From contig OZ024825.1 of NCBI GenBank assembly GCA_964016985.1, positions 33,758,057 through 33,822,056 of the forward strand: a DNA stretch of 64,000 nt. Reading direction: 5' to 3'. The position numbers and the translations under genes are program-made. This stretch comes from Anodontia alba (lineage: Eukaryota; Mollusca; Bivalvia; Lucinida; Lucinidae). Under the pieces are notes generated by a model, which did not search any database, was not told where the DNA came from, and was given only the letters and a program-made list of their open reading frames with translations. Shown piece after piece: positions 1-64,000 of the stretch (positions within the stretch are counted from its first letter, which is position 1; each line of letters starts with the position of its first letter).

Positions 1-100
1 AATCAGATTACTTGATCCAGGTTGTTATTACAAATTTTTATACTTCATGACAGTGTTAAGGCAGGGAATATCCGGGTTCAGCGGGACCAGGGGTTAAGGT
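1..100. mobile_element. Deleted copy of a family A element with TTAA/CCCTTGTC-type ends
   Basis: The opening bases match the inner half of the family whose full copies lie at 26536-26751 and 42390-42595 (motifs AATCAGATTACTTGATCCAG and TCCGGGTTCAGC). The central hairpin is lost, since only a short CAGTGTTAAGGCAGGG junction remains. The left end lies outside the window. Confidence 0.6.
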
Positions 101-418
101 GAATATAATATGTAGATTACAATTTTGTTGGCATCACAGAGCCAAGTCCAAGGGAAGCCACTCAAAGATTATCCTCATCAGCATCCTAGCAGAATACAGC
201 CTCCTGAATCATCAGAACGGCTGTAGCAGATGTACTGCTTGCCTGGGTAACAATATTAGCAGACAACATTTTGGAATATTTTTTTAAGCTCGCATCCTTT
301 GATATCCGAACTCAGGATAGGTCATCAATATCAGTGCAATAACCCTATACTCTAATTCAAATAAAATATGATCCCCAAAGCCTTCTGTTTGCTATGGCGA
401 GTCCTCATTCACTGAAGG

Positions 419-866
419 AATACAGTATCCTACAGACGACCTGAGCAAACTGAGCAGACGCAGATCAGACCCCACAGAACGTGGCTACACTGTTTGCCAT
501 TCATACAGCATTTTTTAGACATCTGGGCCCAGTTGTTCAAAGCATCTTTAGCTTAACAGGCTCATTAGTAATCAAAATGATAACTGCTCTAGTAAGTATT
601 ATATCTAATTCACAATTATTTTTGCTGAAAAAATTCGAGTAGCTTTTGCAAATGCAAAAGCTTCTGATTTTTTCAGCAAAAATAATAGCATATATGCCAT
701 ATTTAATGATCAAAGTTTTAACAATATGTTAACTAATGACTCTGTCAGTTTTGAACAACTGGGCCCAGGTAGTAAAATAAGCTTGTCCAAATATTAGGAC
801 AAGTACCACAAACACATCTGACAGTAAACTGGACTTGTTCAAATTTTATGACAAGTATAGTAAAGA
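419..866. mobile_element. Family A element (ATTTACCCTAA-end class) split by a family B element
   Basis: The stretch 440-520 carries a degraded hairpin (CAGATCAGACC ... CTACACTGTTTGCC). The usual continuation of this family (GACACATCT-AGGTAGTAAAATAAGC) is broken at 524/767 by the family B insertion, which shows the order of insertion. The distal part ends near GACAAGTATAGTAAAG. Confidence 0.55.
525..766. mobile_element. Family B palindromic MITE, copy 1
   Basis: It is bounded by GGGCCCAGTTGTTCAAAGC and its inverted copy ending AACTGGGCCC. The centre is a long hairpin built on GAGTAGCTTTTGCA / TGCAAAAGC, flanked by TTTTTGCTGAAAAAA and its complement. No coding capacity. Superfamily unassigned. 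Confidence 0.75.
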
Positions 867-925
867 GCTTTGCACATGTTCTGCCATTCTGACCTGGAAG
901 ACAACGTTTGTAACTTTTTGTGTGT

Positions 926-1205
926 CCAAAGGGGGCAAATTCTTTCCTTTTAGAGTAGACCCCTTTTCAGAAGGAAGACAAAAACAATTTTGACAGAGTT
1001 GTCTTCCCTGAAAATCAATTCCAAATACATGTACATTATTTTGTTCTCAGGGTAAATTGATAGGGCACTGTGAAAACCAATATGGTCAGACGGGGCTCCA
1101 TCACAAGATGTGAACATACAGATTCTATGAAAAGAGCCCTTATTTCATGTGCCAAAATGAACTCCATCTGTACATCTGCCAAATCTGATCACAGCCCTCC
1201 TTTCT
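926..1205. repeat. Fragments of two further palindromic families
   Basis: GGGGGCAAATTCTTTCCTTTTAGAGTAGAC at 935-960 (shown in part) matches one arm of the palindrome at 13004-13071. CATGAAAAGAGCCCTTATTTC near 1128 matches the terminal motif of the element at 41793-42035. Neither copy is complete here. Confidence 0.45.
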
Positions 1206-1855
1206 AAATGTCATCTGCTGCAGTTGTCATTGGCGTGTTAAAGAGTAACATATTGCATGGACCTTGGCGATACTGTGTGAATACAGCAGAGACCCTGCTC
1301 AGACTGCACTGAAATGCATCCTCACATGGATATATGCTAATGTCTGTCATTAAGTATAACAGACAAAATTAGAATTTTCATGAATTTGGCGTGTTCAAAG
1401 TTCTTCTTGAGCATTTGATGGTGTGCTAGGTGACCAATGATTGCCTTCGGTGGCATTGTGGTTGAAATTTCCATTTAGATAGGTTAGGTTGCTTTGATAG
1501 GCTCAGGACTGGTCATTTCAAAATGACAGATTCACATTGGCAGTACTTCTGAGAGCCATTCTACCAAATAAACTTGACCAAACAAAACAATCTAATACTT
1601 TAAATATCTAAAAACAATGCATTTCCATAAATTTTGTCATTTTCAAAATATAGTGATATCAAAAGTCACAACAATATATTTGTTACCAAAAGCAACCAAA
1701 TCATTTAGTTCCAGACTCCTTATTGGCGGCCTTGGTAGCCAGAGAGTACCAGTGGTAGCTTTCAATATCTTTATTGGTCACCAATGGGAGAATTCTGAAA
1801 GCACCAAACAAACTTGAAATACACACCCTATATGGCCTGAATCTGGGACAAACTT
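1205..1855. other. Region without a recognised gene or repeat
   Basis: I see no coding signal and no clear inverted or direct repeat. A fragment at 1208-1240 (CATCTGCTGCAGTTGTCATTGGCG) resembles the right end of family D, so at least part is decayed repeat. Confidence 0.4.
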
Positions 1856-2088
1856 TTAGCCCTTAAAGCTCATCTGAAAATGTTGTCTGTTTATGTCGTC
1901 TGCTGAATATTCTTGCAGACTTTTCAAACCTATTTTTGCATACAGGCAAACAGTATGGACCCAGATCAGACTGCTCCTAGAGGAGCAGTCTGATCTGGGT
2001 CCACACTGTTTGCAAAAATGACTTTTAAAATGACAAGCAGATGACAAAGCAGACGACAAAAGTTGTGACTGGCGCTTTAAGGGTTAGT
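1855..2088. mobile_element. Chimeric MITE: family D ends around a family A hairpin
   Basis: The ends read TTAGCCCTTAAAGC and GCGCTTTAAGGGTTAG, as in family D. The centre (about 1945-2020) is a near-perfect family A hairpin of the inner-arm type CAGACTGCTCC-TAGAG-GAGCAGTCTG, with outer arms CAAACAGTRTGGACCCAGAT. TGTCTGC/GCAGACGACA motifs of family D lie between core and ends. Confidence 0.7.
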
Positions 2089-2339
2089 ATTGAATGATTG
2101 TAGTGTATGAAATTTTAGAATGTTTACCCCATTTATTAACCTTTAACATTCTGAAATTAACCCTTACTGTTTGATTCATAAAATCTGACAGACTTGGGAG
2201 TAATTTAGGAAAGTGCACCCTGTGTTAGCACTTTGCACCTTGTACCATATGGATTAACAGTTCAAAACACTTGGCTATCCTTATTTTATGCAGTGAGCTC
2301 TCAAGCAATGTTAAAGAACAGCCAGTTTTCGATAAGCAA

Positions 2340-2605
2340 GTATTCCCTACATCACTGGGACGTCCATCTGATATTGGCTTACAGTTGGGCAAGGCTTGCT
2401 GTCCTTGAAGCAGGTAAGGGTAGAGGGGGGATGTTTTTATTTCTTCTGTTTCGTCCATTTCATTCCTGTTCTTCCTTCTTCCCTGTCGCTCTCTTTGATC
2501 TCCTCTACTGTCTCTTCTATCTCTTTTCTCCCTTTCTTTGGGAGATGACACAAAATGACCCACAAGGGTTGATGTATCATTAAACCCCAACACAATCAAA
2601 AACTA
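2340..2605 (-). mobile_element. SINE-2 copy, 3'-truncated or diverged
   Basis: Read on the minus strand it starts TTGATTGTGTTGGGGTTTAA and runs through GGGTCATTTTGTGTCATCTC, a purine-rich middle, and GGCCTTGCCCAACTGTAAGCC/TTGCCCAACTGTAAGCC-type sequence. It matches 8197-8485 and 37541-37827. The last ~40 bases of those copies are absent. I could not read a target duplication. The purine-rich middle gives spurious open frames on both strands. Confidence 0.7.
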
Positions 2606-2689
2606 ACAAGGGACACGTTTTATCCACAGATTACCTGAATTATAATGTCAATTATCACCTTCTCTGGAGTTGAGGAACCACACTTACAC

Positions 2690-2892
2690 AAATGTAGCAT
2701 ACAATATTTACCCTACGTATTTGGACACCCTAACTTCTAACCATACCTGTCTTACCAATGTACAGAATAACCTATTGATGTGCCTAAAAACTGCTGGATG
2801 AGTGGCAAACAGTTCTGTGGCATCTGATCTGGGTCTACATTCTTAGCATAGACCTGTCTGTCCGAACACTTAGGATAAATACGGTAGATTAT
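2690..2892. mobile_element. Family A element, ATTTACCCTAA-end class, core eroded
   Basis: It starts ATATTTACCCTACGTATTTG and ends CTTAGGATAAATACGGTA, inverted versions of each other. Between them are CTGCTGGATGAGTGGCAAACAG and GATCTGGGTCTACA. One arm of the central hairpin is largely deleted. Confidence 0.6.
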
Positions 2893-3004
2893 GTTTTCTC
2901 TGTCAACATGCAAGTTCAGTCTGACCAGTAAGGAAGAGATACTTTTACCAGACAAACAAACCCAGCTTCTTACTAAATGATTTCCCTCAAGAGAAAAAGA
3001 GATC

Positions 3005-3210
3005 TTAACCCTTGTCATGCTGAATAAATTAAGATGCCATGCCCATTTCCAATTTTCAGCCAATAAGATTTCTTGATCCGGATTTTTGAGATAATTTCAC
3101 ATACTTTATGGCAAACAGTGCAGATTCAGATCAGTTGGCTTCTTCAGAAGCCAACTGATCTGGATCTACACTGTTTGCAAAGGCAGGGTAAAAGGCAGGA
3201 CAAGGGTTAA
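3005..3210. mobile_element. TTAA-flanked family A MITE (CCCTTGTC ends)
   Basis: TTAA at 3005-3008 and 3207-3210 flank CCCTTGTCATGCTG ... CAGGACAAGGG. The centre holds a hairpin with inner arms CAGTTGGCTTC/GAAGCCAACTG. TTAA target use plus CCC..GGG tips is the pattern of piggyBac-like non-autonomous elements; the empty site at 42386-42599 supports this. Confidence 0.75.
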
Positions 3211-3401
3211 GCCATATGCAATTGTGAACTTCAATATTAACTTGTACATATCTACAGAGGACAGCCTCTGTGTACTTCACCAGTATATTCAATTGCACCC
3301 ATACAGGCTTGTCAGCAAACAGTTTTGGACCCTGATCTTACAGCACAGCTCAACAGACTGATCTACAACCCATTTCTTCTAGATCATTATAATTCTACAC
3401 A

Positions 3402-3588
3402 GAGCTCCAGATAAATGGAGTATATACAGAAGATAATTTGCTATTTTTGCATCGGAACATATCTTGTGGGTACTCAATGGAATTGCCTCGGTGAGGCAAT
3501 TCCGATGAGTACCCACAAGATATGTTCCGGTGCAAAAGTTATCCTAAAATTAATGCCACAAATATCATCTTATCTGGAATTATGAATT
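3402..3588. mobile_element. Family C palindromic MITE, copy 1 (variant arms)
   Basis: The ends GAGCTCCAGATAA and TTATCTGGAATT are inverted. The hairpin arms carry ACATATCTTGTGGGTACTC and its complement with GGAATTGCC-TCGGTGA-GGCAATTCC at the tip. Bases that differ from other C copies are mostly changed in both arms. Confidence 0.75.
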
Positions 3589-3965
3589 GATAGGTCAAAT
3601 GTTAATGACTCACACCAGCTGATACATGTATCATATACCAAGCAAAATCATCATTGTTTACTCAATATATATACATACATTAGCAATAAATTAACACCTA
3701 AAATCATGCTTAAACTCTTAAGAATTTCAAGTTTACTATCATATCAAAACCCCAAGCACTTAAAGACTGTGCCAAATACCCATAAATATTTTCAAAACAT
3801 CAAAAAAAAAAAAAAAAATGCCATAAAGTGCTGTATATAATTTGCTTTCTTTAGTTCTTGATATTTTTTTTTTTTTTTTTCTGACTAGGGAGGGGTTCAA
3901 GCCACATTTGTGCAAACTTTTGGGTGAAATGTGTAAGTTTATTCTGCTCAACTTGGAATAGATCT

Positions 3966-4088
3966 GCTTGCAGTAAAGTGTAAATACCTGGTATAAAACA
4001 ATAAATGCTTGCAGTAAAGTGTAAATACCTGGTATAAAACAATAGATGCTTGCAGTAAAGTGTAAATACCTGGCATAAAACAAATAGA
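3966..4088 (+). repeat. 41-bp tandem repeat, three units
   Basis: Units start with GCTTGCAGTAAAGTGTAAAT at 3966, 4007 and 4048. They differ by only a few bases (GGTATAAAAC versus GGCATAAAAC). Confidence 0.85.
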
Positions 4089-4277
4089 TTTATATGGCAA
4101 ATTATACAATTTTGTTAATTGACACATATAAATACTGAGGCTGCCATGATAGGGCTCACACTAATTAACTAGCAAAATGGTGCTATTGCCATAGTTTAGT
4201 TTAGATAACATAATTCTTTTATTTGACTTTGGGTACTGCATGGTACTCTTTTGGTACTGCAAGCACTAACAAGCTTA

Positions 4278-4515
4278 ATACTTAGCATGCTATAGGCAAA
4301 TACAATAGATTACAAACTACCAATACTTTTTATATTTTTTATTTTTCTATTTCTTTATTTTTTTTTCAGTAAACAGGATTTGACATTCCATGCAAGTTGT
4401 CTCCCCAAGGAGACAATTTGCATGAAATGCCAAGTCCTATTTTCTGAGAAAGATAAGAAAAATATTTCAAAATTTTGTCAGCTGATTTTTTACCCAGCAA
4501 GCAAAGCATTAAATA
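4278..4515. mobile_element. Family Dp MITE, copy 1
   Basis: It runs from AATACTTAGCATGCTATAGG to CCCAGCAAGCAAAGCATTAA, around a hairpin with arms TTGACATTCCATGCAAGTTG and CAATTTGCATGAAATGCCAA. TTTTCTGAGAAAGATAAG flanks the hairpin on the right. Confidence 0.65.
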
Positions 4516-4604
4516 TGATCAATTTCCCCACCTGAAATATAGTGTGAACCCTATCAAAACCATGTAAATGTGTGGTGGCTAAAGTTTAACAGGATACCAT
4601 ATTT

Positions 4605-4803
4605 ATCCCAAGTATTGGAACAGAATGACCTGAGCAAACAATGTAGATCCAGATCAGGTGCCACAGAATGTTTGCCACTCATCCAGCAATTTTCAGACAC
4701 GTCAACAGGTAGTAGATGAACTTGGTCAAATTATAAGACAAGGACTACAGGTGTCTTAATAAAAAATTGTAAGGTGTTCCAATATTTAGGATAAGTCAGG
4801 AAT
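4605..4803. mobile_element. Family A element, ATTTACCCTAA-end class
   Basis: It begins ATATTTATCCCAAGTATTGG and ends CCAATATTTAGGATAAGTC. The hairpin is reduced to AATGTAGATCCAGATCAGG ... GTTTGCCACTC. Downstream CAGACACGTCAACAGGTAGT is typical of the class. Confidence 0.55.
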
Positions 4804-4956
4804 ATCCAGCTGCTTCATCTCAGGTATCCTACTACCTACACTAACCAGGTAAAATAAAACATTAATCTCCATTTGTGTATTTATTCCTTGTAAATGATAT
4901 ATTTAAATCAGCTGACAGATGGTATACTGCCTAACTCTAGATAAGGGTGGAATCCA

Positions 4957-5198
4957 GGGCCCAGTTGTTCAAAGCTAATGACTTCGTTAGTTAACCATTG
5001 GTTAAAATTTACATTGAGTGATACGCAAATATGCTGAAATTTTTTGCTGAATAAATGTGAGTAGCTTTTGCACTGCAAAAGCTACTCACATTTTCTCAGC
5101 AAAAAATATCAGAATATTGTATATTGAATCGGCTAAAACAGTTAACGAAATGACCCTTAAGGAGCTCGTTAAGCTAACGACGCTTAACAACTGGGCCC
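4957..5198. mobile_element. Family B palindromic MITE, copy 2
   Basis: Both GGGCCC tips are intact. The central hairpin GTGAGTAGCTTTTGCA-C-TGCAAAAGCTACTCAC is nearly perfect. Inner inverted blocks TTAGTTAACC/GTTAACGAAATGACCC are visible. Confidence 0.8.
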
Positions 5199-5344
5199 AG
5201 ATATTTCATTTCTTACACATGTGAGTACCCATCAGAACTACCTCAGTATGGCAATGTACTAATATGATTACCACATCATAATTATGTTCTCATTTAGAAA
5301 TAAACAATAAATAGTTCAAAACTTTTAGCTGAAAAAAAAAATAT

Positions 5345-5540
5345 GACTTATCTAGGGTTCTGCACAGTAACTAGGGGACTTACAGGAGTGGGATAATTTT
5401 CTCAATTTCTCCCAAAAGACATATGTTGTGGGCACTCATTAGAAGTACCCATAACATATGTTTTTATGGATAAATAATAAGAAAAAATATCCCAGAATTA
5501 TCATCAAATAGCCCTACTTAACACTTGTCCTCTGTAACAA
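5345..5540. mobile_element. Family C-type MITE with GACTTGTTAAGGAGT-type ends, decayed
   Basis: The left part has GGGGACTTACAGGAGTGGGA and the right part TAGCCCTACTTAACACTTGTCC, which compare with the better copies at 48385-48585 and 50225-50435. The hairpin ACATATGTTGTGGGCACTCA / GTACCCATAACATATG has lost its tip. Confidence 0.6.
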
Positions 5541-6380
5541 TGTGATTTACATACACACTCCCACTTTCTTTGTTTTCCCAACATTTTGCTCACCATATGT
5601 TTAGGGTCACTAACAGTATTGCAATTTTACAGAAAATAAACTAAACTGTGTTCTTTTCTTTAGAACAGAATATTGCCACAAATCACAAACACATCTATCC
5701 ATGCATCATGCATTCAAAGACAAACACATATCAAAGAATGCATTGACAAACCAATGCAAAACCAAGACAAGATCAGGGTAAAAATACTAGGTATTTATCT
5801 GACGTTTAATTAATTTCTAAAATGTCCGTGTTTGTAAAAAAAAAATACACTAAAAATTACATCAAACACTAGTCACATCTGTAAGTGGTGACTATTAGAT
5901 AACCTCTACAAAGTTAGTATAGACCAGTTTCACAATCGCAAGTTTTACCGCTCTCGCTAATCAATGCATAATGTCATTAATCCAGAATGAGGCTTGCAGT
6001 GTATCACAGATAACAATGATGGATCATCAGAACGTGACTAAGTAAAGAAAAGAAGTTTTGTTGAAATTTCTGTGTAATAAGCAGTCCCATTTCTTCTTCA
6101 TGATTCTCCTCTACATTGCTTTTCAGTTAAATTCAGTATTCCACCCCAAAGAAGATTGTTGCTGCCTGTATTAAGTGATCTTGAGTGTTATGGATTTTAA
6201 GTGAAACATATTTCAACCAAAATTGATTAAAGCTCTCTCATATGTTATCGCAAATTTGTATATGAAATATATCCGCACATTCTGATCATGACCACCTCTG
6301 ATGAGCTTCTCGCAAAACGTCATTTCAATGTTTACATGTGCTATGATCAATATACGCTACAAAAAAATATCCGGGACTTG
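5540..6380. other. Region without a recognised gene or repeat
   Basis: No coding signal, inverted repeat or family match seen. It holds short A-rich runs and AT-rich sequence grading into the CpG-richer segment that follows. Confidence 0.4.
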
Positions 6381-7620
6381 TTTTTTACTTGCTGACATTT
6401 TTATCTACTGCTTTGATTCGCGGAAACAGTCTTGATAATTTAGATCTGCTGTTTTTAATATGTGTCTATTTTATATGCATTTCCAACAAGAAAACGCTTT
6501 ACAATCCAACATGTAATAGTTAATTTTTCTCCCAAAACGGTTTCCCCGCCGATTTGTCATCTGATGTTACCATTACGAGCAAGCGCTACCGTTATGAGCA
6601 CGCATGTTTTTTCATGCGAGAGCTAAAGAAAAATTTAATGTATATTAGAAACACGATGTGTATTGTCGTCTGGGGTGCATCTGAGCATCCTAAAAGATGA
6701 GACTCTACACAGGTTTACGTGATAAGATTCGGTGGAACTTAGGAACTATTTTAGTGGCCAGCAGGAATAACCGTTTTGATGCGCAGATCTCACAAACGGA
6801 TAAGGTACTATTTTACTTGGGTGCTTGTCATCTTTCAGCAGAAAACGGTGAGCATGTGTCTCTGAAGTCAATGACAAAAAATCGACATCCGAAAATTTTG
6901 AAATGGAAAAAAAGATCAATTAAAAAAATAGCAATGACAAAAGATCGGCATCCGAAAATTTTGAATCAGAAAAAAAAAAAGATCAATTTAAAAAAAAGCA
7001 GCAAAAAAAACCCCAAAAACTGCCAGCTTCAGAGGATAAAAGACATGACACCCGCGTGTGCATCTTAAGGAATCAGTCAGTCGGTAGAGGCAACACACAA
7101 TGATGGAAGGTATTGCATAACAGTGTCAGTCGCATGCTTTAATTGCTCAACCAGTTAACGATCGCTGCAGTGTTAACTGCCAGCACCTGTTTAACTACCG
7201 CTTGCTTTGCAAGTAGATAACGGTACTGTCACAGGTGTGAAAAACACGCAGCGGATTACTCTTTTAAGATGCTTACGTTGCGGACATCAGTCAAATAATC
7301 CAATCATAATTAGTAGTAATCCCACGGGGGAAAACATGCGTCCGGCGGACTCAGCTTTGGGAATTTTTAGGAATCCGGACCTGGATCTATGCATCCTGGG
7401 ACACAGGATTCTGTGTCCCTGAGAACCCTGAATATATCACAGGTTGTAGCGAGTGTCTTTCATTTCCGCGTTGTCAGTACACCACCAGCCTCGATCTCGA
7501 TACATTTCCAGAAATTTTCTGCTCAGCAATTATCGGAAATTATTGTGAAAAGGGTCTATTGTAATAGAAACCTGATAACATAGATCTATGCACCACCAAC
7601 CCACCCCACTCCCTTGCCAC
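6380..7620. other. CpG-richer low-repeat island; no gene assigned
   Basis: CpG dinucleotides and mixed-composition sequence are visibly denser here than in the surrounding DNA, and none of the MITE families appears. A 123-codon plus-strand frame at 6697-7068 ends in a lysine-rich, A-rich tail and shows no recognisable domain, so I do not call it a gene. A short perfect hairpin GGGACACAG-GATT-CTGTGTCCC lies at 7398-7419. It could be a regulatory or first-exon region, or an unrelated older element. Confidence 0.35.
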
Positions 7621-7947
7621 TTAATATCCCCATTCCCATCACACAGCTTCAGACTGGCAAATTTTCATATGCATATTTTCCTTTTCTGATAACTGCATGA
7701 AACATTCTTGTTAGAATCATCTTCTAGAATGGACATAAAATAAGACTGGTCAGCTAATTTTTGATGGGCAATCCACATACAAAAGTCAAGGCCCTAGCAT
7801 ACATGGTTCCCAAAAGCATTACAGATAAACTGATGGATGGACTGATGGACATGGTCTATGTGATATGCCCATTCAGCTTCTCCAAAGATTGGGGCACAAA
7901 AAAGTAGCTGTCTGTAACAGTACATGTTTGCTCAGGCCTATCTGTGT

Positions 7948-8136
7948 GAATGCTTTGCACTCTATGGGCAAATTTGACAGAAGACAAATATAGATGACAG
8001 ATTTCTTACTTTTTTCCAGAAAAAAAAGATTTGACATTTTGCATGAAATGACAAGTTCTGTTTTCTGGGGAAAAATAGCCAAAATATTTCAAAATGTCAT
8101 CTGCTGAAATTTCTTCCCAGCATGCTAAGTGTTTAA
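7948..8136. mobile_element. Family Dp MITE, short copy, ending at a shared TTAA
   Basis: It holds GATTTGACATTTTGCATGAA and CATCTGCTGAAATTTCTTCC, and ends CCCAGCATGCTAAGTGTTTAA. One hairpin arm is missing. The terminal TTAA (8133-8136) is also the left target site of the next element. Confidence 0.6.
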
Positions 8137-8619
8137 CCCATTGTAGTCGGAAGACCCGTAAAAGGGTAATTGGCAAACAGTGCAGACCCAGATCAGTGAT
8201 TGATTGTGTTGGGGTTTAACGACACGTCAACCCTTGAGGGTCATTTTGTGTCGTCTCCCAGAGAAAGGGAGAAAAGAGATAGAAGAGAGAGTAGAGGAGA
8301 TGAAAGAGAGGGACAGGGAAGAAAGAGGAACAGGAATGAAAGTGAAGAAACAGAAGAAATAAAAACATTCCCCCTCTACCCTTACCCACTACAAGGATAG
8401 CAGGCCTTGCCCAACTGTAAGCCAATATCAGTTGGACGCCCCGGTGATGTAAGATACACAGCACCTTCGCACCACCCGACCACCCCAGACCCAGATCAGA
8501 TGCCGCCGAACACGGCATCTGATCAGGGTCTCCACTGTTTGCAAATAGTTTAGCCATTTTTCTCTAGGACTCTTCCAATATATAGTGTGGGGAAGTCTAT
8601 TCAGTATACAATGGGTTAA
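8133..8619. mobile_element. TTAA-flanked family A MITE (CCCATTRTAGTC ends) split by SINE-2
   Basis: TTAA 8133-8136 and 8616-8619 flank CCCATTGTAGTCGGAAGACC ... CAGTATACAATGGG. The family A hairpin (GATGCCGCCGAACACGGCATC tip) is interrupted in its left arm by the SINE at 8197-8485. The uninterrupted relative is 49159-49381. Confidence 0.8.
8197..8485 (+). mobile_element. SINE-2, complete copy with a 14-bp target duplication
   Basis: CAGACCCAGATCAG is present at both 8183-8196 and 8486-8499, directly flanking the insert. The 5' end reads TGATTGATTGTGTTGGGG, the middle is a long purine-rich tract, and the 3' end is CACCACCCGACCACCC. The duplication length fits LINE-driven target-primed insertion. 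I do not see confident RNA polymerase III A and B boxes, so the head class is open. Confidence 0.8.
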
Positions 8620-8636
8620 GAGTTGCAGTATAAGAA

Positions 8637-8830
8637 AACGTACCTTCTGACATGTGCAACCAGCAAAGACTTTGATCAGCCTGTGCTACGCATATTCTGG
8701 TCACAGTCTTTGCTGAATGCTCTTTTGGTAGCCAAGGTGTGCCATGTTTTTTTCAAGCAAAGACTCAGATCAGTTTGTATGGATACGCAACTGATTGCAA
8801 TTTTTGCTGGGCACACCTCATAAAGAACAT
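8637..8830. repeat. Diverged element with AAGACTCAGATCAG-type arms
   Basis: GCAAAGACTTTGATCAGCCTG and GCAAAGACTCAGATCAG recur in direct and inverted form, and the ends ACATGTGC/GCACACCTCA are roughly inverted. It resembles the better-defined element at 28000-28237. Confidence 0.4.
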
Positions 8831-9450
8831 TATCTTGCTAGGTGGCTTATTTCAGGAATGTTTTTCTGGTTAGGGTTGTATTACAAGTGTTAGCCAAAAA
8901 CCTATTCATGCAATGAACTGAAAGTAGGATTCTTGATTAGTGAAAGGCAAATAAATGCTTTCAGCATAATTTCCTACCCTTTTTTGAAAGTACACTGGAA
9001 TCTCCTAATGAAACAGATCATATCAGACAGTTCTGGATATAAAAGGGTTTAAAGGTGGACCCCAAAAATGTTATAATACAAACAAACTCATATAGATCAT
9101 ACAGACAAATGACTAATCTGACATAATTTAAGGCTTGATCTTGTACAAATGATACCCAAGGGATGAGACCATTCTCTAATTTTCAACACCATTTATGACA
9201 CATCTGAAAATGATGAAAATATTAAGGGTACGAAAACCCCAGTATAAAGTTCAAACCCAGAAATATTCTGTTTAAACCAATACCCACAGAATTGACATCA
9301 TGGACTTACACTGTATAATACAAATATATAAACTAAGTTACCCAAGGCCAAAATCATGAAGCATAGCCCTCCCAAGTCACTGCAAGGAGAAGAGATGAGG
9401 AACAAGAAATGATAAGACACAACTCTGTGACAACAGCAATACTGTAATAA
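8830..9450. other. Region without a recognised gene or repeat
   Basis: AT-rich single-copy-looking sequence. No splice-bounded reading frame or repeat family recognised. Confidence 0.4.
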
Positions 9451-9451
9451 C

Positions 9452-9645
9452 CCTAAGTTTTGAGACAGATAGGCCTTTGCAAACAGTGTAGACCTAGATC
9501 AGACGCCGCAGAATGCGGTGTCTGATTAGGGTCTACACTGTTTGCCATACATCAGCAATATTTTAGACACATCATTTCCAAATTTAGGACAAGTATGGTA
9601 AGTAGATAAGGTGTCCTTATACTTAGGGAAAATATGACATACATC
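9452..9645. mobile_element. Family A element, ATTTACCCTAA-end class, good hairpin
   Basis: Outer arms GCAAACAGTGTAGACC and GGTCTACACTGTTTGC enclose inner arms CAGACGCCGCA-GAA-TGCGGTGTCTG, near-perfectly paired. The ends AATAACCCTAAGTTTTGAG and TTATACTTAGGGAAAATATG are inverted. Confidence 0.75.
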
Positions 9646-10020
9646 ACAGAATAACTGCAACGGAGCAACTGCGATGAAACTTCTATTTCCCTAGCTACAT
9701 GCTGTAAAACACAAATACAGACTCTCCAAACAATCCAAATCGATGAATCCAGCAATGATTCCAAATGGACGAAAGCAGAACCAGGAAACTGTATCACCAA
9801 GATATGAAATATAAACTTGGAGTCATTGGGAAGAAACCAGAGAATAGAAACTTGAGTTTTGCATGAACATGAAACTGAAAAACTGAACTAAACCAACCCG
9901 AATTTAGAAAAAGAAATGTCTATTCCTATTGATATGACATAATTACCATAACACAGACAATGAAATAAATTTTTAAACAACATGATTATTTTGCAGGAAA
10001 TTTTACATTAAAACTGATGA
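9645..10020. other. Region without a recognised gene or repeat
   Basis: No family match seen. Minus-strand frame 9800-9552 overlaps the preceding element and has no recognisable domain. Confidence 0.4.
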
Positions 10021-10220
10021 TAACACTTAAAGTGCCAAGCAAAATTTGTAGCAGACAACAGTCTGATTTCTTTCTGTATTATTTTCCAAAGAATATGACT
10101 AGATATTTCATGTGAATCGTTTGCCTAGCAGATGTTTCAAGTCTTATTTTCTATGAAAAAAAAAAAAATAGTTTCAAATGTCATCTGCTGCAGTTGTGAT
10201 TTTGTGTTTTAAGGGTTAAA
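10020..10220. mobile_element. Family D MITE
   Basis: It begins TAACACTTAAAGTGCCAAGC and ends GTTTTAAGGGTTAA. The hairpin is degraded (ATGTGAATCGTTTGCCTAGC). TCATCTGCTGCAGTTGTGAT precedes the right end, as in other D copies. Confidence 0.65.
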
Positions 10221-10237
10221 ACTGATAGTGACAGTCT

Positions 10238-10451
10238 GGGCCCAGTTGTTCAAAGCATCGTTAGCTTAAGAAGCTCGTTTAGGGTCATTTCGTTAACTGT
10301 TTTAGCGGATTCAATACACAATATTCTGATATTTTTTGCAGTGCAAAAGCTACTCACATTTTTTCAGCAAAAAAATTCAGCGTACTTGCGTATCACTCAA
10401 TGTAAATTTTAACAAATCGTTAACTAACGTTAGTTTTGAACAACTGGGCCC
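10238..10451. mobile_element. Family B palindromic MITE, one hairpin arm shortened
   Basis: GGGCCC tips at 10238 and 10446. The left GAGTAGC arm is missing, leaving TTTTTTGCAGTGCAAAAGCT. Inner blocks TTAGCTTAAGAAGCTCG and GTTAACTAACG remain. Confidence 0.75.
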
Positions 10452-10604
10452 TGTTTAACAGTCAGTTGTGTTATTTGGAGGATCATGCGAAGTACTTGGG
10501 TCCAGGAAAAGCGGGTTAACCCTTACAATGCTGAGGGTGAGATTAGCAGATGACAAATGGTGCATAGCTCCCAATAATGTTCTTTTTTCAAACAAAACTT
10601 ACTA

Positions 10605-10806
10605 AACTGCATAGCTCCAAATTAGAGGGAGCATCAGGAAAGTATTTTTCTTTTTCTTATTTCTCCACAAAAACATATGCTGTGGGTACTCATTAGAAGC
10701 ACCTTAGTGAGGTGCTTCTAATGAATGCCACAACAAATGTTTTTGTGGAGAAATAAGAAAAATATCAATAATTTTTGGTTGAAAAAAGCACCTTGTCTGG
10801 AGCTAC
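10605..10806. mobile_element. Family C palindromic MITE
   Basis: Ends CATAGCTCCAAATTAGAGG and CCTTGTCTGGAGCTACG are inverted. Arms ATATGCTGTGGGTACTCATT and its partner meet at AAGCACC-TTAGTGA-GGTGCTT. A second partial fragment of the same family follows at 10816-10850. Confidence 0.75.
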
Positions 10807-10854
10807 GTGAACTGTTTTCTTATTTCTCCATGTTGTTGGTACTCATCAATGAAA

Positions 10855-10935
10855 ACTAAACAACAAAAAAAAAAAACGTTTTTTCTTTTAGAAACAAAAA
10901 GAAAAAAAAAACAACAAAAAAAAAAAACATTCCCA
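10855..10935. repeat. A-rich tract with imperfect inverted symmetry
   Basis: AAACAACAAAAAAAAAAAACG and AAAACAACAAAAAAAAAAAC surround TTTTTTCTTTTAG. Low complexity. It produces open frames on both strands that I reject as genes. Confidence 0.6.
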
Positions 10936-11289
10936 ATAGAATCTACATTTCCTGTGAATTGCCTGCTTATTGCACAAAATGTCAAATCCTATTTCCAGGA
11001 AAAAAATATTTTGTCATCTCCTAATATTTCAATTCAGCAGTTAAAGGTTCAAACTGTAATAAAACTCACCTCTGTACCAGGTCTTTGAAAATGCTTTAAA
11101 AACAAATACCAATTTTTGATCAGTTTTTTTTTCTTCAAAATAAACAAATAAATCAATAAATAAATAAATAAATGACACAAGCATATCTATAAGAAACAAA
11201 TGAAGCATCAAAAGTTTGTAAACTGAGCCCGTCAAGTGAAAATGCATCTGTGAGCACATTCCGATCTGCTTGTGCATCCACACAGTAAA

Positions 11290-11493
11290 CCTTTAAAGGG
11301 CCAATCAGAACAGAAGCAGGTGACATTCTGTAATGTTTTTTTGTTTTTTTTTTCCAGAGAAAAAAGGTTTAACAATTCTTGCATGACAGCTAATTCTCAT
11401 GAAATATTAAGCCTTACTTTCTCTGAAAATAAAAAAAAAAAAATCACTGAGAATGTTGTCTGCTATAATTTTGCATGGTGTTTTATAAATTAA
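11290..11493. mobile_element. Family D MITE
   Basis: Starts ACCTTTAAAGGGCCAATCAG. Contains GGTTTAACAATTCTTGCATG and GAATGTTGTCTGCTATAATT. It ends at TTAA 11490-11493, which is also the left flank of the next element. Confidence 0.6.
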
Positions 11494-11705
11494 CTCTTTA
11501 CCCTTTCATCCCCGACTTTCTATGGTAGACTCTTCTGTCTTTGAATTTGGACATGTCCATTGTTGCAAACTGGGATGTCAGTCAAAATCTAAGAACTGAA
11601 TAGCTACCAGCATATGTCCTGAAGAGATGGCTCATTACCCATCTCATCTGGATCTACACTGTTTGCACAAGTTTTTGTTTAGGTCTACCATGCTGAAAGG
11701 GTTAA
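11490..11705. mobile_element. TTAA-flanked family A-related MITE (CTCTTTACCCTTTCA / GCTGAAAGGG ends)
   Basis: TTAA at 11490-11493 and 11702-11705. Inside, TTGCAAACTGGGATGTCAGT and CATCTGGATCTACACTGTTTGC are family A arms in decayed form. GGTAGACTCTTCTG and GGTCTACCATGCTG lie near the ends. Confidence 0.6.
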
Positions 11706-11820
11706 GCACTGAGCAAAATTTGTAGCAGATAATATTCTTCATTTTTTTATAAATTTTCATAGAATAAAAAGAAAAAAAAAAAAATGTCATCTGCTATAGT
11801 TGTGATTGGCGCTTTAGCTT
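11702..11820. mobile_element. Internally deleted family D MITE
   Basis: TTAAGCACTGAGCAAAATTT, then GTAGCAGATAATATTC, then TGTCATCTGCTATAGTTGTG and GCGCTTTAGC. The central hairpin is gone. Confidence 0.55.
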
Positions 11821-12050
11821 TTAAAGCGTCAAGCAAATTTTGCAGCAGACAAAATTCTAACATTTTTATTATTGTTTTGATTTTTCAGAGAAAACAAGTC
11901 TTGATATTTTATGTGAATTGTCTGCTTGATTTGACATTTCATGTGAACTGTGTGCCAAACAGACAATTCACATGAAATGTCAAGATTCATTTTCTCTGAA
12001 AAATCAAAATTGTCATTTGCTGCAGTTGTGATTGGCACTTTAAGGGTTAA
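11816..12050. mobile_element. Family D MITE, complete
   Basis: TTTTAAAGCGTCAAGC and GGCACTTTAAGGGTTAA are the ends. The hairpin arms are ACATTTCATGTGAACTGTGT and GACAATTCACATGAAATGTC, flanked by TTCAGAGAAAAC and TTTTCTCTGAAAAAT. A duplicated piece of the left arm (TTGATATTTTATGTGAATTG) precedes it. Confidence 0.75.
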
Positions 12051-12355
12051 GCCATTTGCAATCTTTCTACATTATCCAATGATTCCATAAACCAACAGAA
12101 AAGGTCCTGATCAGAACAGGATCAATGTGCAGGCTGATCCTAGGGTTCAGCTGGGCTTTTGCTGTCTACACATGATCAAAAATACCTTTTCATTTGATGA
12201 GGTCCAGGTAACATGGTAATGCTATGCTAACGAACAGTACATTATTATGTCTTGGAAAATGCATGAAATAATAAAGTGAAATGGGAATAACAGAAACTGT
12301 AAATGAATCCAAAAGTAATCAACATGTTTCGTCATGCAGCTAACTACAAATTTGT
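12050..12355. other. Mostly unrecognised sequence with one short repeat fragment
   Basis: GTCCTGATCAGAACAGGATC and CAGGCTGATCCTAGGG at 12100-12145 look like a fragment of the AAGACTCAGATCAG-type element. Otherwise nothing recognised. Confidence 0.35.
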
Positions 12356-12433
12356 TACCGTATTTACCCCAAATATTCAGAACGCTTAGCAAACTGGTAA
12401 AGATTTCAGCAGACGACATTTTGAAACATACTA

Positions 12434-12465
<32 letters not shown>

Positions 12466-12800
12466 TGAGAAAATAGGATTTGACATTTCATGCAAATTGT
12501 CTCCTAAGGTGACAATTTGCATGAAATATCAAATCCTATTTTCTCAAAAAAATAAGAAAAAAATTGTTAGTTTGTCATCTGCTGAATTTGCTCATAGTGT
12601 GTTAAGTGTTTACTCCTTACCTTACATATCCTAAAATTGGAACAATTGCATTTGACAACCTGTTACTGTGTCTAAAACTGCTTGATAAATGGAAAACAGC
12701 ACAGACTTAATAAGATGCCACGTTCTGCGGCATCTGATCAGGGTGTACACTCTTTGCTCCAGCCTGTGTCTCTCTGATACTTAGGGTAAATATGGTAAAT
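12355..12800. mobile_element. Family A element (ATTTACCCTAA-end class) carrying a family Dp insertion
   Basis: It starts ACCGTATTTACCCCAAATAT and ends ACTTAGGGTAAATATGG. The hairpin remnant (AGATGCCACGTTCTGCGGCATC) lies at 12713-12736. Its left half is interrupted by the Dp element at 12383-12606. Confidence 0.65.
12383..12606. mobile_element. Family Dp MITE with strong hairpin
   Basis: Arms TTTGACATTTCATGCAAATT-GTCTCC and GGTGAC-AATTTGCATGAAAT are nearly perfectly paired, with flanking AAATAGGATT/AATCCTATTT. CAGCAGACGACATTTTG and CATCTGCTGAATTTGC lie outside the hairpin. Confidence 0.75.
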
Positions 12801-12984
12801 AAGTAGAAAGCAGTAAATTCTTGGGTATTCCTAGTATTGTCATTATTAGTTTACATGTGGTTTGAAATATTAGAAATTCTAATGTCTGTACCTAAGGAGA
12901 AATGATACACCTGGTGCCTTTTCGGCCATTTTTAACAAAAAAGATAACTTTAACAGACCATCTGTTTGCTTCCCTGCTTACCAA

Positions 12985-13330
12985 TTCCCTTCTAAAATAG
13001 GGTCTTCTCTAAAAGGAAAGAATTTGCTCCCAAGGGGAGCAAATTCTTTCCTTTTAGAGTAGACTCTTGTGATGTGTATTTGAGTCTTCATTGCTGAATA
13101 CTGAATGGAAGAAACAAGAGCATGTTTGTGCACAAATTTTTATATTTATACCATAAACCAAAAGCGTAACCACAACTCCCTCTTAGGGTGAAAACTGCAA
13201 CTGCAGTCAAGTAACGGTCTCAAGCTTCCATTACTATGATGTTTTCAGTGGCTCACATCATAACCCCCTTTTCAAAAGAGAGCGGAAACCATTCTGACAA
13301 GAGTTGTCTCCCCAGAAAGTACATTCATTT
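12985..13330. mobile_element. Palindromic element with TCTAAAAGGAAAG arms
   Basis: At 13004-13071 TCTAAAAGGAAAGAATTTGC-TCCC pairs with GGGA-GCAAATTCTTTCCTTT. Further right ACCCCCTTTTCAAAAGAG and AGTTGTCTCCCC match the sequence after the related arm at 950-1010, suggesting a larger unit. Confidence 0.6.
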
Positions 13331-13371
13331 CCCTTAAATTAAGTTTTTTAAATAGTCTCATATAAGACGAA

Positions 13372-13520
13372 TACCTTGAAAATTACTTTTCTCTTTTCTC
13401 AACAAAAACATATGATGTGGGTAATCATTAGAACTGTTACAGTGGGGCTTTTCTAATTAGTACAACATATGTTTTCATGGAGAAATAACAGAAATATCAA
13501 AAGAAACCAAACTGATAGAA
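13372..13520. mobile_element. Family C MITE, decayed
   Basis: AACATATGATGTGGGTAATCATTAG and TAATTAGTACAACATATGTT (shown in part) are the two arms; the tip TTACAGTGGGGC no longer pairs well. The ends are not clear. Confidence 0.6.
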
Positions 13521-13597
13521 AATAAGTGATTTTTGTTATTGTTTTATGTGGATTTTCATCACAAAAGGCTTCACAGTTTTGATGCTTCCATCATAGA

Positions 13598-15945
13598 ACA
13601 AGAGGCCCACGGGCCACGATTCGCTCACCTGAGTGACATAGCCACTGCAGACATGCAGATGTTATGCAACATTTATCCAATCCTATCATCGCAACTAATG
13701 AAAATATCATCATTTGAGCAGTTCTTAGTTTTGAAGAAGAATATATGGGCCTGACAGTCAATGGAGCATGATCATTAATAAACTATCAATCAGATTTCAA
13801 CAGAAGGATCAATGTGAAATTTGGTGGAAATTGGCTAAGTGGTTTCTGAAGAATCGTGATTTTATACATGTAAACAGCACAGTGGCAGGGACATATTATA
13901 AATATAAACCAGATGATGGCCATCTTAGATTTCCAATCAGAACAATTTTAACTACTGTTGATCTACAAGTCACTTCGATACTTTCAATATAAATGTATAT
14001 GGCCCACACAAATAAGGAAGCAAATTTGACCTTGGAGGTAAAAAGGTCAAATGTCAACATAAACCATCATTTGAGCAATTTTGGTAGATCTCCTGTCCCC
14101 TATAATTTGTGCAAAGATTAGGACCCAGGGCTTATTTGGTTATGGAGAAGAAGATTTTTAAAGGTTTTTACCATATATTGGCATGGCAGCCATTTTGATC
14201 AATGGACCATACCCATTTTAGCAATCTTTCATTCTCCTGCCCACGGAGGCTCCGCATGAAATTTAAGCAACACTGGCCCGGAGGCTTCAGAGGAAAAGCC
14301 ATTTGAAATTATCAACATTTTTTCCATACAAATGTATGGCGCCCATACAAATGCATACAGAAGCAAACTTGACCTCACCGTAAAAAGGTTAAATGTCAAT
14401 GTATGACAATTATTTTAGCAACTTTGGTAGACCGCCCGTTCCAGATGATATATGCAAAGATTCAGCCACAAGCCATCCTCGGTTTTGGAGAATAAGATTT
14501 TTAAATGTTTTTTCCCATGCAAATGCATAAGGAAGCAACTTGACCTTGCCGTAAAAAGGTCAAATGTCAATGTATGACCATTATTTTAGCAACTTTGGTA
14601 GACCCCCTGTCCCCGATGATTTATGCAAATATTCAGCCCCAAAGTATCCTCTGTTCTAGAGAAGAAGATTTATAAAGGTTTTTACCATATATGGGCATGG
14701 CGCCCATCTTGGTCAATGAACCGTGACCATTTTAGCAATCTTTTGTTCCCCCTACCTAAGGAGGCTCCATATGAAATTTGAGCAAAATTGGCCCAGAGGC
14801 TCCAGAGAAGAAGTTGTTTGAAATTCTGAACATTTTTCCCATACAAATGCATAAGGAAGCAAAATTGACCTTAACGTAAAAAGGTCAAATGTCAATGTAC
14901 GACCATTATTTTAGCAATTCTGGTAGCCCTCTTGTTCCCAAAGATATATGCAAAGATTCAGCCATAAGGCATGCTCAGTTTTGGAGAAGAAGATTTTTAA
15001 AGGTTTTTCCCATACAAATGCACAGGGAAGCAAACTTGACCTTGCCGTAAAAAGGTCAAACGACAACGTACGACAATTCTTTTAGCCATGTTGGTAGACC
15101 TCCCGTCCTCGATGATTCCTGCCAAGGTTCAGCCCAAAGGCATTCTCGGTTCTGAAGGAGAAGATTTTTAAAGGTTTTTACCATATATGGGCGTGGCGGC
15201 CATCTTGGTCAACGGACCGTGACCATTTTAGCAATTTTTTGTTCCCCCACCCTAAGAAGGCTCCATATGAAATTTGAGCGAAATTGGCCCAGAGGCTCCA
15301 GAGGAGAAGTTGTTTGAAATTCTGGTCATTTTTCCCATACAAATGCATAAGGAAGCAAAATTGACCTTAACGTAAAAAGGTCAAATGTCAATGTACGACC
15401 ATTATTTTAGCAATTTTGGTAGCTCTCCTGTTCCCAAAGATATATGCAAAGATTCAGCCATAAGGCATGCTCGGTTTTGGAGAAGAAGATTTTTAAAGGT
15501 TTTTCCCATACAAATGCATAGGGAAGCAAACTTGACCTTGCCGTAAAAAGGTCAAACGTCAACGTACGACAATTCTTTTAGCAATTTTGGTAGACCTCCC
15601 GTCCCCGATGATTCCTGCAAAGGTTCAGCCCCAAGGCATTCTCGGTTCTGGAGAAGAAGATTTTTAAAGGTTTTTACCATATATGGGCGTGGCGGCCATC
15701 TTGGTCAACGGACCGTGACCATTTTAGCAATTTTTCGTTCCCCCACCCTAAGGAGGCTCCATATGAAATTTGAGCAAAATTGGCTCAGCGGTTTCAGAGG
15801 AGAAGTTGTTTGAAAATGTTAACGGACGGACGCACGGACGGACGGACGCACGGACGGACGGACGGACGGACGGACGGACGGACGGACGACGGACGAAAAG
15901 TGATCACAATAGCTCATCCTGAGCAGAGCTCAGGTGAGCTAATAA
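13598..15945 (+). mobile_element. TRE-1 copy 1: Helentron-like element with tandem core
   Basis: The start ACAAGAGGCCCACGGGCC contains the hairpin GGCCC-AC-GGGCC and is followed by CGCTCACCTGAGTGACATAG. The core repeats on a ~495-bp higher-order period (landmarks GACCTTAACGTAAAAAGG at 14867 and 15363; GACCTTGCCGTAAAAAGG at 15038 and 15533). A (GGAC)n microsatellite sits at 15819-15895. The end has hairpin CTGAGC-AGA-GCTCAG then GTGAGCTAATAA. CTCAGGTGAGC inverts the early GCTCACCTGAG, resembling the asymmetric terminal repeats of Helentrons. The layout resembles bivalve pearl/MINE elements. No transposase is present. The small frames inside are artefacts. Confidence 0.75.
15819..15895 (+). repeat. 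(GGAC)n-type microsatellite of TRE-1 copy 1
   Basis: Runs of GGACGGACGGACGCACGGAC between the tandem core and the 3' hairpin. Copy 2 has a shorter version at 20199-20255, so length varies between otherwise near-identical elements. Confidence 0.9.
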
Positions 15946-15959
15946 TGATGAAGAAGAGT

Positions 15960-16180
15960 TAAAATTATCATATTTACACTGTACTGTAAATTACATGGTG
16001 TGCATAAGCACAGGCTGATCTGGGTCTTCGGTGTCCGCTAACAGAATCAGTGGATACTCTAGTATATGTCGACAAACAGACAATGCCCAGATTAGACTGC
16101 ACAGATGTGCACACTGATCTGGACTTACATTGTCCGTAAAATACATAAAGGTCCTTTTTGTGTGTTGAGTATGACATGTG
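15960..16180. repeat. Diverged copy of the palindromic element seen at 41793-42035
   Basis: Shared motifs are AAGCACAGGCTGATCTGGGT, GTGGATACTCTAGTATATG, CAATGCCCAGATTAGACTGC and ACATTGTCCGTAAAATACAT. Order and orientation are inverted relative to 41793-42035. Confidence 0.6.
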
Positions 16181-16346
16181 ATCCAGTATTATTAGCACAT
16201 TCCCGATCTACCAATCCTTATAGATTTATTTATGTTTCTGGAAACAAGACATTCATTCTTTTTATGCTAAATCGAAAACATGATGTATTCTTTTTTCGCC
16301 AAAATACTCCCCTATTTAGAGCTACAGGAAACTTTAAACAACTTAC

Positions 16347-16539
16347 CGGAATTTGGTAGGACAATGACATTGAATATCTTGGATTTCACAGTGGCTCCCC
16401 CTACATGTTCATTGACAGCCTCACATTCAAACTGTGCTGATGATGTCATGTTCTCCATGGATAGCATTGAGATCAGTATATAGTCCGTTAAGTGCCATCT
16501 CTGTTCAATCCTCACACCATCTGCCTTTGGGTCAATAAT
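16347..16539 (-). CDS. Ig-superfamily exon 3: second half of an Ig domain
   Basis: This is an internal exon of an immunoglobulin-superfamily protein, probably a cell-surface receptor or adhesion molecule. It runs 16539 down to 16347. The acceptor TTTTTCCTAG lies just above 16539 and the donor GTAAGTTG starts at 16346, both consensus. Length is 193 bases, entering in phase 0 and leaving in phase 1. It encodes the E-F-G strands of an Ig fold: TDYILISMLSMENMTSSAQF, then the second domain cysteine in FECEAVNEHVGG. NMT is a possible N-glycosylation site. The partner cysteine and tryptophan are in the exon at 20455-20322, to which it joins in frame. It lies between two near-identical direct TRE-1 repeats. 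I found no exon below 16347. PTK7/off-track is a candidate; other Ig receptors are not excluded. Confidence 0.82.
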
Positions 16540-16611
16540 CTAGGAAAAACACATTTAAAATCAGGTATTGTTCATGAAATTTCCCACCCAGAGGAAAGAT
16601 TACTCCAGGCA

Positions 16612-16908
16612 ATAATACACAATCTCTTTATAACACTACTACTGAGATCCAAAGCAAAAACCATGTTAGCTAAACAACCATGCTGAATGATTATATTCAA
16701 ACAAAAATGTTTGTTCTTTGTATGGAAATATGACCATTTAATATGATCATTTTTGTATCCAACAAAAATGTACAGATTACATCAAAAAATAGCCATAAAT
16801 GGTCAATTTTTTCATATAATCTATACATTTTTGTTTGGATACAATATTTTGGGATCCATTTTTTAAACCATGTTATAATCAAAACCTTGTTATAATGAAC
16901 TGCGGTTT
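16612..16908. mobile_element. MITE-like element with CTCTTTATAACAC-type ends
   Basis: It starts ACAATCTCTTTATAACACTA and ends near CCTTGTTATAATGAACTG. An internal inverted pair surrounds ATGACCATTTAATATGATCAT, with ACAAAAATGT motifs on both sides. A relative with clearer ends is at 48768-49002. It sits in intron sequence upstream of exon 16539-16347. Confidence 0.5.
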
Positions 16909-17032
16909 CTGTCTATAATGTTTTAGATTAAATTTGTGGCTTTTTTTTTTTTTTTGTAATATCTGCACCAAAAGTATTTTTATATGTGTTAAAAAGTTTC
17001 TTATCTGGAGCTATGGTACTCATCATGCAGCA

Positions 17033-17815
17033 GGGCCCAGCTGTTCAAAACTAACAATGTTGTTAATTAATGCATCGTTTTTTTTTGTTTTTTTTTTGTT
17101 TTTTTGTGCATAAATCCTGACCTCCAACAGGCACATAATCACAATCAAACTGTTCCATACATGCCATTAGCTGTTGACAGAAATCTGTGAGATTTTGTAA
17201 ATTTTTAGGGGAGATTTGATAAAATTCTGTGAGATTTTTATGAAAATCACTTTCAAGCTTACATAAGTAAGTTAAAAGCCATTATTTTAATGAATTAAGC
17301 TTGGGATAGCCATGCTAATGGGTGATTTATTTCTAGTTCTTCAAAAAATAGCTTATTAAATGATATGAAAATTCTGTGAGATTTGAAAATCTTATGGGAA
17401 ACAGGGTCCAGAAGGGCCAAAATTCTGTGAGATTTTGTCTCACAGTGTGAGGTATGGCATGTATGCTGTTCATCATCTGTTGCTTTGTTTATTGGTCAAT
17501 CTTGTGTAAATATGTAAATAATGAGGGCCTCATGGAAGATTAGCTATTACATATTCTCCAATTGTATGCGCTAAATGTTGTAACCCTCTATAAATAAAGT
17601 CTTTACTTACTTACTTACTTACTTAAAACTTTGATCATTAAATGTGGCATTTACGCTAATATTTTTTGCTGAAAAATGTGAGTAGCTTTTGCAAAAGCTA
17701 CTCACATTTTTTTAGCAAAAATACCTGTGAATTAGATATTGTACTTACTAGAACAGTTAACATTTTGACCGCAAACGAGCTCATTAAGCTAATGATGCTT
17801 TGAGAAACTGGGCCC
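17033..17815. mobile_element. Family B palindromic MITE split by a LINE 3' fragment
   Basis: Left end GGGCCCAGCTGTTCAAAACT and right end AAACTGGGCCC are separated by ~780 bp. The hairpin GAGTAGCTTTTGCAAAAGCTACTC is intact at 17686-17708. The extra ~540 bp between GTTAATTAATGCATCG and AAAACTTTGATCATTAAATG is foreign. Confidence 0.75.
17085..17626 (+). mobile_element. Probable LINE 3'-end fragment with (TTAC)n tail
   Basis: It starts after a T-rich run and ends CTATAAATAAAGTCTTTACTTACTTACTTAC (shown in part), a short tandem tail typical of RTE/CR1-type retrotransposon 3' ends. GAGGGCCTCATGGAAGATTAG upstream (shown in part) looks like a 3' UTR. No reverse transcriptase frame is present. A direct repeat TTCTGTGAGATTTT recurs several times. 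Confidence 0.5.
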
Positions 17816-17974
17816 AGAACTGCTTAGTTAAAGCTGAAAGCAGGAAACCTGTACCTTACAACAACCTTAACCCAAGTCTAAAAGATGTATATACATACAG
17901 ACAGACAGACTGATGGATACACATCTGCACAGTCTGAAATTATTATGCTATATGCAATGCCAAACAAACTGTAA

Positions 17975-20306
17975 ACAAGAGGCCCACGGGCCACGATTCG
18001 CTCACCTGAGTGACATAGCCACTGCAGACATGCAGATGTTATGCAACATTTATCCAATCCTATCATCGCAACTAATGAAAATATCATCATTTGAGCAGTT
18101 CTTAGTTTTGAAGAAGAATATATGGGCCTGACAGTCAATGGAGCATGATCATGAATAAACTATCAATCACATTTCAACAGAAGGATCAATGTGAAATTTG
18201 GTGGAAATTAGCTAAGTGGTTTCTGAAGAATGGTGATTTTATACATGTAAACAGCACAGTGGCAGGGACATATTATAAATATAAACCAGATGATGGCCAT
18301 CTTAGATTTCCAATCAGAACAATTTTAACTACTGTTGATCTACAAGTCACTTCGATACTTTCAATATAAATGTATATGGCCCACACAAATAGGGAAGCAA
18401 ATTTGACCTTGGAGGTAAAAAGGTCAAATGTCAACATAAACCATCATTTGAGCAATTTTGGTAGATCTCCTGTCCCCTATAATTTGCGCAAAGATTAGGA
18501 CCCAGGGCTTATTTGGTTATGGAGAAGAAGATTTTTAAAGGTTTTTACCATATATTGGCATGGCAGCCATTTTGATCAATGGACCATACCCACTTTAGCA
18601 ATCTTTCATTCTCCTGCCCACGGAGGCTCCGCATGAAATTTGAGCAACACTGGCCCGGAGGCTTCAGAGGAAAAGCCATTTGAAATTATCAACATTTTTT
18701 CCATACAAATGTATGGCGCCCATACAAATGCATACAGAAGCAAACTTGACCTCGCCGTAAAAAGGTTAAATGTCAATGTATGACAATTATTTTAGCAACT
18801 TTGGTAGACCGCCCGTTCCAGATGATATATGCAAAGATTCAGCCACAAGCAATCCTCGGTTTTGGAGAATAAGATTTTTAAATGTTTTCTCCCATGCAAA
18901 TGCATAAGGAAGCAACTTGACCTTGCCGTAAAAAGGTCAAATGTCAATGTATGACCATTATTTTAGCAACTTTGGTAGACCCCCTGTCCCAGATGATTTA
19001 TGCAAATATTCAGCCCCAAAGCATCCTCTGTTCTAGAGAAGAAGATTTATAAAGGTTTTTACCATATATGGGCATGGCGCCCATCTTGGTCAATGAACCG
19101 TGACCATTTTAGCAATCTTTTGTTCCCCCTACCTAAGGAGGCTCCATATGAAATTTGAGCAAAATTGGCCCAGAGGCTCCAGAGAAGAAGTTGTTTGAAA
19201 TTCTGAACATTTTTCCCATACAAATGCATAAGGAAGCAAAATTGACCTTAACGTAAAAAGGTCAAATGTCAATGTACGACCATTATTTTAGCAATTTTGG
19301 TAGCCCTCTTGTTCCCAAAGATATATGCAAAGATTCAGCCATAAGGCATGCTCAGTTTTGGAGAAGAAGATTTTTAAAGGTTTTTCCCATACAAATGCTA
19401 AGGGAAGCAAACTTGACCTTGCCATAAAAAGGTCAAACGTCAACGTACGACAATTCTTTCAGCAATGTTGGTAGACCTCCCATCCTCGATGATTCCTGCC
19501 AAGGTTCAGCCCAAAGGCATTCTCGGTTCTGAAGGAGAAGATTTTTAAAGGTTTTTACCATATATGGGCGTGGCGGCCATCTTGGTCAACGAACCATGAC
19601 CATTTTAGCAATTTTTCGTTCCCCCACCCTAAGGAGGCTCCATATGAAATTTGAGCAAAATTGGCCCAGAGGCTCCAGAGGAGAAGTTGTTTGAAATTCT
19701 GGTCATTTTTCCCATACAAATGCATAAGGAAGCAAAATTGACCTTAACGTAAAAAGGTCAAATGTCAATGTACGACCATTATTTTAGCAATTTTGGTAGC
19801 TCTCCTGTTCCCAAAGATATATGCAAAGATTCAGCCATAAGGCATGCTCGGTTTTGGAGAAGAAGATTTTTAAAGGTTTTTCCCATACAAATGCATAGGG
19901 AAGCAAACTTGACCTTGCCGTAAAAAGGTCAAACATCAACGTACGACAATTCTTTTAGCAATTTTGGTAGACCTCCCGTCCCCGATGATTCCTGCAAAGG
20001 TTCAGCCCCAAGGCATTCTCGGTTCTGGAGAAGAAGATTTTTAAAGATTTTTACCATATATGGGAGTGTCGGCCATCTTGGTCAACGGACCGCGACCATT
20101 TTAGCAATTTTTCGTTCCCCCACCCTAAGGAGGCTCCATATGAAATTTGAGCAAAATTGGCTCAGCGGTTTCAGAGGAGAAGTCGTTTGAAAATGTTAAC
20201 GGACGGACGCACGGACGGACGGACGCACGGACGGACGGACGGACGGACGACGGACGAAAAGTGATCACAATAGCTCATCCTGAGCAGAGCTCAGGTGAGC
20301 TAATAA
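17975..20306 (+). mobile_element. TRE-1 copy 2, nearly identical to copy 1
   Basis: It matches 13598-15945 base for base apart from scattered substitutions (for example CTTGACCTCGCC for CTTGACCTCACC) and a shorter microsatellite. Similarity stops exactly at ACAAGAGG and at CTAATAA, so this is transposition and not a larger duplication. Insertion is in the intron between exons 20455-20322 and 16539-16347, in the opposite orientation to the gene, ending 15 bases from the splice donor. Confidence 0.8.
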
Positions 20307-20321
20307 AAACAAGTTTCCTAC

Positions 20322-20455
20322 CGACTTTCCGTTCTTGCGCCACTGAAACTGTGGCCCTGGTATACCGGCAGCATGACAGGTCAACTTTGTCTTGCCATTG
20401 TATGGAATCATGATCTCACCATCCTTTGGGATATACTTAATCAGTTCAACTTCAG
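20322..20455 (-). CDS. Ig-superfamily exon 2: first half of an Ig domain
   Basis: This 134-base exon runs 20455 down to 20322. The acceptor is AATTTTTTTTGCAG, immediately above 20455. The donor GTAGGAAA begins at 20321. It enters in phase 1 and leaves in phase 0. It encodes the linker and A-C' strands of an Ig domain: VELIKYIPKDGEIM, then first cysteine in TKLTCHAAGIPGP and the core tryptophan in QFQWRKNGKS, 12 residues after the cysteine. The second cysteine is on the next exon. Splitting an Ig domain with a phase-0 intron is known in several Ig receptors. The donor is followed after 15 bases by the 3' end of TRE-1 copy 2, so the downstream intron has been remodelled right next to the splice site. 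Confidence 0.85.
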
Positions 20456-20501
20456 CTGCAAAAAAAATTAACAACTTGTGGTAAAGCTACTGGAGACACC
20501 T

Positions 20502-20747
20502 GGGCCCGGTTGTTCAAAGCTAACGACATCATTAGTTAACGATTCGTTAAAATTTACATCAAGTGATACACAAATATGCTGAAATTTTTTGCTGAAAAAA
20601 TGTGAGTAGCTTTTGCAGTGCAAAAGCTACTCACAAATTTTTTAAGCAAAAAATATCAGAATATTATATATTGAATCCGCTAAAATAGTTAACGAAATGA
20701 CCCTTAACGAGCTTATTAAGCTAACAACGCTTTGAACAACAGGGCCC
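20502..20747. mobile_element. Family B palindromic MITE in the Ig-gene intron
   Basis: Tips GGGCCCGGTTGTTCAAAGC and GAACAACAGGGCCC. The hairpin GAGTAGCTTTTGCAGTGCAA pairs with its continuation. It lies 46 bases upstream (in gene direction) of the splice acceptor at 20456. Confidence 0.8.
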
Positions 20748-20904
20748 TGTTTTACATCCCTTTCAACATTATTAGTCAAATTGAGATTATGGAAGGGTGA
20801 TAATGAAAGGCTCTGTGCAATGAAACGCATAACAGCCATGAGCTGAACTCTCCCATCAGCAGGACTCGAACAGAGGACCTCATGAGCCAAAGTTGGAAGC
20901 ACTA

Positions 20905-21362
20905 AGCAATGTTGCTAGTCCTCATTAGAAGTGCCTCACTGAAGTGTTCCTAACTAGTACCACTGATATATCTTTTTATTGTTTGTTTGTGTTGAGGTTT
21001 TACGGCCCAGTCAACCCAATGAGGTCATGTCGAGCGCAGTCAGTTTACCTAACCACACGTTTACTGGGCAGGCTTAGTCCTCTAAGAGGTTAACCAGTAT
21101 TGTGCACATTCTTTTGCCAGAAACTGACAACTGCCCTTCTTGAATCAGTGGAAGGGAGAGAATGACCGTTGAAAATATTTCATGATCAATCTCCACAAAA
21201 GAATGTTGCCGACCTCGGCGGGGGTTGAACCCGCGACCTCCTGGTCTCCAGTCGGACGGCGCATCCAACTGAGCCACTGAGGCCGGCATCTTTTTATTGA
21301 AAACTGGATAAACTTCTCCCAGGATTATCACCAAATACTCCTTCTTAACAAGTAGAGCTATG
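20905..21362. mobile_element. Family C-type MITE split by SINE-1
   Basis: The left part has CTCATTAGAAGTGCCTCACTG-AAGTG (shown in part) and ATATATCTTTTTATTG. The right part has CCAGGATTATCACCAAATAC and CTTAACAAGTAGAGCTATGG, matching the right end of 50225-50435. The SINE at 20982-21287 separates them. Confidence 0.65.
20982..21287 (-). mobile_element. SINE-1, full length, 12-bp target duplication
   Basis: ATCTTTTTATTG occurs at 20970-20981 and 21288-21299. On the minus strand the head GCCGGCCTCAGTGGCTCAGT contains an A-box-like TGGCTCAGTTGGATG and, downstream, a B-box-like GGGTTCAACCC, so it is tRNA-derived. The tail ends in TCAACACAAACAAAC. The layout resembles bivalve tRNA-headed SINEs. 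The TSD supports retrotransposition into the family C element. Confidence 0.88.
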
Positions 21363-21404
21363 GTCAATGAAGGAACTAATTAGGAAGGGAAGATAGGCAG
21401 GCTA

Positions 21405-21725
21405 AGCAACCCTAAGTACTGGAACAGACAGGGTAGAGCAAATAGTGTAGACCAAGATCAGACTCCACAAAATGCAGCATCTGATCATAGTCTACAACTT
21501 TTGCCACTCATCCAGCCATATGTTGAAACATCTCCAGACAGCAACATGCATTTGTTCAAATACATGATGATGATGGGGAGTTCAGATTTAATGACATGGT
21601 CAACCATAAAGTTGTTTTGTATATTAATCTGGTTTCATGAAATTGAAATGGCTATAATTATAACGAGTCAGGTATGTTCAAATAGTTGTCCCAATATTTA
21701 GGTTAATAAGGTACAACAGAGTTGT
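21405..21725. mobile_element. Family A element, ATTTACCCTAA-end class, expanded right half
   Basis: CAACCCTAAGTACTGGAACAG begins it (shown in part). A decayed hairpin AGACTCCACAAAATGCAGCATCTG (shown in part) is at 21457-21482. It ends near CAATATTTAGGTTAATAAGG. Extra sequence 21540-21660 is not seen in other copies. Confidence 0.5.
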
Positions 21726-22004
21726 TTGACTGTACTTTAGCATTTTCCCATGAGAAATCTATGGGACCTTTCTGTTGCCATGCCAGTTGCCATAAATTTC
21801 ACAAACTTCAAATCCATGTAACATTGCTGCTGAATAAGGACTGAGCTGCTTCAGTGTTTTTGGAGAGGTCATTTAAAGAGGCAACTTATGCAAACAAACA
21901 CACACCTCTGATAAGGTGAGCTAAACATGGTAAGCATCAAATTAAGGGATCACTTAATTGTCATTATGCCCAATTTATGTTAACACCATGCAGATGCTTA
22001 TTAC

Positions 22005-22277
22005 CTTCTACGACCAAATGGGCTGGATCAGAAAACAATGATTCTTTCCCACTTTCAACCTGACAACGGTATATTCCTCGATCCTGAACTTTGACCTCCC
22101 TGAACCGAAGAGCCCCTGAACTGCGAACACGATAGTTTATACCATATCGTGTCATCTCTTCATTATTATGGTACCATCGAACTCTTGGCTTTGGTTTTCC
22201 GGATGCTTCACAATGTAACAGATGGCGCTTGTTCAACAAAACAGTGGCATTCTTTGGAGGACGTGTAATAATTAATT
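22005..22277 (-). CDS. Ig-superfamily exon 1: one complete Ig domain
   Basis: This 273-base exon runs 22277 down to 22005, symmetric phase 1-1 as is usual for single-domain Ig exons. The acceptor CCCTATTTCTATTTCAG is just above 22277 and the donor GTAATAAG starts at 22004. It encodes about 91 residues: IITRPPKNATVLLN with sequon NAT, first cysteine in LLHCEASGKPKP, tryptophan in VRWYHNNEEM 12 residues later, and the DxGxYxC signature DRGIYRCQVESG; 48 residues separate the cysteines. It joins in frame to 20455-20322. In spacing and linker this pair resembles adjacent mid-ectodomain Ig domains of PTK7/off-track, but identity is not settled. No signal peptide, transmembrane or kinase exon is visible in the window. 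Upstream exons were not found. Confidence 0.87.
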
Positions 22278-22365
22278 CTGAAATAGAAATAGGGACAAAG
22301 TAGAAATTTACAGGATTTATTTCTGAAAAAAAAAAATACAAACACAGACCAAAAAAAACAAACAA

Positions 22366-24836
22366 ACAAGAGGCCCACGGGCCACGGGTCGCTCACCTGA
22401 GTGACATAGCCACTGCAGATATGCAGATGTTATGCAACATTTTTCCAATCCTGTCATCGCAACTAATGAAAAGATCATCATTTAAGCAGTTCTTTATTTT
22501 GAAGAAGAAGATATATGGCATGCCAGTGAATTCAGCGTGATCATTTGAACAAACTCTAAATGGCAGCCAGCTTTGATTTACAATCGGCACGATTTTAGCT
22601 GTTTTTGATCTACGAGTCACCCCAATACTTCCTACCAAGTTTCGAGTCAACTGGCCTTTCAGTTCAGGAGAAGAGGCGAAAAATAGATTTTCAAGATGGC
22701 TGCCATGGCGGCCATCTTGGATATCCGATTGGCATGATTTTAGCTATTTTTGATCTACAAGTCACCCCAATGTCTCCTACGAAGTTTGGAGTCAATTGGC
22801 CTTTCAGTGCACGAGAAGAAGCTAAATATAGATTTTCAAGATGGCAGCCATGGTGGCCATCTGGGATTTCTGATCAGAACGATTTTAGCTATATTTGATC
22901 TACAAGTCACTCTGATGCTTCCTACTAAGTTTCGAGTCAAGTGACTTTTGGGTTTAGGAGAAGAAGCGAAAAATAGATTTTCAAGATAGCTGCCATGGCG
23001 GCCATCTTGGATTTATGATCGGCATGATTTTAGCTATTTTTGATCTACAAGTCACCTAAATGCTTCTTAACAAGTTTCGAGTCAACTGGCCTTTCGGTTC
23101 AGGAGAAGAAGCGAAAAATAGATTTTCAAGATGGCGGCCATGGCGCCCATCCTGGTTTTACGATCGGCATGATTTTATCTATTTTTGATCTACAAGTCAC
23201 CCCGATGCTTCCTACCAAGTTTGGAGTCAATTGGCCTTTCGGTTCAGGAGAAGAAGCGAAAAATAGATTTTCAAGATGGCTGCCATGGCCGCCATCTTGG
23301 ATTTCCAATAGGCACGATTTTAGCTATTTTTGATCTATAAGTCACCTCAATGCCTCCTACCAAATTTGGAGTCAATTGGCTTTTGGGTTTAGGAGAAGAA
23401 GCGAAAAATAGATTTTCAAGATGGCGGCCATGGCGGCCATCTTGGATTTCTGATCGGCACGACTTTAGCTACTTTTGATCTACAAGTCACACTGATGCTT
23501 CCTAGCAAATTTGGAGTCAATTGGCCTTTCGGTTCTGGAGAAGAAGCGAAAAATAGATTTTCAAGATGGCGGCCATCTTGGATTTCCGATTGGCACAACT
23601 TTAGCTACTTTTGATCTACAAGTCACCCTGATGCTTCCTAGCAAATTTGGAGTCAATTGGCCTTTCGGTTCAGGAGAAGAAGCGAAAAATAGATTTTCAA
23701 GATGGCGGCCATGGCGGCCATCTTGGATTTCCGATCGGCACGATTTTAGCTATTTTTGATCTACAAGTCACCCTGATGCTTCCTAGCAAGTTTGGAGTCA
23801 ACTGGCCTTTCGGTTCAGGAGAAGAAGCGAAAAATAGATTTTCAAGATGGCAGCCATGGCGGCCATCTTGGATTTCCGATCGGCACGATTTTAGCTTTTT
23901 TTTATCTACAAGTCATCCTGATGCTTCCTAGCAAGTTTGGAGTCAATTGGCCTTTCGGTTCAGGAGAAGAAGCGAAAAATAGATTTTCAAGATGGCGGCC
24001 ATGGCGGCCATCTTGGATTTCCGATCGGCACGATTTTAGCTACTTTTGATCTACAAGTCACCCTGATGCTTCCTAGCAAGTTTGGAGTCAACTGGCCTTT
24101 CGGTTCAGGAGAAGAAGCGAAAAATAGATTTTCAAGATGGCGGCCATGGCGGCCATCTTGGATTTCCGATCGGCACGATTTTAGCTATTTTTGATCTACA
24201 AGTCACCCTGATGCTTCCTAGCAAGTTTGGAGTCAACTGGCCTTTCGGTTCAGGAGAAGAAGCGAAAAATAGAATTTCAAGATGGCAGCCATGGCGGCCA
24301 TCTTGGATTTCCGATCGGCACGATTTTAGCTATTTTTGATCTACAAGTCACCCTGATGCTTCCTAGCAAGTTTGGAGTCAACTGGCCTTTCGGTTCAGGA
24401 GAAGAAGCGAAAAATAGATTTTCAAGATGGCGGCCATGGCGGCCATCTTGGATTTCCGATCGGCACGATTTTAGCTATTTTTTATCTACAAGTCACCCTG
24501 ATGGTTCCTAGCAAGTTTGGAGTCAATTGGCCTTTCGGTTCAGGAGAAGAAGCGAAAAATAGATTTTCAAGATGGCGGCCATGGCGGCCATCTTGGATTT
24601 CCGATCGGAACGATTTTAGCTATTTTTGATCTACAAGGCACCCCGATGCTTCCTACCAAGTATCAAGTCAATTGGCCCAGGGGTGTAGGAGGAGTAGGCT
24701 TTTAAAGCAATTGTTGACGCCGCACGACGGACGACGGACGACGCACGACGCACGACGGACGACGCACGACGGACGACGGACATTGACTGACCACAATAGC
24801 TCACCATGAGCACTTCGTGCTCAGGTGAGCTAATAA
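22366..24836 (+). mobile_element. TRE-1 copy 3, with a 145-bp tandem core
   Basis: The start ACAAGAGGCCCACGGGCC and following GCTCACCTGAGTGACATAGC match copies 1 and 2 for about 150 bases. The core is then entirely different (22590-24665). A (GACGGAC/GACGCAC)n tract lies at 24716-24780. The end has hairpin TGAGCAC-TTC-GTGCTCA then GGTGAGCTAATAA. The stem differs in sequence from copies 1 and 2 but still pairs. Its 5' end lies 88 bases above the exon acceptor at 22278. Confidence 0.78.
22590..24665 (+). repeat. 145-bp satellite-like array, about 14 units, with inverted YY1/PHO-type motifs
   Basis: The landmark GATCTACAAGTCAC recurs every 145 bases (for example 23757, 23902, 24047, 24192, 24337, 24482), with one 136-base step near 23476-23612 where ATGGCGGCC is missing. 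Units at the right are almost identical; units at the left are more diverged. Each carries CAAGATGGCGGCC followed by GGCGGCCATCTTGG, facing inward-outward. Because 145 is 3x48+1, the frame rotates each unit, so the many ~85-codon frames here are artefacts. Confidence 0.9.
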
Positions 24837-24869
24837 GAGATCTCTGCTCACACACAAGTGAAGGTTGTG

Positions 24870-25063
24870 TTAACTTTTAAAGAGTCAAGCAAAATTTGTA
24901 ACAGACAACATTCTCTTTTTTTTTTTTTTTTTTTTTTATTTTTCACAGAAAATAATCTTAGCTTGGCAGACAATTCACATAGAATGTCAAGACTTATTTT
25001 CTATGAAAAAAAAAATAAATAAAAATATCTGCTGATATTGTGATTGGCACTTTAAGGGATAAG
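24870..25063. mobile_element. Family D MITE
   Basis: TTAACTTTTAAAGAGTCAAGC and GGCACTTTAAGGGATAA are the ends (first shown in part). The hairpin has lost its left arm, leaving GCAGACAATTCACATAGAATG. A 30-base T-run lies at 24916-24942. Confidence 0.65.
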
Positions 25064-25132
25064 ATTGTGACATTGATCTCAAGGTCATTATGAACTAAAG
25101 AATATGCAAGTAATTCTTTGGGGGATTTACTA

Positions 25133-25600
25133 TTATTGTACCATATTTACCCTAAACAATACCGAACTTTAAATCCTGGCCACACTTCTCCTAAAATTTG
25201 AATAACTAATATACTACCTGTTGATGAAACTAAAATCTGTTGGGTAAATGGCAAACAATGCAGACCCTAATAAGATGCTACATTCTGCAGCCTCTGATCC
25301 GGGTTTACACTGTTTGCCGGGGCCCAGTTGTTCAAAGCGTTAGCTTAATGAGCTTGTTAGCGGTCAAAATATTAACTGTTCTAGTAAGTACAATATCTAA
25401 TTCACAGGTATTTTTGCTGAAAAAAATGTGAGTAGTTTTTGCAAATGCAAAAGCTACTCACATTTTTTTCAGCAAAAATATTAGCGTATATGCCATATTC
25501 TATGATCAAAGATTTAACAATACGTTAACTAATGGCATTGTTGTTTTGAACAACTGGGCCCAGGTCTGTTTGTCTCCAATAGGACAACAATAGTAATCCT
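25133..25600. mobile_element. Family A element (ATTTACCCTAA-end class) split by a family B element
   Basis: Starts ACCATATTTACCCTAAACAA. The hairpin GCAAACAATGCAGACCC ... GGGTTTACACTGTTTGCC has inner arms AGATGCTACA-TTC-TGCAGCCTCT. Family B enters at 25320 immediately after GTTTGCC. The continuation AGGTCTGTTTGTCTCCAATAGG follows 25561. Confidence 0.7.
25320..25561. mobile_element. Family B palindromic MITE, copy 6
   Basis: GGGCCCAGTTGTTCAAAGC and TGAACAACTGGGCCC. The hairpin GTGAGTAGTTTTTGCAAATGC pairs with GCAAAAGCTACTCACATTTT (each shown in part), and flanking ATTTTTGCTGAAAAAA pairs with TTTTTTCAGCAAAAAT. Confidence 0.82.
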
Positions 25601-25609
25601 GAAATAAAG

Positions 25610-25870
25610 AAACAAGAAGTCATTCTTTGAGGATGTTTGTAACCGTAACTCTGAAATAAACAGAAATTCAGAAACAGAAAATGAATTATTTCAGATGTTT
25701 CTTACTGTAACTCTGAGTTTGAGTTGGAGTTTTACAGCACTGAAACTCTGAAATAAAGAAATGAAAAATGAATTATCTTAGATGTTTATTACTGTAACTC
25801 TGAAATAAAAAAAAAAATCCTTATGTTTATTACTGTAACTCTGAAATAAAACAGAATTATTTCTGATGTT
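25610..25870 (+). repeat. Degenerate minisatellite, ACTGTAACTCTGAAATAAA unit
   Basis: TAACTCTGAAATAAA-type sequence recurs at about 25645, 25710, 25795 and 25834, alternating with ATGAATTATTTCAGATGTTT. Unit length is irregular. Confidence 0.6.
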
Positions 25871-25964
25871 TAAAACAAAAAATGAATGAATAAGAAAATT
25901 ATTGCTGGCTGTTCAGATTTTCAGTTCTTTGCAGCTGCTCAGGTCCAGTGGACAGAGTCAGGAT

Positions 25965-26268
25965 TTGTGTTGAGTTGAGGTTTTACAGCCCAATCAACCC
26001 ATTAGGGTCATGTCCAGCCAGTCAGTTTACCTAACCACACTTTTTCCTGGGGAGACTTAGTCCTCCTAGTGGTTAAACAGTACATCATATTTGTGCAAAT
26101 TCTTTCACTTGATACTGACAACTTCCCTTCTTGAATCAGCGGGAGAGAATTAACATAGAAAATATTTCATGATAAATCTCCACAAAATAATGTTGCCGAA
26201 CTGGCATGGATGGAACCCCTGACCTCCTATTACCAGTTGGATGTGCATCCAAGAATCCAAGGCCAGTA
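25965..26268 (-). mobile_element. SINE-1, older diverged copy
   Basis: Minus-strand head has TTGGATGCACATCCAAC and GGTCAGGGGTTCCATCC in place of the crisp B box. The tail is AACCTCAACACAAATC. Flanks AGAGTCAGGAT and AAAGTCAGAAT are an imperfect candidate duplication. Confidence 0.7.
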
Positions 26269-26342
26269 AAGTCAGAATAGCATCTGCAGCATGTGAAGAT
26301 GGACTGGATCCTCACTGTGGTTGTAAGAAGGGGCCTTCAATC

Positions 26343-26535
26343 TTAACCCTGACCCTACTGAACCTGGATATGCCCTGCCTTTGCAAACAGAGTAGACCCA
26401 GATCAGTTGGCTTCTTCAGATTATCTGCACTGTTTGTGATTTAGCATGTGAATTTGTATCAACAACCTAGATCAAACAATCTGACTGGCTGACAATTAGA
26501 AGTAAGCATGATATCTTAATTTATTCAGAATAACA
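26343..26535. mobile_element. Family A MITE with CCCTTGTC-type ends, decayed
   Basis: TTAACCCTGACCCTACTGAACC at the left (shown in part) and TTATTCAGAATAACAAGGGG at the right. The hairpin retains GATCAGTTGGCTTCTTCAGA but lost much of the right arm. It abuts the next copy head to tail. Confidence 0.6.
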
Positions 26536-26755
26536 AGGGGTTTTATCCCTTGTCCTGCTGAACCCGGATATACCCTGTTTTGCAAACAGTGTAGATCCAG
26601 ATCAGTTGGCTTCTGAAGAAGCCAACTGATCTGGATCTGCACTGTTTGCCATTAAGTATGCAAATTTATAGCAAAAATCTGGATAAAGTAACCAGATTGG
26701 ATGAAAATTAGAAGTGGGCGTGGCATCTTAATTTATTCAGCAGGACAAGGGTTAA
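26536..26755. mobile_element. TTAA-flanked family A MITE (CCCTTGTC ends), near-perfect hairpin
   Basis: ATCCCTTGTCCTGCTG ... CAGGACAAGGG then TTAA 26752-26755. The hairpin GCAAACAGTGTAGATCCAGATC with tip CAGTTGGCTTC-TGAA-GAAGCCAACTG is almost perfectly paired (arms shown in part). Left TTAA is mutated to TTTA. Confidence 0.75.
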
Positions 26756-26814
26756 GCTGTGGATAAGGTATTTTATTCAAGGTGATACTGCAATGAAAAA
26801 GTATACATGTATTG

Positions 26815-26950
26815 TTATTTTCTTACTTCTCCACGAAAACATGTTATTGGTACTCATCAGAAGCGAAATACGAAAAATATTTATCTGGATACTCTTATCT
26901 AGAGCTATACTAGACAAATATATCATTTTGCAGGATTAGACTCCCAGACA
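26815..26950. mobile_element. Family C fragment
   Basis: CTTCTCCACGAAAACATGTT, TGGTACTCATCAGAAGC, then TCTTATCTAGAGCTATAC. Most of the right arm is deleted. Confidence 0.55.
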
Positions 26951-27164
26951 CAAACGAAATGCAAAGGAAACTAAGAAAAATATCACATATATGTTATCTC
27001 CTGTTACTGTGAAAGAGAAACGAACACTAAAGATCCACTTTCATGTTTAGCACGCTCGAGGTTAAAATATCATGGGGTATATATCATTTTGAAGCTTTCT
27101 GTGAGTACATTAAAGGAAAAAAATACTTCTGAGCTCTTTAAAACATGCCTACTTCCATAGCTCC

Positions 27165-27355
27165 AGATAAGGCACATTTATCAATGAAAACAAAGACTTT
27201 TTTCTTATTTCTCCATGAAAACAAATGTTGTGGGTACTCATTCGAAGTGCCTCAGTGAGGCACTTCACAAGAGTACCCACAACATACAATTTTGAGGAAG
27301 AATAAGAAAAATGTTTTTCCAGAGATACTCAGTTGATCTCGAGCTATGCACTTGC
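27165..27355. mobile_element. Family C palindromic MITE
   Basis: CATAGCTCCAGATAAGGCAC and GATCTCGAGCTATGCAC are inverted ends. The hairpin tip is GAAGTGCCTCA-GTGAGGCACTTC. The GGGTACTCATT arm pairs with AAGAGTACCC. Confidence 0.75.
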
Positions 27356-27459
27356 ATGCACCCTAGCAGTGCAGGGGGGTATCAAATTCAAACTTTGTTT
27401 TACCTGGGCAAACTAAAAAGATTTTGTTCCCTCCCTCTGTTGACCCAGTGTTCCAGATA

Positions 27460-27650
27460 GGCCAGCTCTCCAGATAAATATTTCTTCTTTTAATCCTCCA
27501 GGAAAACATATGCTTTGTAGATACTCTTCAGAAACAACAGTGAGGAATTTCAACTGAGTGCTTTGCATTCTGGTATGTTTTCATTGGGATATAAGAAAAA
27601 AAAAATCTCAACTTTCTGGTGGTAAAAAAATCCTATCTGAAGCTATGAGA
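27460..27650. mobile_element. Family C MITE, decayed
   Basis: AGCTCTCCAGATAAATATTT and CTATCTGAAGCTATGAG remain as inverted ends. Between them GAAAACATATGCTTTGTAGA and ATTCTGGTATGTTTTCATTG are eroded arms. Confidence 0.6.
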
Positions 27651-27689
27651 CTGATAAAAATTATTTTTTAATTTTACTTTTAAATGCTT

Positions 27690-27900
27690 TTAACCTTTAT
27701 CACTTATTGGGCTAATTCAGCAGACAACCCATTGATGATGTTTTTCATTTTTCCTAGATAACAGGTTTTGACATTTCATGCAAACTGTCTCCAGTGGAAA
27801 CAATTTGCATGAAATGTTAAAACCAGTTTCTAGAAAAAATAAGAAAAATAGTTCAATATGTTGTCTGTTGAAAATTTTATCCATAGTGCAAGTGTTAAAA
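27690..27900. mobile_element. Family Dp MITE
   Basis: TTAACCTTTATCACTTATTG and CCATAGTGCAAGTGTTAA are the ends. Arms TTGACATTTCATGCAAACTG and CAATTTGCATGAAATGTTAA pair around GTCTCCAGTGGAAA. Confidence 0.72.
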
Positions 27901-27944
27901 AATACTGCAAGACATGCTGGAAGTATAATTCAAGATTGTATCAT

Positions 27945-28310
27945 ATTTAATCATTACCACTATCTCGGCTGATTCAGCAGAGGACAAACTGATGATATCT
28001 GAGCCAGCGCATGACAAAACCAACAAAATGGCATGTGTGTCCAGCAAAGACTCAGATCAGCCTGGGGATCCACCCAGTCTGATCAGTCTTCGCTGTGCAC
28101 TCAATGGGTATAGCTAAGGACCCAAGCTTTCTTCATGCAGACAGGAAACTCTGATCAGACTGGGCAGATGCCCTGGCTGATATGAGTCTTCGCTGGGCGC
28201 ACATGCCATTTTGTACGTTTTGTCGTACGCTGGCTCATTTTTCTATTTTATACCAGAAAAAAAAAAAAAGTTGTCTGCTGAAATTTATACAGCATGTGCG
28301 TTAAATACCT
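27945..28310. mobile_element. Family Dp MITE split by another MITE
   Basis: TTACCACTATCTCGGCTGATTC is the left part (in part); AAGTTGTCTGCTGAAATTTA and AGCATGTGCGTTAA the right. Insert 28000-28237 lies between. Confidence 0.6.
28000..28237. mobile_element. MITE with ~37-bp terminal inverted repeats (TGAGCCAGCG)
   Basis: The left end TGAGCCAGCGCATGACAAAA and right end TTTTGTCGTACGCTGGCTCA are inverted, extended by AAAATGGCATGTG / CACATGCCATTTT. Internally GACTCAGATCAGCC and GGCTGATATGAGTC also pair. TSD not resolvable by eye. Confidence 0.75.
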
Positions 28311-28329
28311 AAAATATTCAGAGAGGGTA

Positions 28330-28760
28330 CCTGGTAACTTCTTAACAAATTTGAATAAGTTTAACTAATATGTACTGCAATGGCAAGCCGGCCTCAGTGG
28401 CTCAGTTGGATGCGCCGACTGGAGACCAGTAGGTCGCGGGTTCAACCCCCGCCAAGTTCGGCAACATTCTTTCGTGGAGATTGATCATGAAATATTTTCT
28501 ACGGTCATTCTCTCTCTCCCTTCCGCTGATGCAAGAAGGGCAGTTGTCAGTTTCTGGCGAAAGAATGTGCACAATACTGGTTAACCGCAAAGGACCAAGC
28601 CTGCCCAGTAAACGTCCGGTTAAGTAAACTGACCGCGCTCGACATGACCCCATTGGGTTGCCTGGGCCGTAAAACCTCAACACAAACAAACTGCAATGGC
28701 AAACTATGCAGACTTAAACTGATCAAACTGACTCGGTACACACTGTTTGCTAATTGTGCC
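28330..28760. mobile_element. Family A element split by SINE-1
   Basis: AAATATTCAGAGAGGGTACC starts it. After the SINE it continues CTGCAATGGCAAACTATGCAG and CACACTGTTTGC, a decayed family A hairpin. Confidence 0.55.
28387..28689 (+). mobile_element. SINE-1, full length, 13-bp target duplication
   Basis: ACTGCAATGGCAA lies at 28374-28386 and again at 28690-28702. The head GCCGGCCTCAGTGGCTCAGT and B-box-like CGGGTTCAACC are clear, with a tRNA-like fold plausible over the first ~75 bases. The middle has GATTGATCATGAAATATTTT and the tail AACCTCAACACAAACAAA. Confidence 0.9.
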
Positions 28761-28774
28761 TATCTTTTACCTAA

Positions 28775-29045
28775 CATTTACCACTCTCTTGGTTAATTTA
28801 GCGGACGACAAATTGTTAATATTCCCCCTCCCCGCTCCTCCCCCCCCCCCCCCCCCCCTCCTCTCCTCCAACCCCTCCCCCCCCCCACCCCCGAAAACAG
28901 AATTTGACATTTCATGCAAATTGTTCCCACTGGAGACAATTTATGAAATGCCAAAACCTGTTTTCTGGGAAAAAAGGAGAAAAAATATATTTTCAATATG
29001 CTGTCTGCAGAAAATTTTACCCAGAGTGCTTAGTGTTTAGCTAAA
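28775..29045. mobile_element. Family Dp MITE containing long C tracts
   Basis: TTTACCACTCTCTTGGTTAA and CCAGAGTGCTTAGTGTTTAG mark the ends. The usual T-rich left spacer is replaced by two C-runs at 28839-28858 and 28877-28886. Hairpin CATTTCATGCAAATTG / CAATTTATGAAATGCC follows. Confidence 0.65.
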
Positions 29046-29134
29046 TATGGTAGGTATGGTAAGGTGTTAAAATGTCCGACTGTTCAGATTAATAGACAAA
29101 CCTAAACACTGAACCAACAAGGTGCGAAATGATC

Positions 29135-29600
29135 ATGAAATGATATAAGATATAAGATATAAGATTTATTACGAATTTTTGGCTCACATAGGAGCATATA
29201 CAGATGCATCAAAATGTACCAACAATTGAATAATCAAGGAAAGAGTTCCAAATGACAGAAAATAATTACTAAGAAAAAAACACAGAAACAATGGAACAAA
29301 AAAAAATTATATTATGATCTATATGATATAGTGAATGTTATCTATTGTTAATCTGTATACCCTATTCCCCCAAATGGGTCTTCTGGCGCATGCCTCTCAG
29401 CAAGGGTGCCCACCAAAATCACTGGAACAAAGTGATCCAGAGCATACCGTCCTACTGGATGTACCCTCCAGAACCACCTCGATCAGCGAATCCAGTGCAC
29501 AACAACGTAGCCGTGTACCCAAGACAGCTCCCCTGAAACTTGCTACGGGGGGGGCGCTTGCAATGAGACAAAATGATGAAACTGTTTTTTAAGGGGGATA
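29135..29600 (-). repeat. Probable retroelement 3' end on the minus strand with (ATCTTAT)n tail
   Basis: Read on the minus strand, sequence ends AATAAATCTTATATCTTAT(n), a short tandem tail like those of some LINEs. Upstream 29370-29580 is more GC-rich and carries an 85-codon plus-strand frame with no domain I recognise. A processed transcript is an alternative. Confidence 0.35.
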
Positions 29601-29674
29601 GAAACAATTTGTTTTTTGTTTCTTCTATCACATTATAATGTGTTGATAGGGTCAGACAGTGTTTATATATCAGA

Positions 29675-29875
29675 CGATGTAGCTCTAGATAAAATGGGGT
29701 ATCAGGAAAATAATTTTCTTATTTTCCATGAATACATACTTTGTGGTACTCATAAGAAGCGCCTTAGCAAGAGGCGCTTCTAATGGGTACCCACAACATA
29801 TATATTCATGGCAAAATAAGAAAAATATCAATATTTTTCTGTTGAAATAAGCGCCTTACCTTCAGCTATGCTTGA
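29675..29875. mobile_element. Family C palindromic MITE
   Basis: GTAGCTCTAGATAAAATGGG and GCCTTACCTTCAGCTATGC are the ends. Arms pair around AAGCGCCTTAGC-AAGAGGCGCTT. Confidence 0.72.
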
Positions 29876-29905
29876 GCCTGTAAAACCAGACAACAGACAA
29901 ATGTT

Positions 29906-30295
29906 ACTGCATTTACTCAAAGTATTCCGACAGACAGACAGACAAGCCTGAACAGTGTGGACCCAAATCAGATGCCAAAGAATGCACTCATCCAGTAAAT
30001 TTCAGACACACTGACAGATATTAACCCTTGTCATGTTGAATAAATTAAGATGCCACGCCCACTTCTAATTTTCAGCTAATCAGATTACTTGATCCAGATT
30101 TTTGCTATATATTAACATTCTTATTAGCAAACAGTGCAGATCCAGATCAGTTGGCTTCTTCTGGAACTACACTGTTTGCAAAGTCAGGGTATATCCGGGT
30201 TCAGCAGGACTAGGGTTAAATGGACTTGCTCAACTTTTTGGACAAGTATGGTAATGCATCATGATGTCCCAATATTTAGGGTAAATGCTGTATAC
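29906..30295. mobile_element. Family A element (ATTTACCCTAA-end class) hosting a TTAA element
   Basis: CTGCATTTACTCAAAGTATTC and AATATTTAGGGTAAATGCTG are inverted ends (first in part). The interior CAGACACACTGACAGATA is interrupted at 30021 by TTAACCCTTGTC and resumes after 30219 as ATGGACTTGCTCAAC. Confidence 0.68.
30021..30219. mobile_element. TTAA-flanked family A MITE (CCCTTGTC ends) nested in a family A element
   Basis: TTAA 30021-30024 and 30216-30219. CCCTTGTCATGTTGAATAAA ... TTCAGCAGGACTAGGG. Hairpin GCAAACAGTGCAGATCCAGA has its right arm partly deleted. Confidence 0.75.
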
Positions 30296-30429
30296 AGCAG
30301 GCTTCAGATATTAATTTTGTCCTTATTTTTGACCAATATAAATAATATGGTCTTTTTCTAATTTCTGAAAAAAAAAATACATTCAGAACAATTTCCTATT
30401 ATCAGCACCCATAACACATTCTGAGGACA

Positions 30430-30635
30430 GATTTTTACACTTTGCATGCTGGGTAAAAATTTCAGTGGACAACATTTTGTAATATTTCTCTGATTTTTTG
30501 TAGAAAATAGAATCTGACACTTCATGCAATAGACAATTTGCATGAAGTGTCAGATCCTATTTTCTAGAAAAAATGATAAAAAAAAAAATTGTCGTCTGCT
30601 GAATCTGCCCATATCTGGTATAAGTGTTAATTTGA
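30430..30635. mobile_element. Family Dp MITE, tight hairpin
   Basis: TTACACTTTGCATGCTGGGT starts it and GGTATAAGTGTTAA ends it. Arms ATCTGACACTTCATGCAATA-GACAATTTGCATGAAGTGTCAGAT (in part) pair almost perfectly. ACACTTCATG differs from other Dp copies (ACATTTCATG) in both arms. Confidence 0.75.
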
Positions 30636-30674
30636 TGTCTTTCTTTAATACCTAGACCATGGCCAGAATAACTC

Positions 30675-30858
30675 CATAGCACTACTAGATAAGAGGGTTA
30701 TCCAGATAGATATTTTTCTTATTTCTCCATGAAATACATTGTAGGTACTCACCAGAAGCACCGGGCAATGGGGCTTCTAATGAGTACCCACAATATATGT
30801 TTTTTTGTTTGTTTTTTTATTTTTGGTTTAAAAAACATCTTATCTCGCGCTATGAATT
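30675..30858. mobile_element. Family C MITE
   Basis: ATAGCACTACTAGATAAGAGG and CATCTTATCTCGCGCTATG are the ends (first in part). The arms AGAAGCACCG/GGGGCTTCT pair. A T-rich insertion is in the right arm. Confidence 0.65.
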
Positions 30859-30909
30859 TATTAACACCTATAAAACTACAAACTTCAGGAATGTTATGTT
30901 ACATTACTC

Positions 30910-31140
30910 CCTATTAATGCTTAGCATGCTTGTTAAAAGTTTCAGCAGACGATATCTTGATTATTTTTTTTTTTTTTTTTTTTTTTTGTTATTTTCCCCA
31001 GAAAACAGGCTTTTGACATTTCATGCAAATTGTCTCTAGACAATTTGCATAAAATGTCAAAGCCTGTTTTCTGGAAAAATAAGAAAAGTATCATCAGTTT
31101 GTCATCTGCTGAATTAACCCAGAGAGTGGTAAAGGTTAAT
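30910..31140. mobile_element. Family Dp MITE
   Basis: TTAATGCTTAGCATGCTTG and CCAGAGAGTGGTAAAGGTTAA (in part) are the ends. The hairpin TTGACATTTCATGCAAATTG-TCTCTAGA-CAATTTGCAT is strong (shown in parts). Confidence 0.75.
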
Positions 31141-31246
31141 GACATTAAAACTGGGCCAATAAAAATATTTGAGTTCATATGAAAGCCCTTTAATCCTAAA
31201 TCAGGGCATACTGGACATATTTGATCCTAACTGTGTTTCTGTGGCG

Positions 31247-31475
31247 ATTAACCCTTAAAGCGCCAATCACAACCACAGCAGACGACATTCTAAAACATTT
31301 TAATTTTCTTTTTCTGAGTAAGAAAGTAAGACTTGACATTTTATGTGAATCAACTGCCAGGCAGATAATTCTCATGAAATGTCAAGCCTTACATTCTCTG
31401 TAAAATAATTAAAAAAAACAAAAAACAAAAAAACTCAGAATGCTGTCTGCTACAATTCTGCAATTTAAGGAGACT
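31247..31475. mobile_element. Family D MITE
   Basis: TTAACCCTTAAAGCGCCAAT at the left. GAATGCTGTCTGCTACAATT and GCAATTTAAGG at the right. Hairpin TTGACATTTTATGTGAATCA pairs with ATTCTCATGAAATGTCAA. Confidence 0.72.
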
Positions 31476-31482
31476 AAAATAA

Positions 31483-31677
31483 CCATATTTACCCTAAATG
31501 TTAGGACACTAACTCCTTTGCATACTTGTACTAAAATTTCAATGACATGATTTTAGTACCTGTTGCTACATCTAAAAACTGAGGGATGAGATGCCACATT
31601 CTACAGAGTCGCACCTGGATTCACACTCTTTGCTCAGGCATGACTGTCCAAATACTTAAAGTAATTACAGTATAGTG
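31483..31677. mobile_element. Family A element, ATTTACCCTAA-end class, core lost
   Basis: AACCATATTTACCCTAAATG and CAAATACTTAAAGTAATTAC ends, with CTGAGGGATGAGATGCCACA and ATTCACACTCTTTGC inside. Confidence 0.55.
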
Positions 31678-31679
31678 CA

Positions 31680-32965
31680 AGAAGTCTTTTCAGAGAAAAT
31701 ACATGTTCCCCGACCCCCAACATTCTCAGTTACATACTGACCTTGAAAACAAGGTCAAGGTCATGAAAATCAAAACAACTCAAAGACATGTCCCAATGAT
31801 ATATTAATGCAAGTTTTATGAAACTCCCAAGTCCAGTCTGACCTGAATCCATGTACTGGTTCATGTGAAATAGTGTTCAAAGTTGTTTTTTTTTCTTTAA
31901 AATAATTAGTGCAAGTCCAGTGGTGATCTTGAAATTTGGGTCAATGTCAACAAAATATAATCAGCAATTAAGACCATCCCAGTTATCCTATATACCAAAT
32001 CTGACCAGAATCCATCAACTGGCTATGGAAATAGGCATTGAAATGGTTTATTTAAATAGTGGAGGTCCCATGCTGATCATGAAAATTGGGTCAGGGTTAC
32101 TAAAATCTAATCAGCAATTAAAAGCATCCCTGTTATACTATATACCAAGTCTGACCTCGAGTCGGCAACATTCTTTTGAGGAGATTTGATCATGAAATAT
32201 TTTCTATGGTCATTCTCTCCCTTCCATTGATCCAAGAAGGGCAATTGTCAGTTACTGGCGAAAGAATGTGCACAATACTGGTTAACCGCTTTGAGGTCTA
32301 AGCCAGCCCAGTAAAAATGTAGTTAGGTAAACTGACTGCACTTGACATGAGCCCATTGGGTTGACTGGGCTGTAAAATCTCAACACAAACAAAAACCAAG
32401 TCTGACCAGAATCCATCAACTGGTTATGGAGACAGTGCATTGAAAAGCTTTATTTGAATAGTTTGTGGTGACCTTGAAACTTGCGTCATGCTTACCAAAA
32501 TACAATCAGCAATTGACTCTTCATGTCATACTATATTTCTAGTCTGACTAGAATCTGTCAAATGGTTATGGAGATAAAGAGCTGAAATGCTGTGTTTAAA
32601 TAGGGTGCCCCATGGTGACCTAGAAAATTATCTCAAACTCACCAAAATTGAATCAGTTCATCATCTGGTCCCAATGATATATCAAAGCAAATTTGGTAAG
32701 AATCTGCTTGCTGGTAGATGAGATATCACGCAGACAAGTTTTAGTCCAGCAGTGACCTTGAAAATTAGGTTGAGTCATTAAAACCTAATTGCAGTTCATA
32801 ACCTAATCCCAATGATATATCTCTGTAAATTTGACAAGAATCTGCAGACTGAGTCATGAGATATTGCACAGACAAAACTGTGTGCTTAAATTTGACAGTT
32901 TTAGTCCATCACTGACCTTAAAGATTATGTCAAGGTCATCAACAACATACTAAACACAAAATTTA
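31680..32965 (+). repeat. Degenerate tandem array (GACCTTGAAAATTRGGTCAAGG units), with SINE insertion
   Basis: AGAAGTCTTTTCAGAGAAAA starts it, matching 54183 onward. TCTGACCAGAATCCATCAAC-type landmarks recur at about 31833, 32001, 32403 and 32543, i.e. 140-170 bases apart once the SINE is removed. GACCTTGAAA and GGTCA motifs recur. Related fragments lie at 52640-52970 and 54183-54560. Confidence 0.65.
32157..32394 (+). mobile_element. SINE-1, 5'-truncated, 13-bp target duplication
   Basis: ACCAAGTCTGACC lies at 32144-32156 and 32395-32407. The insert starts at GAGTCGGCAACATTC, so the tRNA-like head is missing while the tail is intact. Truncation at the 5' side with a clean duplication fits incomplete reverse transcription. 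Confidence 0.88.
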
Positions 32966-32984
32966 AAATTAAAGAAGAATGGAA

Positions 32985-33290
32985 AATGGATAAATGGATA
33001 AAAGGTGTTTTGAGTGGAAAGAGGGGAGGGGGGGGGGTGGTGGTGGAGGTGTGGGGCAGCCAAGGAAAAGAAGTTATATAGCCTTCACAAAAGCCTTTAT
33101 GCTCAACTATCAGCGCTTACAATTTCCACTCCATTTCAATTACGAAAGATTTGAGTTAGCAAATCTCTGTGCAAGAGAGTAAAAAAGACTTGTTTACTGT
33201 ATGAAAACAAACTTTCTTCTATCCAGGATTTCTTCCTGATTCTCTTTTTGAAACTTAGATTGTATAAATGTTCAAATACTGCAATTAACC
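32985..33290. other. Unrecognised sequence with a G tract
   Basis: A G-rich run lies at 33023-33055 (GGGGGGGGTGGTGGTGGAGG, in part). A 62-codon frame overlaps it and has no recognisable domain. Confidence 0.4.
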
Positions 33291-35395
33291 CATTTAAGTG
33301 CCAAGCAAAATTATGGCAAACAACATTATGAATTCTTCTATTTAACTTTTCAGAGAAATAAGTCTTGACATTTCATGTGAATCTTCTGCTTGGCAGATGA
33401 TTCACATAAAATGCAACACCTATTTTCTGTAAAAACAAGCAAATTCCATGGGGAATTTATGTCCCCTGCCTAATTTTTATTTGAGGTGTTAAAAATGCTA
33501 AAGTTAACCAGAGGAGCACTGGTCCTGTATCAAATACCTAAGTATTGAAGCAGGAAACCAGTGATAAAAAATAATTTCAAGATTCTGAAAAAAACCACAT
33601 GCATATCTTCAGACCATCCTTAAAGCACCTGTAAAAATTCAAAGGATCGGCTTAAAACTGTGGTAGGAGTTACTGGGTCAAGGTACCTACTCCCTATACG
33701 CTTCTGTAGTATTAGAACTCAAAAAATGTCTGTTAAAAATGCAGAAAAAGTGGTAAAAAATTATTTCAGGATTCTGAAAAAACCACATGCATATCTTCAG
33801 GCCATCCTAAAAGCCCTTGTAAAGTTTCAAAAGGATCGGACAAAAACTGTGGGAGGAGTTAAGGGGACAAGGTGCCTGCACCCTATATACTTCTGCAATA
33901 TTAGAACGCAAAAAATGTCTAAGTTAAAAATGCAGAAAAAGTAATAAAAAAATATTTCAGGATTCTGAAAAATCCACATGCATATCTTCAGGCCATCCTA
34001 AAAGCCCACATAAAGTTTCAAAAGGATCGGCCAAAAACTGTGGGAGGAGTTAAGGGGACAAGGTACCTACTCCCTATAGACTTCTGTAAAATTAGAACTA
34101 AAAAAATGTCTAAGTTCAAAACGTGTAAAAAGTGATAAAAAATAATTTCAGGATTCTGAATAAACCACATGCATATCTTCAGACCATCCTTAAAACACCT
34201 GTAAAGTTTCAAAAGGATCGGCCAAAAACTGTGAGAGGAGTTAAGGGGACAAGGTACCTGCTCCCTATATACTCCTGTAGTATAAGAACTCAAAAAATGT
34301 CTAAGTTAAAAATGCGGAAAAAGTAATAAAAAATTATTTCAGGATTCTGACAAAACCACATGCATATCTTCAGGCCATCCTGAAAGTCCATGTAAAGTTT
34401 CAAAAGGATCGGCCAAAAACTGTGGGAGGAGTTAAGGGGACAAGGTACCTACTCCCTATACACTTCTGTAGTATTAGAAATCGAAAAATGACTAAGTTAA
34501 AAATGCGGAAAAAGTGATAAAAAATTATTTCAGGATTCTGAAAAAACCACATGCATATCTTCAGGCCATCCTTAAAACACCTGTAAAGTTTCAAAAGAAT
34601 CGGCCAAAAACTGTGGGAGGAGTTAAGGGGACAAGGTACCTGCTTCCTATACACTTCTGTAGTATTAGAACTCAAAAAAAGTCTAAGTGAAAAATGCGGA
34701 AAAAGTAATAAAAAATTATTTCAGGATTCTGAAAAAACCACATGCATATCTTCAGGCCATCCTAAAAGCCCATGTAAAGTTTCAAAAGGATCGGCCAAAA
34801 ACTGTGGGAGGAGTTAAGGGGACAAGGTACCTACTCCCTATACACTTCTGTAGTATTAGAACTCAAAAAATGTCTAAGTTAAAAATGTGGAAAAAGTGAT
34901 AAAAAATTATTTCAGGATTCTGAAAAAACCACATGCATATCTTCAGGCCATCCTAAAAGCCCATGTAAAGTTTCAAAACGATCGGCCAAAAACTGTGGGA
35001 GGAGTTAAGGGGACAATGTACCTACACCCTATAGACTTCTGTAATATTAGAACTCAAAAAATGTCTAAGTTAAAAATGCAGAAAAAGTGATAAAAAATTA
35101 TTTCAGGATTCTGAAAAAACCACATGCATATCTTCAGACCATCCTTAAAACACCTGTAAAGTTTCAAAAGGATCGGACAGAAACTGTGGGAGGAGTTAAG
35201 GGGACAAAGTACCCACTAAAAACTCGGAACCACGCACCACGCACCACGCACCACGCCCCACGGAAAACCAAAAACAGTGTCCCTCCACTTTTCTTCGAAA
35301 AGGCGGGGGACAATAAAAAAAAATTCAAAATGTAGTCCGCTGCTGTCGTAAGCTGTTCTTGCTGTCCCAATTTTAAGAGTATTTACCCAATATGT
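33286..35395. mobile_element. Family D MITE split by a TRE-2 element
   Basis: The left part has TTTAAGTGCCAAGCAAAATT and hairpin CATTTCATGTGAATCTTCTG / CAGATGATTCACATAAAATG, breaking at CTGTAAAA. After 35316 AAATTCAAAATGTAGTCCGC-TGCTGTCG (in part) continues the family. Confidence 0.65.
33435..35316 (+). mobile_element. TRE-2: tandem-core element with 191-bp units
   Basis: The start ACAAGCAAATTCCATGGGGAATTT contains hairpin AAATTCC-ATGG-GGAATTT (string given in part), then GTCCCCTGCC. The core has nine 191-bp units: landmark CCACATGCATATCTTCAG at 33783, 33974, 34165, 34356, 34547, 34738, 34929, 35120. An (ACCACGC)n tract lies at 35231-35262. The 3' end has hairpin CTTTTC-TTC-GAAAAG, then GCGGGGGACAATAA. 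GGCGGGGGAC inverts the early GTCCCCTGCC with one mismatch. No sequence is shared with TRE-1 but the plan is the same. The 82- to 94-codon frames inside are repeats, not genes. Confidence 0.82.
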
Positions 35396-35565
35396 GAACC
35401 ACCAAGATCAAGGTCACTGAACATTTTTGCCATCAGTTCAGTAGTTTGCAGTTTCTGCACATAATCTATTCAGATGACCTGTGAAGTTCCTGACAAGACT
35501 ATGTACACAGCAGGTCTGGTGCTGTTTTGTTTACATATGGTACACAGCTCTAGATATGGTATGGT
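35395..35565. other. Short unrecognised stretch
   Basis: GATCAAGGTCACTGAACATT and CTGTGAAGTTCCTGACAAGA hint at a fragment of the GACCTTGAAAATTRGGTCA-type array; nothing else is recognised. Confidence 0.35.
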
Positions 35566-35945
35566 AAATGTCCTAAAATTTCGAACACCAAAGTGTCTGA
35601 CAAAATGACATATGCAAACAGTGCAGACCCAGATCAGACTGCTCCTGAAGAAGCAGTCTGATCAGGGTCTACACTGTATGCCATTCCACTAAATAGTTTA
35701 AGAAACAACTGCATAAAAAGCAAAATTTGTATGGAATAAAGTGTTTACTTTATATTCTATATCTTTTTTTGTCTAAATTTTGCTTTTGTATGCAGTATTT
35801 TTCAACATACTTAGTGGAAAATCAAACAGTGTAGACCCTGATCAGACTGCTCCATCAGGAGCAGTCTGATCTGGGTCTGCACTGTTTGCATATGTTATTT
35901 CATTGGTAGCTTTAATGTATGAAAAATTAGGAAATTTACTGTACC
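35565..35945. mobile_element. Compound palindrome: two family A hairpins inside one larger inverted repeat
   Basis: The ends GTAAATGTCCTAAAATTTC and AAAAATTAGGAAATTTACTG are inverted. Each half holds a complete hairpin (35610-35690 and 35828-35892) with inner arms CAGACTGCTCC/GGAGCAGTCTG-type. Centre blocks CCACTAAATAGTTTAAG and AAGCAAAATTTG pair with CTAAATTTTGCTTTTG and CTTAGTGG. The whole could fold as three linked hairpins. Confidence 0.78.
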
Positions 35946-35999
35946 TTTTTTTTTTCACCCAAAATGTACATAATAGCTATAAACAAGGCACCCTTTTTT

Positions 36000-36170
36000 C
36001 AACCAAAAAGTTATGATATTTTTCTTTTATCTCCATGAAAACATATATTTTGGGTATTCATTAGAAGTGCCTCAGCTAATGAGTACCCACAACCTATTCT
36101 TTCTTTGCAAAATTAGAGAGGAAATATTTATCTGGGAAGCCCTCTCACCTAGATCTATGTCATGCATAAG
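36000..36170. mobile_element. Family C MITE, one arm shortened
   Basis: CACCCTTTTTTCAACCAAAA begins and CTCTCACCTAGATCTATG ends. TTGGGTATTCATTAGAAGTG-CCTCAG (in part) faces CTAATGAGTACCCACAACC. Confidence 0.65.
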
Positions 36171-36197
36171 GCTGTTTTTCCTGAGGTCCTGATCAAG

Positions 36198-36412
36198 TAT
36201 TAACCCTTTGCATGCTGAAGGTGAAAACAGCTATTACAAGTACTACTTTTAATTATTTTTCCCTGTAAATGAGCATCGCAAGGAGACAATTTGCATGAAA
36301 TGTCAAATCACATTTTCTGGGAAAAAATATGATAAAAATTCTAAAATGTTGTTGAAAGATGTTTTTAAATGTTGTCTACAGATATTTAAATTCATCCTTT
36401 TCAGGGTTAAAG
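36198..36412. mobile_element. Family Dp MITE, left arm deleted
   Basis: TTAACCCTTTGCATGCTGAAG starts it (in part). GGAGACAATTTGCATGAAATG is the surviving arm (in part). It runs into the next element at GGGTTAAAGC. Confidence 0.6.
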
Positions 36413-36612
36413 CATTACCACACTCTGGGCAAAGTCAGCAGATGACAAAATTGGTGATATTTTTCTTATTTTTCCCAGTAAACAGGATTTGATGTTTCAT
36501 GCAAATTGTCTCGAATGGAGACAATTTGCATGAATCAAAACCTGCTTTCTGGGAGACATAAGAAAAATATTTTAATATGTTGTCTGCTGAAAATTTTACC
36601 CAGCATTCACCC
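36406..36612. mobile_element. Family Dp MITE
   Basis: TTAAAGCATTACCACACTCTG starts it (in part). Hairpin TTCATGCAAATTGTCTCGAA pairs with GGAGACAATTTGCATGAA. AAATTTTACCCAGCATTCAC is the right end, abutting family D at 36609. Confidence 0.7.
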
Positions 36613-36825
36613 TTAAAGCGCCAATCACAACTGCAGCAGACAACATTTATTTATTTTTTATTTTTTTCAGAGAAAACAAGTCTTGACATTTCCTGTGAAT
36701 CATCTGCTTGGCAGATGATTCACATGAAATGTCAAAACTTGTTTTCTCTGAAAAAATAATAAAAAAAAAAATTTGAATGTCGTCTGCTACAAATTTTGCT
36801 TGGCGCTTTAAGCGTTTAGAGTTAA
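36609..36825. mobile_element. Family D MITE, near-perfect hairpin
   Basis: CCCTTAAAGCGCCAATCACA and GGCGCTTTAAGCG ends. Arms CTTGACATTTCCTGTGAATC-ATCTGC and GCAGAT-GATTCACATGAAATGTCAA (in parts) pair, with AGAGAAAACAAG/CTTGTTTTCTCT outside. Confidence 0.8.
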
Positions 36826-37008
36826 AGCTCTTACTGTGGAGAAAGTGTTTCTAGACAGTACCTTGCACACCCATGCACGAATGATCACACAGGTATATAA
36901 ATTGTACATACCCCAAATAGTCGAAATTACACGATTAAATACTCCCGTCACAGTTGGTAGTAGTATCATTTAAATCATATTTGATCCATTCAGCAGAGAA
37001 AAAGCACC
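36825..37008. other. Short unrecognised stretch
   Basis: No repeat family or reading frame recognised. Confidence 0.35.
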
Positions 37009-37220
37009 TTAACACTTAGTCTGCCAGGTAAATATTTCAGCAGATGACAAATTCATGATATTCTTAATCTTCTTTTCCTAGAAAACATGATCTGATATTT
37101 TATGCAAATGGTCTACTTCTGAAACAATTTGTCACATCATATTTTCTGAGAAAAATATGAAAAATATTATGAAATTGCTGTCTGCTGGCTTTATCCAGAG
37201 CATGCCAATTGTTAAACTTA
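37008..37220. mobile_element. Family Dp MITE, diverged
   Basis: TTAACACTTAGTCTGCCAGG and AGAGCATGCCAATTGTTAA ends. Hairpin eroded to TTTTATGCAAATGGTC / GAAACAATTTG. Confidence 0.6.
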
Positions 37221-37530
37221 GTATATAACGACCAGCCCGCGTCCAGCCTTGTAACATTGCAATTGTCACTGGGGCAAATCATGACTATCATGATACTATC
37301 ACTATCAGAGAAACCCCTATCACATTACTATTACTATCAAGGATCTAATATCACGATACATCACTGTACTATCACAATCACACAGTATTTTAATGAATTT
37401 CACTGATTTTATAAAGACCGGACTGCCTGTACAGCTACCTAACATTACTGCCCTCTCAAATATCAGCTTTGCCACCATTTTAACATACATTTTTGCAAAG
37501 CAGAAGACTTCTTTATTCTCATACTTTGTT
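37220..37530. other. AT-rich region rich in CTATCA/ATCAC motifs
   Basis: Short motifs like TCACTATCA recur irregularly at 37265-37385 and again around 37885-37960 and 38165-38230, suggesting a dispersed simple repeat broken by insertions. Confidence 0.4.
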
Positions 37531-37540
37531 AATTCAGACA

Positions 37541-37827
37541 CTGATTGTGTTGTGGTTTAACAACACGTCACCCTTGTTGATCATTTTGTGTCATCTCCCA
37601 GAGAAAGGGAGAAGAGAGATAGAAGAGAAAGTAAAAGAGATGAAAGAGAGGGTCAGGGGAGAAAGAGGTAAATGAACAAAAGTGAAGAAACAGAAGAAAT
37701 AAAAACATTCCCCCTCTGTCCTTACCTGCTGCAAGGATAGCAGGCCTTGCCCAACTGTAAGCCAATATCAGCTGGACGCCCCAGTGACGCAAGATATACA
37801 ACACCTTTGCCTCACCCAACCACCCCC
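37541..37827 (+). mobile_element. SINE-2, complete copy with 11-bp target duplication
   Basis: TAATTCAGACA at 37530-37540 and TAATTTAGACA at 37828-37838 flank it, one mismatch. The insert starts CTGATTGTGTTGTGGTTTAA and ends CTCACCCAACCACCCCC. This copy and 8197-8485 together define the element boundaries. Confidence 0.82.
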
Positions 37828-37962
37828 TAATTTAGACAAAAAAGCTTCAGAATGGTATTACAGAAGGAGAAAATCTACGGGGACAAAAACTATCAAAACT
37901 ATCGATAGCTGAAAAGATTATTGGTGATAGTTATCAATAGCTGAAAACACTATCACAATAGA

Positions 37963-38165
37963 CCTACATAGGTCTAGATAAGGGAGTGTATCCGGTAAAT
38001 ATTTTTCTTATTTCTCCACAAAAACATATGTTGTGGGTACTCATTAGAAGCGCCTCAACTAGACACTTCTAATGAGTACCCACAACATACGTTTTCGTGG
38101 AGAAATAAGAAAAATATCAATACTTTTGGATTGAAAAAAGTGCCTTAACCAGTGCTATGGACCTA
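37963..38165. mobile_element. Family C palindromic MITE, well preserved
   Basis: GGTCTAGATAAGGGAGTGTA and GCCTTAACCAGTGCTATGG ends. Arms CACAAAAACATATGTTGTGG and CCACAACATACGTTTTCGTG pair; tip GAAGCGCCTCA-ACTAGACACTTC. Confidence 0.8.
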
Positions 38166-38370
38166 TCATGGCAGTCACTATCATGATGCATCGATATATC
38201 ATGTATCATCACTCCCCTAATTGTCACCATAAGCACTGTACAGCTCTAACCATACAAGAGCCAGTCTAGAATGCGGTACAAATGCACAGGCTGGTCTGGA
38301 CTAGGCCTAATGTCATTGTAGTTTTTCGTATGTCATAAATCAAGCTTTTTTTAAGCGACTTGCTCTACGG

Positions 38371-38570
38371 TTAACCTTCAAAGAGCAATTCAAAATTGTA
38401 GCAGACAACATTCTAATTTTTTTTCTATTGAGCCAAGAAAATAAGCTTTGTCATTTCACGTGAATCATCTGACTAGCTGATAATCTACATAAATGATAAG
38501 CTCTATTTTCTCAGAAAAAAAAAAAAAAGCTGCCTGCTGCTATTATGACTGGGGCTGTAAGGGTTAACTT
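38371..38570. mobile_element. Family D MITE
   Basis: TTAACCTTCAAAGAGCAATTC (in part) and GGGGCTGTAAGGGTTAA ends. Arms TCATTTCACGTGAATCATCTG and AGCTGATAATCTACATAAATGA (in part) pair imperfectly. Confidence 0.68.
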
Positions 38571-39015
38571 TGATTTGCTAAATTTCAGAATAAGAAAATG
38601 ATATTTTTTTTAAATATTTTATTCTGATCAGGGTCTACACTGTTTGCCAAGTTCCAGTGGTTTTCAGAGACATCCTTAGGTAGTAAAATATTAGAAAATA
38701 CATGGTAAGATGTCCCAAGTATTCAGAGTAAATACAGTAATGCATTCTTACATGTACATTTTTATCACTATATCAAAAGTTAAGACAGTAACTATTACAT
38801 TTGTATGACAGAGTAACATAAGCATCTGTCAGATCAAAAACAGAAAGAAAAAAAACAACTTAATATATGCCATCACAAACTTTCAAAATACTCAACATCA
38901 TAAGTTATGGACTAATGCAAAAAGGCATATGTTCGCAATGAATGTATCTAAAATGGAGGACCTTGACAAACCTCATACATGTATCTTGATAGGATCAAAA
39001 TCAGAGGAAAAATAA
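38570..39015. other. Mostly unrecognised; one family A remnant
   Basis: CTGATCAGGGTCTACACTGTTTGCC at 38624-38648 (in part) and ATGTCCCAAGTATTCAGAGTAAA at 38710-38732 are the right half of a family A element whose left half is gone. The rest is unrecognised. Confidence 0.45.
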
Positions 39016-39017
39016 GA

Positions 39018-39623
39018 ACCGTATTTGACCTAATTACCGCACCATGCGCTTAGATTTTTTTCAAAAATACTCGGAAAACTTGTGGTACAAGTTGTGGTAC
39101 TCTATACTATGGGTATACTTAAAAAAAAAAGAACCAAGAAAAGATGAGCGAAGGACTCATCAATTTGTTTGTGTTGAGGTTTTACGGTCCATTCAACCCA
39201 ATGGGGTCATGCTGAGTGCAGTCAGTTTACCTAACCACATGTTTACTGGGCAGACTTAGTCCTCTAAGCGGTTAACCAGTATTAAGCACATTCTTTTGCC
39301 AGAAACTGACAACTACCCTTCTTGAATCAGCGGAAGGGAGAGAATGATAAAGGACTCATCAAATGATGCTTATGCAATGCTTTTTTTTCTTCTGATTTTC
39401 TTTATAAATGTATATGTTAGTAGTATAGGGTGAAACCCTATACTACTTATGTTGTAGGTACTCGTTTGAATTGCACTGACAAGTCGATGCAAGTCAAAAG
39501 AGTTCCCACAACATATGCCTTTATAAAGAAGTAGATATAAGTACACTGACTGCAACCTGAAAACTACTGGATTGCCTGACTGTGCATTTATAGGGTATGT
39601 GCGGTAATTAGGTCGAATACGGT
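39018..39623. mobile_element. DNA element with 25-bp terminal inverted repeats, containing a SINE
   Basis: The left terminus 39018-39042 begins ACCGTATTTGACCTAATTAC and the right terminus 39599-39623 is its inverted copy with one mismatch (TTAGGTCGAATACGGT). The interior includes a family C-like arm pair (TGTTGTAGGTACTCG / GAGTTCCCACAACATATG) and GGGTGAAACCCTATACTAC hairpin sequence. No transposase. Confidence 0.75.
39164..39349 (-). mobile_element. SINE-1, 5'-truncated, 13-bp target duplication
   Basis: AAGGACTCATCAA lies at 39151-39163 and 39350-39362. Only the 3' ~186 bases of the SINE are present, cut at TCATTCTCTCCCTTCCGCTG (minus strand). Confidence 0.88.
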
Positions 39624-39676
39624 AAGTTATCAAAATTTGAAATTTCAAACTGCTTTTATGAGTACCGCAATTTTGT

Positions 39677-39792
39677 ATTTTATGAGGCATTATGACATCA
39701 CAGAGCCTTAATTAAAAAAGCAAAAATATTGCATTTTATAAGGCTTTATGACATCACAGAGCCTTAATTAAATATGCAAAGCATAAACAAAT
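39677..39792 (+). repeat. 56-bp direct duplication
   Basis: GACATCACAGAGCCTTAATT occurs at 39694 and 39750, preceded each time by ATTTTATRAGGC. Confidence 0.85.
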
Positions 39793-40219
39793 GATATTCT
39801 GAGCAATATTTTACCTCTATTTTTTTGGTATTTAGCTTCTTTACTAGACATTAAATGATTTTGCTTGAAAACTGCCATGTTTTATGGCAGAAAGACGATC
39901 TTATTTTATAGGCTAAAATGTTAAGAACTTCATTAAATATATTTAAAATGGTGCCACCCATAACGGCCGGTAGTTTTGAAATCTTAAACTTTTGTAGTTT
40001 TAATCTTTTGGATCAAATTTACATCAAAATGCAGCACTTATGAAACTCTTTCATCTCAAATACATGTACATTGTTTGCCATGTTGCTTTTCCTATAAGTA
40101 TTTTTCTTATTTCTCCAGACTCAGAGTGGCAATTCTAATATATCTGTGGTCATGATGAACTGTAACACAGCTCTTGATAACAGGATATCCAGATACATGT
40201 GTTTCTTATTTCTCCATGA
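39792..40219. other. Mostly unrecognised AT-rich sequence
   Basis: CTTATTTCTCCA at 40108-40119 and again at 40206-40217 are family C-like fragments. No gene seen. Confidence 0.4.
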
Positions 40220-40330
40220 GTTCCCACAACATATGCTTTTATAAAGAAAATCAGGAATTACATGTATCTAATGATAATAATGCAATTTTTTTCCTGATTT
40301 TCTTTATAAAAGCATATATTGTGGGAACTC
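40219..40330. repeat. Long inverted repeat (~37-bp arms)
   Basis: GAGTTCCCACAACATATGC-TTTTATAAAGAAAATCAGGA (in parts) at 40219-40257 pairs with TCCTGATTTTCTTTATAAAA-GCATATATTGTGGGAACTC at 40292-40330. The loop is about 34 bases. Confidence 0.85.
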
Positions 40331-40352
40331 ATTTGAATTGTGACAAGTCAAT

Positions 40353-40707
40353 GCAATTCAAATGGGTGCCCACACCATATGCCTTTATAAGGAAGCAGAC
40401 AAAAAGTACACTGGCTGTGGGTAAGTGCGATAATTAGGTCAAATACAGTATTTTTTGGTTCGAAAAAAAGCGACTAATCCAAACTATAAAAATATCAAAA
40501 GTTTTAGGTTGACCTAATTTGTGTGTCGATGCAATTCAAATTGGTGCCCACACCATATGCCTTTATAAGGAAGCAGACAAAAAGTACACTGGCTGTAGCT
40601 AAGTGCAGTAATTAGGTCAAATACGGTATTTTTTGGTTGGAAAAAAAAGCAACTAATCCAAAGCCATAAAAATATCAAAAGTTTTAGGTTGACCTAATTT
40701 GTGTGGT
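40353..40707 (+). repeat. 178-bp tandem duplication carrying right termini of the 39018-39623 family
   Basis: GCAATTCAAA starts the units at 40353 and 40531. Each contains TAAGTGCRRTAATTAGGTCA-AATACRGTA, the right terminus of the 39018-39623 element, followed by GGTTGACCTAATTTGTGTG. Confidence 0.82.
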
Positions 40708-40936
40708 CATTAACTTATTGCTCCAGTATATGAAATATTTATTCATGTAGTATAACCAATTATAATATGACAGGTACTTTGTTTTAACAGTTACTGAAAT
40801 TTTGCATCTTTTTTTTATAAACAATATATTTGGGCTCCATTAACTCTGTCAGGCTTTGGCAAACTGCATAAGCCATAGCTCCTGATTAAACCTTATTTTC
40901 AAACAAAACACACAGCTCAAGTTAAAAACATAGACC

Positions 40937-41308
40937 GATAATACCCTGCCAGCAGATAACACTAACAAAAATCGATGAAATTTTCCCATTAGCAATCCCA
41001 AACCAGAGCTTCACAACATCAATGCATATACAAAGTTTGGTGAAAATCCATTGACATTTACTCAAGTTATCATTTGGAAACACAAATATGGACATGTTTC
41101 AGGTAGATAACTGTCTAAATATTGACGAAATTTGCCCATTAGCAATCCCAATCAGATACTAAGTTAGGTGAAAATCCATTGATATTACTCAAGTTAGAAT
41201 CCGGAAATGAAATATGGACGGATGGACATACGATGGAGGGACAGACACACGGACCTCCAACGTGAAACCATAATACCCTGCCACTATCGTGTAGCAGGGT
41301 ATAATAAT
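40937..41308 (+). mobile_element. TRE-3 copy 1 (ATACCCTGCC ends)
   Basis: Starts GATAATACCCTGCCAGCAG. The core has landmark CCCATTAGCAATCCCA at 40985 and 41135 (150 bases apart). (GGAC/GATGGAC)-type microsatellite at 41215-41250. The 3' end has hairpin ATACCCTGC-(12 nt)-GCAGGGTAT at 41273-41302, then AATAAT. It follows the same plan as TRE-1 and TRE-2. Confidence 0.7.
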
Positions 41309-41321
41309 AGAAGGGGGTATC

Positions 41322-41478
41322 CACATACATATTACTTTTCTTTTTATTTCTGCACAATAACGTATGTCATGTGCGCCTCACCGAGACGCTTTAAATGTAC
41401 CCACAACATGTTTTTGTGGAGAATTAAAAGAAAATATCAGCACTTCTAGGTTGAAAAAGAGCTTTATCTGGAGCTACA
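41322..41478. mobile_element. Family C MITE, arms uneven
   Basis: AACGTATGTCATGTGCGCC and GTACCCACAACATGTTTTTGTG are the arms (second in part); TTATCTGGAGCTACATG ends it. Confidence 0.62.
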
Positions 41479-41494
41479 TGTATGTGGTAAGCAT

Positions 41495-41730
41495 AGCACT
41501 AGTTAAGGTGCTTTTTTCAATCCAAAAGTATTGATATTTTTCTTATTTCTCCACGAAAACATATGTTGTGGGTACTCATTAGAAGCGCCTCAGTCTCCAC
41601 GAAAACATATGTTGTGGGTACTCATTAGAAGCGCCTCACCGAGGCACTTCTAATGAGTACCCACAACATGTTTTCGTGGAGAAATAAAAAAATATTTACC
41701 AGATACCCTCCCTTATCTAGACCTATGGTG
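41495..41730. mobile_element. Family C palindromic MITE with a duplicated left arm
   Basis: Ends CTAGTTAAGGTGCTTTTTTC and CCTTATCTAGACCTATGG. CTCCACGAAAACATATGTTG-TGGGTACTCATTAGAAGCGC (in parts) occurs twice in tandem (41550 and 41594), then once inverted. A half-palindrome duplication like this can arise by replication slippage at a hairpin. Confidence 0.8.
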
Positions 41731-41792
41731 GTAAGGAATTGAGGTATCTGAATATTTAGAGTAACTAGTGTAGTCTACATATGGTGAGAATG

Positions 41793-42037
41793 ACATATGA
41801 TGTGCAACGCATGAAAAGGGCCCTTATGCAATTTGCAGACAGCATAGGTCAGAGTAGCATACACATAAGTGCAGTCTAATCTGGGCATTTTCTGTCATAG
41901 ATATATACTACAGTATCCACTGATACTGTAAGTGGACAACAAAGACCCAGATCAGCCTGTGCTTATGAGCAGGCTGATCAGGGCCTGTGTTGTCCGTAAA
42001 TTACATATGGACCCTTTTCGTGTGTTGCCCATCATAT
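41793..42037. mobile_element. MITE with CAACGCATGAAAAGGG terminal inverted repeats
   Basis: TGCAACGCATGAAAAGGGCC at the left and GGACCCTTTTCGTGTGTTGC at the right. Internal hairpin ACCCAGATCAGCCTGTGCTT-ATGAGCAGGCTGATCAGGG (in parts). Diverged copies at 1070-1205 and 15960-16180. Confidence 0.75.
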
Positions 42038-42214
42038 GATATTTCACCCTGTTTGAAAACTTGACCATATCTTGACAACTTGAAGTAATTTTATAATTAT
42101 GTCTTCAAAATGATATTAGAGCTAGCGAAAATTTGTTAAGAAAATCAATTATCTATGTCAACAATTCAATTCAGATCAAAGGTCCAGTTAAAGCACTGAT
42201 TTTGGTGATAGTTT

Positions 42215-42935
42215 TTATACCCCCACAACTAAGTTTGGGAGGGGATATATATAAGAGGCTTCGCTGGCTGATTTGTCCGTGTGTGCAAATTTGTGTTTTT
42301 GTTAGATTTTCATGATGCTTCATATAAATGATAGCAGTGTGATACATAACTTTTTTTTTGTTGCAGGGTTATCAGCTCTTGTCACTTAACCCTTGTCATG
42401 CTGAATAAATAAAGATGCCCCACCCATTTCTAATTGTCAGCCAATCAGATTACTAAATCCAGGTTGTTGATATATATTTACATACTAAATGACAAACAGT
42501 GCAGATCCAGATCAGTTGGCTTCTGAAGAAGCCAACTGATCTGGATCTGCACTGTTTGGAAAGGCAGGATATATCCGGGTTCAGCAGGACAAGGGTTAAG
42601 CCTGTCCAACTTTGTTATTGTAATGTGAACTACTTCCTACAGTTTTTGTTAGATTTTCATGACGTTTTACAGAAATGATCACCAATATAAGTCGTAATGT
42701 GTGACAAAAGTTATTTCATTGCTGGATTATCTTCCCTTGGCACTTAAGTCTGTCCGTCCAACTTTGTGATGCAAACTACTGCTACGTTTTTTGTTAGATT
42801 TTCATGAAACTTTACAGAACTGATCAATATGATGAGTAGTAATGTGTGACATAAAAAAATTTCATTGCAGCGTTATATGCCCTTGACACTTAAGTCCATC
42901 TGCTCAACTTCATACTAAATTAATGTTTTACAGGG
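42215..42935 (+). mobile_element. Tandem-core element (TATACCCCCAC start), ~145-bp units
   Basis: TATACCCCCACAACTAAG with TTTGGGAGGGGATATA forms an imperfect hairpin at the start. The landmark TTGTTAGATTTTCATGA falls at 42299, 42646 and 42791. 42646-42791 is 145; 42299-42646 is 137 after removing the 210-base insertion. No 3' hairpin was identified, so the right end may be lost. Confidence 0.6.
42386..42599. mobile_element. TTAA-flanked family A MITE with internal empty-site proof
   Basis: TTAA 42386-42389 and 42596-42599 flank a 206-bp element CCCTTGTCATGCTG ... CAGCAGGACAAGGG. The neighbouring tandem units read CTTGGCACTTAAGTCTGTCC (42740) and CTTGACACTTAAGTCCATC (42882), i.e. the same site with a single TTAA and no insert. 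The hairpin (tip CAGTTGGCTTC-TGAA-GAAGCCAACTG) is almost perfect. Confidence 0.88.
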
Positions 42936-43119
42936 TTATCTGCCTTTTGCATGCTGTCTATTTTATAGTGTACAAGTGGTGCTATTATCATTGGTGTTGC
43001 TGGGGTATCAATCACATTTACCGCTAGTGATAGCCTTGCAAACACTAATTAGAATCACTTCAGGTCTTGAAAAATTAAGAGCAACTTATATGTCCCTCAG
43101 TCAAATTTAGCTTAATATG

Positions 43120-43292
43120 AAGCACTCTCTGGGCTAATTCAGCCAATGGCAAACTTATTACATGTATATATTTCATATTTTCCCAGAAAATGGGCTGTGA
43201 AATTTCATGCAAATTGTCTCATACGTAATGTCAAGCATAATTTTCTCCAAAAATTAAATTAAAAAAAATCAGCATGTCATCTGCTGCTGTTG
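43120..43292. mobile_element. Family Dp/D mixed MITE, decayed
   Basis: GAAGCACTCTCTGGGCTAATTC (in part) is a Dp left end. CATGTCATCTGCTGCTGTTGC is a D-type right end. Hairpin remnant TTTCATGCAAATTGTC. Confidence 0.55.
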
Positions 43293-43294
43293 CG

Positions 43295-43525
43295 ATTTAA
43301 CTTTTTGCATGTTGGTCAATTTTGCATACTTTTTTGTCATCTGTGATTTTTTTTTTTTTTTTTAAATTAACTTTTTCAAAAAAATCTTTCAGGAATACCA
43401 TCAGAGCATCAAACAGTTTGGATCTAGATCAGGCTCGACATTTTATCAGGCCTGATCTGGGACCAAACTGTATGCAAAGGTTATCAGCAGATGACAAAAG
43501 TCGCCACTATCAGGAAAAGAGTTAA
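43295..43525. mobile_element. Chimeric MITE: D/Dp-like flanks around a family A-like hairpin
   Basis: TTAACTTTTTGCATGTTGG starts and AGGAAAAGAGTTAA ends. The hairpin CAAACAGTTTGGATCTAGAT-CAGGC ... GCCTGATCTGGGACCAAACTG (in parts) is family A-like with different inner arms. GCAGATGACAAAAGTCG is D-like. Confidence 0.6.
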
Positions 43526-43766
43526 GAGTTAGCTCACAATCTCAAAACCGCACAAAAACTTACAGATCTACACAAGGGTTTTTTTTTTTTTTTTTTTTTT
43601 TCTTTTCAAAATAAAAAGTATACATATTAGAATATTTACAGCCTGTGATAAAATACCACAAATGGTTAACTAATGTACTATATTTTTCGATAACGTGTTT
43701 GTATATAATAAAACGGTACACTAGTTTGATCTCAAAGGAAAAAATAGAGATAATCACTATACAAGG

Positions 43767-43981
43767 CTTAACCCTTAAAGCGCCAATCCCAACTCCAGCA
43801 GACGACATTTTGAAATATCTTTTTTAATTTTCTAAAGAAAACAAGTCTTGATATTTCATGTGAATCGTCTGCCAAGCAGACGATTCACATGAAATATCAA
43901 AACTTGTTTTCTTTGAAAAATTAAAAAAAACAAAAATAAATGTCATCTGCTATAAATTTTGCTTGGCACTTTAAGAGTTAA
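43767..43981. mobile_element. Family D MITE, near-perfect hairpin
   Basis: TTAACCCTTAAAGCGCCAAT and GGCACTTTAAGAGTTAA ends. Arms TTGATATTTCATGTGAATCG-TCTGC and GCAGA-CGATTCACATGAAATATCAA (in parts) pair; note GATATTTC in both arms where other copies have GACATTTC. Confidence 0.82.
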
Positions 43982-44193
43982 CCCTTAAAGCACTTATCAT
44001 AACTGCAGCAGAAAACATTTTGAGTTTTGGGGTTCTTTGTACATTTTTGAGAAAATAAGGCTTGACATTCCAAGCAAATCATCTGCCAGCAGATGATTCA
44101 CATGAAATACCTGGTCTTATTTCTCTAAAAAAATAACTGTAAAAAAATAGAATGTTGTCTGCTACAATTTTACTCAGCCCTTTAAGGATTAAC
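43978..44193. mobile_element. Family D MITE directly abutting the previous one
   Basis: It shares TTAA 43978-43981 with its neighbour. CCCTTAAAGCACTTATCATA ... CAGCCCTTTAAGGATTAA. Arms TTGACATTCCAAGCAAATCA and AGATGATTCACATGAAATAC have begun to diverge. Confidence 0.75.
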
Positions 44194-44194
44194 T

Positions 44195-44525
44195 CCGTCA
44201 CATGGGGAAGGTAAATTTAACAGCTCATAAACAAGCAATGTTTTCGACATTATATAAATCCTGCTATCCGGGGCTAGAAGCCCACCTAGTGATGCAAGGG
44301 GAAGGCCATGGGATAAAACCCACCCCACTCAGGTCAACATAATTACAAATGTACTGGTAATCTATACTCAATGTGCCCTGGCAGAGGCTTTTAATTCTAC
44401 AGTCTCTGGCTCTGGATTGATTAAAAAGTAAACTTGGTGACAGTGAGTGGCACCAAGCCTACAACCTTGCTGCCAATTGGTGCCACTGTGTAAATACACA
44501 CAGATAATGCATTTAAATGTCCCTC
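44195..44525. other. Unrecognised stretch
   Basis: AGTGATGCAAGGGGAAGGCC and AAACCCACCCCACTCAGG at 44288-44335 could be part of a decayed SINE. No gene is supported. Confidence 0.35.
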
Positions 44526-44527
44526 AG

Positions 44528-44695
44528 AGATCTAAATAAGAAAGGTATCCTGAAAAATAATTATGTTCTGATTTCTCCATAAAAATGTTGTGATACTCAT
44601 TAGAAGTATTTCTAATAGGTACTCATGTTTTCATGCATGAAGTAAGAAAAATTGTAATACTTTTCAGTTGAAAATAGTGTCTTCTTTTCATAGAT
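44528..44695. mobile_element. Family C MITE, decayed
   Basis: GATACTCATTAGAAGTATTTC and CTAATAGGTACTCATGTTTTC (in parts) remain of the arms; TCTCCATAAAAATGTTG to the left. Confidence 0.55.
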
Positions 44696-44724
44696 CTTTC
44701 ATGTGCCTTGGGTGCCAGGAAGCA

Positions 44725-44900
44725 TTAACCTTTAAAGTGCTAATAATCACAATTGTAGCTGACAACAACTTGATTTTTTTCAGAGAAAATAAGACTCAAT
44801 ATTTCATGTGACTCATCTGCCTAGCAGACAATTCATATGAAATGTCAATTCTTATTTTTTATGATTAGAAATGTAAAAAAAAGTATTAAACAACTTGTGC
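44725..44900. mobile_element. Family D MITE
   Basis: TTAACCTTTAAAGTGCTAAT left end. Arms AATATTTCATGTGACTCATC and AGACAATTCATATGAAATGT pair imperfectly. Right end lost. Confidence 0.65.
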
Positions 44901-45079
44901 TATCTGTTCTGTCTTTGGACACAGTGAAGCATAACCATTTCTGATGGCTCTGTGTATAATCACTTATTTTGAAAAAAGATATGTTTAGAAAAGTATGCAA
45001 AATCAAGGGATTTGCCATTATGTTTGTCCAATAATTATACTTGCATCATTTACATTATCAGCTCATTACGAAGTCATGC

Positions 45080-45320
45080 ATATTCAAATATACTGAAAAT
45101 TTTACCACCAAAAAAAGGTAAATTTTCAGATAAAAATCCGATATTTTTTCATATTTCTGCTCAAAACATAGATTGTGGGTACTCGTTAGAACTGCCTCGC
45201 TGAGGCAGTTCTAACGAGTACCCACAATCTATGTTTTTGAGCAGAAATAAGAAAAATAATGTATACCCCTGTAAACCCCAGTTTTGCTATACAAAAGTGG
45301 GGTTTAAGGGGGTCATAATT
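45080..45320. mobile_element. Compound palindrome, orientation 1 (inverted copy at 47375-47620)
   Basis: CAAATATACTGAAAATTTTAC then a family C-like hairpin with tip GAACTGCCTC-GCTGAGGCAGTTC and arms ATAGATTGTGGGTACTCG / CGAGTACCCACAATCTAT, perfectly paired. A second hairpin AAACCCCA-GTTTTG-CTATA-CAAAA-GTGGGGTTT lies at 45274-45306. Confidence 0.78.
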
Positions 45321-45402
45321 ATATAGGTAAGTTATTGATTAGAACATAAAAAGCTCTATAAACCTTGTGCTATATTAATTCATATTTTATGTATTTTTCT
45401 GA

Positions 45403-45593
45403 TTAACCCTTGTCACGCTGATTCCCGATATACCCTACCTTTGCAAACAGTGTAGATCCAGATCAGTTGGCTCTGGATTGTTTGCCATTAAGTATGTGAA
45501 TTATAGCAACAAATCTGGATTAAGCAATCTGATTGGCTGAAAATTAAAAGTGGGTGTGGCATCTTAATTTATTCAGCATGGCAAGGTTACATT
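45403..45593. mobile_element. TTAA-type family A MITE (CCCTTGTC ends), partial hairpin
   Basis: TTAACCCTTGTCACGCTGAT (45403) to TTATTCAGCATGGCAAGG. The hairpin is truncated: GATCCAGATCAGTTGGCTCT-GGATTGTTTGCC (in part). Confidence 0.65.
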
Positions 45594-45689
45594 TATTGCA
45601 CAAATTGAGGTGTAGAATCTTCACTTTCATTGAGAACATATACATGTATTATGTTCTTGAAACTTCAGTTATCAGAAAACTTCTACTAA

Positions 45690-45903
45690 TTAACAGTTAG
45701 CATGCTGAACAAATTTAGATGCCTTGCCCACTTCTAATTTTCAGCTAATCAGATTACCTGATCCAGGTTGTTGATACAAATTCATATACTTAATAACAAA
45801 CAATGAAGATCCAGATCAGTTGGCTTCTTCTTCAGAGGCCAACTTATCTGGATCTGCACTGTTTGCAAAGGCAGGGCATAACTGGGTACATGACAAGGGT
45901 TAA
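45690..45903. mobile_element. TTAA-flanked family A MITE
   Basis: TTAA 45690-45693 and 45900-45903. Right tip GACAAGGG is intact; left tip is mutated (CAGTTAGCATGCTGAACAAA). Inner arms AGTTGGCTTCTTC/GAGGCCAACTTAT. Confidence 0.7.
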
Positions 45904-46100
45904 CTGAGTTAATATGCTGGGTTAAAATTTCAGAATGACATTATGAAATATTTTTTCTTATTTTCCCCAGAAAATAGACTTTGATATTTCATGCAAATTA
46001 GAAGACAATTTGCATGAAATGTCAAGGTTTATTTTCTAGGAAAAATAAGAAAAATAGCATCAATTTATCGTCTGCTGAATCTGCCCAGAAAGTCCAGGGA
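45900..46100. mobile_element. Family Dp MITE sharing the preceding TTAA
   Basis: TTAACTGAGTTAATATGCTG begins it. Arms TTTGATATTTCATGCAAATT and AATTTGCATGAAATGTCAAG pair closely. GCCCAGAAAGTCCAGG ends it. Confidence 0.68.
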
Positions 46101-46204
46101 TGAAACAACAATTGTTGGAAAATCAGTTTGTTTCAGTGAACTTTGATACATCCAAGTAGCTCAGGACTCCTCACCTCACTATGTCTTGTCTAATAAAAGT
46201 GTGA

Positions 46205-47180
46205 AATGATAATACCCCAACCACTATCGTGTAGCAGGCACATAACTCTGTCAAAAATTGTAAATAAAAGCGCTGCAAGCACTGCACCATGCCCCGCCAC
46301 TGCACTTACATCAAGCAAGTGCCATAACTCTGTCAAAAATAAAATGTGTTCTACATGTTATGTCCCTTTACATTTTGCAAGGCTTCAAGAAAATCTCTGA
46401 AACCGTTTTCCAGTTATAGAAAGTATATGATTTGGATCATTATTAACAAAGTTCAAAGGGTGGTAACTCCAAAAGCAGGTAATTCAGAGTAACTGTTCTT
46501 TTGTTTTGCACATCATATCATGATGATATACATTTGCATAAAGTTTCAAGAAAATATCTCAAACAGTATTCAAGTTACAGAGTGGACACAAATATATTAC
46601 AGAAATCACTATTTTCAAAGTTCATCACTCCAAAAGTAGGTGAACCAGAGTTACAGTTCTTGTGTTCTGCATCTCGGCTCATGATGCTTTATATTTGGGT
46701 GAAGTTTCATCAAATTATCTGGAACGGTTTTCAACTTACAGAGCGGACACGAGTACATAGTAGAAATGGCTATTTTCAATATCTACTATGTTCAAAGGGC
46801 CACAACTCCAAAAGTAGGTTAACCAGTTAAGGACTTTGTGTTCTGCATGTTGTCTCATCGAACTCTACAGCTGTGAGAAATTTCATAATAATATCTCGAA
46901 CAGTTTTCAACTTACAGAGCGGACACTAGTACATGGTAGAAATGGCTATGTTCAATGCTCAAAGGGCAATCACTCCAAAAGCAGGCAAACCAGAGTTATG
47001 GTTCATATATTCTGCACATCGTCTTATAGTGGTTTATACTTGTGTGAAGTTTTGTGAAAATATCTCAGACGGTATCAAGGTTATGGAGTGGACAGGAAAG
47101 ATGGAAGCGCTGATGGATGGACTGATGGATGGACACTCAAAATTTCGGAGGGTATAACATAATACCCTTGCCACTTTTTG
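46205..47180 (+). mobile_element. Tandem-core element, ~160-176-bp units, TRE-3-like ends
   Basis: GATAATACCCCAACCACTATCG at the left (in part) and ATAATACCCTTGCCAC at the right. Landmark TTACAGAGYGGACAC falls at about 46574, 46735 and 46911. A (GATGGACT)-type microsatellite lies at 47110-47135. The CACTATCGTGTAGCAGG string near the start equals the loop and 3' stem of TRE-3, so ends are shared with TRE-3 while the core differs. The 64- to 109-codon frames are repeat-derived. Confidence 0.68.
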
Positions 47181-47182
47181 TG

Positions 47183-47372
47183 ATGGGGCACAAAAATTGC
47201 CCATTAGCAGTCCCAAACCAGATCTCCACAATATCAGTGCACATAACAAGTTTGGTGAAATTCCATTGATATTTACTTAAATTATCGTCCAGAAATGAAA
47301 ATACAGATCAGGGACGATGGATGGATGGATGGACATATGGACAACCAATGTGCATCACGAAAACACGCCTAT
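47183..47372 (+). repeat. TRE-3 fragment (core and microsatellite, 3' hairpin lost)
   Basis: TTGCCCATTAGCAGTCCCAA, TTTGGTGAAATTCCATTGAT, then GATGGATGGATGGATGGACA and GACAACCAATGTGCATC. It directly follows the previous element. Confidence 0.65.
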
Positions 47373-47374
47373 AC

Positions 47375-47620
47375 AGTATTGACCCCCTTAAACCCTACTT
47401 TCATTTAGTAAAACTGGGGTTTACAGGGGTATACATTATTTTCCTTATCCCTGCTCAAAACATAGACTGTGGGTACTTGTTAGAACTGCCTCACTGAGGC
47501 AGTTCTAATGAGTACACACAATCTAATTTTTGAGCAAAAATATGAAAAAATATCAGAGTTTTTTATCTGAAAATATTCAGTTTTTGGAGGTGAAATTTTC
47601 AATATATTTGAATAGGCATG
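47375..47620. mobile_element. Compound palindrome, orientation 2
   Basis: Order is reversed relative to 45080-45320: hairpin GACCCCCTTAAACCC ... GGGGTTTACAGGGG first, then GACTGTGGGTACTTG-TTAGAACTGCCTC with its partner (in parts), then GGTGAAATTTTCAATATATT. Confidence 0.75.
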
Positions 47621-47639
47621 TTTTCGTAGAGGAACTATC

Positions 47640-47825
47640 GAGTGGCGGTGTATAAAAAATTGTATAAGAGTATTTTACTGTGACCTTTTCACGTGTCTAA
47701 AAACTGCTGGATGAGTGGCAAGCATCACAGACCCACATCAGGTTCTACCGTGTCTGATCTGAGTCTACACTGTTTGCTTAGGCTTGTCTTTATTTAAATA
47801 CTTAGGGTAAATATGGTAATGAAAT
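47640..47825. mobile_element. Family A element, ATTTACCCTAA-end class
   Basis: Right end TTTAAATACTTAGGGTAAAT-ATGG (in part). CTGCTGGATGAGTGGCAAGC and GATCTGAGTCTACACTGTTTGC (in part) are the hairpin remnants. Confidence 0.6.
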
Positions 47826-47892
47826 TTTATCATTTGAGATATGTCTTACATCAGAGATAAAATCCTATCATCAAAGGGTTTTTGTTTTATTT

Positions 47893-48078
47893 CTTCATGC
47901 TTAGCATGCTAGGTTAAATTTTCAGCAGACAACATTCTGAAAATATTTTTCTCCTTTTTTCTCAGAAAACAGGCTCTGACAATCTGCATGAATTGTCAAA
48001 GCCTGCTACCTGAGGGGAAAAAAAGAAAAGCACCAATTTGTCGTCTGCTGAATTTGCTCATAAAGTGGTAAAGGTTAA
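47893..48078. mobile_element. Family Dp MITE ending at a shared TTAA
   Basis: CATGCTTAGCATGCTAGGTT to GTGGTAAAGGTTAA (TTAA 48075-48078). Hairpin eroded: CTCTGACAATCTGCATGAAT. Confidence 0.65.
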
Positions 48079-48288
48079 CCCTTGTCCTGCTGAACCCAGA
48101 TATACCCTGCCTTTGCAAACAGTGTAGATCCAGATCAGTAGGCTTCTTCAGAAGCCAACCGATCTGGATCTGCACTGTTTGGCATTCAGTATGTGTACCT
48201 ATATCAACAACCTGGATCAAGTAATCTGATTGGCTAAAAACTGGAAGTGGGAGTGGCATCTTCATTTATTCAGCATGACAAGGGTTAA
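48075..48288 (-). mobile_element. TTAA-flanked family A MITE (CCCTTGTC ends)
   Basis: TTAA 48075-48078, shared with the preceding element, and TTAA 48285-48288. Tips CCCTTGTCCTGCTG and CAGCATGACAAGGG. Tip of hairpin AGTAGGCTTCTTCAGAAGCCAAC. An 89-codon minus-strand frame crosses it and is not a gene. Confidence 0.78.
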
Positions 48289-48384
48289 ATATAATCAATG
48301 ATCTTATCTTTTTATGAATCTATAGATGAACTATTTTAATCAACAATGTCAACCTTGCATTTGAAATATTTACTTCTCTCAGAA

Positions 48385-48590
48385 GAATTGTTAAGGAGGA
48401 GTATTTGGTCATTAATAATTATGAGACAATTTTCTCCTGTTCTCCATAAAAACATATGTTGTGTGTACTCATTAGAAGCACCTCAGTGAGGCGCTTCTAA
48501 TGAGTACCCACAACGTGTGTTTTTATGGAGAATAAGAAAAATTATCCCATAATTATGACCAAATACTCTTCCTTAACAATTCCTCTGTTA
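48385..48590. mobile_element. Family C-type MITE with TTGTTAAGGAG ends
   Basis: GAATTGTTAAGGAGGAGTAT and TACTCTTCCTTAACAATTCC are inverted ends. Arms CATAAAAACATATGTTGTG and CACAACGTGTGTTTTTATG; tip AAGCACCTCAGTGAGGCGCTT. Confidence 0.78.
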
Positions 48591-48767
48591 AATCTTTATT
48601 TCTTTTTCAGCACAATATGTATAACTGTCCGGTATAAACCTACCAGTGGGCTGCATTTTTGTTCCAGTGCACCAATGACACATGATTATTATGTCCCTAA
48701 AAGATGTCAGCCTGTTTGTCAGACACAAAAATTGCTCATTACAGTATTTACTCTAAGTACATTACAA

Positions 48768-48848
48768 CCTCTTTATAGCACTGTTACTGGGTTCTGAAGC
48801 AAAAAAAAAAGAACGTGTTTGCTAAACAACTGTGTTGTATCTGAAATG

Positions 48849-48904
<56 letters not shown>

Positions 48905-49002
48905 CATTTAAACATGTAAAATGGTCATTTTTCTATATAATCTATACATTTTTGTTTAGGAGTCTTATATACCAAACTGTGTTATAAAGAGGTTCCAGTG
49001 AA
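48768..49002. mobile_element. MITE with ACCTCTTTATAGCAC ends and a (TA)n tract
   Basis: ACAACCTCTTTATAGCACTG and CTGTGTTATAAAGAGGTTCC are inverted. GCTAAACAACTGTGTTG and ATCTATACATTTTTGTTTAGG (in part) match 16612-16908. The (TA)n run replaces part of the interior. Confidence 0.68.
48848..48902. repeat. (TA)n microsatellite, about 27 repeats
   Basis: An uninterrupted TA run. It is self-complementary and can extrude as a cruciform. Confidence 0.97.
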
Positions 49003-49154
49003 TTTGGACAGACAAGCCAGACACATATTTGACACTTATGTGGCATCTTATCTGGGTCTATACCATCTGGGTCTATACTGTCATCAACTAATTTTTAGGT
49101 GGTAAAATGGATGTCAAAAATTTAAGCTTGGCCAGAAGTTAAGCTGTCCAACTA

Positions 49155-49385
49155 TTAACCCATTTTAGTCTGGAGACCCCCAAAAGGGTAACTGACAAAC
49201 AGAGAAGACCCAGATCAGACACTGCAGACTGCTGTGTCTGTTCAGGGTCTTCACTGTTTGGAAAAGTAGTTTAGCCATTTTTTCTCTAGGAATAGTTAAA
49301 TCACATTGACTGACATACCTAAATTGAAAATAGACTCTTCCAATATATAGTGTTGGGGGAAACAATTCAGTCTAAAATGGGTTAA
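49155..49385. mobile_element. TTAA-flanked family A MITE (CCCATTTTAGTC ends)
   Basis: TTAA 49155-49158 and 49382-49385. CCCATTTTAGTCTGGAGACC ... CAGTCTAAAATGGG. Hairpin with outer arms ACAAACAGAGAAGACCC / GGGTCTTCACTGTTTGG and tip CAGACACTGCA-GACTGCTGTGTCTG. This is the intact form of 8137-8615. Confidence 0.8.
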
Positions 49386-49514
49386 GCTGTCCAAGTATTT
49401 AAGGTAAGTACATGTACTGTATAATGCTTTTCAATGACGGCAATGAGCCCCAATGACACATGTCTGAGCTGTGTTTCAATCAGCTCTATGTAATTAACCA
49501 ACAAGTTATCTCCC

Positions 49515-49660
49515 TTCTTAATGCTTAGCATATGCTAGGTAAAAATTTCAGAATGAAGACAATTTGCATGAAACTTCAAATCCTACTCTCTGGAAAAAGT
49601 AAGAAAAATATCATCAATCTGTCATCTGCTGATTAACCTGCCGAATGGTAAAGGTCACTA
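49515..49660. mobile_element. Family Dp MITE, left arm deleted
   Basis: TTAATGCTTAGCATATGCTAG (in part) to CCGAATGGTAAAGGTCA. Arm GAAGACAATTTGCATGAAAC remains alone. Confidence 0.65.
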
Positions 49661-49664
49661 ATCT

Positions 49665-50220
49665 CCTTTACTCATTTCCCTTTTTGGGAAATGATAAATT
49701 AGTTCAAGGACACAAAATTGGCAAAGAAAATGTAAGAAAAACAAATATACTCTCCACTATCGAAATTTGTTACCTATCTTTTATAAAAAAAGAAAAATAG
49801 AGAGGCAGGGTGGTGCACCCTCCTGCCAAAACATTCTGAGGGCTGAACCTGTCATCACTGGCTTTAAAAAGGTAAGTAGGTTCTTGCCCCACTTGAAGCA
49901 AGCTCAGGAGTTGGGGCCTTTTTCTCATCTACTGCATTCTATTCTCTCTCTCCTTTTCTCTCGGAGACGGCTTGACATGACTGAAATATTGCTGACTTCA
50001 ACAATCAAGAAGTCTGCTAAGCTTAAGGGAGGTAACTAACTAACAACTCCTATTAATCTTCTGTACTCGGAGTTTACATCCTTCCCCATATGTACGAGGA
50101 CACAATTTACCCTCAACTATGACCGAATTGAGCCAGCCAATGCATACACCTTTATTGAACTGTGTCGATGACTTTGATTGCGGACTACAGGATTTATTGA
50201 CATAACTTACATTCCTTTCT
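49665..50220. other. Low-repeat region with an exon-like segment and a possible SINE tail
   Basis: GGCTTTAAAAAGGTAAGTAGG (in part) at 49860-49879 contains a consensus splice donor after a short open frame, but no convincing acceptor or domain accompanies it. CTTGACATGACTGAAATATTGC near 49970-49991 resembles the 3' region of some molluscan SINEs. Neither is enough for a gene call. Confidence 0.3.
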
Positions 50221-50224
50221 AGGG

Positions 50225-50437
50225 TATCAGAGGACTTGTTAAGGAGTATTTGACGATAATTTTTGGATAATTTTCCTTACTTCTCCATAAAAACATATGT
50301 TGTGGGTACTCATTAGAAGTGCCCCAGTGAGGCACTTCTAATGAGTACCCACAACATATGTTTTTATGGGGAACTGGAGAAAATTATCCTTAGAATCATC
50401 ACTAAATATTCCTCCTTAACAAGTCCTCTAGCTATGG
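50225..50437. mobile_element. Family C-type MITE with GGACTTGTTAAGGAG ends, best copy
   Basis: AGAGGACTTGTTAAGGAGTA and CCTTAACAAGTCCTCT are inverted over at least 16 bases. Arms AACATATGTTGTGGGTACTC and GAGTACCCACAACATATGTT are perfect. Tip AGAAGTGCC-CCAGTGA-GGCACTTCT. Confidence 0.85.
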
Positions 50438-50527
50438 TACAATGTCATTTTTTACACCTACTTCAAAGGGCTTGAGAGAGTTTTCACTTTCTCCTGGTGA
50501 AAATATATGGTGAGACTATTCTAACAA

Positions 50528-50755
50528 AATCATACTGTATTTACCCTAAGTATTGGGGTAGACAGGCCTGAGCAAACAGTAGACCAGGATTAGATACCGC
50601 ATTCTGTGGCATCTGATCAGTGTCTACATTGTTTAAATTTGCCATTTATCCAGCAATTTTTGACACATCTAGAGGTAGTAAAATTTAGAGCAAGTGTGGT
50701 GAGTAGTTAAGGTGTCCCAGTATTTATCATTTTGGGTAATTACAATAATCAGACT
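50528..50755. mobile_element. Family A element, ATTTACCCTAA-end class
   Basis: TACTGTATTTACCCTAAGTA and AATATTTA-like right end TATTTATCATTTTGGGTAATT (in part). Hairpin tip AGATACCGCATTC-TGTGGCATCT. Confidence 0.65.
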
Positions 50756-50836
50756 ACTGTCTGGTAGGGATGAAACTATTTAAAACTTTATACTGGATGG
50801 TATCTTATATCTGTCCAAGTATCAACTATAAAATCA

Positions 50837-52592
50837 ACAAGAGGGCCATGATGGCCCTGTAACGCTCACCTGAGCAACATAGCACTTTGAGAGCCTTATC
50901 TAGAACTGATCAAAGCAAACATTCTGATCAAAGTTCAAAATGATTATAACAAAGTTTTCTGCTGCTTTGGCCTGGTGACCTAGTTTTTGATACCAAGTGA
51001 CCCAGTTTCGAACATATCCTAGAACTCATCAAGACAAACATTTTAAGCAAGATTTGGCCCGGTGACCTAGTTTTTGACCCCAAGTGACCCAGTTTCAAAC
51101 ATATCCTAGAACTCATCAAGACAAACATTTTGAGCAAGATTCATGATAATTGCTTAAAAAATGTGACTGCTAGAGTGTTAACAAGGTTTTCTGCTGGTTT
51201 GGCCTGGTGACCTAGTTTTTAATACCACGTGACCCAGTTTCTATCCTGACCTAGAAATCATCAAGACAAACATTTTGAGCAAGATTCATGATTATTGCTT
51301 CAAAAATGTGACGGTCAGAGAGTTAACAAGGTTTTCTGCTGATTTGGCCCGGTGACCTAGTTTTTTATCCCAAGTGACCCAGTTTCAAACCTGACCTATA
51401 AATCATCAAGACAAACATATTGAGCAAGATTCATGATGATTGCTTCAAAAATGTGACTGCTAGAGTGTTAACAAGGGTTTCTGCTGATCTGGCCAGGTGA
51501 CCTAGTTTTTGACCCTAGGTGACCCAGTTTTGAACTTGACCTAGAATTCATCAAGACAAACATAATGAGCAAGATTCATGATGATTGCTTCAAAAATGTG
51601 ACCTCTAGAGTGTTAACAAGGTTTTCTGCTGATCTGGCCCGGTGACCTAGTTTTTGACCCCAAGTGACCCAGTTTCGAACTTGACCTAGAAATCATCAAG
51701 ACAAACATATTGAGCAAGATTCATGATGATTGCTTCAAAAATGTGACCGCTAGAGTGTTAACAAGGGTTTCTGCTGATCTGGCCAGGTGACCTAGTTTTT
51801 GACCCTAGGTGACCCAGTTTCGAACTTGACCTAGAATTCATCAAGACAAACATAATGAGCAAGAGTCATGATGATTGCTTCAAAAATGTGACCGCTAGAG
51901 TGTTAACAAGGTTTTCTGCTGATCTGGCCCGGAGACCTAGTTTTTGACCCCAAGTGCCCCAGTTTCGAACTTGACCTAGAAATCATCAAGACAAACATAT
52001 TGAGCAAGATTTATGATGATTGCTTCAAAAATGTGACTGCTAGAGTGTTAACAAGGTTTTCTGCTGATCTGGCCAGGTGACCTAGTTTTTGACCCCAGGT
52101 GACCCAGTTTCAAACTTGACCTAGAAATCATCAAGACAAATATATTGAGCAAGATTCATGATGATTGCTTCAAAAATGTGACCGCTAGAGTGTTAACAAG
52201 GTTTTCTGCTGATCTGGCCCGGTGACCTAGTTTTTGACCCCAGATGACCCAGTTTCGAACTTGACCTAGATTTAATAGAGGCAAACATTTTGAGCAAGTT
52301 TCATCAAGATTGGGTCAAAACTATGACCTGTAGAGTGTTAACAAGTTTTTCCTTTGATTTGACCTGGTGACCTAGTTTTTGACCCCAAGTAACCCAGTAT
52401 CGAACTTGACCTAGATTTGATAGAGGCAAACATTCTGACAAAGTTTCATCAAGATTGGGTCAAAACTGTGACTTCTAGAGTGTTAACAAACTAATTGTTG
52501 ACGACGGACGACGTACGACAGACGACGGACGACGACGGACATAGGGTGATGACAATAGCTCATCCTGAGCTTTTGCTCAGGTGAGCTAACAA
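50837..52592 (+). mobile_element. TRE-1 copy 4, with its own 145-bp core
   Basis: The start ACAAGAGGGCCATGATGGCC has hairpin GGGCC-ATGAT-GGCCC, then CGCTCACCTGAGCAACATAG. Core landmark TGTTAACAAG falls at 51611, 51756, 51901, 52046 and 52191, exactly 145 apart, with sequence unrelated to copy 3 (GGTGACCTAGTTTTTGACC, AAGTGACCCAGTTT). (GACGGACGACGTACGAC)-type tract at 52500-52541. The 3' hairpin is CTGAGC-TTTT-GCTCAG then GTGAGCTAACAA. Confidence 0.82.
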
Positions 52593-52639
52593 AATGGTTA
52601 AAGAGATAAAGTGTAAAAAGAACCAAATAGTTTAACATA

Positions 52640-52975
52640 AAATTTCATAATATTTCTATGGCAGTTACCTTGAAAATATGGTCAAGGTCACCAAATCTAT
52701 TCAGTTCATCATCTAGACCCACAGATATGCATTTGGTACTAATCTGCTTACCGTTCATGGGATATTGTGCGGTCAAGGACGTGTGCTTAAATTTAACAGT
52801 TTTAGTCCAGCAGTAGTGACCTTGATAATTAGCTGAAGGTCACAAAAACATAATCAGTTCATCGTCTAGTCCGAATGGTATATCTATGCAAATTTGGTAA
52901 GAATCCACTTAGCGGTAAATGAGATATCGCACAGACAAGAAAGTGTCATGCCAAAGCCAACACAAACAGGATCTA
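52640..52975 (+). repeat. Fragment of the GACCTTGAAAATTRGGTCA-type tandem family
   Basis: ACCTTGAAAATATGGTCAAGG (in part) and GTAGTGACCTTGATAATTAG head two units; ATATCTATGCAAATTTGGTAAG (in part) matches 32680-32700. Confidence 0.6.
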
Positions 52976-53330
52976 CACCAAAAACAATATGATACCCCTC
53001 CCTTCAGTGGAGAGACTTAAATATGTCCCATTCCCCTTTGGTATGGTGGCATGGGGTGGAGGGGGACATAAAAAATCTATTAGCTAAAGCAGGTTTTATC
53101 GTTAAGGAAGACCTAGAGAGGTGGGCTGATGAAGTTGATGATCCTGGGTTTTGCAGAATAAAGTTCAGATGGGATGGGAGGACCACTGGTTAGTGCTTGT
53201 GACTTGAATGCCAGGTATTGTGGTTTGACTCCAACTTGGACTGTAGGAACTTTCTAACCATTTTTTGAGTCGCAATGTCAGAATATGTTCCTTAGGACAT
53301 GTGAAGACTCAGCTGAGTATGAAATTTGTG
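52975..53330 (+). repeat. tRNA-like SINE fragment with unrecognised flanks
   Basis: At 53178-53260 GACCACTGGTTAGTGCTTGTG resembles an A box and GGTTTGACTCC a B box (first in part), as in tRNA-derived molluscan SINEs. The 60-codon minus-strand frame at 53186-53004 and an opposing plus-strand frame have no domain I can name. Confidence 0.4.
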
Positions 53331-53334
53331 CTGC

Positions 53335-53490
53335 TAATTAATCAAACTACTTACAATTGCAAATTCTTTTTTGCTAAATATAGCTGAGCATGAAAATTTC
53401 TCTGCTAATAATTATGAAAATACCAACTATTGTTGGCATTTTCATATTTATTAGCAGAGAAAATTTCATGCTCAGCTGAGTTGAGCATCA
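53335..53490. mobile_element. Palindromic element (CAGCTGAG ends)
   Basis: AGCTGAGCATGAAAATTTCTC-TGCTAATAATTATGAAAAT (in parts) pairs with ATTTTCATATTTATTAGCAG-AGAAAATTTCATGCTCAGCT, loop ACCAACTATTGTTGGC. A further partial arm (CAGCTGAGTATGAAATTTGTG, in part) precedes it. Confidence 0.78.
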
Positions 53491-53504
53491 AAAATGTTTT
53501 ATAA

Positions 53505-53695
53505 CCTCAGGGCCAGATCAGCCTGTACATTTGCAAAATCTGATCAGAATCTCCACTGGGTGCATTTTGGATAGGTAAGGAATCAAAGTTTGTTCATGCA
53601 GACAACAGACTCTGATCAGACTGCCCAGATGCTGTCCAAACATGCTTCACGGATAGCAGAGCAATAGGCTCCCTGACATAGTTCTAGGTCAGGCA
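53505..53695. repeat. Diverged copy related to the element at 28000-28237
   Basis: CCAGATCAGCCTGTACATTTG, AATCTGATCAGAATCTCCAC and CTCTGATCAGACTGCCCAGATG (each in part) occur in the same order as there; terminal repeats are gone. Confidence 0.5.
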
Positions 53696-53744
53696 TGTTT
53701 TTTTACCAAAAATATTGATATTTTCCATATTTCTATACAAAATT

Positions 53745-53870
53745 TATGCTGTATGGCAAACAGTGTAGACCCTGATAAGATGCTGCAATCTGCAGCATCT
53801 GATCTAGGTCTACACTGTTTGCAAAGGTCTATCTGTCCCAATACCTAGGGTTATTATGGTATCCCTTCAT
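53745..53870. mobile_element. Family A hairpin, well preserved, right end present
   Basis: GGCAAACAGTGTAGACCCTG and CTAGGTCTACACTGTTTGC enclose AAGATGCTGCA-ATC-TGCAGCATCT. Right end CCAATACCTAGGGTTATTATGG (in part). Confidence 0.75.
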
Positions 53871-54004
53871 GACAGTACATGTAAAGACAAAATACTTACA
53901 TGTATGTTGTATTTTTGATGCATGGCATGTTTTTTTTTTAATATATTACAAAATGTCAAAATTATTTAACTTCTGACATTCAGAGCAGTTATTGTTTAAT
54001 GCAG

Positions 54005-54182
54005 GGCTCCAGATAAATTAATTTATAAAGCTTCAGATAATATGATTTTTTCAACCAAAGAATAATAATATTTTGCTTATTTCTCCTCAAAAACTTATCT
54101 TGCGATACTCATTAGAAATGCCTCACTGAAGTGTTCCTAATTAGTACCTACAACATATGTTTCCATGGAGAAATAAGAAAAA
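54005..54182. mobile_element. Family C MITE
   Basis: GGGCTCCAGATAAATTAATT left end. Arms ATCTTGCGATACTCATTAG and CTAATTAGTACCTACAACAT; a second small AGATAATATGATTTTTTC block precedes the hairpin. Confidence 0.65.
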
Positions 54183-54560
54183 CAAGAAGTGTTTTCAGAG
54201 AAGACAAATGTTCCCCTCCACCTTCCACCCTCCACCCCACCCTCCCAACTGCCCCCCCCCCCCCCCCACTCCAACCCCTCCAATATTCTGTCAGATGCAG
54301 ACCTTGGAAAGAAGGTCAAGGTCATCAAGGCATGTCCCAGTGATATACTGATGCTAATTCAAAAATCGGCAAGTGTAGCATGTACTGGTTCATGATCAGG
54401 TGATATAGTTGAAAAGCTTTTTTTTTTCTCTCTCTCTCTCTCTAAATAAATAATGTGTCCTCTTGGTATCCTGATAAATGGGTCAAGGTCACCAGAATAT
54501 AATTAGCACTTATTGTCCCCTACTATACTTTCTATCAAATCTAATCAGAATCCATCCATG
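54183..54560 (+). mobile_element. Copy of the 31680-32965 family, starting ACAAGAAGTGTTTTC
   Basis: ACAAGAAGTGTTTTCAGAGA start (54182), C-rich tract at 54205-54280, then CAGACCTTGGAAAGAAGGTC and AATGGGTCAAGGTCACCAG. (CT)n lies at 54429-54443. Only about two core units remain. Confidence 0.6.
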
Positions 54561-54770
54561 GTTATGGACATCATGCCATGATTCATGCATATCCTTGCAC
54601 CAGAGCCTTCAATTTTCACCAACAAAGGATTTTGCAGGTGAAAAGCAGTTTTACCATTCTTCCAAGAGCACAGAATCTGATGTGTAAGTCAATCTGCAAC
54701 TTTCCTATTTGCATGTTAAAGTTGCATGAATTCTAAGGCACTTAATGCATTGGAAAACTCATTTAGGTCT
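54560..54770. other. Unrecognised stretch
   Basis: A 69-codon plus-strand frame ends here but has no recognisable domain; no repeat family match. Confidence 0.35.
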
Positions 54771-54771
54771 T

Positions 54772-54970
54772 TTTACCAAGACTAGACGAGAGGGGTACCC
54801 ATGTAGATATTTTTTTTATTTCTCCACAAAAACACATATTCATTAAAAGCTTCTCATTGAAATACTTCTAATGAGTACCCATAACATATGTTTTGTGGAG
54901 ACATAAGTTAAGAAAATTAAGAAAAATATAAATACAATCTGGTCAAACAAAAGTGCTTTATCTAGAGTAT
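54772..54970. mobile_element. Family C MITE, left arm shortened
   Basis: AAGACTAGACGAGAGGGGTAC begins (in part). AATACTTCTAATGAGTACCC-ATAACATATGTTTTGTGGAG (in parts) is the right arm. CTTTATCTAGAGTATG ends it. Confidence 0.62.
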
Positions 54971-55060
54971 GTTTTCCCAACCTCGCTGAGAGAGAACTGT
55001 GTCTGGAGCTATGCTTTCCCAATCTCACTGTAGGGTTGCCTTGCCAGAGTTCTCACTAGG
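54965..55060 (+). repeat. Detached units of the CCCAATCTCACTGAGAG minisatellite
   Basis: GTTTTCCCAACCTCGCTGAG and CTTTCCCAATCTCACTGTAG are two units matching the array at 56965-57206. Another partial unit is at 55212-55245. Confidence 0.7.
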
Positions 55061-55244
55061 ATTTTGAAAATTGGAGTAAATTGCTGTCCTCCTGAAAAAG
55101 TTGGAGTTTTACCATACTTATCTATTGAGACTTTCCAAAAAGTTGGAGTCAGAAATGAAAAGTTGGAGTAACTTACTCCAAATCTGGAGTTAATGAGATC
55201 TCTGCTTGCAATTGTCTAAAGCTATGTTTTCCAGCCCCAGTGGA

Positions 55245-55535
55245 ATTTAGTTCATGAACATGACTGAAAAACTGTTCTTGAACTGCACTTCATAAGTTCT
55301 TGAGTCAAATTCATGAACTTTAGGATATGAACAGTTCTTGAAATGTATTCATTAACAGTTTAAGATCTAATGAAGGTCATGAACAAAGTCAAGAACATCT
55401 GAAGAACTACTGAAGCCAATGGGTAAAATCTTTGAAAAATTCATAATAAAACATTCATGAACATATGAACAACTACTGAAGGATGTAAAATTCATAAACA
55501 GTTCAGGAACACAGTCATGAATTATTCAATAACTA
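55245..55535 (+). repeat. TTCATGAA-rich degenerate repeat, part 1
   Basis: TTCATGAAC occurs at 55251, 55310 and 55453, with many near matches (GTTCTTGAAC, GGTCATGAAC). Spacing is irregular. There is no coding frame through it. Confidence 0.7.
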
Positions 55536-55716
55536 ATAAGGAACTGTGCTAGAGTTACCTCCCTTTGGAAACTCTTCTTTTGGTAAAAAACCATTATCAA
55601 AAATAGCTTCTAAAACTTGATGAGAGTAGAAAATGAATTATTTACTGTTGTTTATTAATGTATCAAATGTAGAGAAGTTAATTGTACAGCTTTCTGAAGT
55701 TGTAAAGACAGTTTTA

Positions 55717-56016
55717 TGTTTGTTTGTGTTGAGGTTTTACGGCCCAGTCAACCCAATGGGGTCATGTCGAGCGCGGTCAGTTTACCTAACCACACGTTTA
55801 CTGGGCAGGCTTAGTCCTCTAAGCGGTTAACCAGTATTGTGCACATTCTTTCGCCAGAAGCTGACAACTGCCCTTCTTGAATCAGCGGAAGGGAGAGAAT
55901 GACCGTAGAAAATATTTCATGATCAATCTCCACGAAAGAATGTTGCTGACCTCGGTGGGGGTTGAACCCGCGACCTCCTGGTCTCCAGTCGGACGGCGCA
56001 TCCAACTGAGCCACCG
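55717..56016 (-). mobile_element. SINE-1, full length, 11-bp target duplication
   Basis: AGACAGTTTTA lies at 55706-55716 and 56017-56027. Minus-strand head has TCGGTGGCTCAGTTGGATGC and CGCGGGTTCAACCCCCACC. The element ends CCTCAACACAAACAAACAT. Confidence 0.9.
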
Positions 56017-56128
56017 AGACAGTTTTAGAAACTTTTGAAAAATGGAGGCATGACAATTACCCCATCCCACTGTGTTTCTGTTGGAAAACTTTATTGAACA
56101 GTCTAGGCAGTTATTGATTTTGTTCATG

Positions 56129-56415
56129 AGCCGGCCTTGGTGGCTCAGCTGGATGCACATACGACTGGTGATCAGGAGGTTGCAGGTTCAATACCCCCGG
56201 GTCAGGCAACATTCTTTCATGGAGACTGATCATGAAATTCTATGGTCATTCTCTCCCTTCTGTTGATCAAGAAGGGCAGCTGTCAGTTACTGGCGAAGGA
56301 ATGAGCACAACTAATGGTTAACTGCTTAGAGGGCTAATCTTGCCCAGGAAGTATGATTAGGTAAACTGACTGGCTTGACAAGACCCTCACGGGTTGACTG
56401 GGCTGTAAAACCTCA
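56129..56415 (+). mobile_element. SINE-1, diverged copy in opposite orientation
   Basis: GCCGGCCTTGGTGGCTCAGC head, B-box-like GCAGGTTCAATACC mutated relative to others. Tail GACTGGGCTGTAAAACCTCAA. No clear duplication. It lies head to head, 112 bases from the previous SINE. Confidence 0.82.
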
Positions 56416-56950
56416 ATTCAAAGAGTCAGTCATGAACTCTGTATAACTGTTTGATCCTTGATTGGTTAATTATTCAATCACGAACAATTTAGTAACATTC
56501 AGCATGGAAATGCCCTCAGATACCCTTGATCATGTTTCAAGGACAGTTCTATATGAAGTTCATGAACTCATATTTCAAGAGCATTTCCAGAATGTCTCAT
56601 TTAGACTTCAGATTTTCATGAAATTTCTACCAAGAAGGATTCCTGAAAAGTCATGAACAGTTCATGAACTGTAACTGTTCATTTCCAGGTGAGTGGAAGT
56701 TCATTAACTGTTCATGAATATAGAAACATGAACAGTTCATATCCAGAGCAAGAAGTCTAAATGAGACAATATGCTTGTATAGAGATAAGTTCATGAACTG
56801 CTCATAAAATGTTAGTCCATGAAAAGTTCATGAATTCATCAGTAACAGATGAAGAACAGTTGTCAATGAACAGTCCATGAAAAATTCTTGATATTTCCTG
56901 GACAGTTCATGAACCGTATGCCATTCATGAACTCATATTTTATGGACATT
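56410..56950 (+). repeat. TTCATGAA-rich degenerate repeat, part 2
   Basis: GTTCATGAAC or one-base variants recur more than ten times, often as CAGTTCATGAACTG (56660-56672, 56905). The two SINEs separate it from part 1, so both were probably one tract. The 64-codon frame 56462-56656 is within it and not a gene. Confidence 0.75.
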
Positions 56951-56964
56951 TAAGAATTTGTCTC

Positions 56965-57206
56965 AGCTGTATTCCCAATCTCACTGAGGGAAAAATCCTC
57001 CTCTAACGCTACATGTATGTTTCCCTATCTCACTGAGAGGGAGTGTCTTGTCTAAGGTTATGTTTTGCCAGTCTCACTGAGAGCGTCTTGTCTGAAGCCA
57101 TCTTTTCCGAATTTCACTGAGAGTGCCTGGTCTAAAGCTGTTTTTCCCAATCTCCCTAAGAGAGCCTTGTCTAAAGCTATGTTTTCCCAATCTCAGTGAG
57201 AGAGCC
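56965..57206 (+). repeat. Minisatellite, CCCAATCTCACTGAGAG units of ~45-55 bp
   Basis: About five units, each with TTTTCCCAATCTCACTGAGA followed by GCCTTGTCTAAAGCTATG. It resumes as GAGCTAAGTTTTCCCAATTC at 57402 after the insertion at 57207-57390. Confidence 0.8.
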
Positions 57207-57390
57207 TTAACCCTTGTCATGCTGAATAAATTAAGATGCCATGCCCACTTCTAATTTCCAGCCAATCAGATTACTTGATCCAGGTTTTTGAAAGAAATTC
57301 ACATATTTAATGACAAACAGAAGCCAACTGATCTGGATCTACACTGTTTGCTAAGACAGGGCATGTCGTGTTCAGCAAGAGAAGGGTTAA
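57207..57390. mobile_element. TTAA-flanked family A MITE inserted in a minisatellite
   Basis: TTAA 57207-57210 and 57387-57390. CCCTTGTCATGCTGAATAAA ... CAAGAGAAGGG. The left hairpin arm is deleted: GACAAACAGAAGCCAACTGAT (in part) shows the junction. Confidence 0.75.
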
Positions 57391-57409
57391 AAATATACAT
57401 GTAGAGCTA

Positions 57410-57655
57410 AGTTTTCCCAATTCTAATACTGAAGCAGTCTGGCATATCTTCACATTGCAGCAGATCTGATGAACTTAAATTAGATACTGTACTAGTGTGT
57501 TGAACCTAACAAATGTTGTTACTAATGATTTAATAACCTGTCAAACAAAGTATTGTACTTAGTGAACTTACAAAGTCTAAATTTGATTTAAGGTTTAATA
57601 ATATCTGACCCAATTTATTATGTTACAATATAGGAAAACCAGTTTTGTACCAAAC
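57410..57655. other. Unrecognised AT-rich stretch
   Basis: No repeat family or reading frame recognised. Confidence 0.35.
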
Positions 57656-58040
57656 TGCCTCCCCTAGTCCAAGGGCATTCCACTGCTCTCCACTTACATT
57701 AGCACCTACTGCCTTTGGTCTACGCTAGATTCTCATTACAATCTTTGCAGTCAGGTCAGGTGACAAACAGTTCATTAGCTTGCTATTAATTAGGTTTTAC
57801 AACTCTATTGAAGGGAAAGGTGTCCCATAGCTTGGCTGCCTAGGGGTGGTAGGAGTTAGCGCCCACCATGTCTTGGGCTGCAGCATATGAAAGGTGTGGC
57901 CTAGTATTCTCCTTTTGCTGCTTTCAACATTCCCCTGAAGGAACCCATTCACTGCTGGGTTTTCCAGTCAACTGTCTGAGCTGGGCTCAAAACCCAAACC
58001 TTCATCACCATAGCCAAACCACTCAGCTATGATACCTCAT
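57655..58040 (-). mobile_element. Possible tRNA-derived SINE on the minus strand
   Basis: Minus strand from 58040 reads GGTATCATAGCTGAGTGGTT (A-box-like TAGCTGAGTGG) then GGGTTTTGAGCCC (B-box-like GGTTTTGAGCC). Body is GC-richer than surroundings. The 3' end is not defined. Confidence 0.45.
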
Positions 58041-58435
58041 AATAATTATGTTAAAAAAACAATTAATTAGATAATATGTTCTGATACTCAAAATTTCATG
58101 AATGAGTGAGACTTTGAAGAATATTTGAAATGGAGAGGATAATTCAAAAAGTGTTCAGCAGCAATTAGGCCAATAATGCTACTAACAGAGAAAGGAACTG
58201 TTAGAGCTCTAGGACAAGAGTAAATAAGAATTTAAATGCCATAAACCCCCATTTTTGTGTCATCTCTTTGCTCTTTGGTACAAATCATTTCAATAGCCAA
58301 ATGTGTCAACATAATCAATGAAAAAGGGGATGGGGTCGACTTGGCTTTAAAATTTGCCCCTCTAAGATTTGACCTATCCATTTGATCAGCCATTTCAAAT
58401 ATAGCTAGTCAGTGTATGTAATCTGCTGATGTCAA
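58040..58435. other. Unrecognised stretch
   Basis: No repeat family or gene recognised. Confidence 0.35.
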
Positions 58436-58740
58436 GGTCATCATGTAGGGTTACAGAAGAAAATCCCCTTTCTCACCCATTTTTTCTTCTCATTCTTTCC
58501 CTATTCCAGCATATTTTCATGTCTTCTGAGTTGGGCTTTGCTTGTTTTGATTAAGGCTACTTCAAATGAGGTCACAGAAGAAAATTCTAAGTGCATGGAC
58601 TTTACCTCCTTTCTCCCCCCTCGCATCCCCCAACCTTCTTTTTTTTTTTCCTTCTCATTTTTCTCCCTATTTCAGCATATTTTCATATTCTCTAAGTTGG
58701 GCCTTGTTTGTTTTGATTAAGGTCACTTCAAAAGAGACAG
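58435..58740 (+). repeat. 166-bp direct duplication
   Basis: CAGCATATTTTCAT occurs at 58507 and 58673, followed by TTGGGCYTTGYTTGTTTTGA and preceded by pyrimidine-rich CTTCTCATT. A 122-codon plus-strand frame (58566-58934) starts inside and has no recognisable domain. Confidence 0.8.
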
Positions 58741-58930
58741 GGTTGAATGGAATTTTCTGCTCAATTTTTCAAAATTTGCCCACATTATGGAAGCTCCTTA
58801 TACTGGTGTTCATCCTGTCTTGTTTATGGCCTGATTCCACAACACAGCCTTGCTACAATAGCCATGCACTCTTGCAGTCTTGGAAAGACACAAAATTGGC
58901 TGTTGTAGAGCAGTTGCTATTGTGGAGAGG
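58740..58930. other. Unrecognised stretch
   Basis: No repeat family recognised; the open frame noted above crosses it without domain evidence. Confidence 0.3.
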
Positions 58931-59112
58931 TTAACCCTTTTCATGCTGCATAAATTTAGATGCCATGCCTAATTCCAATTTTCTGCCAATCAGATTACTT
59001 GATCCTGATTGTTGCTATAAATTCACACTTAATGTTCTGAAGAAGCCAACTGATCTGGATCTACACTGTTTGCAAAGACAGGTATATCCAAGTTCAGCAG
59101 GACAAGGGTTAA
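58931..59112. mobile_element. TTAA-flanked family A MITE, left hairpin arm deleted
   Basis: TTAA 58931-58934 and 59109-59112. CCCTTTTCATGCTGCATAAA ... CAGCAGGACAAGGG. GTTCTGAAGAAGCCAACTGAT (in part) shows that only the right arm remains. Confidence 0.75.
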
Positions 59113-59670
59113 ATATTTAGTAAAAACAGCATGCTGGAAATTCAGGAAAGTAGCTGTTGTTGAGAGATGGCCATTACTGTAATACTACACAAGACCATGG
59201 CATTTTGCTTCACAAATGAAACCAGCACTGGTAGATTGTTTGAATATTTGAATCTGTGAGGGTTGTTCAAAAAGTGTTTAAAAGCAGCAATTTCATCAAA
59301 TTTCCCTAAAGGAATGGAAATTCAACCCTCAGCAACATTTTATATGAAACTATAGAGCAGTGCCGTTCATCTGGCAGAATTTTCAAATCACAAAAAGTAA
59401 TGATATATCAAAGTATATGTACCATCTTTATTGTAATATAAGCCCCCTCTCTAATACATGCCCCTTCCAGCTTTTCTAGGAGAAAAGCATTATTAAACAC
59501 AGTCATGCAAAATTAGGTTTACACCATCAAAATATCTTATTTTTGGCCCAAACTGTGACTCAATATGGTAATTTGAGCAGCAATAATTTGCAATAACCCA
59601 AACCCCTCCCCCCCCCCCACCCCACCACCCCCTGCAGCATATATTAGAATTAATACTGTAGCAGTCTGGT
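59112..59670. other. Mostly unrecognised; C tract at 59608-59637
   Basis: CCTCCCCCCCCCCACCCCAC is a C-rich run (G-rich on the minus strand) that creates a spurious glycine-rich frame at 59675-59493. No gene seen. Confidence 0.4.
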
Positions 59671-59674
59671 ATCA

Positions 59675-59890
59675 ACCATTAACTTTAAAATTTCCAAGCA
59701 AAATTTATAGCAGATGACATTCAAATTTTTTTTTTTTATTGCTTTTCATAGAAAATAAGTCCTGACATTTCATGTGAGTCATCTGCTTGGCAGACAAGTC
59801 ACATGAAATATCAAGACTTATTTTCTATGAAAAATAAAAACTTACTTAAAAGTGTTGTATGCAGCCGTTGTACTTGGAACAGCGAAACAT
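59675..59890. mobile_element. Family D MITE
   Basis: TTAACTTTAAAATTTCCAAGC (in part) left end. Arms CTGACATTTCATGTGAGTCA-TCTGC and GCAGA-CAAGTCACATGAAATATC (in parts) pair. Right end mutated (GCAGCCGTTGTACTTGG). Confidence 0.72.
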
Positions 59891-60094
59891 AACATTGCCA
59901 ACATCATATTGTAAAGAACCATGGATTATTATGACATCACTTCCTGATCATTTGACATCAGCCGAGTCAATGTATTCACTTAAGTCTGAACAATTGTTAA
60001 TAATAGGATTTCTTTGTGTAAATAAACTGAGAATGTAAATACTAAGGCTTTTCCACCCATTTGCGGTCAGCTGATTTGAATCATTTCAACACCA

Positions 60095-60345
60095 ACATAC
60101 TAATGGTTAATAAAAACTGACAAAATTTGCCCATTGCCAATCCCAAACCAGATCTCAACAATATCATTGCATATACCAAGTTTGGTGAAAATCCATTGAT
60201 ATTTACTGAAGTTATCTTTGTCCTGTAAAGAAAATACAGATGGATGGACATACTGCAGACAGATCAACAGACAGACACATGGACAACCAACATGAAACGA
60301 TAATACCCTGCCACAATCCATTTGGCAGGTATAAAAGCATAACAT
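60095..60345 (+). mobile_element. TRE-3 copy with 3' hairpin
   Basis: TTTGCCCATTGCCAATCCCA core, one unit only. GATGGATGGACATACTGCAG microsatellite remnant. 3' hairpin ATACCCTGCC-(11 nt)-GGCAGGTAT at 60303-60334. Confidence 0.7.
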
Positions 60346-60363
60346 TGCAGGGGTATGACACAA

Positions 60364-60606
60364 ATGCTTAGCATGCTGGGTAAATTTTTCTGCAGATGTT
60401 ATTTTGAAATCGTTTTCTTATTTTTTTTTTGTAGAAAACAGGGTCTGATATTTCATGCAAATTGTCTCCACAGGAGACAATTTGCATGAAATGTCAGACC
60501 CTGTTTTCTGGGAAAAATAAGAAAAATATAATCAATTTGTCAATATGTCAAATATCATCAACTTGTCATCTACTGAATTTGCCCAGAGAGTGGTAAAGGT
60601 TAAGCT
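60364..60606. mobile_element. Family Dp MITE, near-perfect hairpin
   Basis: AATGCTTAGCATGCTGGGTA and AGAGAGTGGTAAAGGTTAA ends. Arms GGGTCTGATATTTCATGCAA-ATTGTCTCC and GGAGACAAT-TTGCATGAAATGTCAGACCC (in parts). A short TCAATTTGTCAATATGTCAA duplication follows. Confidence 0.78.
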
Positions 60607-61140
60607 CTTATATATGACAACAGTGTGTTGTCTCAGTGAAAATATTATTCAAGTAGGTAATTTATGAATCTTGAGAGATTGTTGACAGGCCCACATACAG
60701 TGAAGAGCTTCAACAAGGGGGATAAATATAGTTGATCTCTTCACAACTTCAAGCATAGATACAACATTATAAGGCATTATTATATTTCATTCCAATGACA
60801 TGAGCATACATTTGCGGGTGTTATTTAGGTACTTAATTGCCATAAATTGTATTTTACAACAAAAAGAAATTGTAAATAATATACCTATGATTGTACTGTC
60901 ATTTGGATCAGCTTTCCTATCACTTTCATACCTCAATAAGGTCATGCGTACAAATGTCAAGAAAAAATATCAATTTACCTGGAAATGAGGCAAATAAACT
61001 GCACAAATCATTTTCTAATAGTCTGTAATCAGGAGCAAACAGAATTTCAGTGTCAACTATGGTAATGGATACTTCTGGCCATAACTTTATCTCATCCTAC
61101 ACTTCTGCATGGATGTCAACCAAATCTGCCAGATCATAGG
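60606..61140. other. Region without a recognised gene or repeat
   Basis: A 62-codon frame at 60800-60988 has no recognisable domain. No repeat match. Confidence 0.4.
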
Positions 61141-61262
61141 GGTATCCAGATAATATTTTTTTTTCTTTTTCCCAAAAACATATGTTGTGGATATTCATTA
61201 CAAGTAGCTTTCTGCCTCCATTTTCAGAAGGAGATTACTCTAACAGATAAGGATTAGCTCCA
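61138..61262. mobile_element. Family C fragment
   Basis: GGGGTATCCAGATAATATTT and AAACATATGTTGTGGATATTC (in part) are a left half. The right half is missing. Confidence 0.55.
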
Positions 61263-61273
61263 CTAGCAAAGAA

Positions 61274-61380
61274 CCCAGCTAGCATTCTACGTAAATCTAC
61301 ATCGGGCCGTCATCTGCCTGTCAGCTACCCTGACGGGCCGATGACTGCCCGATATAGATTTATGTAGAATGCTGACTGGG
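61274..61380. mobile_element. Palindromic MITE (CCCAGCTAGCATTCTACG ends)
   Basis: CCCAGCTAGCATTCTACGTA-AATCTACATCGGGC (in parts) pairs with GCCCGATATAGATTT-ATGTAGAATGCTGACTGGG. The tip CGTCATCTG..CTACCCTGACGGG is partly paired. Confidence 0.8.
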
Positions 61381-61384
61381 AAAG

Positions 61385-63010
61385 TAAAGGATATACAGTA
61401 AATGTCCTAAAATTTTTAACACTTTATTCCATACATTTTTGGCCTAAATTTTGCTTTTTATACAGTTGTTTCTTAAAATACATTTTTGTAATTAGTGGAA
61501 TGGTAAACCATGTAGACCCTGATCAGACTGCTCCCTCAGAAGCAGTCTGCAGGGATCATTTTCTGGCGCGATTTCGCGATATTCTCGCATTTTTTTGCAA
61601 GAAATCGCATCAAAATTCCCGGAGTGAGAAAAAAAATCGCACGCATTTCGCGCCGTTAAGTTATTTTGCACATGCGGTTCATTTCGAGACTACCGGACTG
61701 CTCTGTTTGACCGGTTTCTGAATTATTGTGGCGCCAAAATTCATTACACATACAACTGCAGGTAACCATTCATTAATCTGTATCATTGAAAAGCTTTATC
61801 GTAAAAGCTCATTGTCGGTCTGTAGTTTAAGTAAACGTTTTTTATCGCTACCTCGAGTCAGCAAAAACATGTCCGCCGACTCGGAAAAAATAAAAGAGAA
61901 AATTATCCACCCCAAAGCCATCCAGTCGGGATGGCAACATGTTAAATTATCTTGTTCGAGCACAACCCAGCTCGACTGAAGCGGCCACGCTCTCCTCCCC
62001 CAATTCGGATGACAATCAAACACAAGACCGAGCTGAGCCTGAATAACAATCCCACTCCCAAGCTCATGAAGCCCTTATTCAGCCGTTTGCATTTTGTTAC
62101 GAGCCAGGCGTAACGATAAAGAAATGAAAGTGAAACCAGCAACAAGCTTTAAAATTATTTACAGTATTTGTTGATAACAAAAAATAAGAAAATGTGCAAG
62201 ACAGAAAAATAAAAGTAAACAGTACCTTTCAAGATAATGTCACAAAATCCCTCAGAAATATTCCAGAAGAATTTCTGAAACAAATCCTTTGAATTGCAGT
62301 TTCTGATCCCACAATTTAAGTCCCTGAATTCAGAGTTTAATTCCAGAATTAATGAAACATTTAAGTAATCCAGTAAAGAATGAAAGAGTACAGAGATGCT
62401 CATATGAAAATCTTCTCTCCTTATATAATATCAAAGCACATCCTAAAAAAAAAATAATAAAGTACTAGAGACATCACTTATTCTCCAGTATTTGTCAAGA
62501 AAATTTTAAATGTTCTGTGACATGCCAAAAATAGCTTAATCTAGAATATTCCATCTGGAAATTCCAAAAAGTATATAAACAACTTATTATTGTAAACATG
62601 AATTTCCAGAAAGTTCGAATTTATATATAAACACTTTCAGTAAACACGAAAATAACAATACTTAAAATAATCAAACACCCTATATATAACAATTTTATTA
62701 ACCTGATGTACTTTAGTAGAGTACATTACAAAATAAGCAATAATAATACTTATACATACAAAATCTGGCCTTTACAAAAAAAAAAAAAAAATCTCAGTTT
62801 GTCCGAGCGAGCGAAAAAAAAAAAAAAATCTCAGTGAATTTAAAAATCTCTCACTGTTTTTGTCCAAATGGGATTTTTTCTCTCACAAAAATCTGGGACC
62901 AGAATAATCCCTGAGTCTGATCTGTGTTTGCACTGTTTGCATATATCATTTTGTCAGAAACTTTGGTGTAAGAAATTTTAGGACATTTACCGTAACTACT
63001 TTCTTTAAGA
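61385..63010. mobile_element. Compound family A palindrome split by a 1.36-kb DNA element
   Basis: GTAAATGTCCTAAAATTTTT at the left and AAATTTTAGGACATTTACCG at the right are inverted. It relates to 35565-35945. The hairpin AGACTGCTCCCTCAGAAGCAGTCT is cut after AGTCTG (61549) and resumes at AGTCTGATCTGTG (62914). Confidence 0.75.
61550..62913. mobile_element. hAT-like non-autonomous DNA transposon, 6-bp target duplication
   Basis: CAGGGATCATTTTCTGG at the left and CCAGAATAATCCCTG at the right are imperfect inverted termini. AGTCTG flanks on both sides (61544-61549, 62914-62919). Removing insert plus one AGTCTG rebuilds the host hairpin. CAGGG-type tips are usual for hAT elements, where 8-bp duplications are commonest and 5-6-bp ones are also described. 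The left 190 bases are CpG-dense. An 83-codon plus-strand frame at 61728-61979 is the only sizeable frame and shows no transposase domain I recognise. Confidence 0.78.
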
Positions 63011-63605
63011 GTTGTCCTCCCTGAGAAGGAGGCAAATTCTTTCAAGTAATGATAAATATCCTAAAATTTAGAACACTTTTTTTATTTGAATTTTTGCTTT
63101 TTATGCAGTTGTTTCTTGACATGCTTTGTGGAATGGCAAACAGTGTTGACCCTATCAGACTGCAGTCTGATCTGGGTCTGCACTGATTGTACATGGCATT
63201 TTGTCAGAAACTTTGGTTTGTTTGTGTTGAGGTTTTACGGCCCAGTCAACCCAATGGGGTCATGTCGAGCGTGGTCAGTTTACCTAACCACACGTTTACT
63301 GGGCAGGCTTAGTCCTCTAAGCGGTTAACCAGTATTGTGCTCATTCTTTCGCCAGAAACTGACAACTGCCCTTCTTGAATCAGCAGAAGGGAGAGAATGA
63401 CTGTAGAATATATTTCATGAGCAACCTCCACGACAGAATGTTGCCGACCTCGGCGGGGGTTGAACCCGCGACCTCCTGGTCTCCAGTTCCAACTGAGCCT
63501 CCGAGGCCTGCACAGAAACTTTGGTGTTCGCAATTTTAGGACATTTACCATAACTCTTTCCTTTAAGAGTAGTCTCCTGCGAAGGCAAATACTTTCAAGT
63601 TACAG
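63005..63605. mobile_element. Further family A compound palindrome, split by SINE-1
   Basis: AAATATCCTAAAATTTAGAAC and CGCAATTTTAGGACATTTACC (each in part) are the ends. Hairpin GCAAACAGTGTTGACCCTATC-AGACTGCAGTCT (in parts). TTAAGAGTAGTCTCCTGCGAAGG (in part) at the right matches 13004-13071-type sequence. Confidence 0.65.
63218..63512 (-). mobile_element. SINE-1, head partly deleted, 13-bp target duplication
   Basis: CAGAAACTTTGGT lies at 63205-63217 and 63513-63525. The B-box-like CGCGGGTTCAACCCCCGCC is intact but about 15 bases around the A box (GCGCCGACTGG in other copies) are missing, leaving TTGGAACTGGAGACC. Confidence 0.9.
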
Positions 63606-64000
63606 TCACTGAGGCAGCCATCTTGGATTTTGGATCAGAACGATTTTATCTATTTGTGATCTACTCTTATACTTCCTACCAAGTTTCGAGTCAATTGGCT
63701 TTTCGGGTTAGGAGTTCAAAATAGATTTTCAATATGGTGGCCATCTTGAATTTCCAGTTTGAATGATTTTAGCTTTTTGATCTGCAAGTCACCCCTATGC
63801 TTCCTATCAAGTTTGGAGTCAAATGGCCTTTAGAGAATGAAGTTCAAAATAGATTTTTACCATCTTTGATTTATGATCAAAATGATTTTAGTTATTTTTT
63901 ATCTACAAGTCATTCCAATACTTCCTACCAGGTTTCCAGTCAACTGGCCTTTCGGTTCAGGAGAAGAAATTCAAAATAGTCATCTTGGCCATCTTGATTT
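63605..64000 (+). repeat. Diverged 145-bp-type units, running off the window
   Basis: GGCAGCCATCTTGGATTTTG, GTTTCGAGTCAATTGGC and TTAGGAGTTCAAAATAGATT (each in part) are the unit of 22590-24665 in a more diverged form, with AAGAAGCG replaced by shorter linkers. No TRE-1 5' end precedes it. At least 2.5 units are present and it continues beyond 64000. Confidence 0.75.

Follow-up and report, generated by a model that had tools for sequence, protein, structure and literature searches.

We consider it highly probable that the tandem-core elements TRE-1 and TRE-2 and, with a less complete fit, TRE-3, which lie in a 64,000-nt stretch of Anodontia alba DNA (here, the window), are families of HINEs, that is, nonautonomous Helentrons. 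The enzyme moving them would most likely be the Rep/helicase of a Helentron at another site, working by a rolling-circle mechanism; they would insert between two Ts (T|T), with their tandem cores as passengers. The evidence comes from how the elements are built and how sharply they end, from the T rule at the 3' end of TRE-1, and from the unlike cores found behind a single type of end. A sequence-only reading of this DNA had proposed Helentron- or Helitron2-like elements with subterminal inverted repeats (subTIRs) and tandem cores, which the anatomy supports, and had regarded a plan common to several repeat families as unusual. These families have their layout in common because they look like HINEs; in the excerpts of PMC7492417 and PMC4067079 on which we draw, the same plan is already published and defines this class.

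Layout and orientation of TRE-1 and TRE-2

All seven copies listed by the sequence-only reading are present at the coordinates claimed for them: TRE-1a (13598..15945), TRE-1b (17975..20306), TRE-1c (22366..24836), TRE-1d (50837..52592), TRE-2 (33435..35316), TRE-3a (40937..41308), and TRE-3b (60095..60345). The repeated plan is real, but its direction had been inverted, since the HINE convention puts the elements on the minus strand. Read on that strand, TRE-1 and TRE-2 run from TTATT (TTGTT in TRE-1d) through a 5' subTIR, a short loop, a complementary inverted repeat (IR), a microsatellite, and the tandem core, which is followed by a 3' subTIR, a short palindrome, and CTTGT, and then by a host T. 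The canonical 5' end is therefore the end previously described as AATAA, and the palindrome at the 3' terminus is what had been called the "5' hairpin." Moreover, because subTIR, loop, and complementary IR follow one another in this order, the "3' hairpin" and "inverted X" that had been counted as separate parts are a single object, a 5'-end hairpin made of the subTIR and its complementary IR.

By reading, all four TRE-1 copies and TRE-2 carry the features named in the proposed plan, except that TRE-1d ends in AACAA rather than AATAA. The subTIRs are 10 to 12 nt long (GCTCACCTGAGC in TRE-1, GTCCCCCGCC in TRE-2), those of HINEs being about 11 to 15 bp. Also by reading, the two members of the pair match at 11 of 11 nt in each of the four TRE-1 copies and over 11 nt with one mismatch in TRE-2, the latter being a point against the HINE assignment. 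Tandem cores and microsatellites of both families were recovered independently by TRF, according to which the core makes up the bulk of each element.

In TRE-2, delimited by TRF, folding, and joined-flank comparison, the minus-strand features are the 3' terminus (canonical CTTGT, then the host T; 33435..33439), the 3' palindrome AAATTCC-ATGG-GGAATTT (33441..33458, by reading), the 3' subTIR (TGTCCCCTGCC on the plus strand; 33460..33470, by reading), and the subTIR and complementary IR hairpin of the 5' end (35279..35311). Between them, TRF places, without strand, a core of 8.7 copies of a 191-bp unit (33560..35217) and an (ACCACGC)n microsatellite (35229..35262). TRE-1a, delimited by reading and folding, likewise has on the minus strand a 3' palindrome, GGCCC-AC-GGGCC (13604..13615, by reading), a 3' subTIR (GCTCACCTGAG on the plus strand; 13623..13633, by reading), and a 5' subTIR and IR hairpin (15912..15939), with an unstranded (ACGG)n microsatellite (15822..15895, TRF). 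The TRE-1d palindrome, GGGCCAT-G-ATGGCCC, is unlike that of TRE-1a, TRE-1b, and TRE-1c in sequence, and the 5' hairpin of TRE-1c has a longer stem alongside its short loop. As expected of HINEs, which code for nothing, no stop-to-stop open reading frame (ORF) of at least 150 aa is listed inside the window (ORFs running off the window ends fall outside this listing).

Folding of the termini

Folding used DNA energy parameters, and each hairpin was compared with 200 dinucleotide shuffles. A complementary IR stands beside the 5' subTIR in all five TRE-1 and TRE-2 copies, and the resulting hairpins lie far below their shuffles, with z scores of -6.0 (TRE-1a), -6.7 (TRE-1b), -9.1 (TRE-1c), -5.9 (TRE-1d), and -4.2 (TRE-2) and no shuffle as low in any case. 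The palindromes of the opposite, ACAAG-side end, for which folding had also been suggested, were found by sequence in all five copies, but their energies are ordinary in TRE-1a, TRE-1b, and TRE-1c (z about 0), which counts against the HINE reading, lower in TRE-1d (z -2.6; 6/200 shuffles as low), and weak in TRE-2 (z -1.5; 15/200).

These values bear on whether the likeness between the families could be a product of chance and pattern-seeking, which we find scarcely credible. A loose census of hairpins, inverted repeats, and palindromes does leave room for it, with 173 clusters in the window, many arising from tandem cores (the 100 Markov controls averaged 17), as does a strict census that found three of the five TRE-1 and TRE-2 copies, the control maximum also being three (mean, 0.39); the de novo census was therefore not used as evidence. 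Chance would nevertheless have to account for 5' hairpins with z scores of -4.2 to -9.1 and for the occurrence of these ends in hundreds of database proteins, with sharp boundaries among those examined.

Target sites

All five TRE-1 and TRE-2 copies of the window have a plus-strand A, i.e., a canonical T, immediately outside ACAAG. Outside the AATAA end, with the boundary drawn by the sequence-only reading, such a T stands in only three of the five; T|T insertion on the 5' side therefore requires that some of the terminal Ts belong to the host, another point against the HINE reading. Canonical T accounts for 51% of the 10+10-nt flanks of these five copies versus 31% of the window. No duplication beyond the Ts was read in the flanks of any of the five, where a target site duplication of one or two Ts would not show, and the joined flanks of the four TRE-1 copies gave no usable empty-site match in the window.

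A larger sample of insertions came from a protein database, which was queried with chance-frame translations of the elements. Matches numbered 3593 for the TRE-1c core, 501 for the TRE-2 5' end, and 409 for the TRE-1 3' end, with 120 listed in each case. We take the matched proteins to be public genome sequence translated in a chance frame; the listed entries are marked "ena." Some of the entries show TRE-1 lying within TRE-2 (P0150) and, apparently, within TRE-1 itself (P0249 and P0261).

Among the best 120 of the 409 proteins matching the TRE-1 3' end, 109 have an intact end (the 11 in which no intact end was read were left out), and counting repeats once reduced 110 sites to 104 distinct flanks. 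Since the codon preceding CAA-GAG has the first A of ACAAG as its last base, a Lys, Gln, or Glu residue at this position identifies the host base as A. This base precedes ACAAG in 88 of the 104 distinct flanks, against a window background of 33.5% (binomial P = 7e-27). The other 16, which weigh against the HINE reading, comprise 14 with another base by codon and 2 that are unreadable in this way. In the proteins examined, lysine occupies the junction position in 75% of cases and positions eight to ten residues out in 6 to 8%. The TRE-1 3' end clearly follows the T|T insertion rule, and both its boundary and this rule were fixed from more than 100 insertions without needing the genome itself.

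TRE-2 sits in an A-rich stretch of a palindromic MITE copy. When its flanks were joined, 20 matches in the window crossed the joint, two of them being the locus itself, and six other distinct MITE copies reach at least 14 nt past it, at 71 to 80% identity and with gaps or mismatches in the A-rich stretch. These empty copies place the insertion to the stretch and not to the base, and their divergence again counts against the HINE reading; no duplication beyond the Ts is visible at the joined site. The 120 listed among the 501 proteins matching the TRE-2 5' end include 32 ends in a usable frame, a second frame (20 ends) having been set aside because TAA is a stop in it. Asn or Lys occurs at +1 in 30 of 32 ends and at +2 in 28 of 31, but at +3 in only 8 of 30. 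The TRE-2 end is thus sharp at ACAANAA, the last As of which may be the element's or the host's, and its insertion is compatible with T|T, the element's own As and those of the host being inseparable. Differing target rules, which had been put forward as evidence that would refute a single mobilizing enzyme, did not appear in the two families covered here, TRE-1 showing T|T clearly and TRE-2 being compatible with it.

The same flanks speak to the possibility that these repeats are MITEs of a cut-and-paste transposon. Pearl was first classed in this way, according to the part of PMC7492417 available, and inverted repeats, no coding capacity, and many copies in public sequence would fit such an origin for the TRE families as well. 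We regard it as very improbable, since the inverted repeats have a subterminal position and neither the five pairs of flanks nor the joined TRE-2 site shows any duplication beyond the Ts. Canonical Helitrons (Helitron1: 5' TC, 3' CTRR, A/T insertion) were rejected too, as TRE-1 and TRE-2 have TTATT or TTGTT...CTTGT, with a T after the 3' end.

Ends and cores as modules

Comparison of the TRE-1 copies, all on the minus strand, separates ends from cores. TRE-1a and TRE-1b are 98% identical and differ in their flanks. TRE-1a and TRE-1c, whose ends belong to the same subfamily, have in common 193 nt at one end (88%) and about 300 nt at the other (70%), plus a diverged core, the 145-bp core of TRE-1c being a distant homologue of that of TRE-1a. 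TRE-1a and TRE-1d resemble each other only at the ends, over about 46 nt at 77% and about 92 nt at 83%; the 145-bp core of TRE-1d cannot be aligned to that of TRE-1a. A further TRE-1c-type core array with no recognizable 3' end lies on the minus strand at 63613..64000, where it is cut by the window edge.

As a correction to the sequence-only reading, the cores of TRE-1a and TRE-1c are homologous, their score being reached by 0 of 300 shuffles. Among the 10 same-orientation core pairs, this one alone is clear, TRE-1c/TRE-1d being weak (6/300). It is also clear (0/1000) among 18 pairs of microsatellite-proximal segments, where the next values, uncorrected for the 18 pairs, are 6/1000 for TRE-1d/TRE-2, 26 for TRE-1a/TRE-3a, and 30 for TRE-1c/TRE-1d. 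The statement that TRE-1 and TRE-2 share no visible core is borne out by BLAST, in which TRE-2 gave 0 hits to TRE-1a, TRE-1c, and TRE-1d, although a 24-nt block beside the microsatellite may be common to them (see below).

Over the last 60 nt, TRE-1a, TRE-1b, and TRE-1c are 95 to 100% identical to one another, TRE-1d is 69% identical, and TRE-2 is 48 to 52% identical. As excerpted, PMC4067079 defines a family by an identical subTIR of at least 11 bp and a subfamily by at least 80% identity over the last 60 nt. By this sequence rule, TRE-1a to TRE-1d form one family with two subfamilies (a/b/c and d), and TRE-2 is separate. Core replacement is supported by the unrelated cores behind TRE-1 ends. 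The earlier proposal that ends and cores are swapped is therefore upheld in one direction, one end type carrying unlike cores within TRE-1, but not in the other, in that no core was seen behind two unrelated ends.

TRE-3 as a partial match to the plan

TRE-3, on the minus strand like the others, was said to follow the same order. Its 5' hairpin (z -4.8 in TRE-3a, -2.8 in TRE-3b) and its microsatellite, degenerate by reading, are present, but ACAAG is missing from both listed copies, and so is the 3' palindrome (z 0.3 in TRE-3a, where none was found; none by reading in TRE-3b). This misfit of the 3' end counts against the HINE reading. TRE-3a, delimited by reading and folding, has a subTIR of about 9 to 10 nt by reading, whereas no 3' subTIR and no 3' end are recognizable by reading in TRE-3b. 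TRF reported no TRE-3 array. An additional copy absent from the earlier list, TRE-3c (47147..47360, minus strand), has a 3' palindrome, GGGTAT-ATACCC (z -2.2; 3/200 shuffles as low), and no recognizable 5' end, and a fragment of a TRE-3 5' end lies at 46201..46238 (minus strand). TRE-3 is probably a HINE-type element that matches the plan in part.

Mobilization

Ends shared with an autonomous Rep/helicase/endonuclease Helentron are part of what defines a HINE, and the steps that follow are modeled on the known families. A Helentron Rep/helicase encoded elsewhere would nick at the 5' end, at TTATT and the subTIR/IR hairpin, and one strand would be copied by rolling circle through the microsatellite and tandem core. 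Copying would end at the 3' subTIR, palindrome, and CTTGT, the palindrome marking the end, and the strand would then be joined between two Ts without target duplication. The tandem cores would be passengers that expand and, by a route modeled on the same families, get replaced between fairly constant ends. None of 10 ORFs of 113 to 127 aa (among the 97 ORFs of at least 75 aa listed in the window) contains a Helitron domain; this partial check, in which no autonomous partner was seen, weighs against the HINE reading.

The sequence-only reading held that one enzyme mobilizes all three families, recognizing hairpin structure plus ACAAG...AATAA over subTIR sequence. TRE-1 and TRE-2 both end in CTTGT, begin with near-identical TTATT or TTGTT, and have compatible target sites; TRE-1d keeps a palindrome of a different sequence from that of TRE-1a to TRE-1c; and, by reading, the TRE-3 subTIR ATACCCTGCC and the TRE-2 subTIR GTCCCCTGCC agree at 8 of 10 positions. 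All of this would fit a single enzyme, and the common TTATT...CTTGT termini are compatible with closely related enzymes. We nevertheless judge one enzyme for all to be unlikely. The listed TRE-3 copies have no ACAAG, and the TRE-1 subTIR does not vary among the four copies even though identity over the remainder of the 3' end falls to 69%, suggesting that sequence matters in recognition. In the excerpts of PMC4067079, furthermore, families are set by identical subTIRs, and nonautonomous families (Culex) are more than 95% identical to their respective partners; on that definition and that identity, several related partners are the default.

A candidate core-proximal box

In the 100 nt inside the microsatellite, a 24-nt block was found on the minus strand in TRE-1a (CCAATTTTGCTCAAATTTCATATG, 15760..15783), TRE-1c (CCAATTGACTTGATACTTGGTAGG, 24652..24675), TRE-1d (CCAATCTTGATGAAACTTTGTCAG, 52435..52458), TRE-2 (CCGATCCTTTTGAAACTTTACAGG, 35153..35176), and TRE-3b (TGGATTTTCACCAAACTTGGTATA, 60172..60195), at offsets of 38, 38, 40, 52, and 45 nt, respectively. 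In a post hoc block test, which returns some block for any set, the five elements together scored 141; the highest score was 124 among 40 shuffled sets and 136 among 150 sets of other window DNA. Leaving out TRE-1a, which is homologous to TRE-1c, 0/40 shuffled sets and 4/150 window sets match; TRE-1c, TRE-1d, and TRE-2 alone gave 0/40 and 0/150. A control from the other flank of the cores, where TRE-1a and TRE-1c share ends, scored 133 with five elements and 38 with three. Since the motif had been seen by eye before testing, and since TRE-1b, TRE-3a, and TRE-3c were left out, TRE-3b being chosen from the three TRE-3 copies, we treat the box as a lead and not as a result: the families may have a short box beside the microsatellite in common.

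Tentatively, and with more doubt than belief, we suggest that the cores are more than arbitrary cargo. In each family, a box of about CCRATYTTGNTGAAACTTNGTAGG would persist 38 to 52 nt inside the microsatellite, in cores otherwise mostly unalignable. Such a box might act in cis, as a site where Rep binds, the second strand is primed, or the array expands, or it might be all that is left of a single ancestral core; either would account for the carriage of only certain satellites. The excerpts of PMC5139131 describe two conserved motifs common to the BIV160 and Cg170 satellites, which are partly carried by Helitrons, and those of PMC7492417 describe two conserved segments between otherwise unlike monomers. 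The box may be one of these published motifs or segments.

Relation to known elements

The closest likeness is to the Cg_HINE elements of Crassostrea gigas, compared here by description. The part of PMC7492417 at hand reports 11 such elements with 13 core clusters, organized as 5' subTIR, complementary IR, microsatellite, array, 3' subTIR, and palindrome, with T-rich or TT insertion and no target site duplication. The substructures of TRE-1 and TRE-2, arranged in the same order, define Cg_HINE together with a TT preference and the lack of a duplication, and largely define DINE-1/HINE as well. As excerpted, several Cg_HINEs have a GTCY, GTCC, or GTCK microsatellite, and their tandem units are mostly 140 to 180 bp, whereas TRF gives a unit of 191 bp for TRE-2 and a higher-order unit of 496 bp for TRE-1a. 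Some Cg_HINEs are alike in their ends but not in their cores, and others are unlike throughout. No relation could be drawn between Cg_HINEs and the autonomous Helentrons of Repbase, and the partners of Cg_HINEs are given as unidentified in that excerpt.

In mite and fly, the excerpts of PMC4067079 describe HINEs, DINE-1, and Helentrons and link them to Rep/helicase/endonuclease partners. DINE-1, HINE-Mo, and these Helentrons are reminiscent of TRE-1 and TRE-2 in their subTIRs, an IR near the 5' subTIR (in DINE-1), microsatellite, central repeats, 3' stem-loop, TT target, and variable Ts at the ends. Autonomous partners are known for this group, and the mite HINE families of the same excerpts differ in having no IR. 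Also likened by description are the Pearl family (CvA, CvE, and CvG), DTC84, and MgE, bivalve elements that, in the available parts of PMC7492417 and PMC11136912, differ in sequence and have a comparable structure with short repeat arrays. The BIV160/Cg170 satellite family, with diverged monomers that keep two conserved motifs and partial carriage by Helitrons (PMC5139131, as excerpted), offers a further parallel.

The end sequences were searched for in the literature, supplements being outside the scope of that search, and the 15 papers listed among 66 matches were unrelated by title. IMG/VR scans gave 0 hits for the TRE-1 3' end and 0 for the TRE-1d core. The one hit to the TRE-1 5' end, in a phage-like IMG/VR contig (L001), consists of one subTIR copy in 8128 bases and was taken as a chance 18-mer, and a gapped TRE-1 pattern, which matched at least 120 stretches, was too loose to be used.

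Repeat families of this genome are thereby placed in a known superfamily, with their orientation reversed. TRE-1 and TRE-2 are fresh members of a kind already described in another bivalve, and the core-proximal box is the sole new lead. If the box holds in more families, satellite-carrying Helentrons in bivalves would have a cis requirement open to testing.

A single copy of a long-palindromic MITE-like family is the insertion site of TRE-2, a non-autonomous Helentron (HINE)-type element. Several other members of this family occur within the window (36620-36830, 43770-43990, 43990-44180, 31295-31404, 38400-38520, and 44757-44857, among others); their arms contain ACATGAAATGTCAA, and the family ends near CCCTTAAAGCGCC / GGCACTTTAAGNGTTAA.

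Within the tandem-core copies TRE-1a and TRE-1b, a single degenerate monomer of the type found in the core of TRE-1c lies ahead of the TRE-1a array (13917-13985) and at the equivalent position in TRE-1b, and is perhaps the relic of an earlier core. On the canonical strand, the 3' terminal motif CTTGT immediately precedes the 5' end of TRE-1b (20307-20320; aaaCTTGTttTTATTAG), a juxtaposition that may be due either to chance or to a tandem insertion, of which it would be the trace. Eighteen consecutive nucleotides of the TRE-1 5' end also recur exactly, next to a short hairpin, in a phage-like IMG/VR contig (L001:1-4500); we took this match to be fortuitous.

Beside TRE-1b, Pfam matches identified minus-strand exons of an immunoglobulin (Ig)-domain gene at 20307-20450 and 21964-22300 (I-set, E 7e-15). 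The shorter exon matches Ig_3 with an E value of 6e-6, under that family's cut-off, and, by reading, TRE-1b starts about 15 nt beyond its likely splice donor. For another candidate peptide, the third, at 16.3-16.5 kb, there was no family match. Elsewhere, the stretch at 63300-63600 contains the tRNA-like GGTCGCGGGTTCAACCCCCGC and, from its resemblance to such elements, may be a SINE; translated pieces resembling this stretch are found at 21074-21379 and 55811-56056.

All 10 HINE copies or pieces found in the window (four TRE-1, one TRE-2, three TRE-3, one TRE-3 fragment, and one core array) share one orientation, for which a sign test by hand gives about 0.002, the copies being not fully independent. 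This orientation is that of the strand carrying the Ig-domain exons at 20.3-22.4 kb. In the opposite orientation, the AATAAA-like ends of the elements would fall in the sense strand of these exons.
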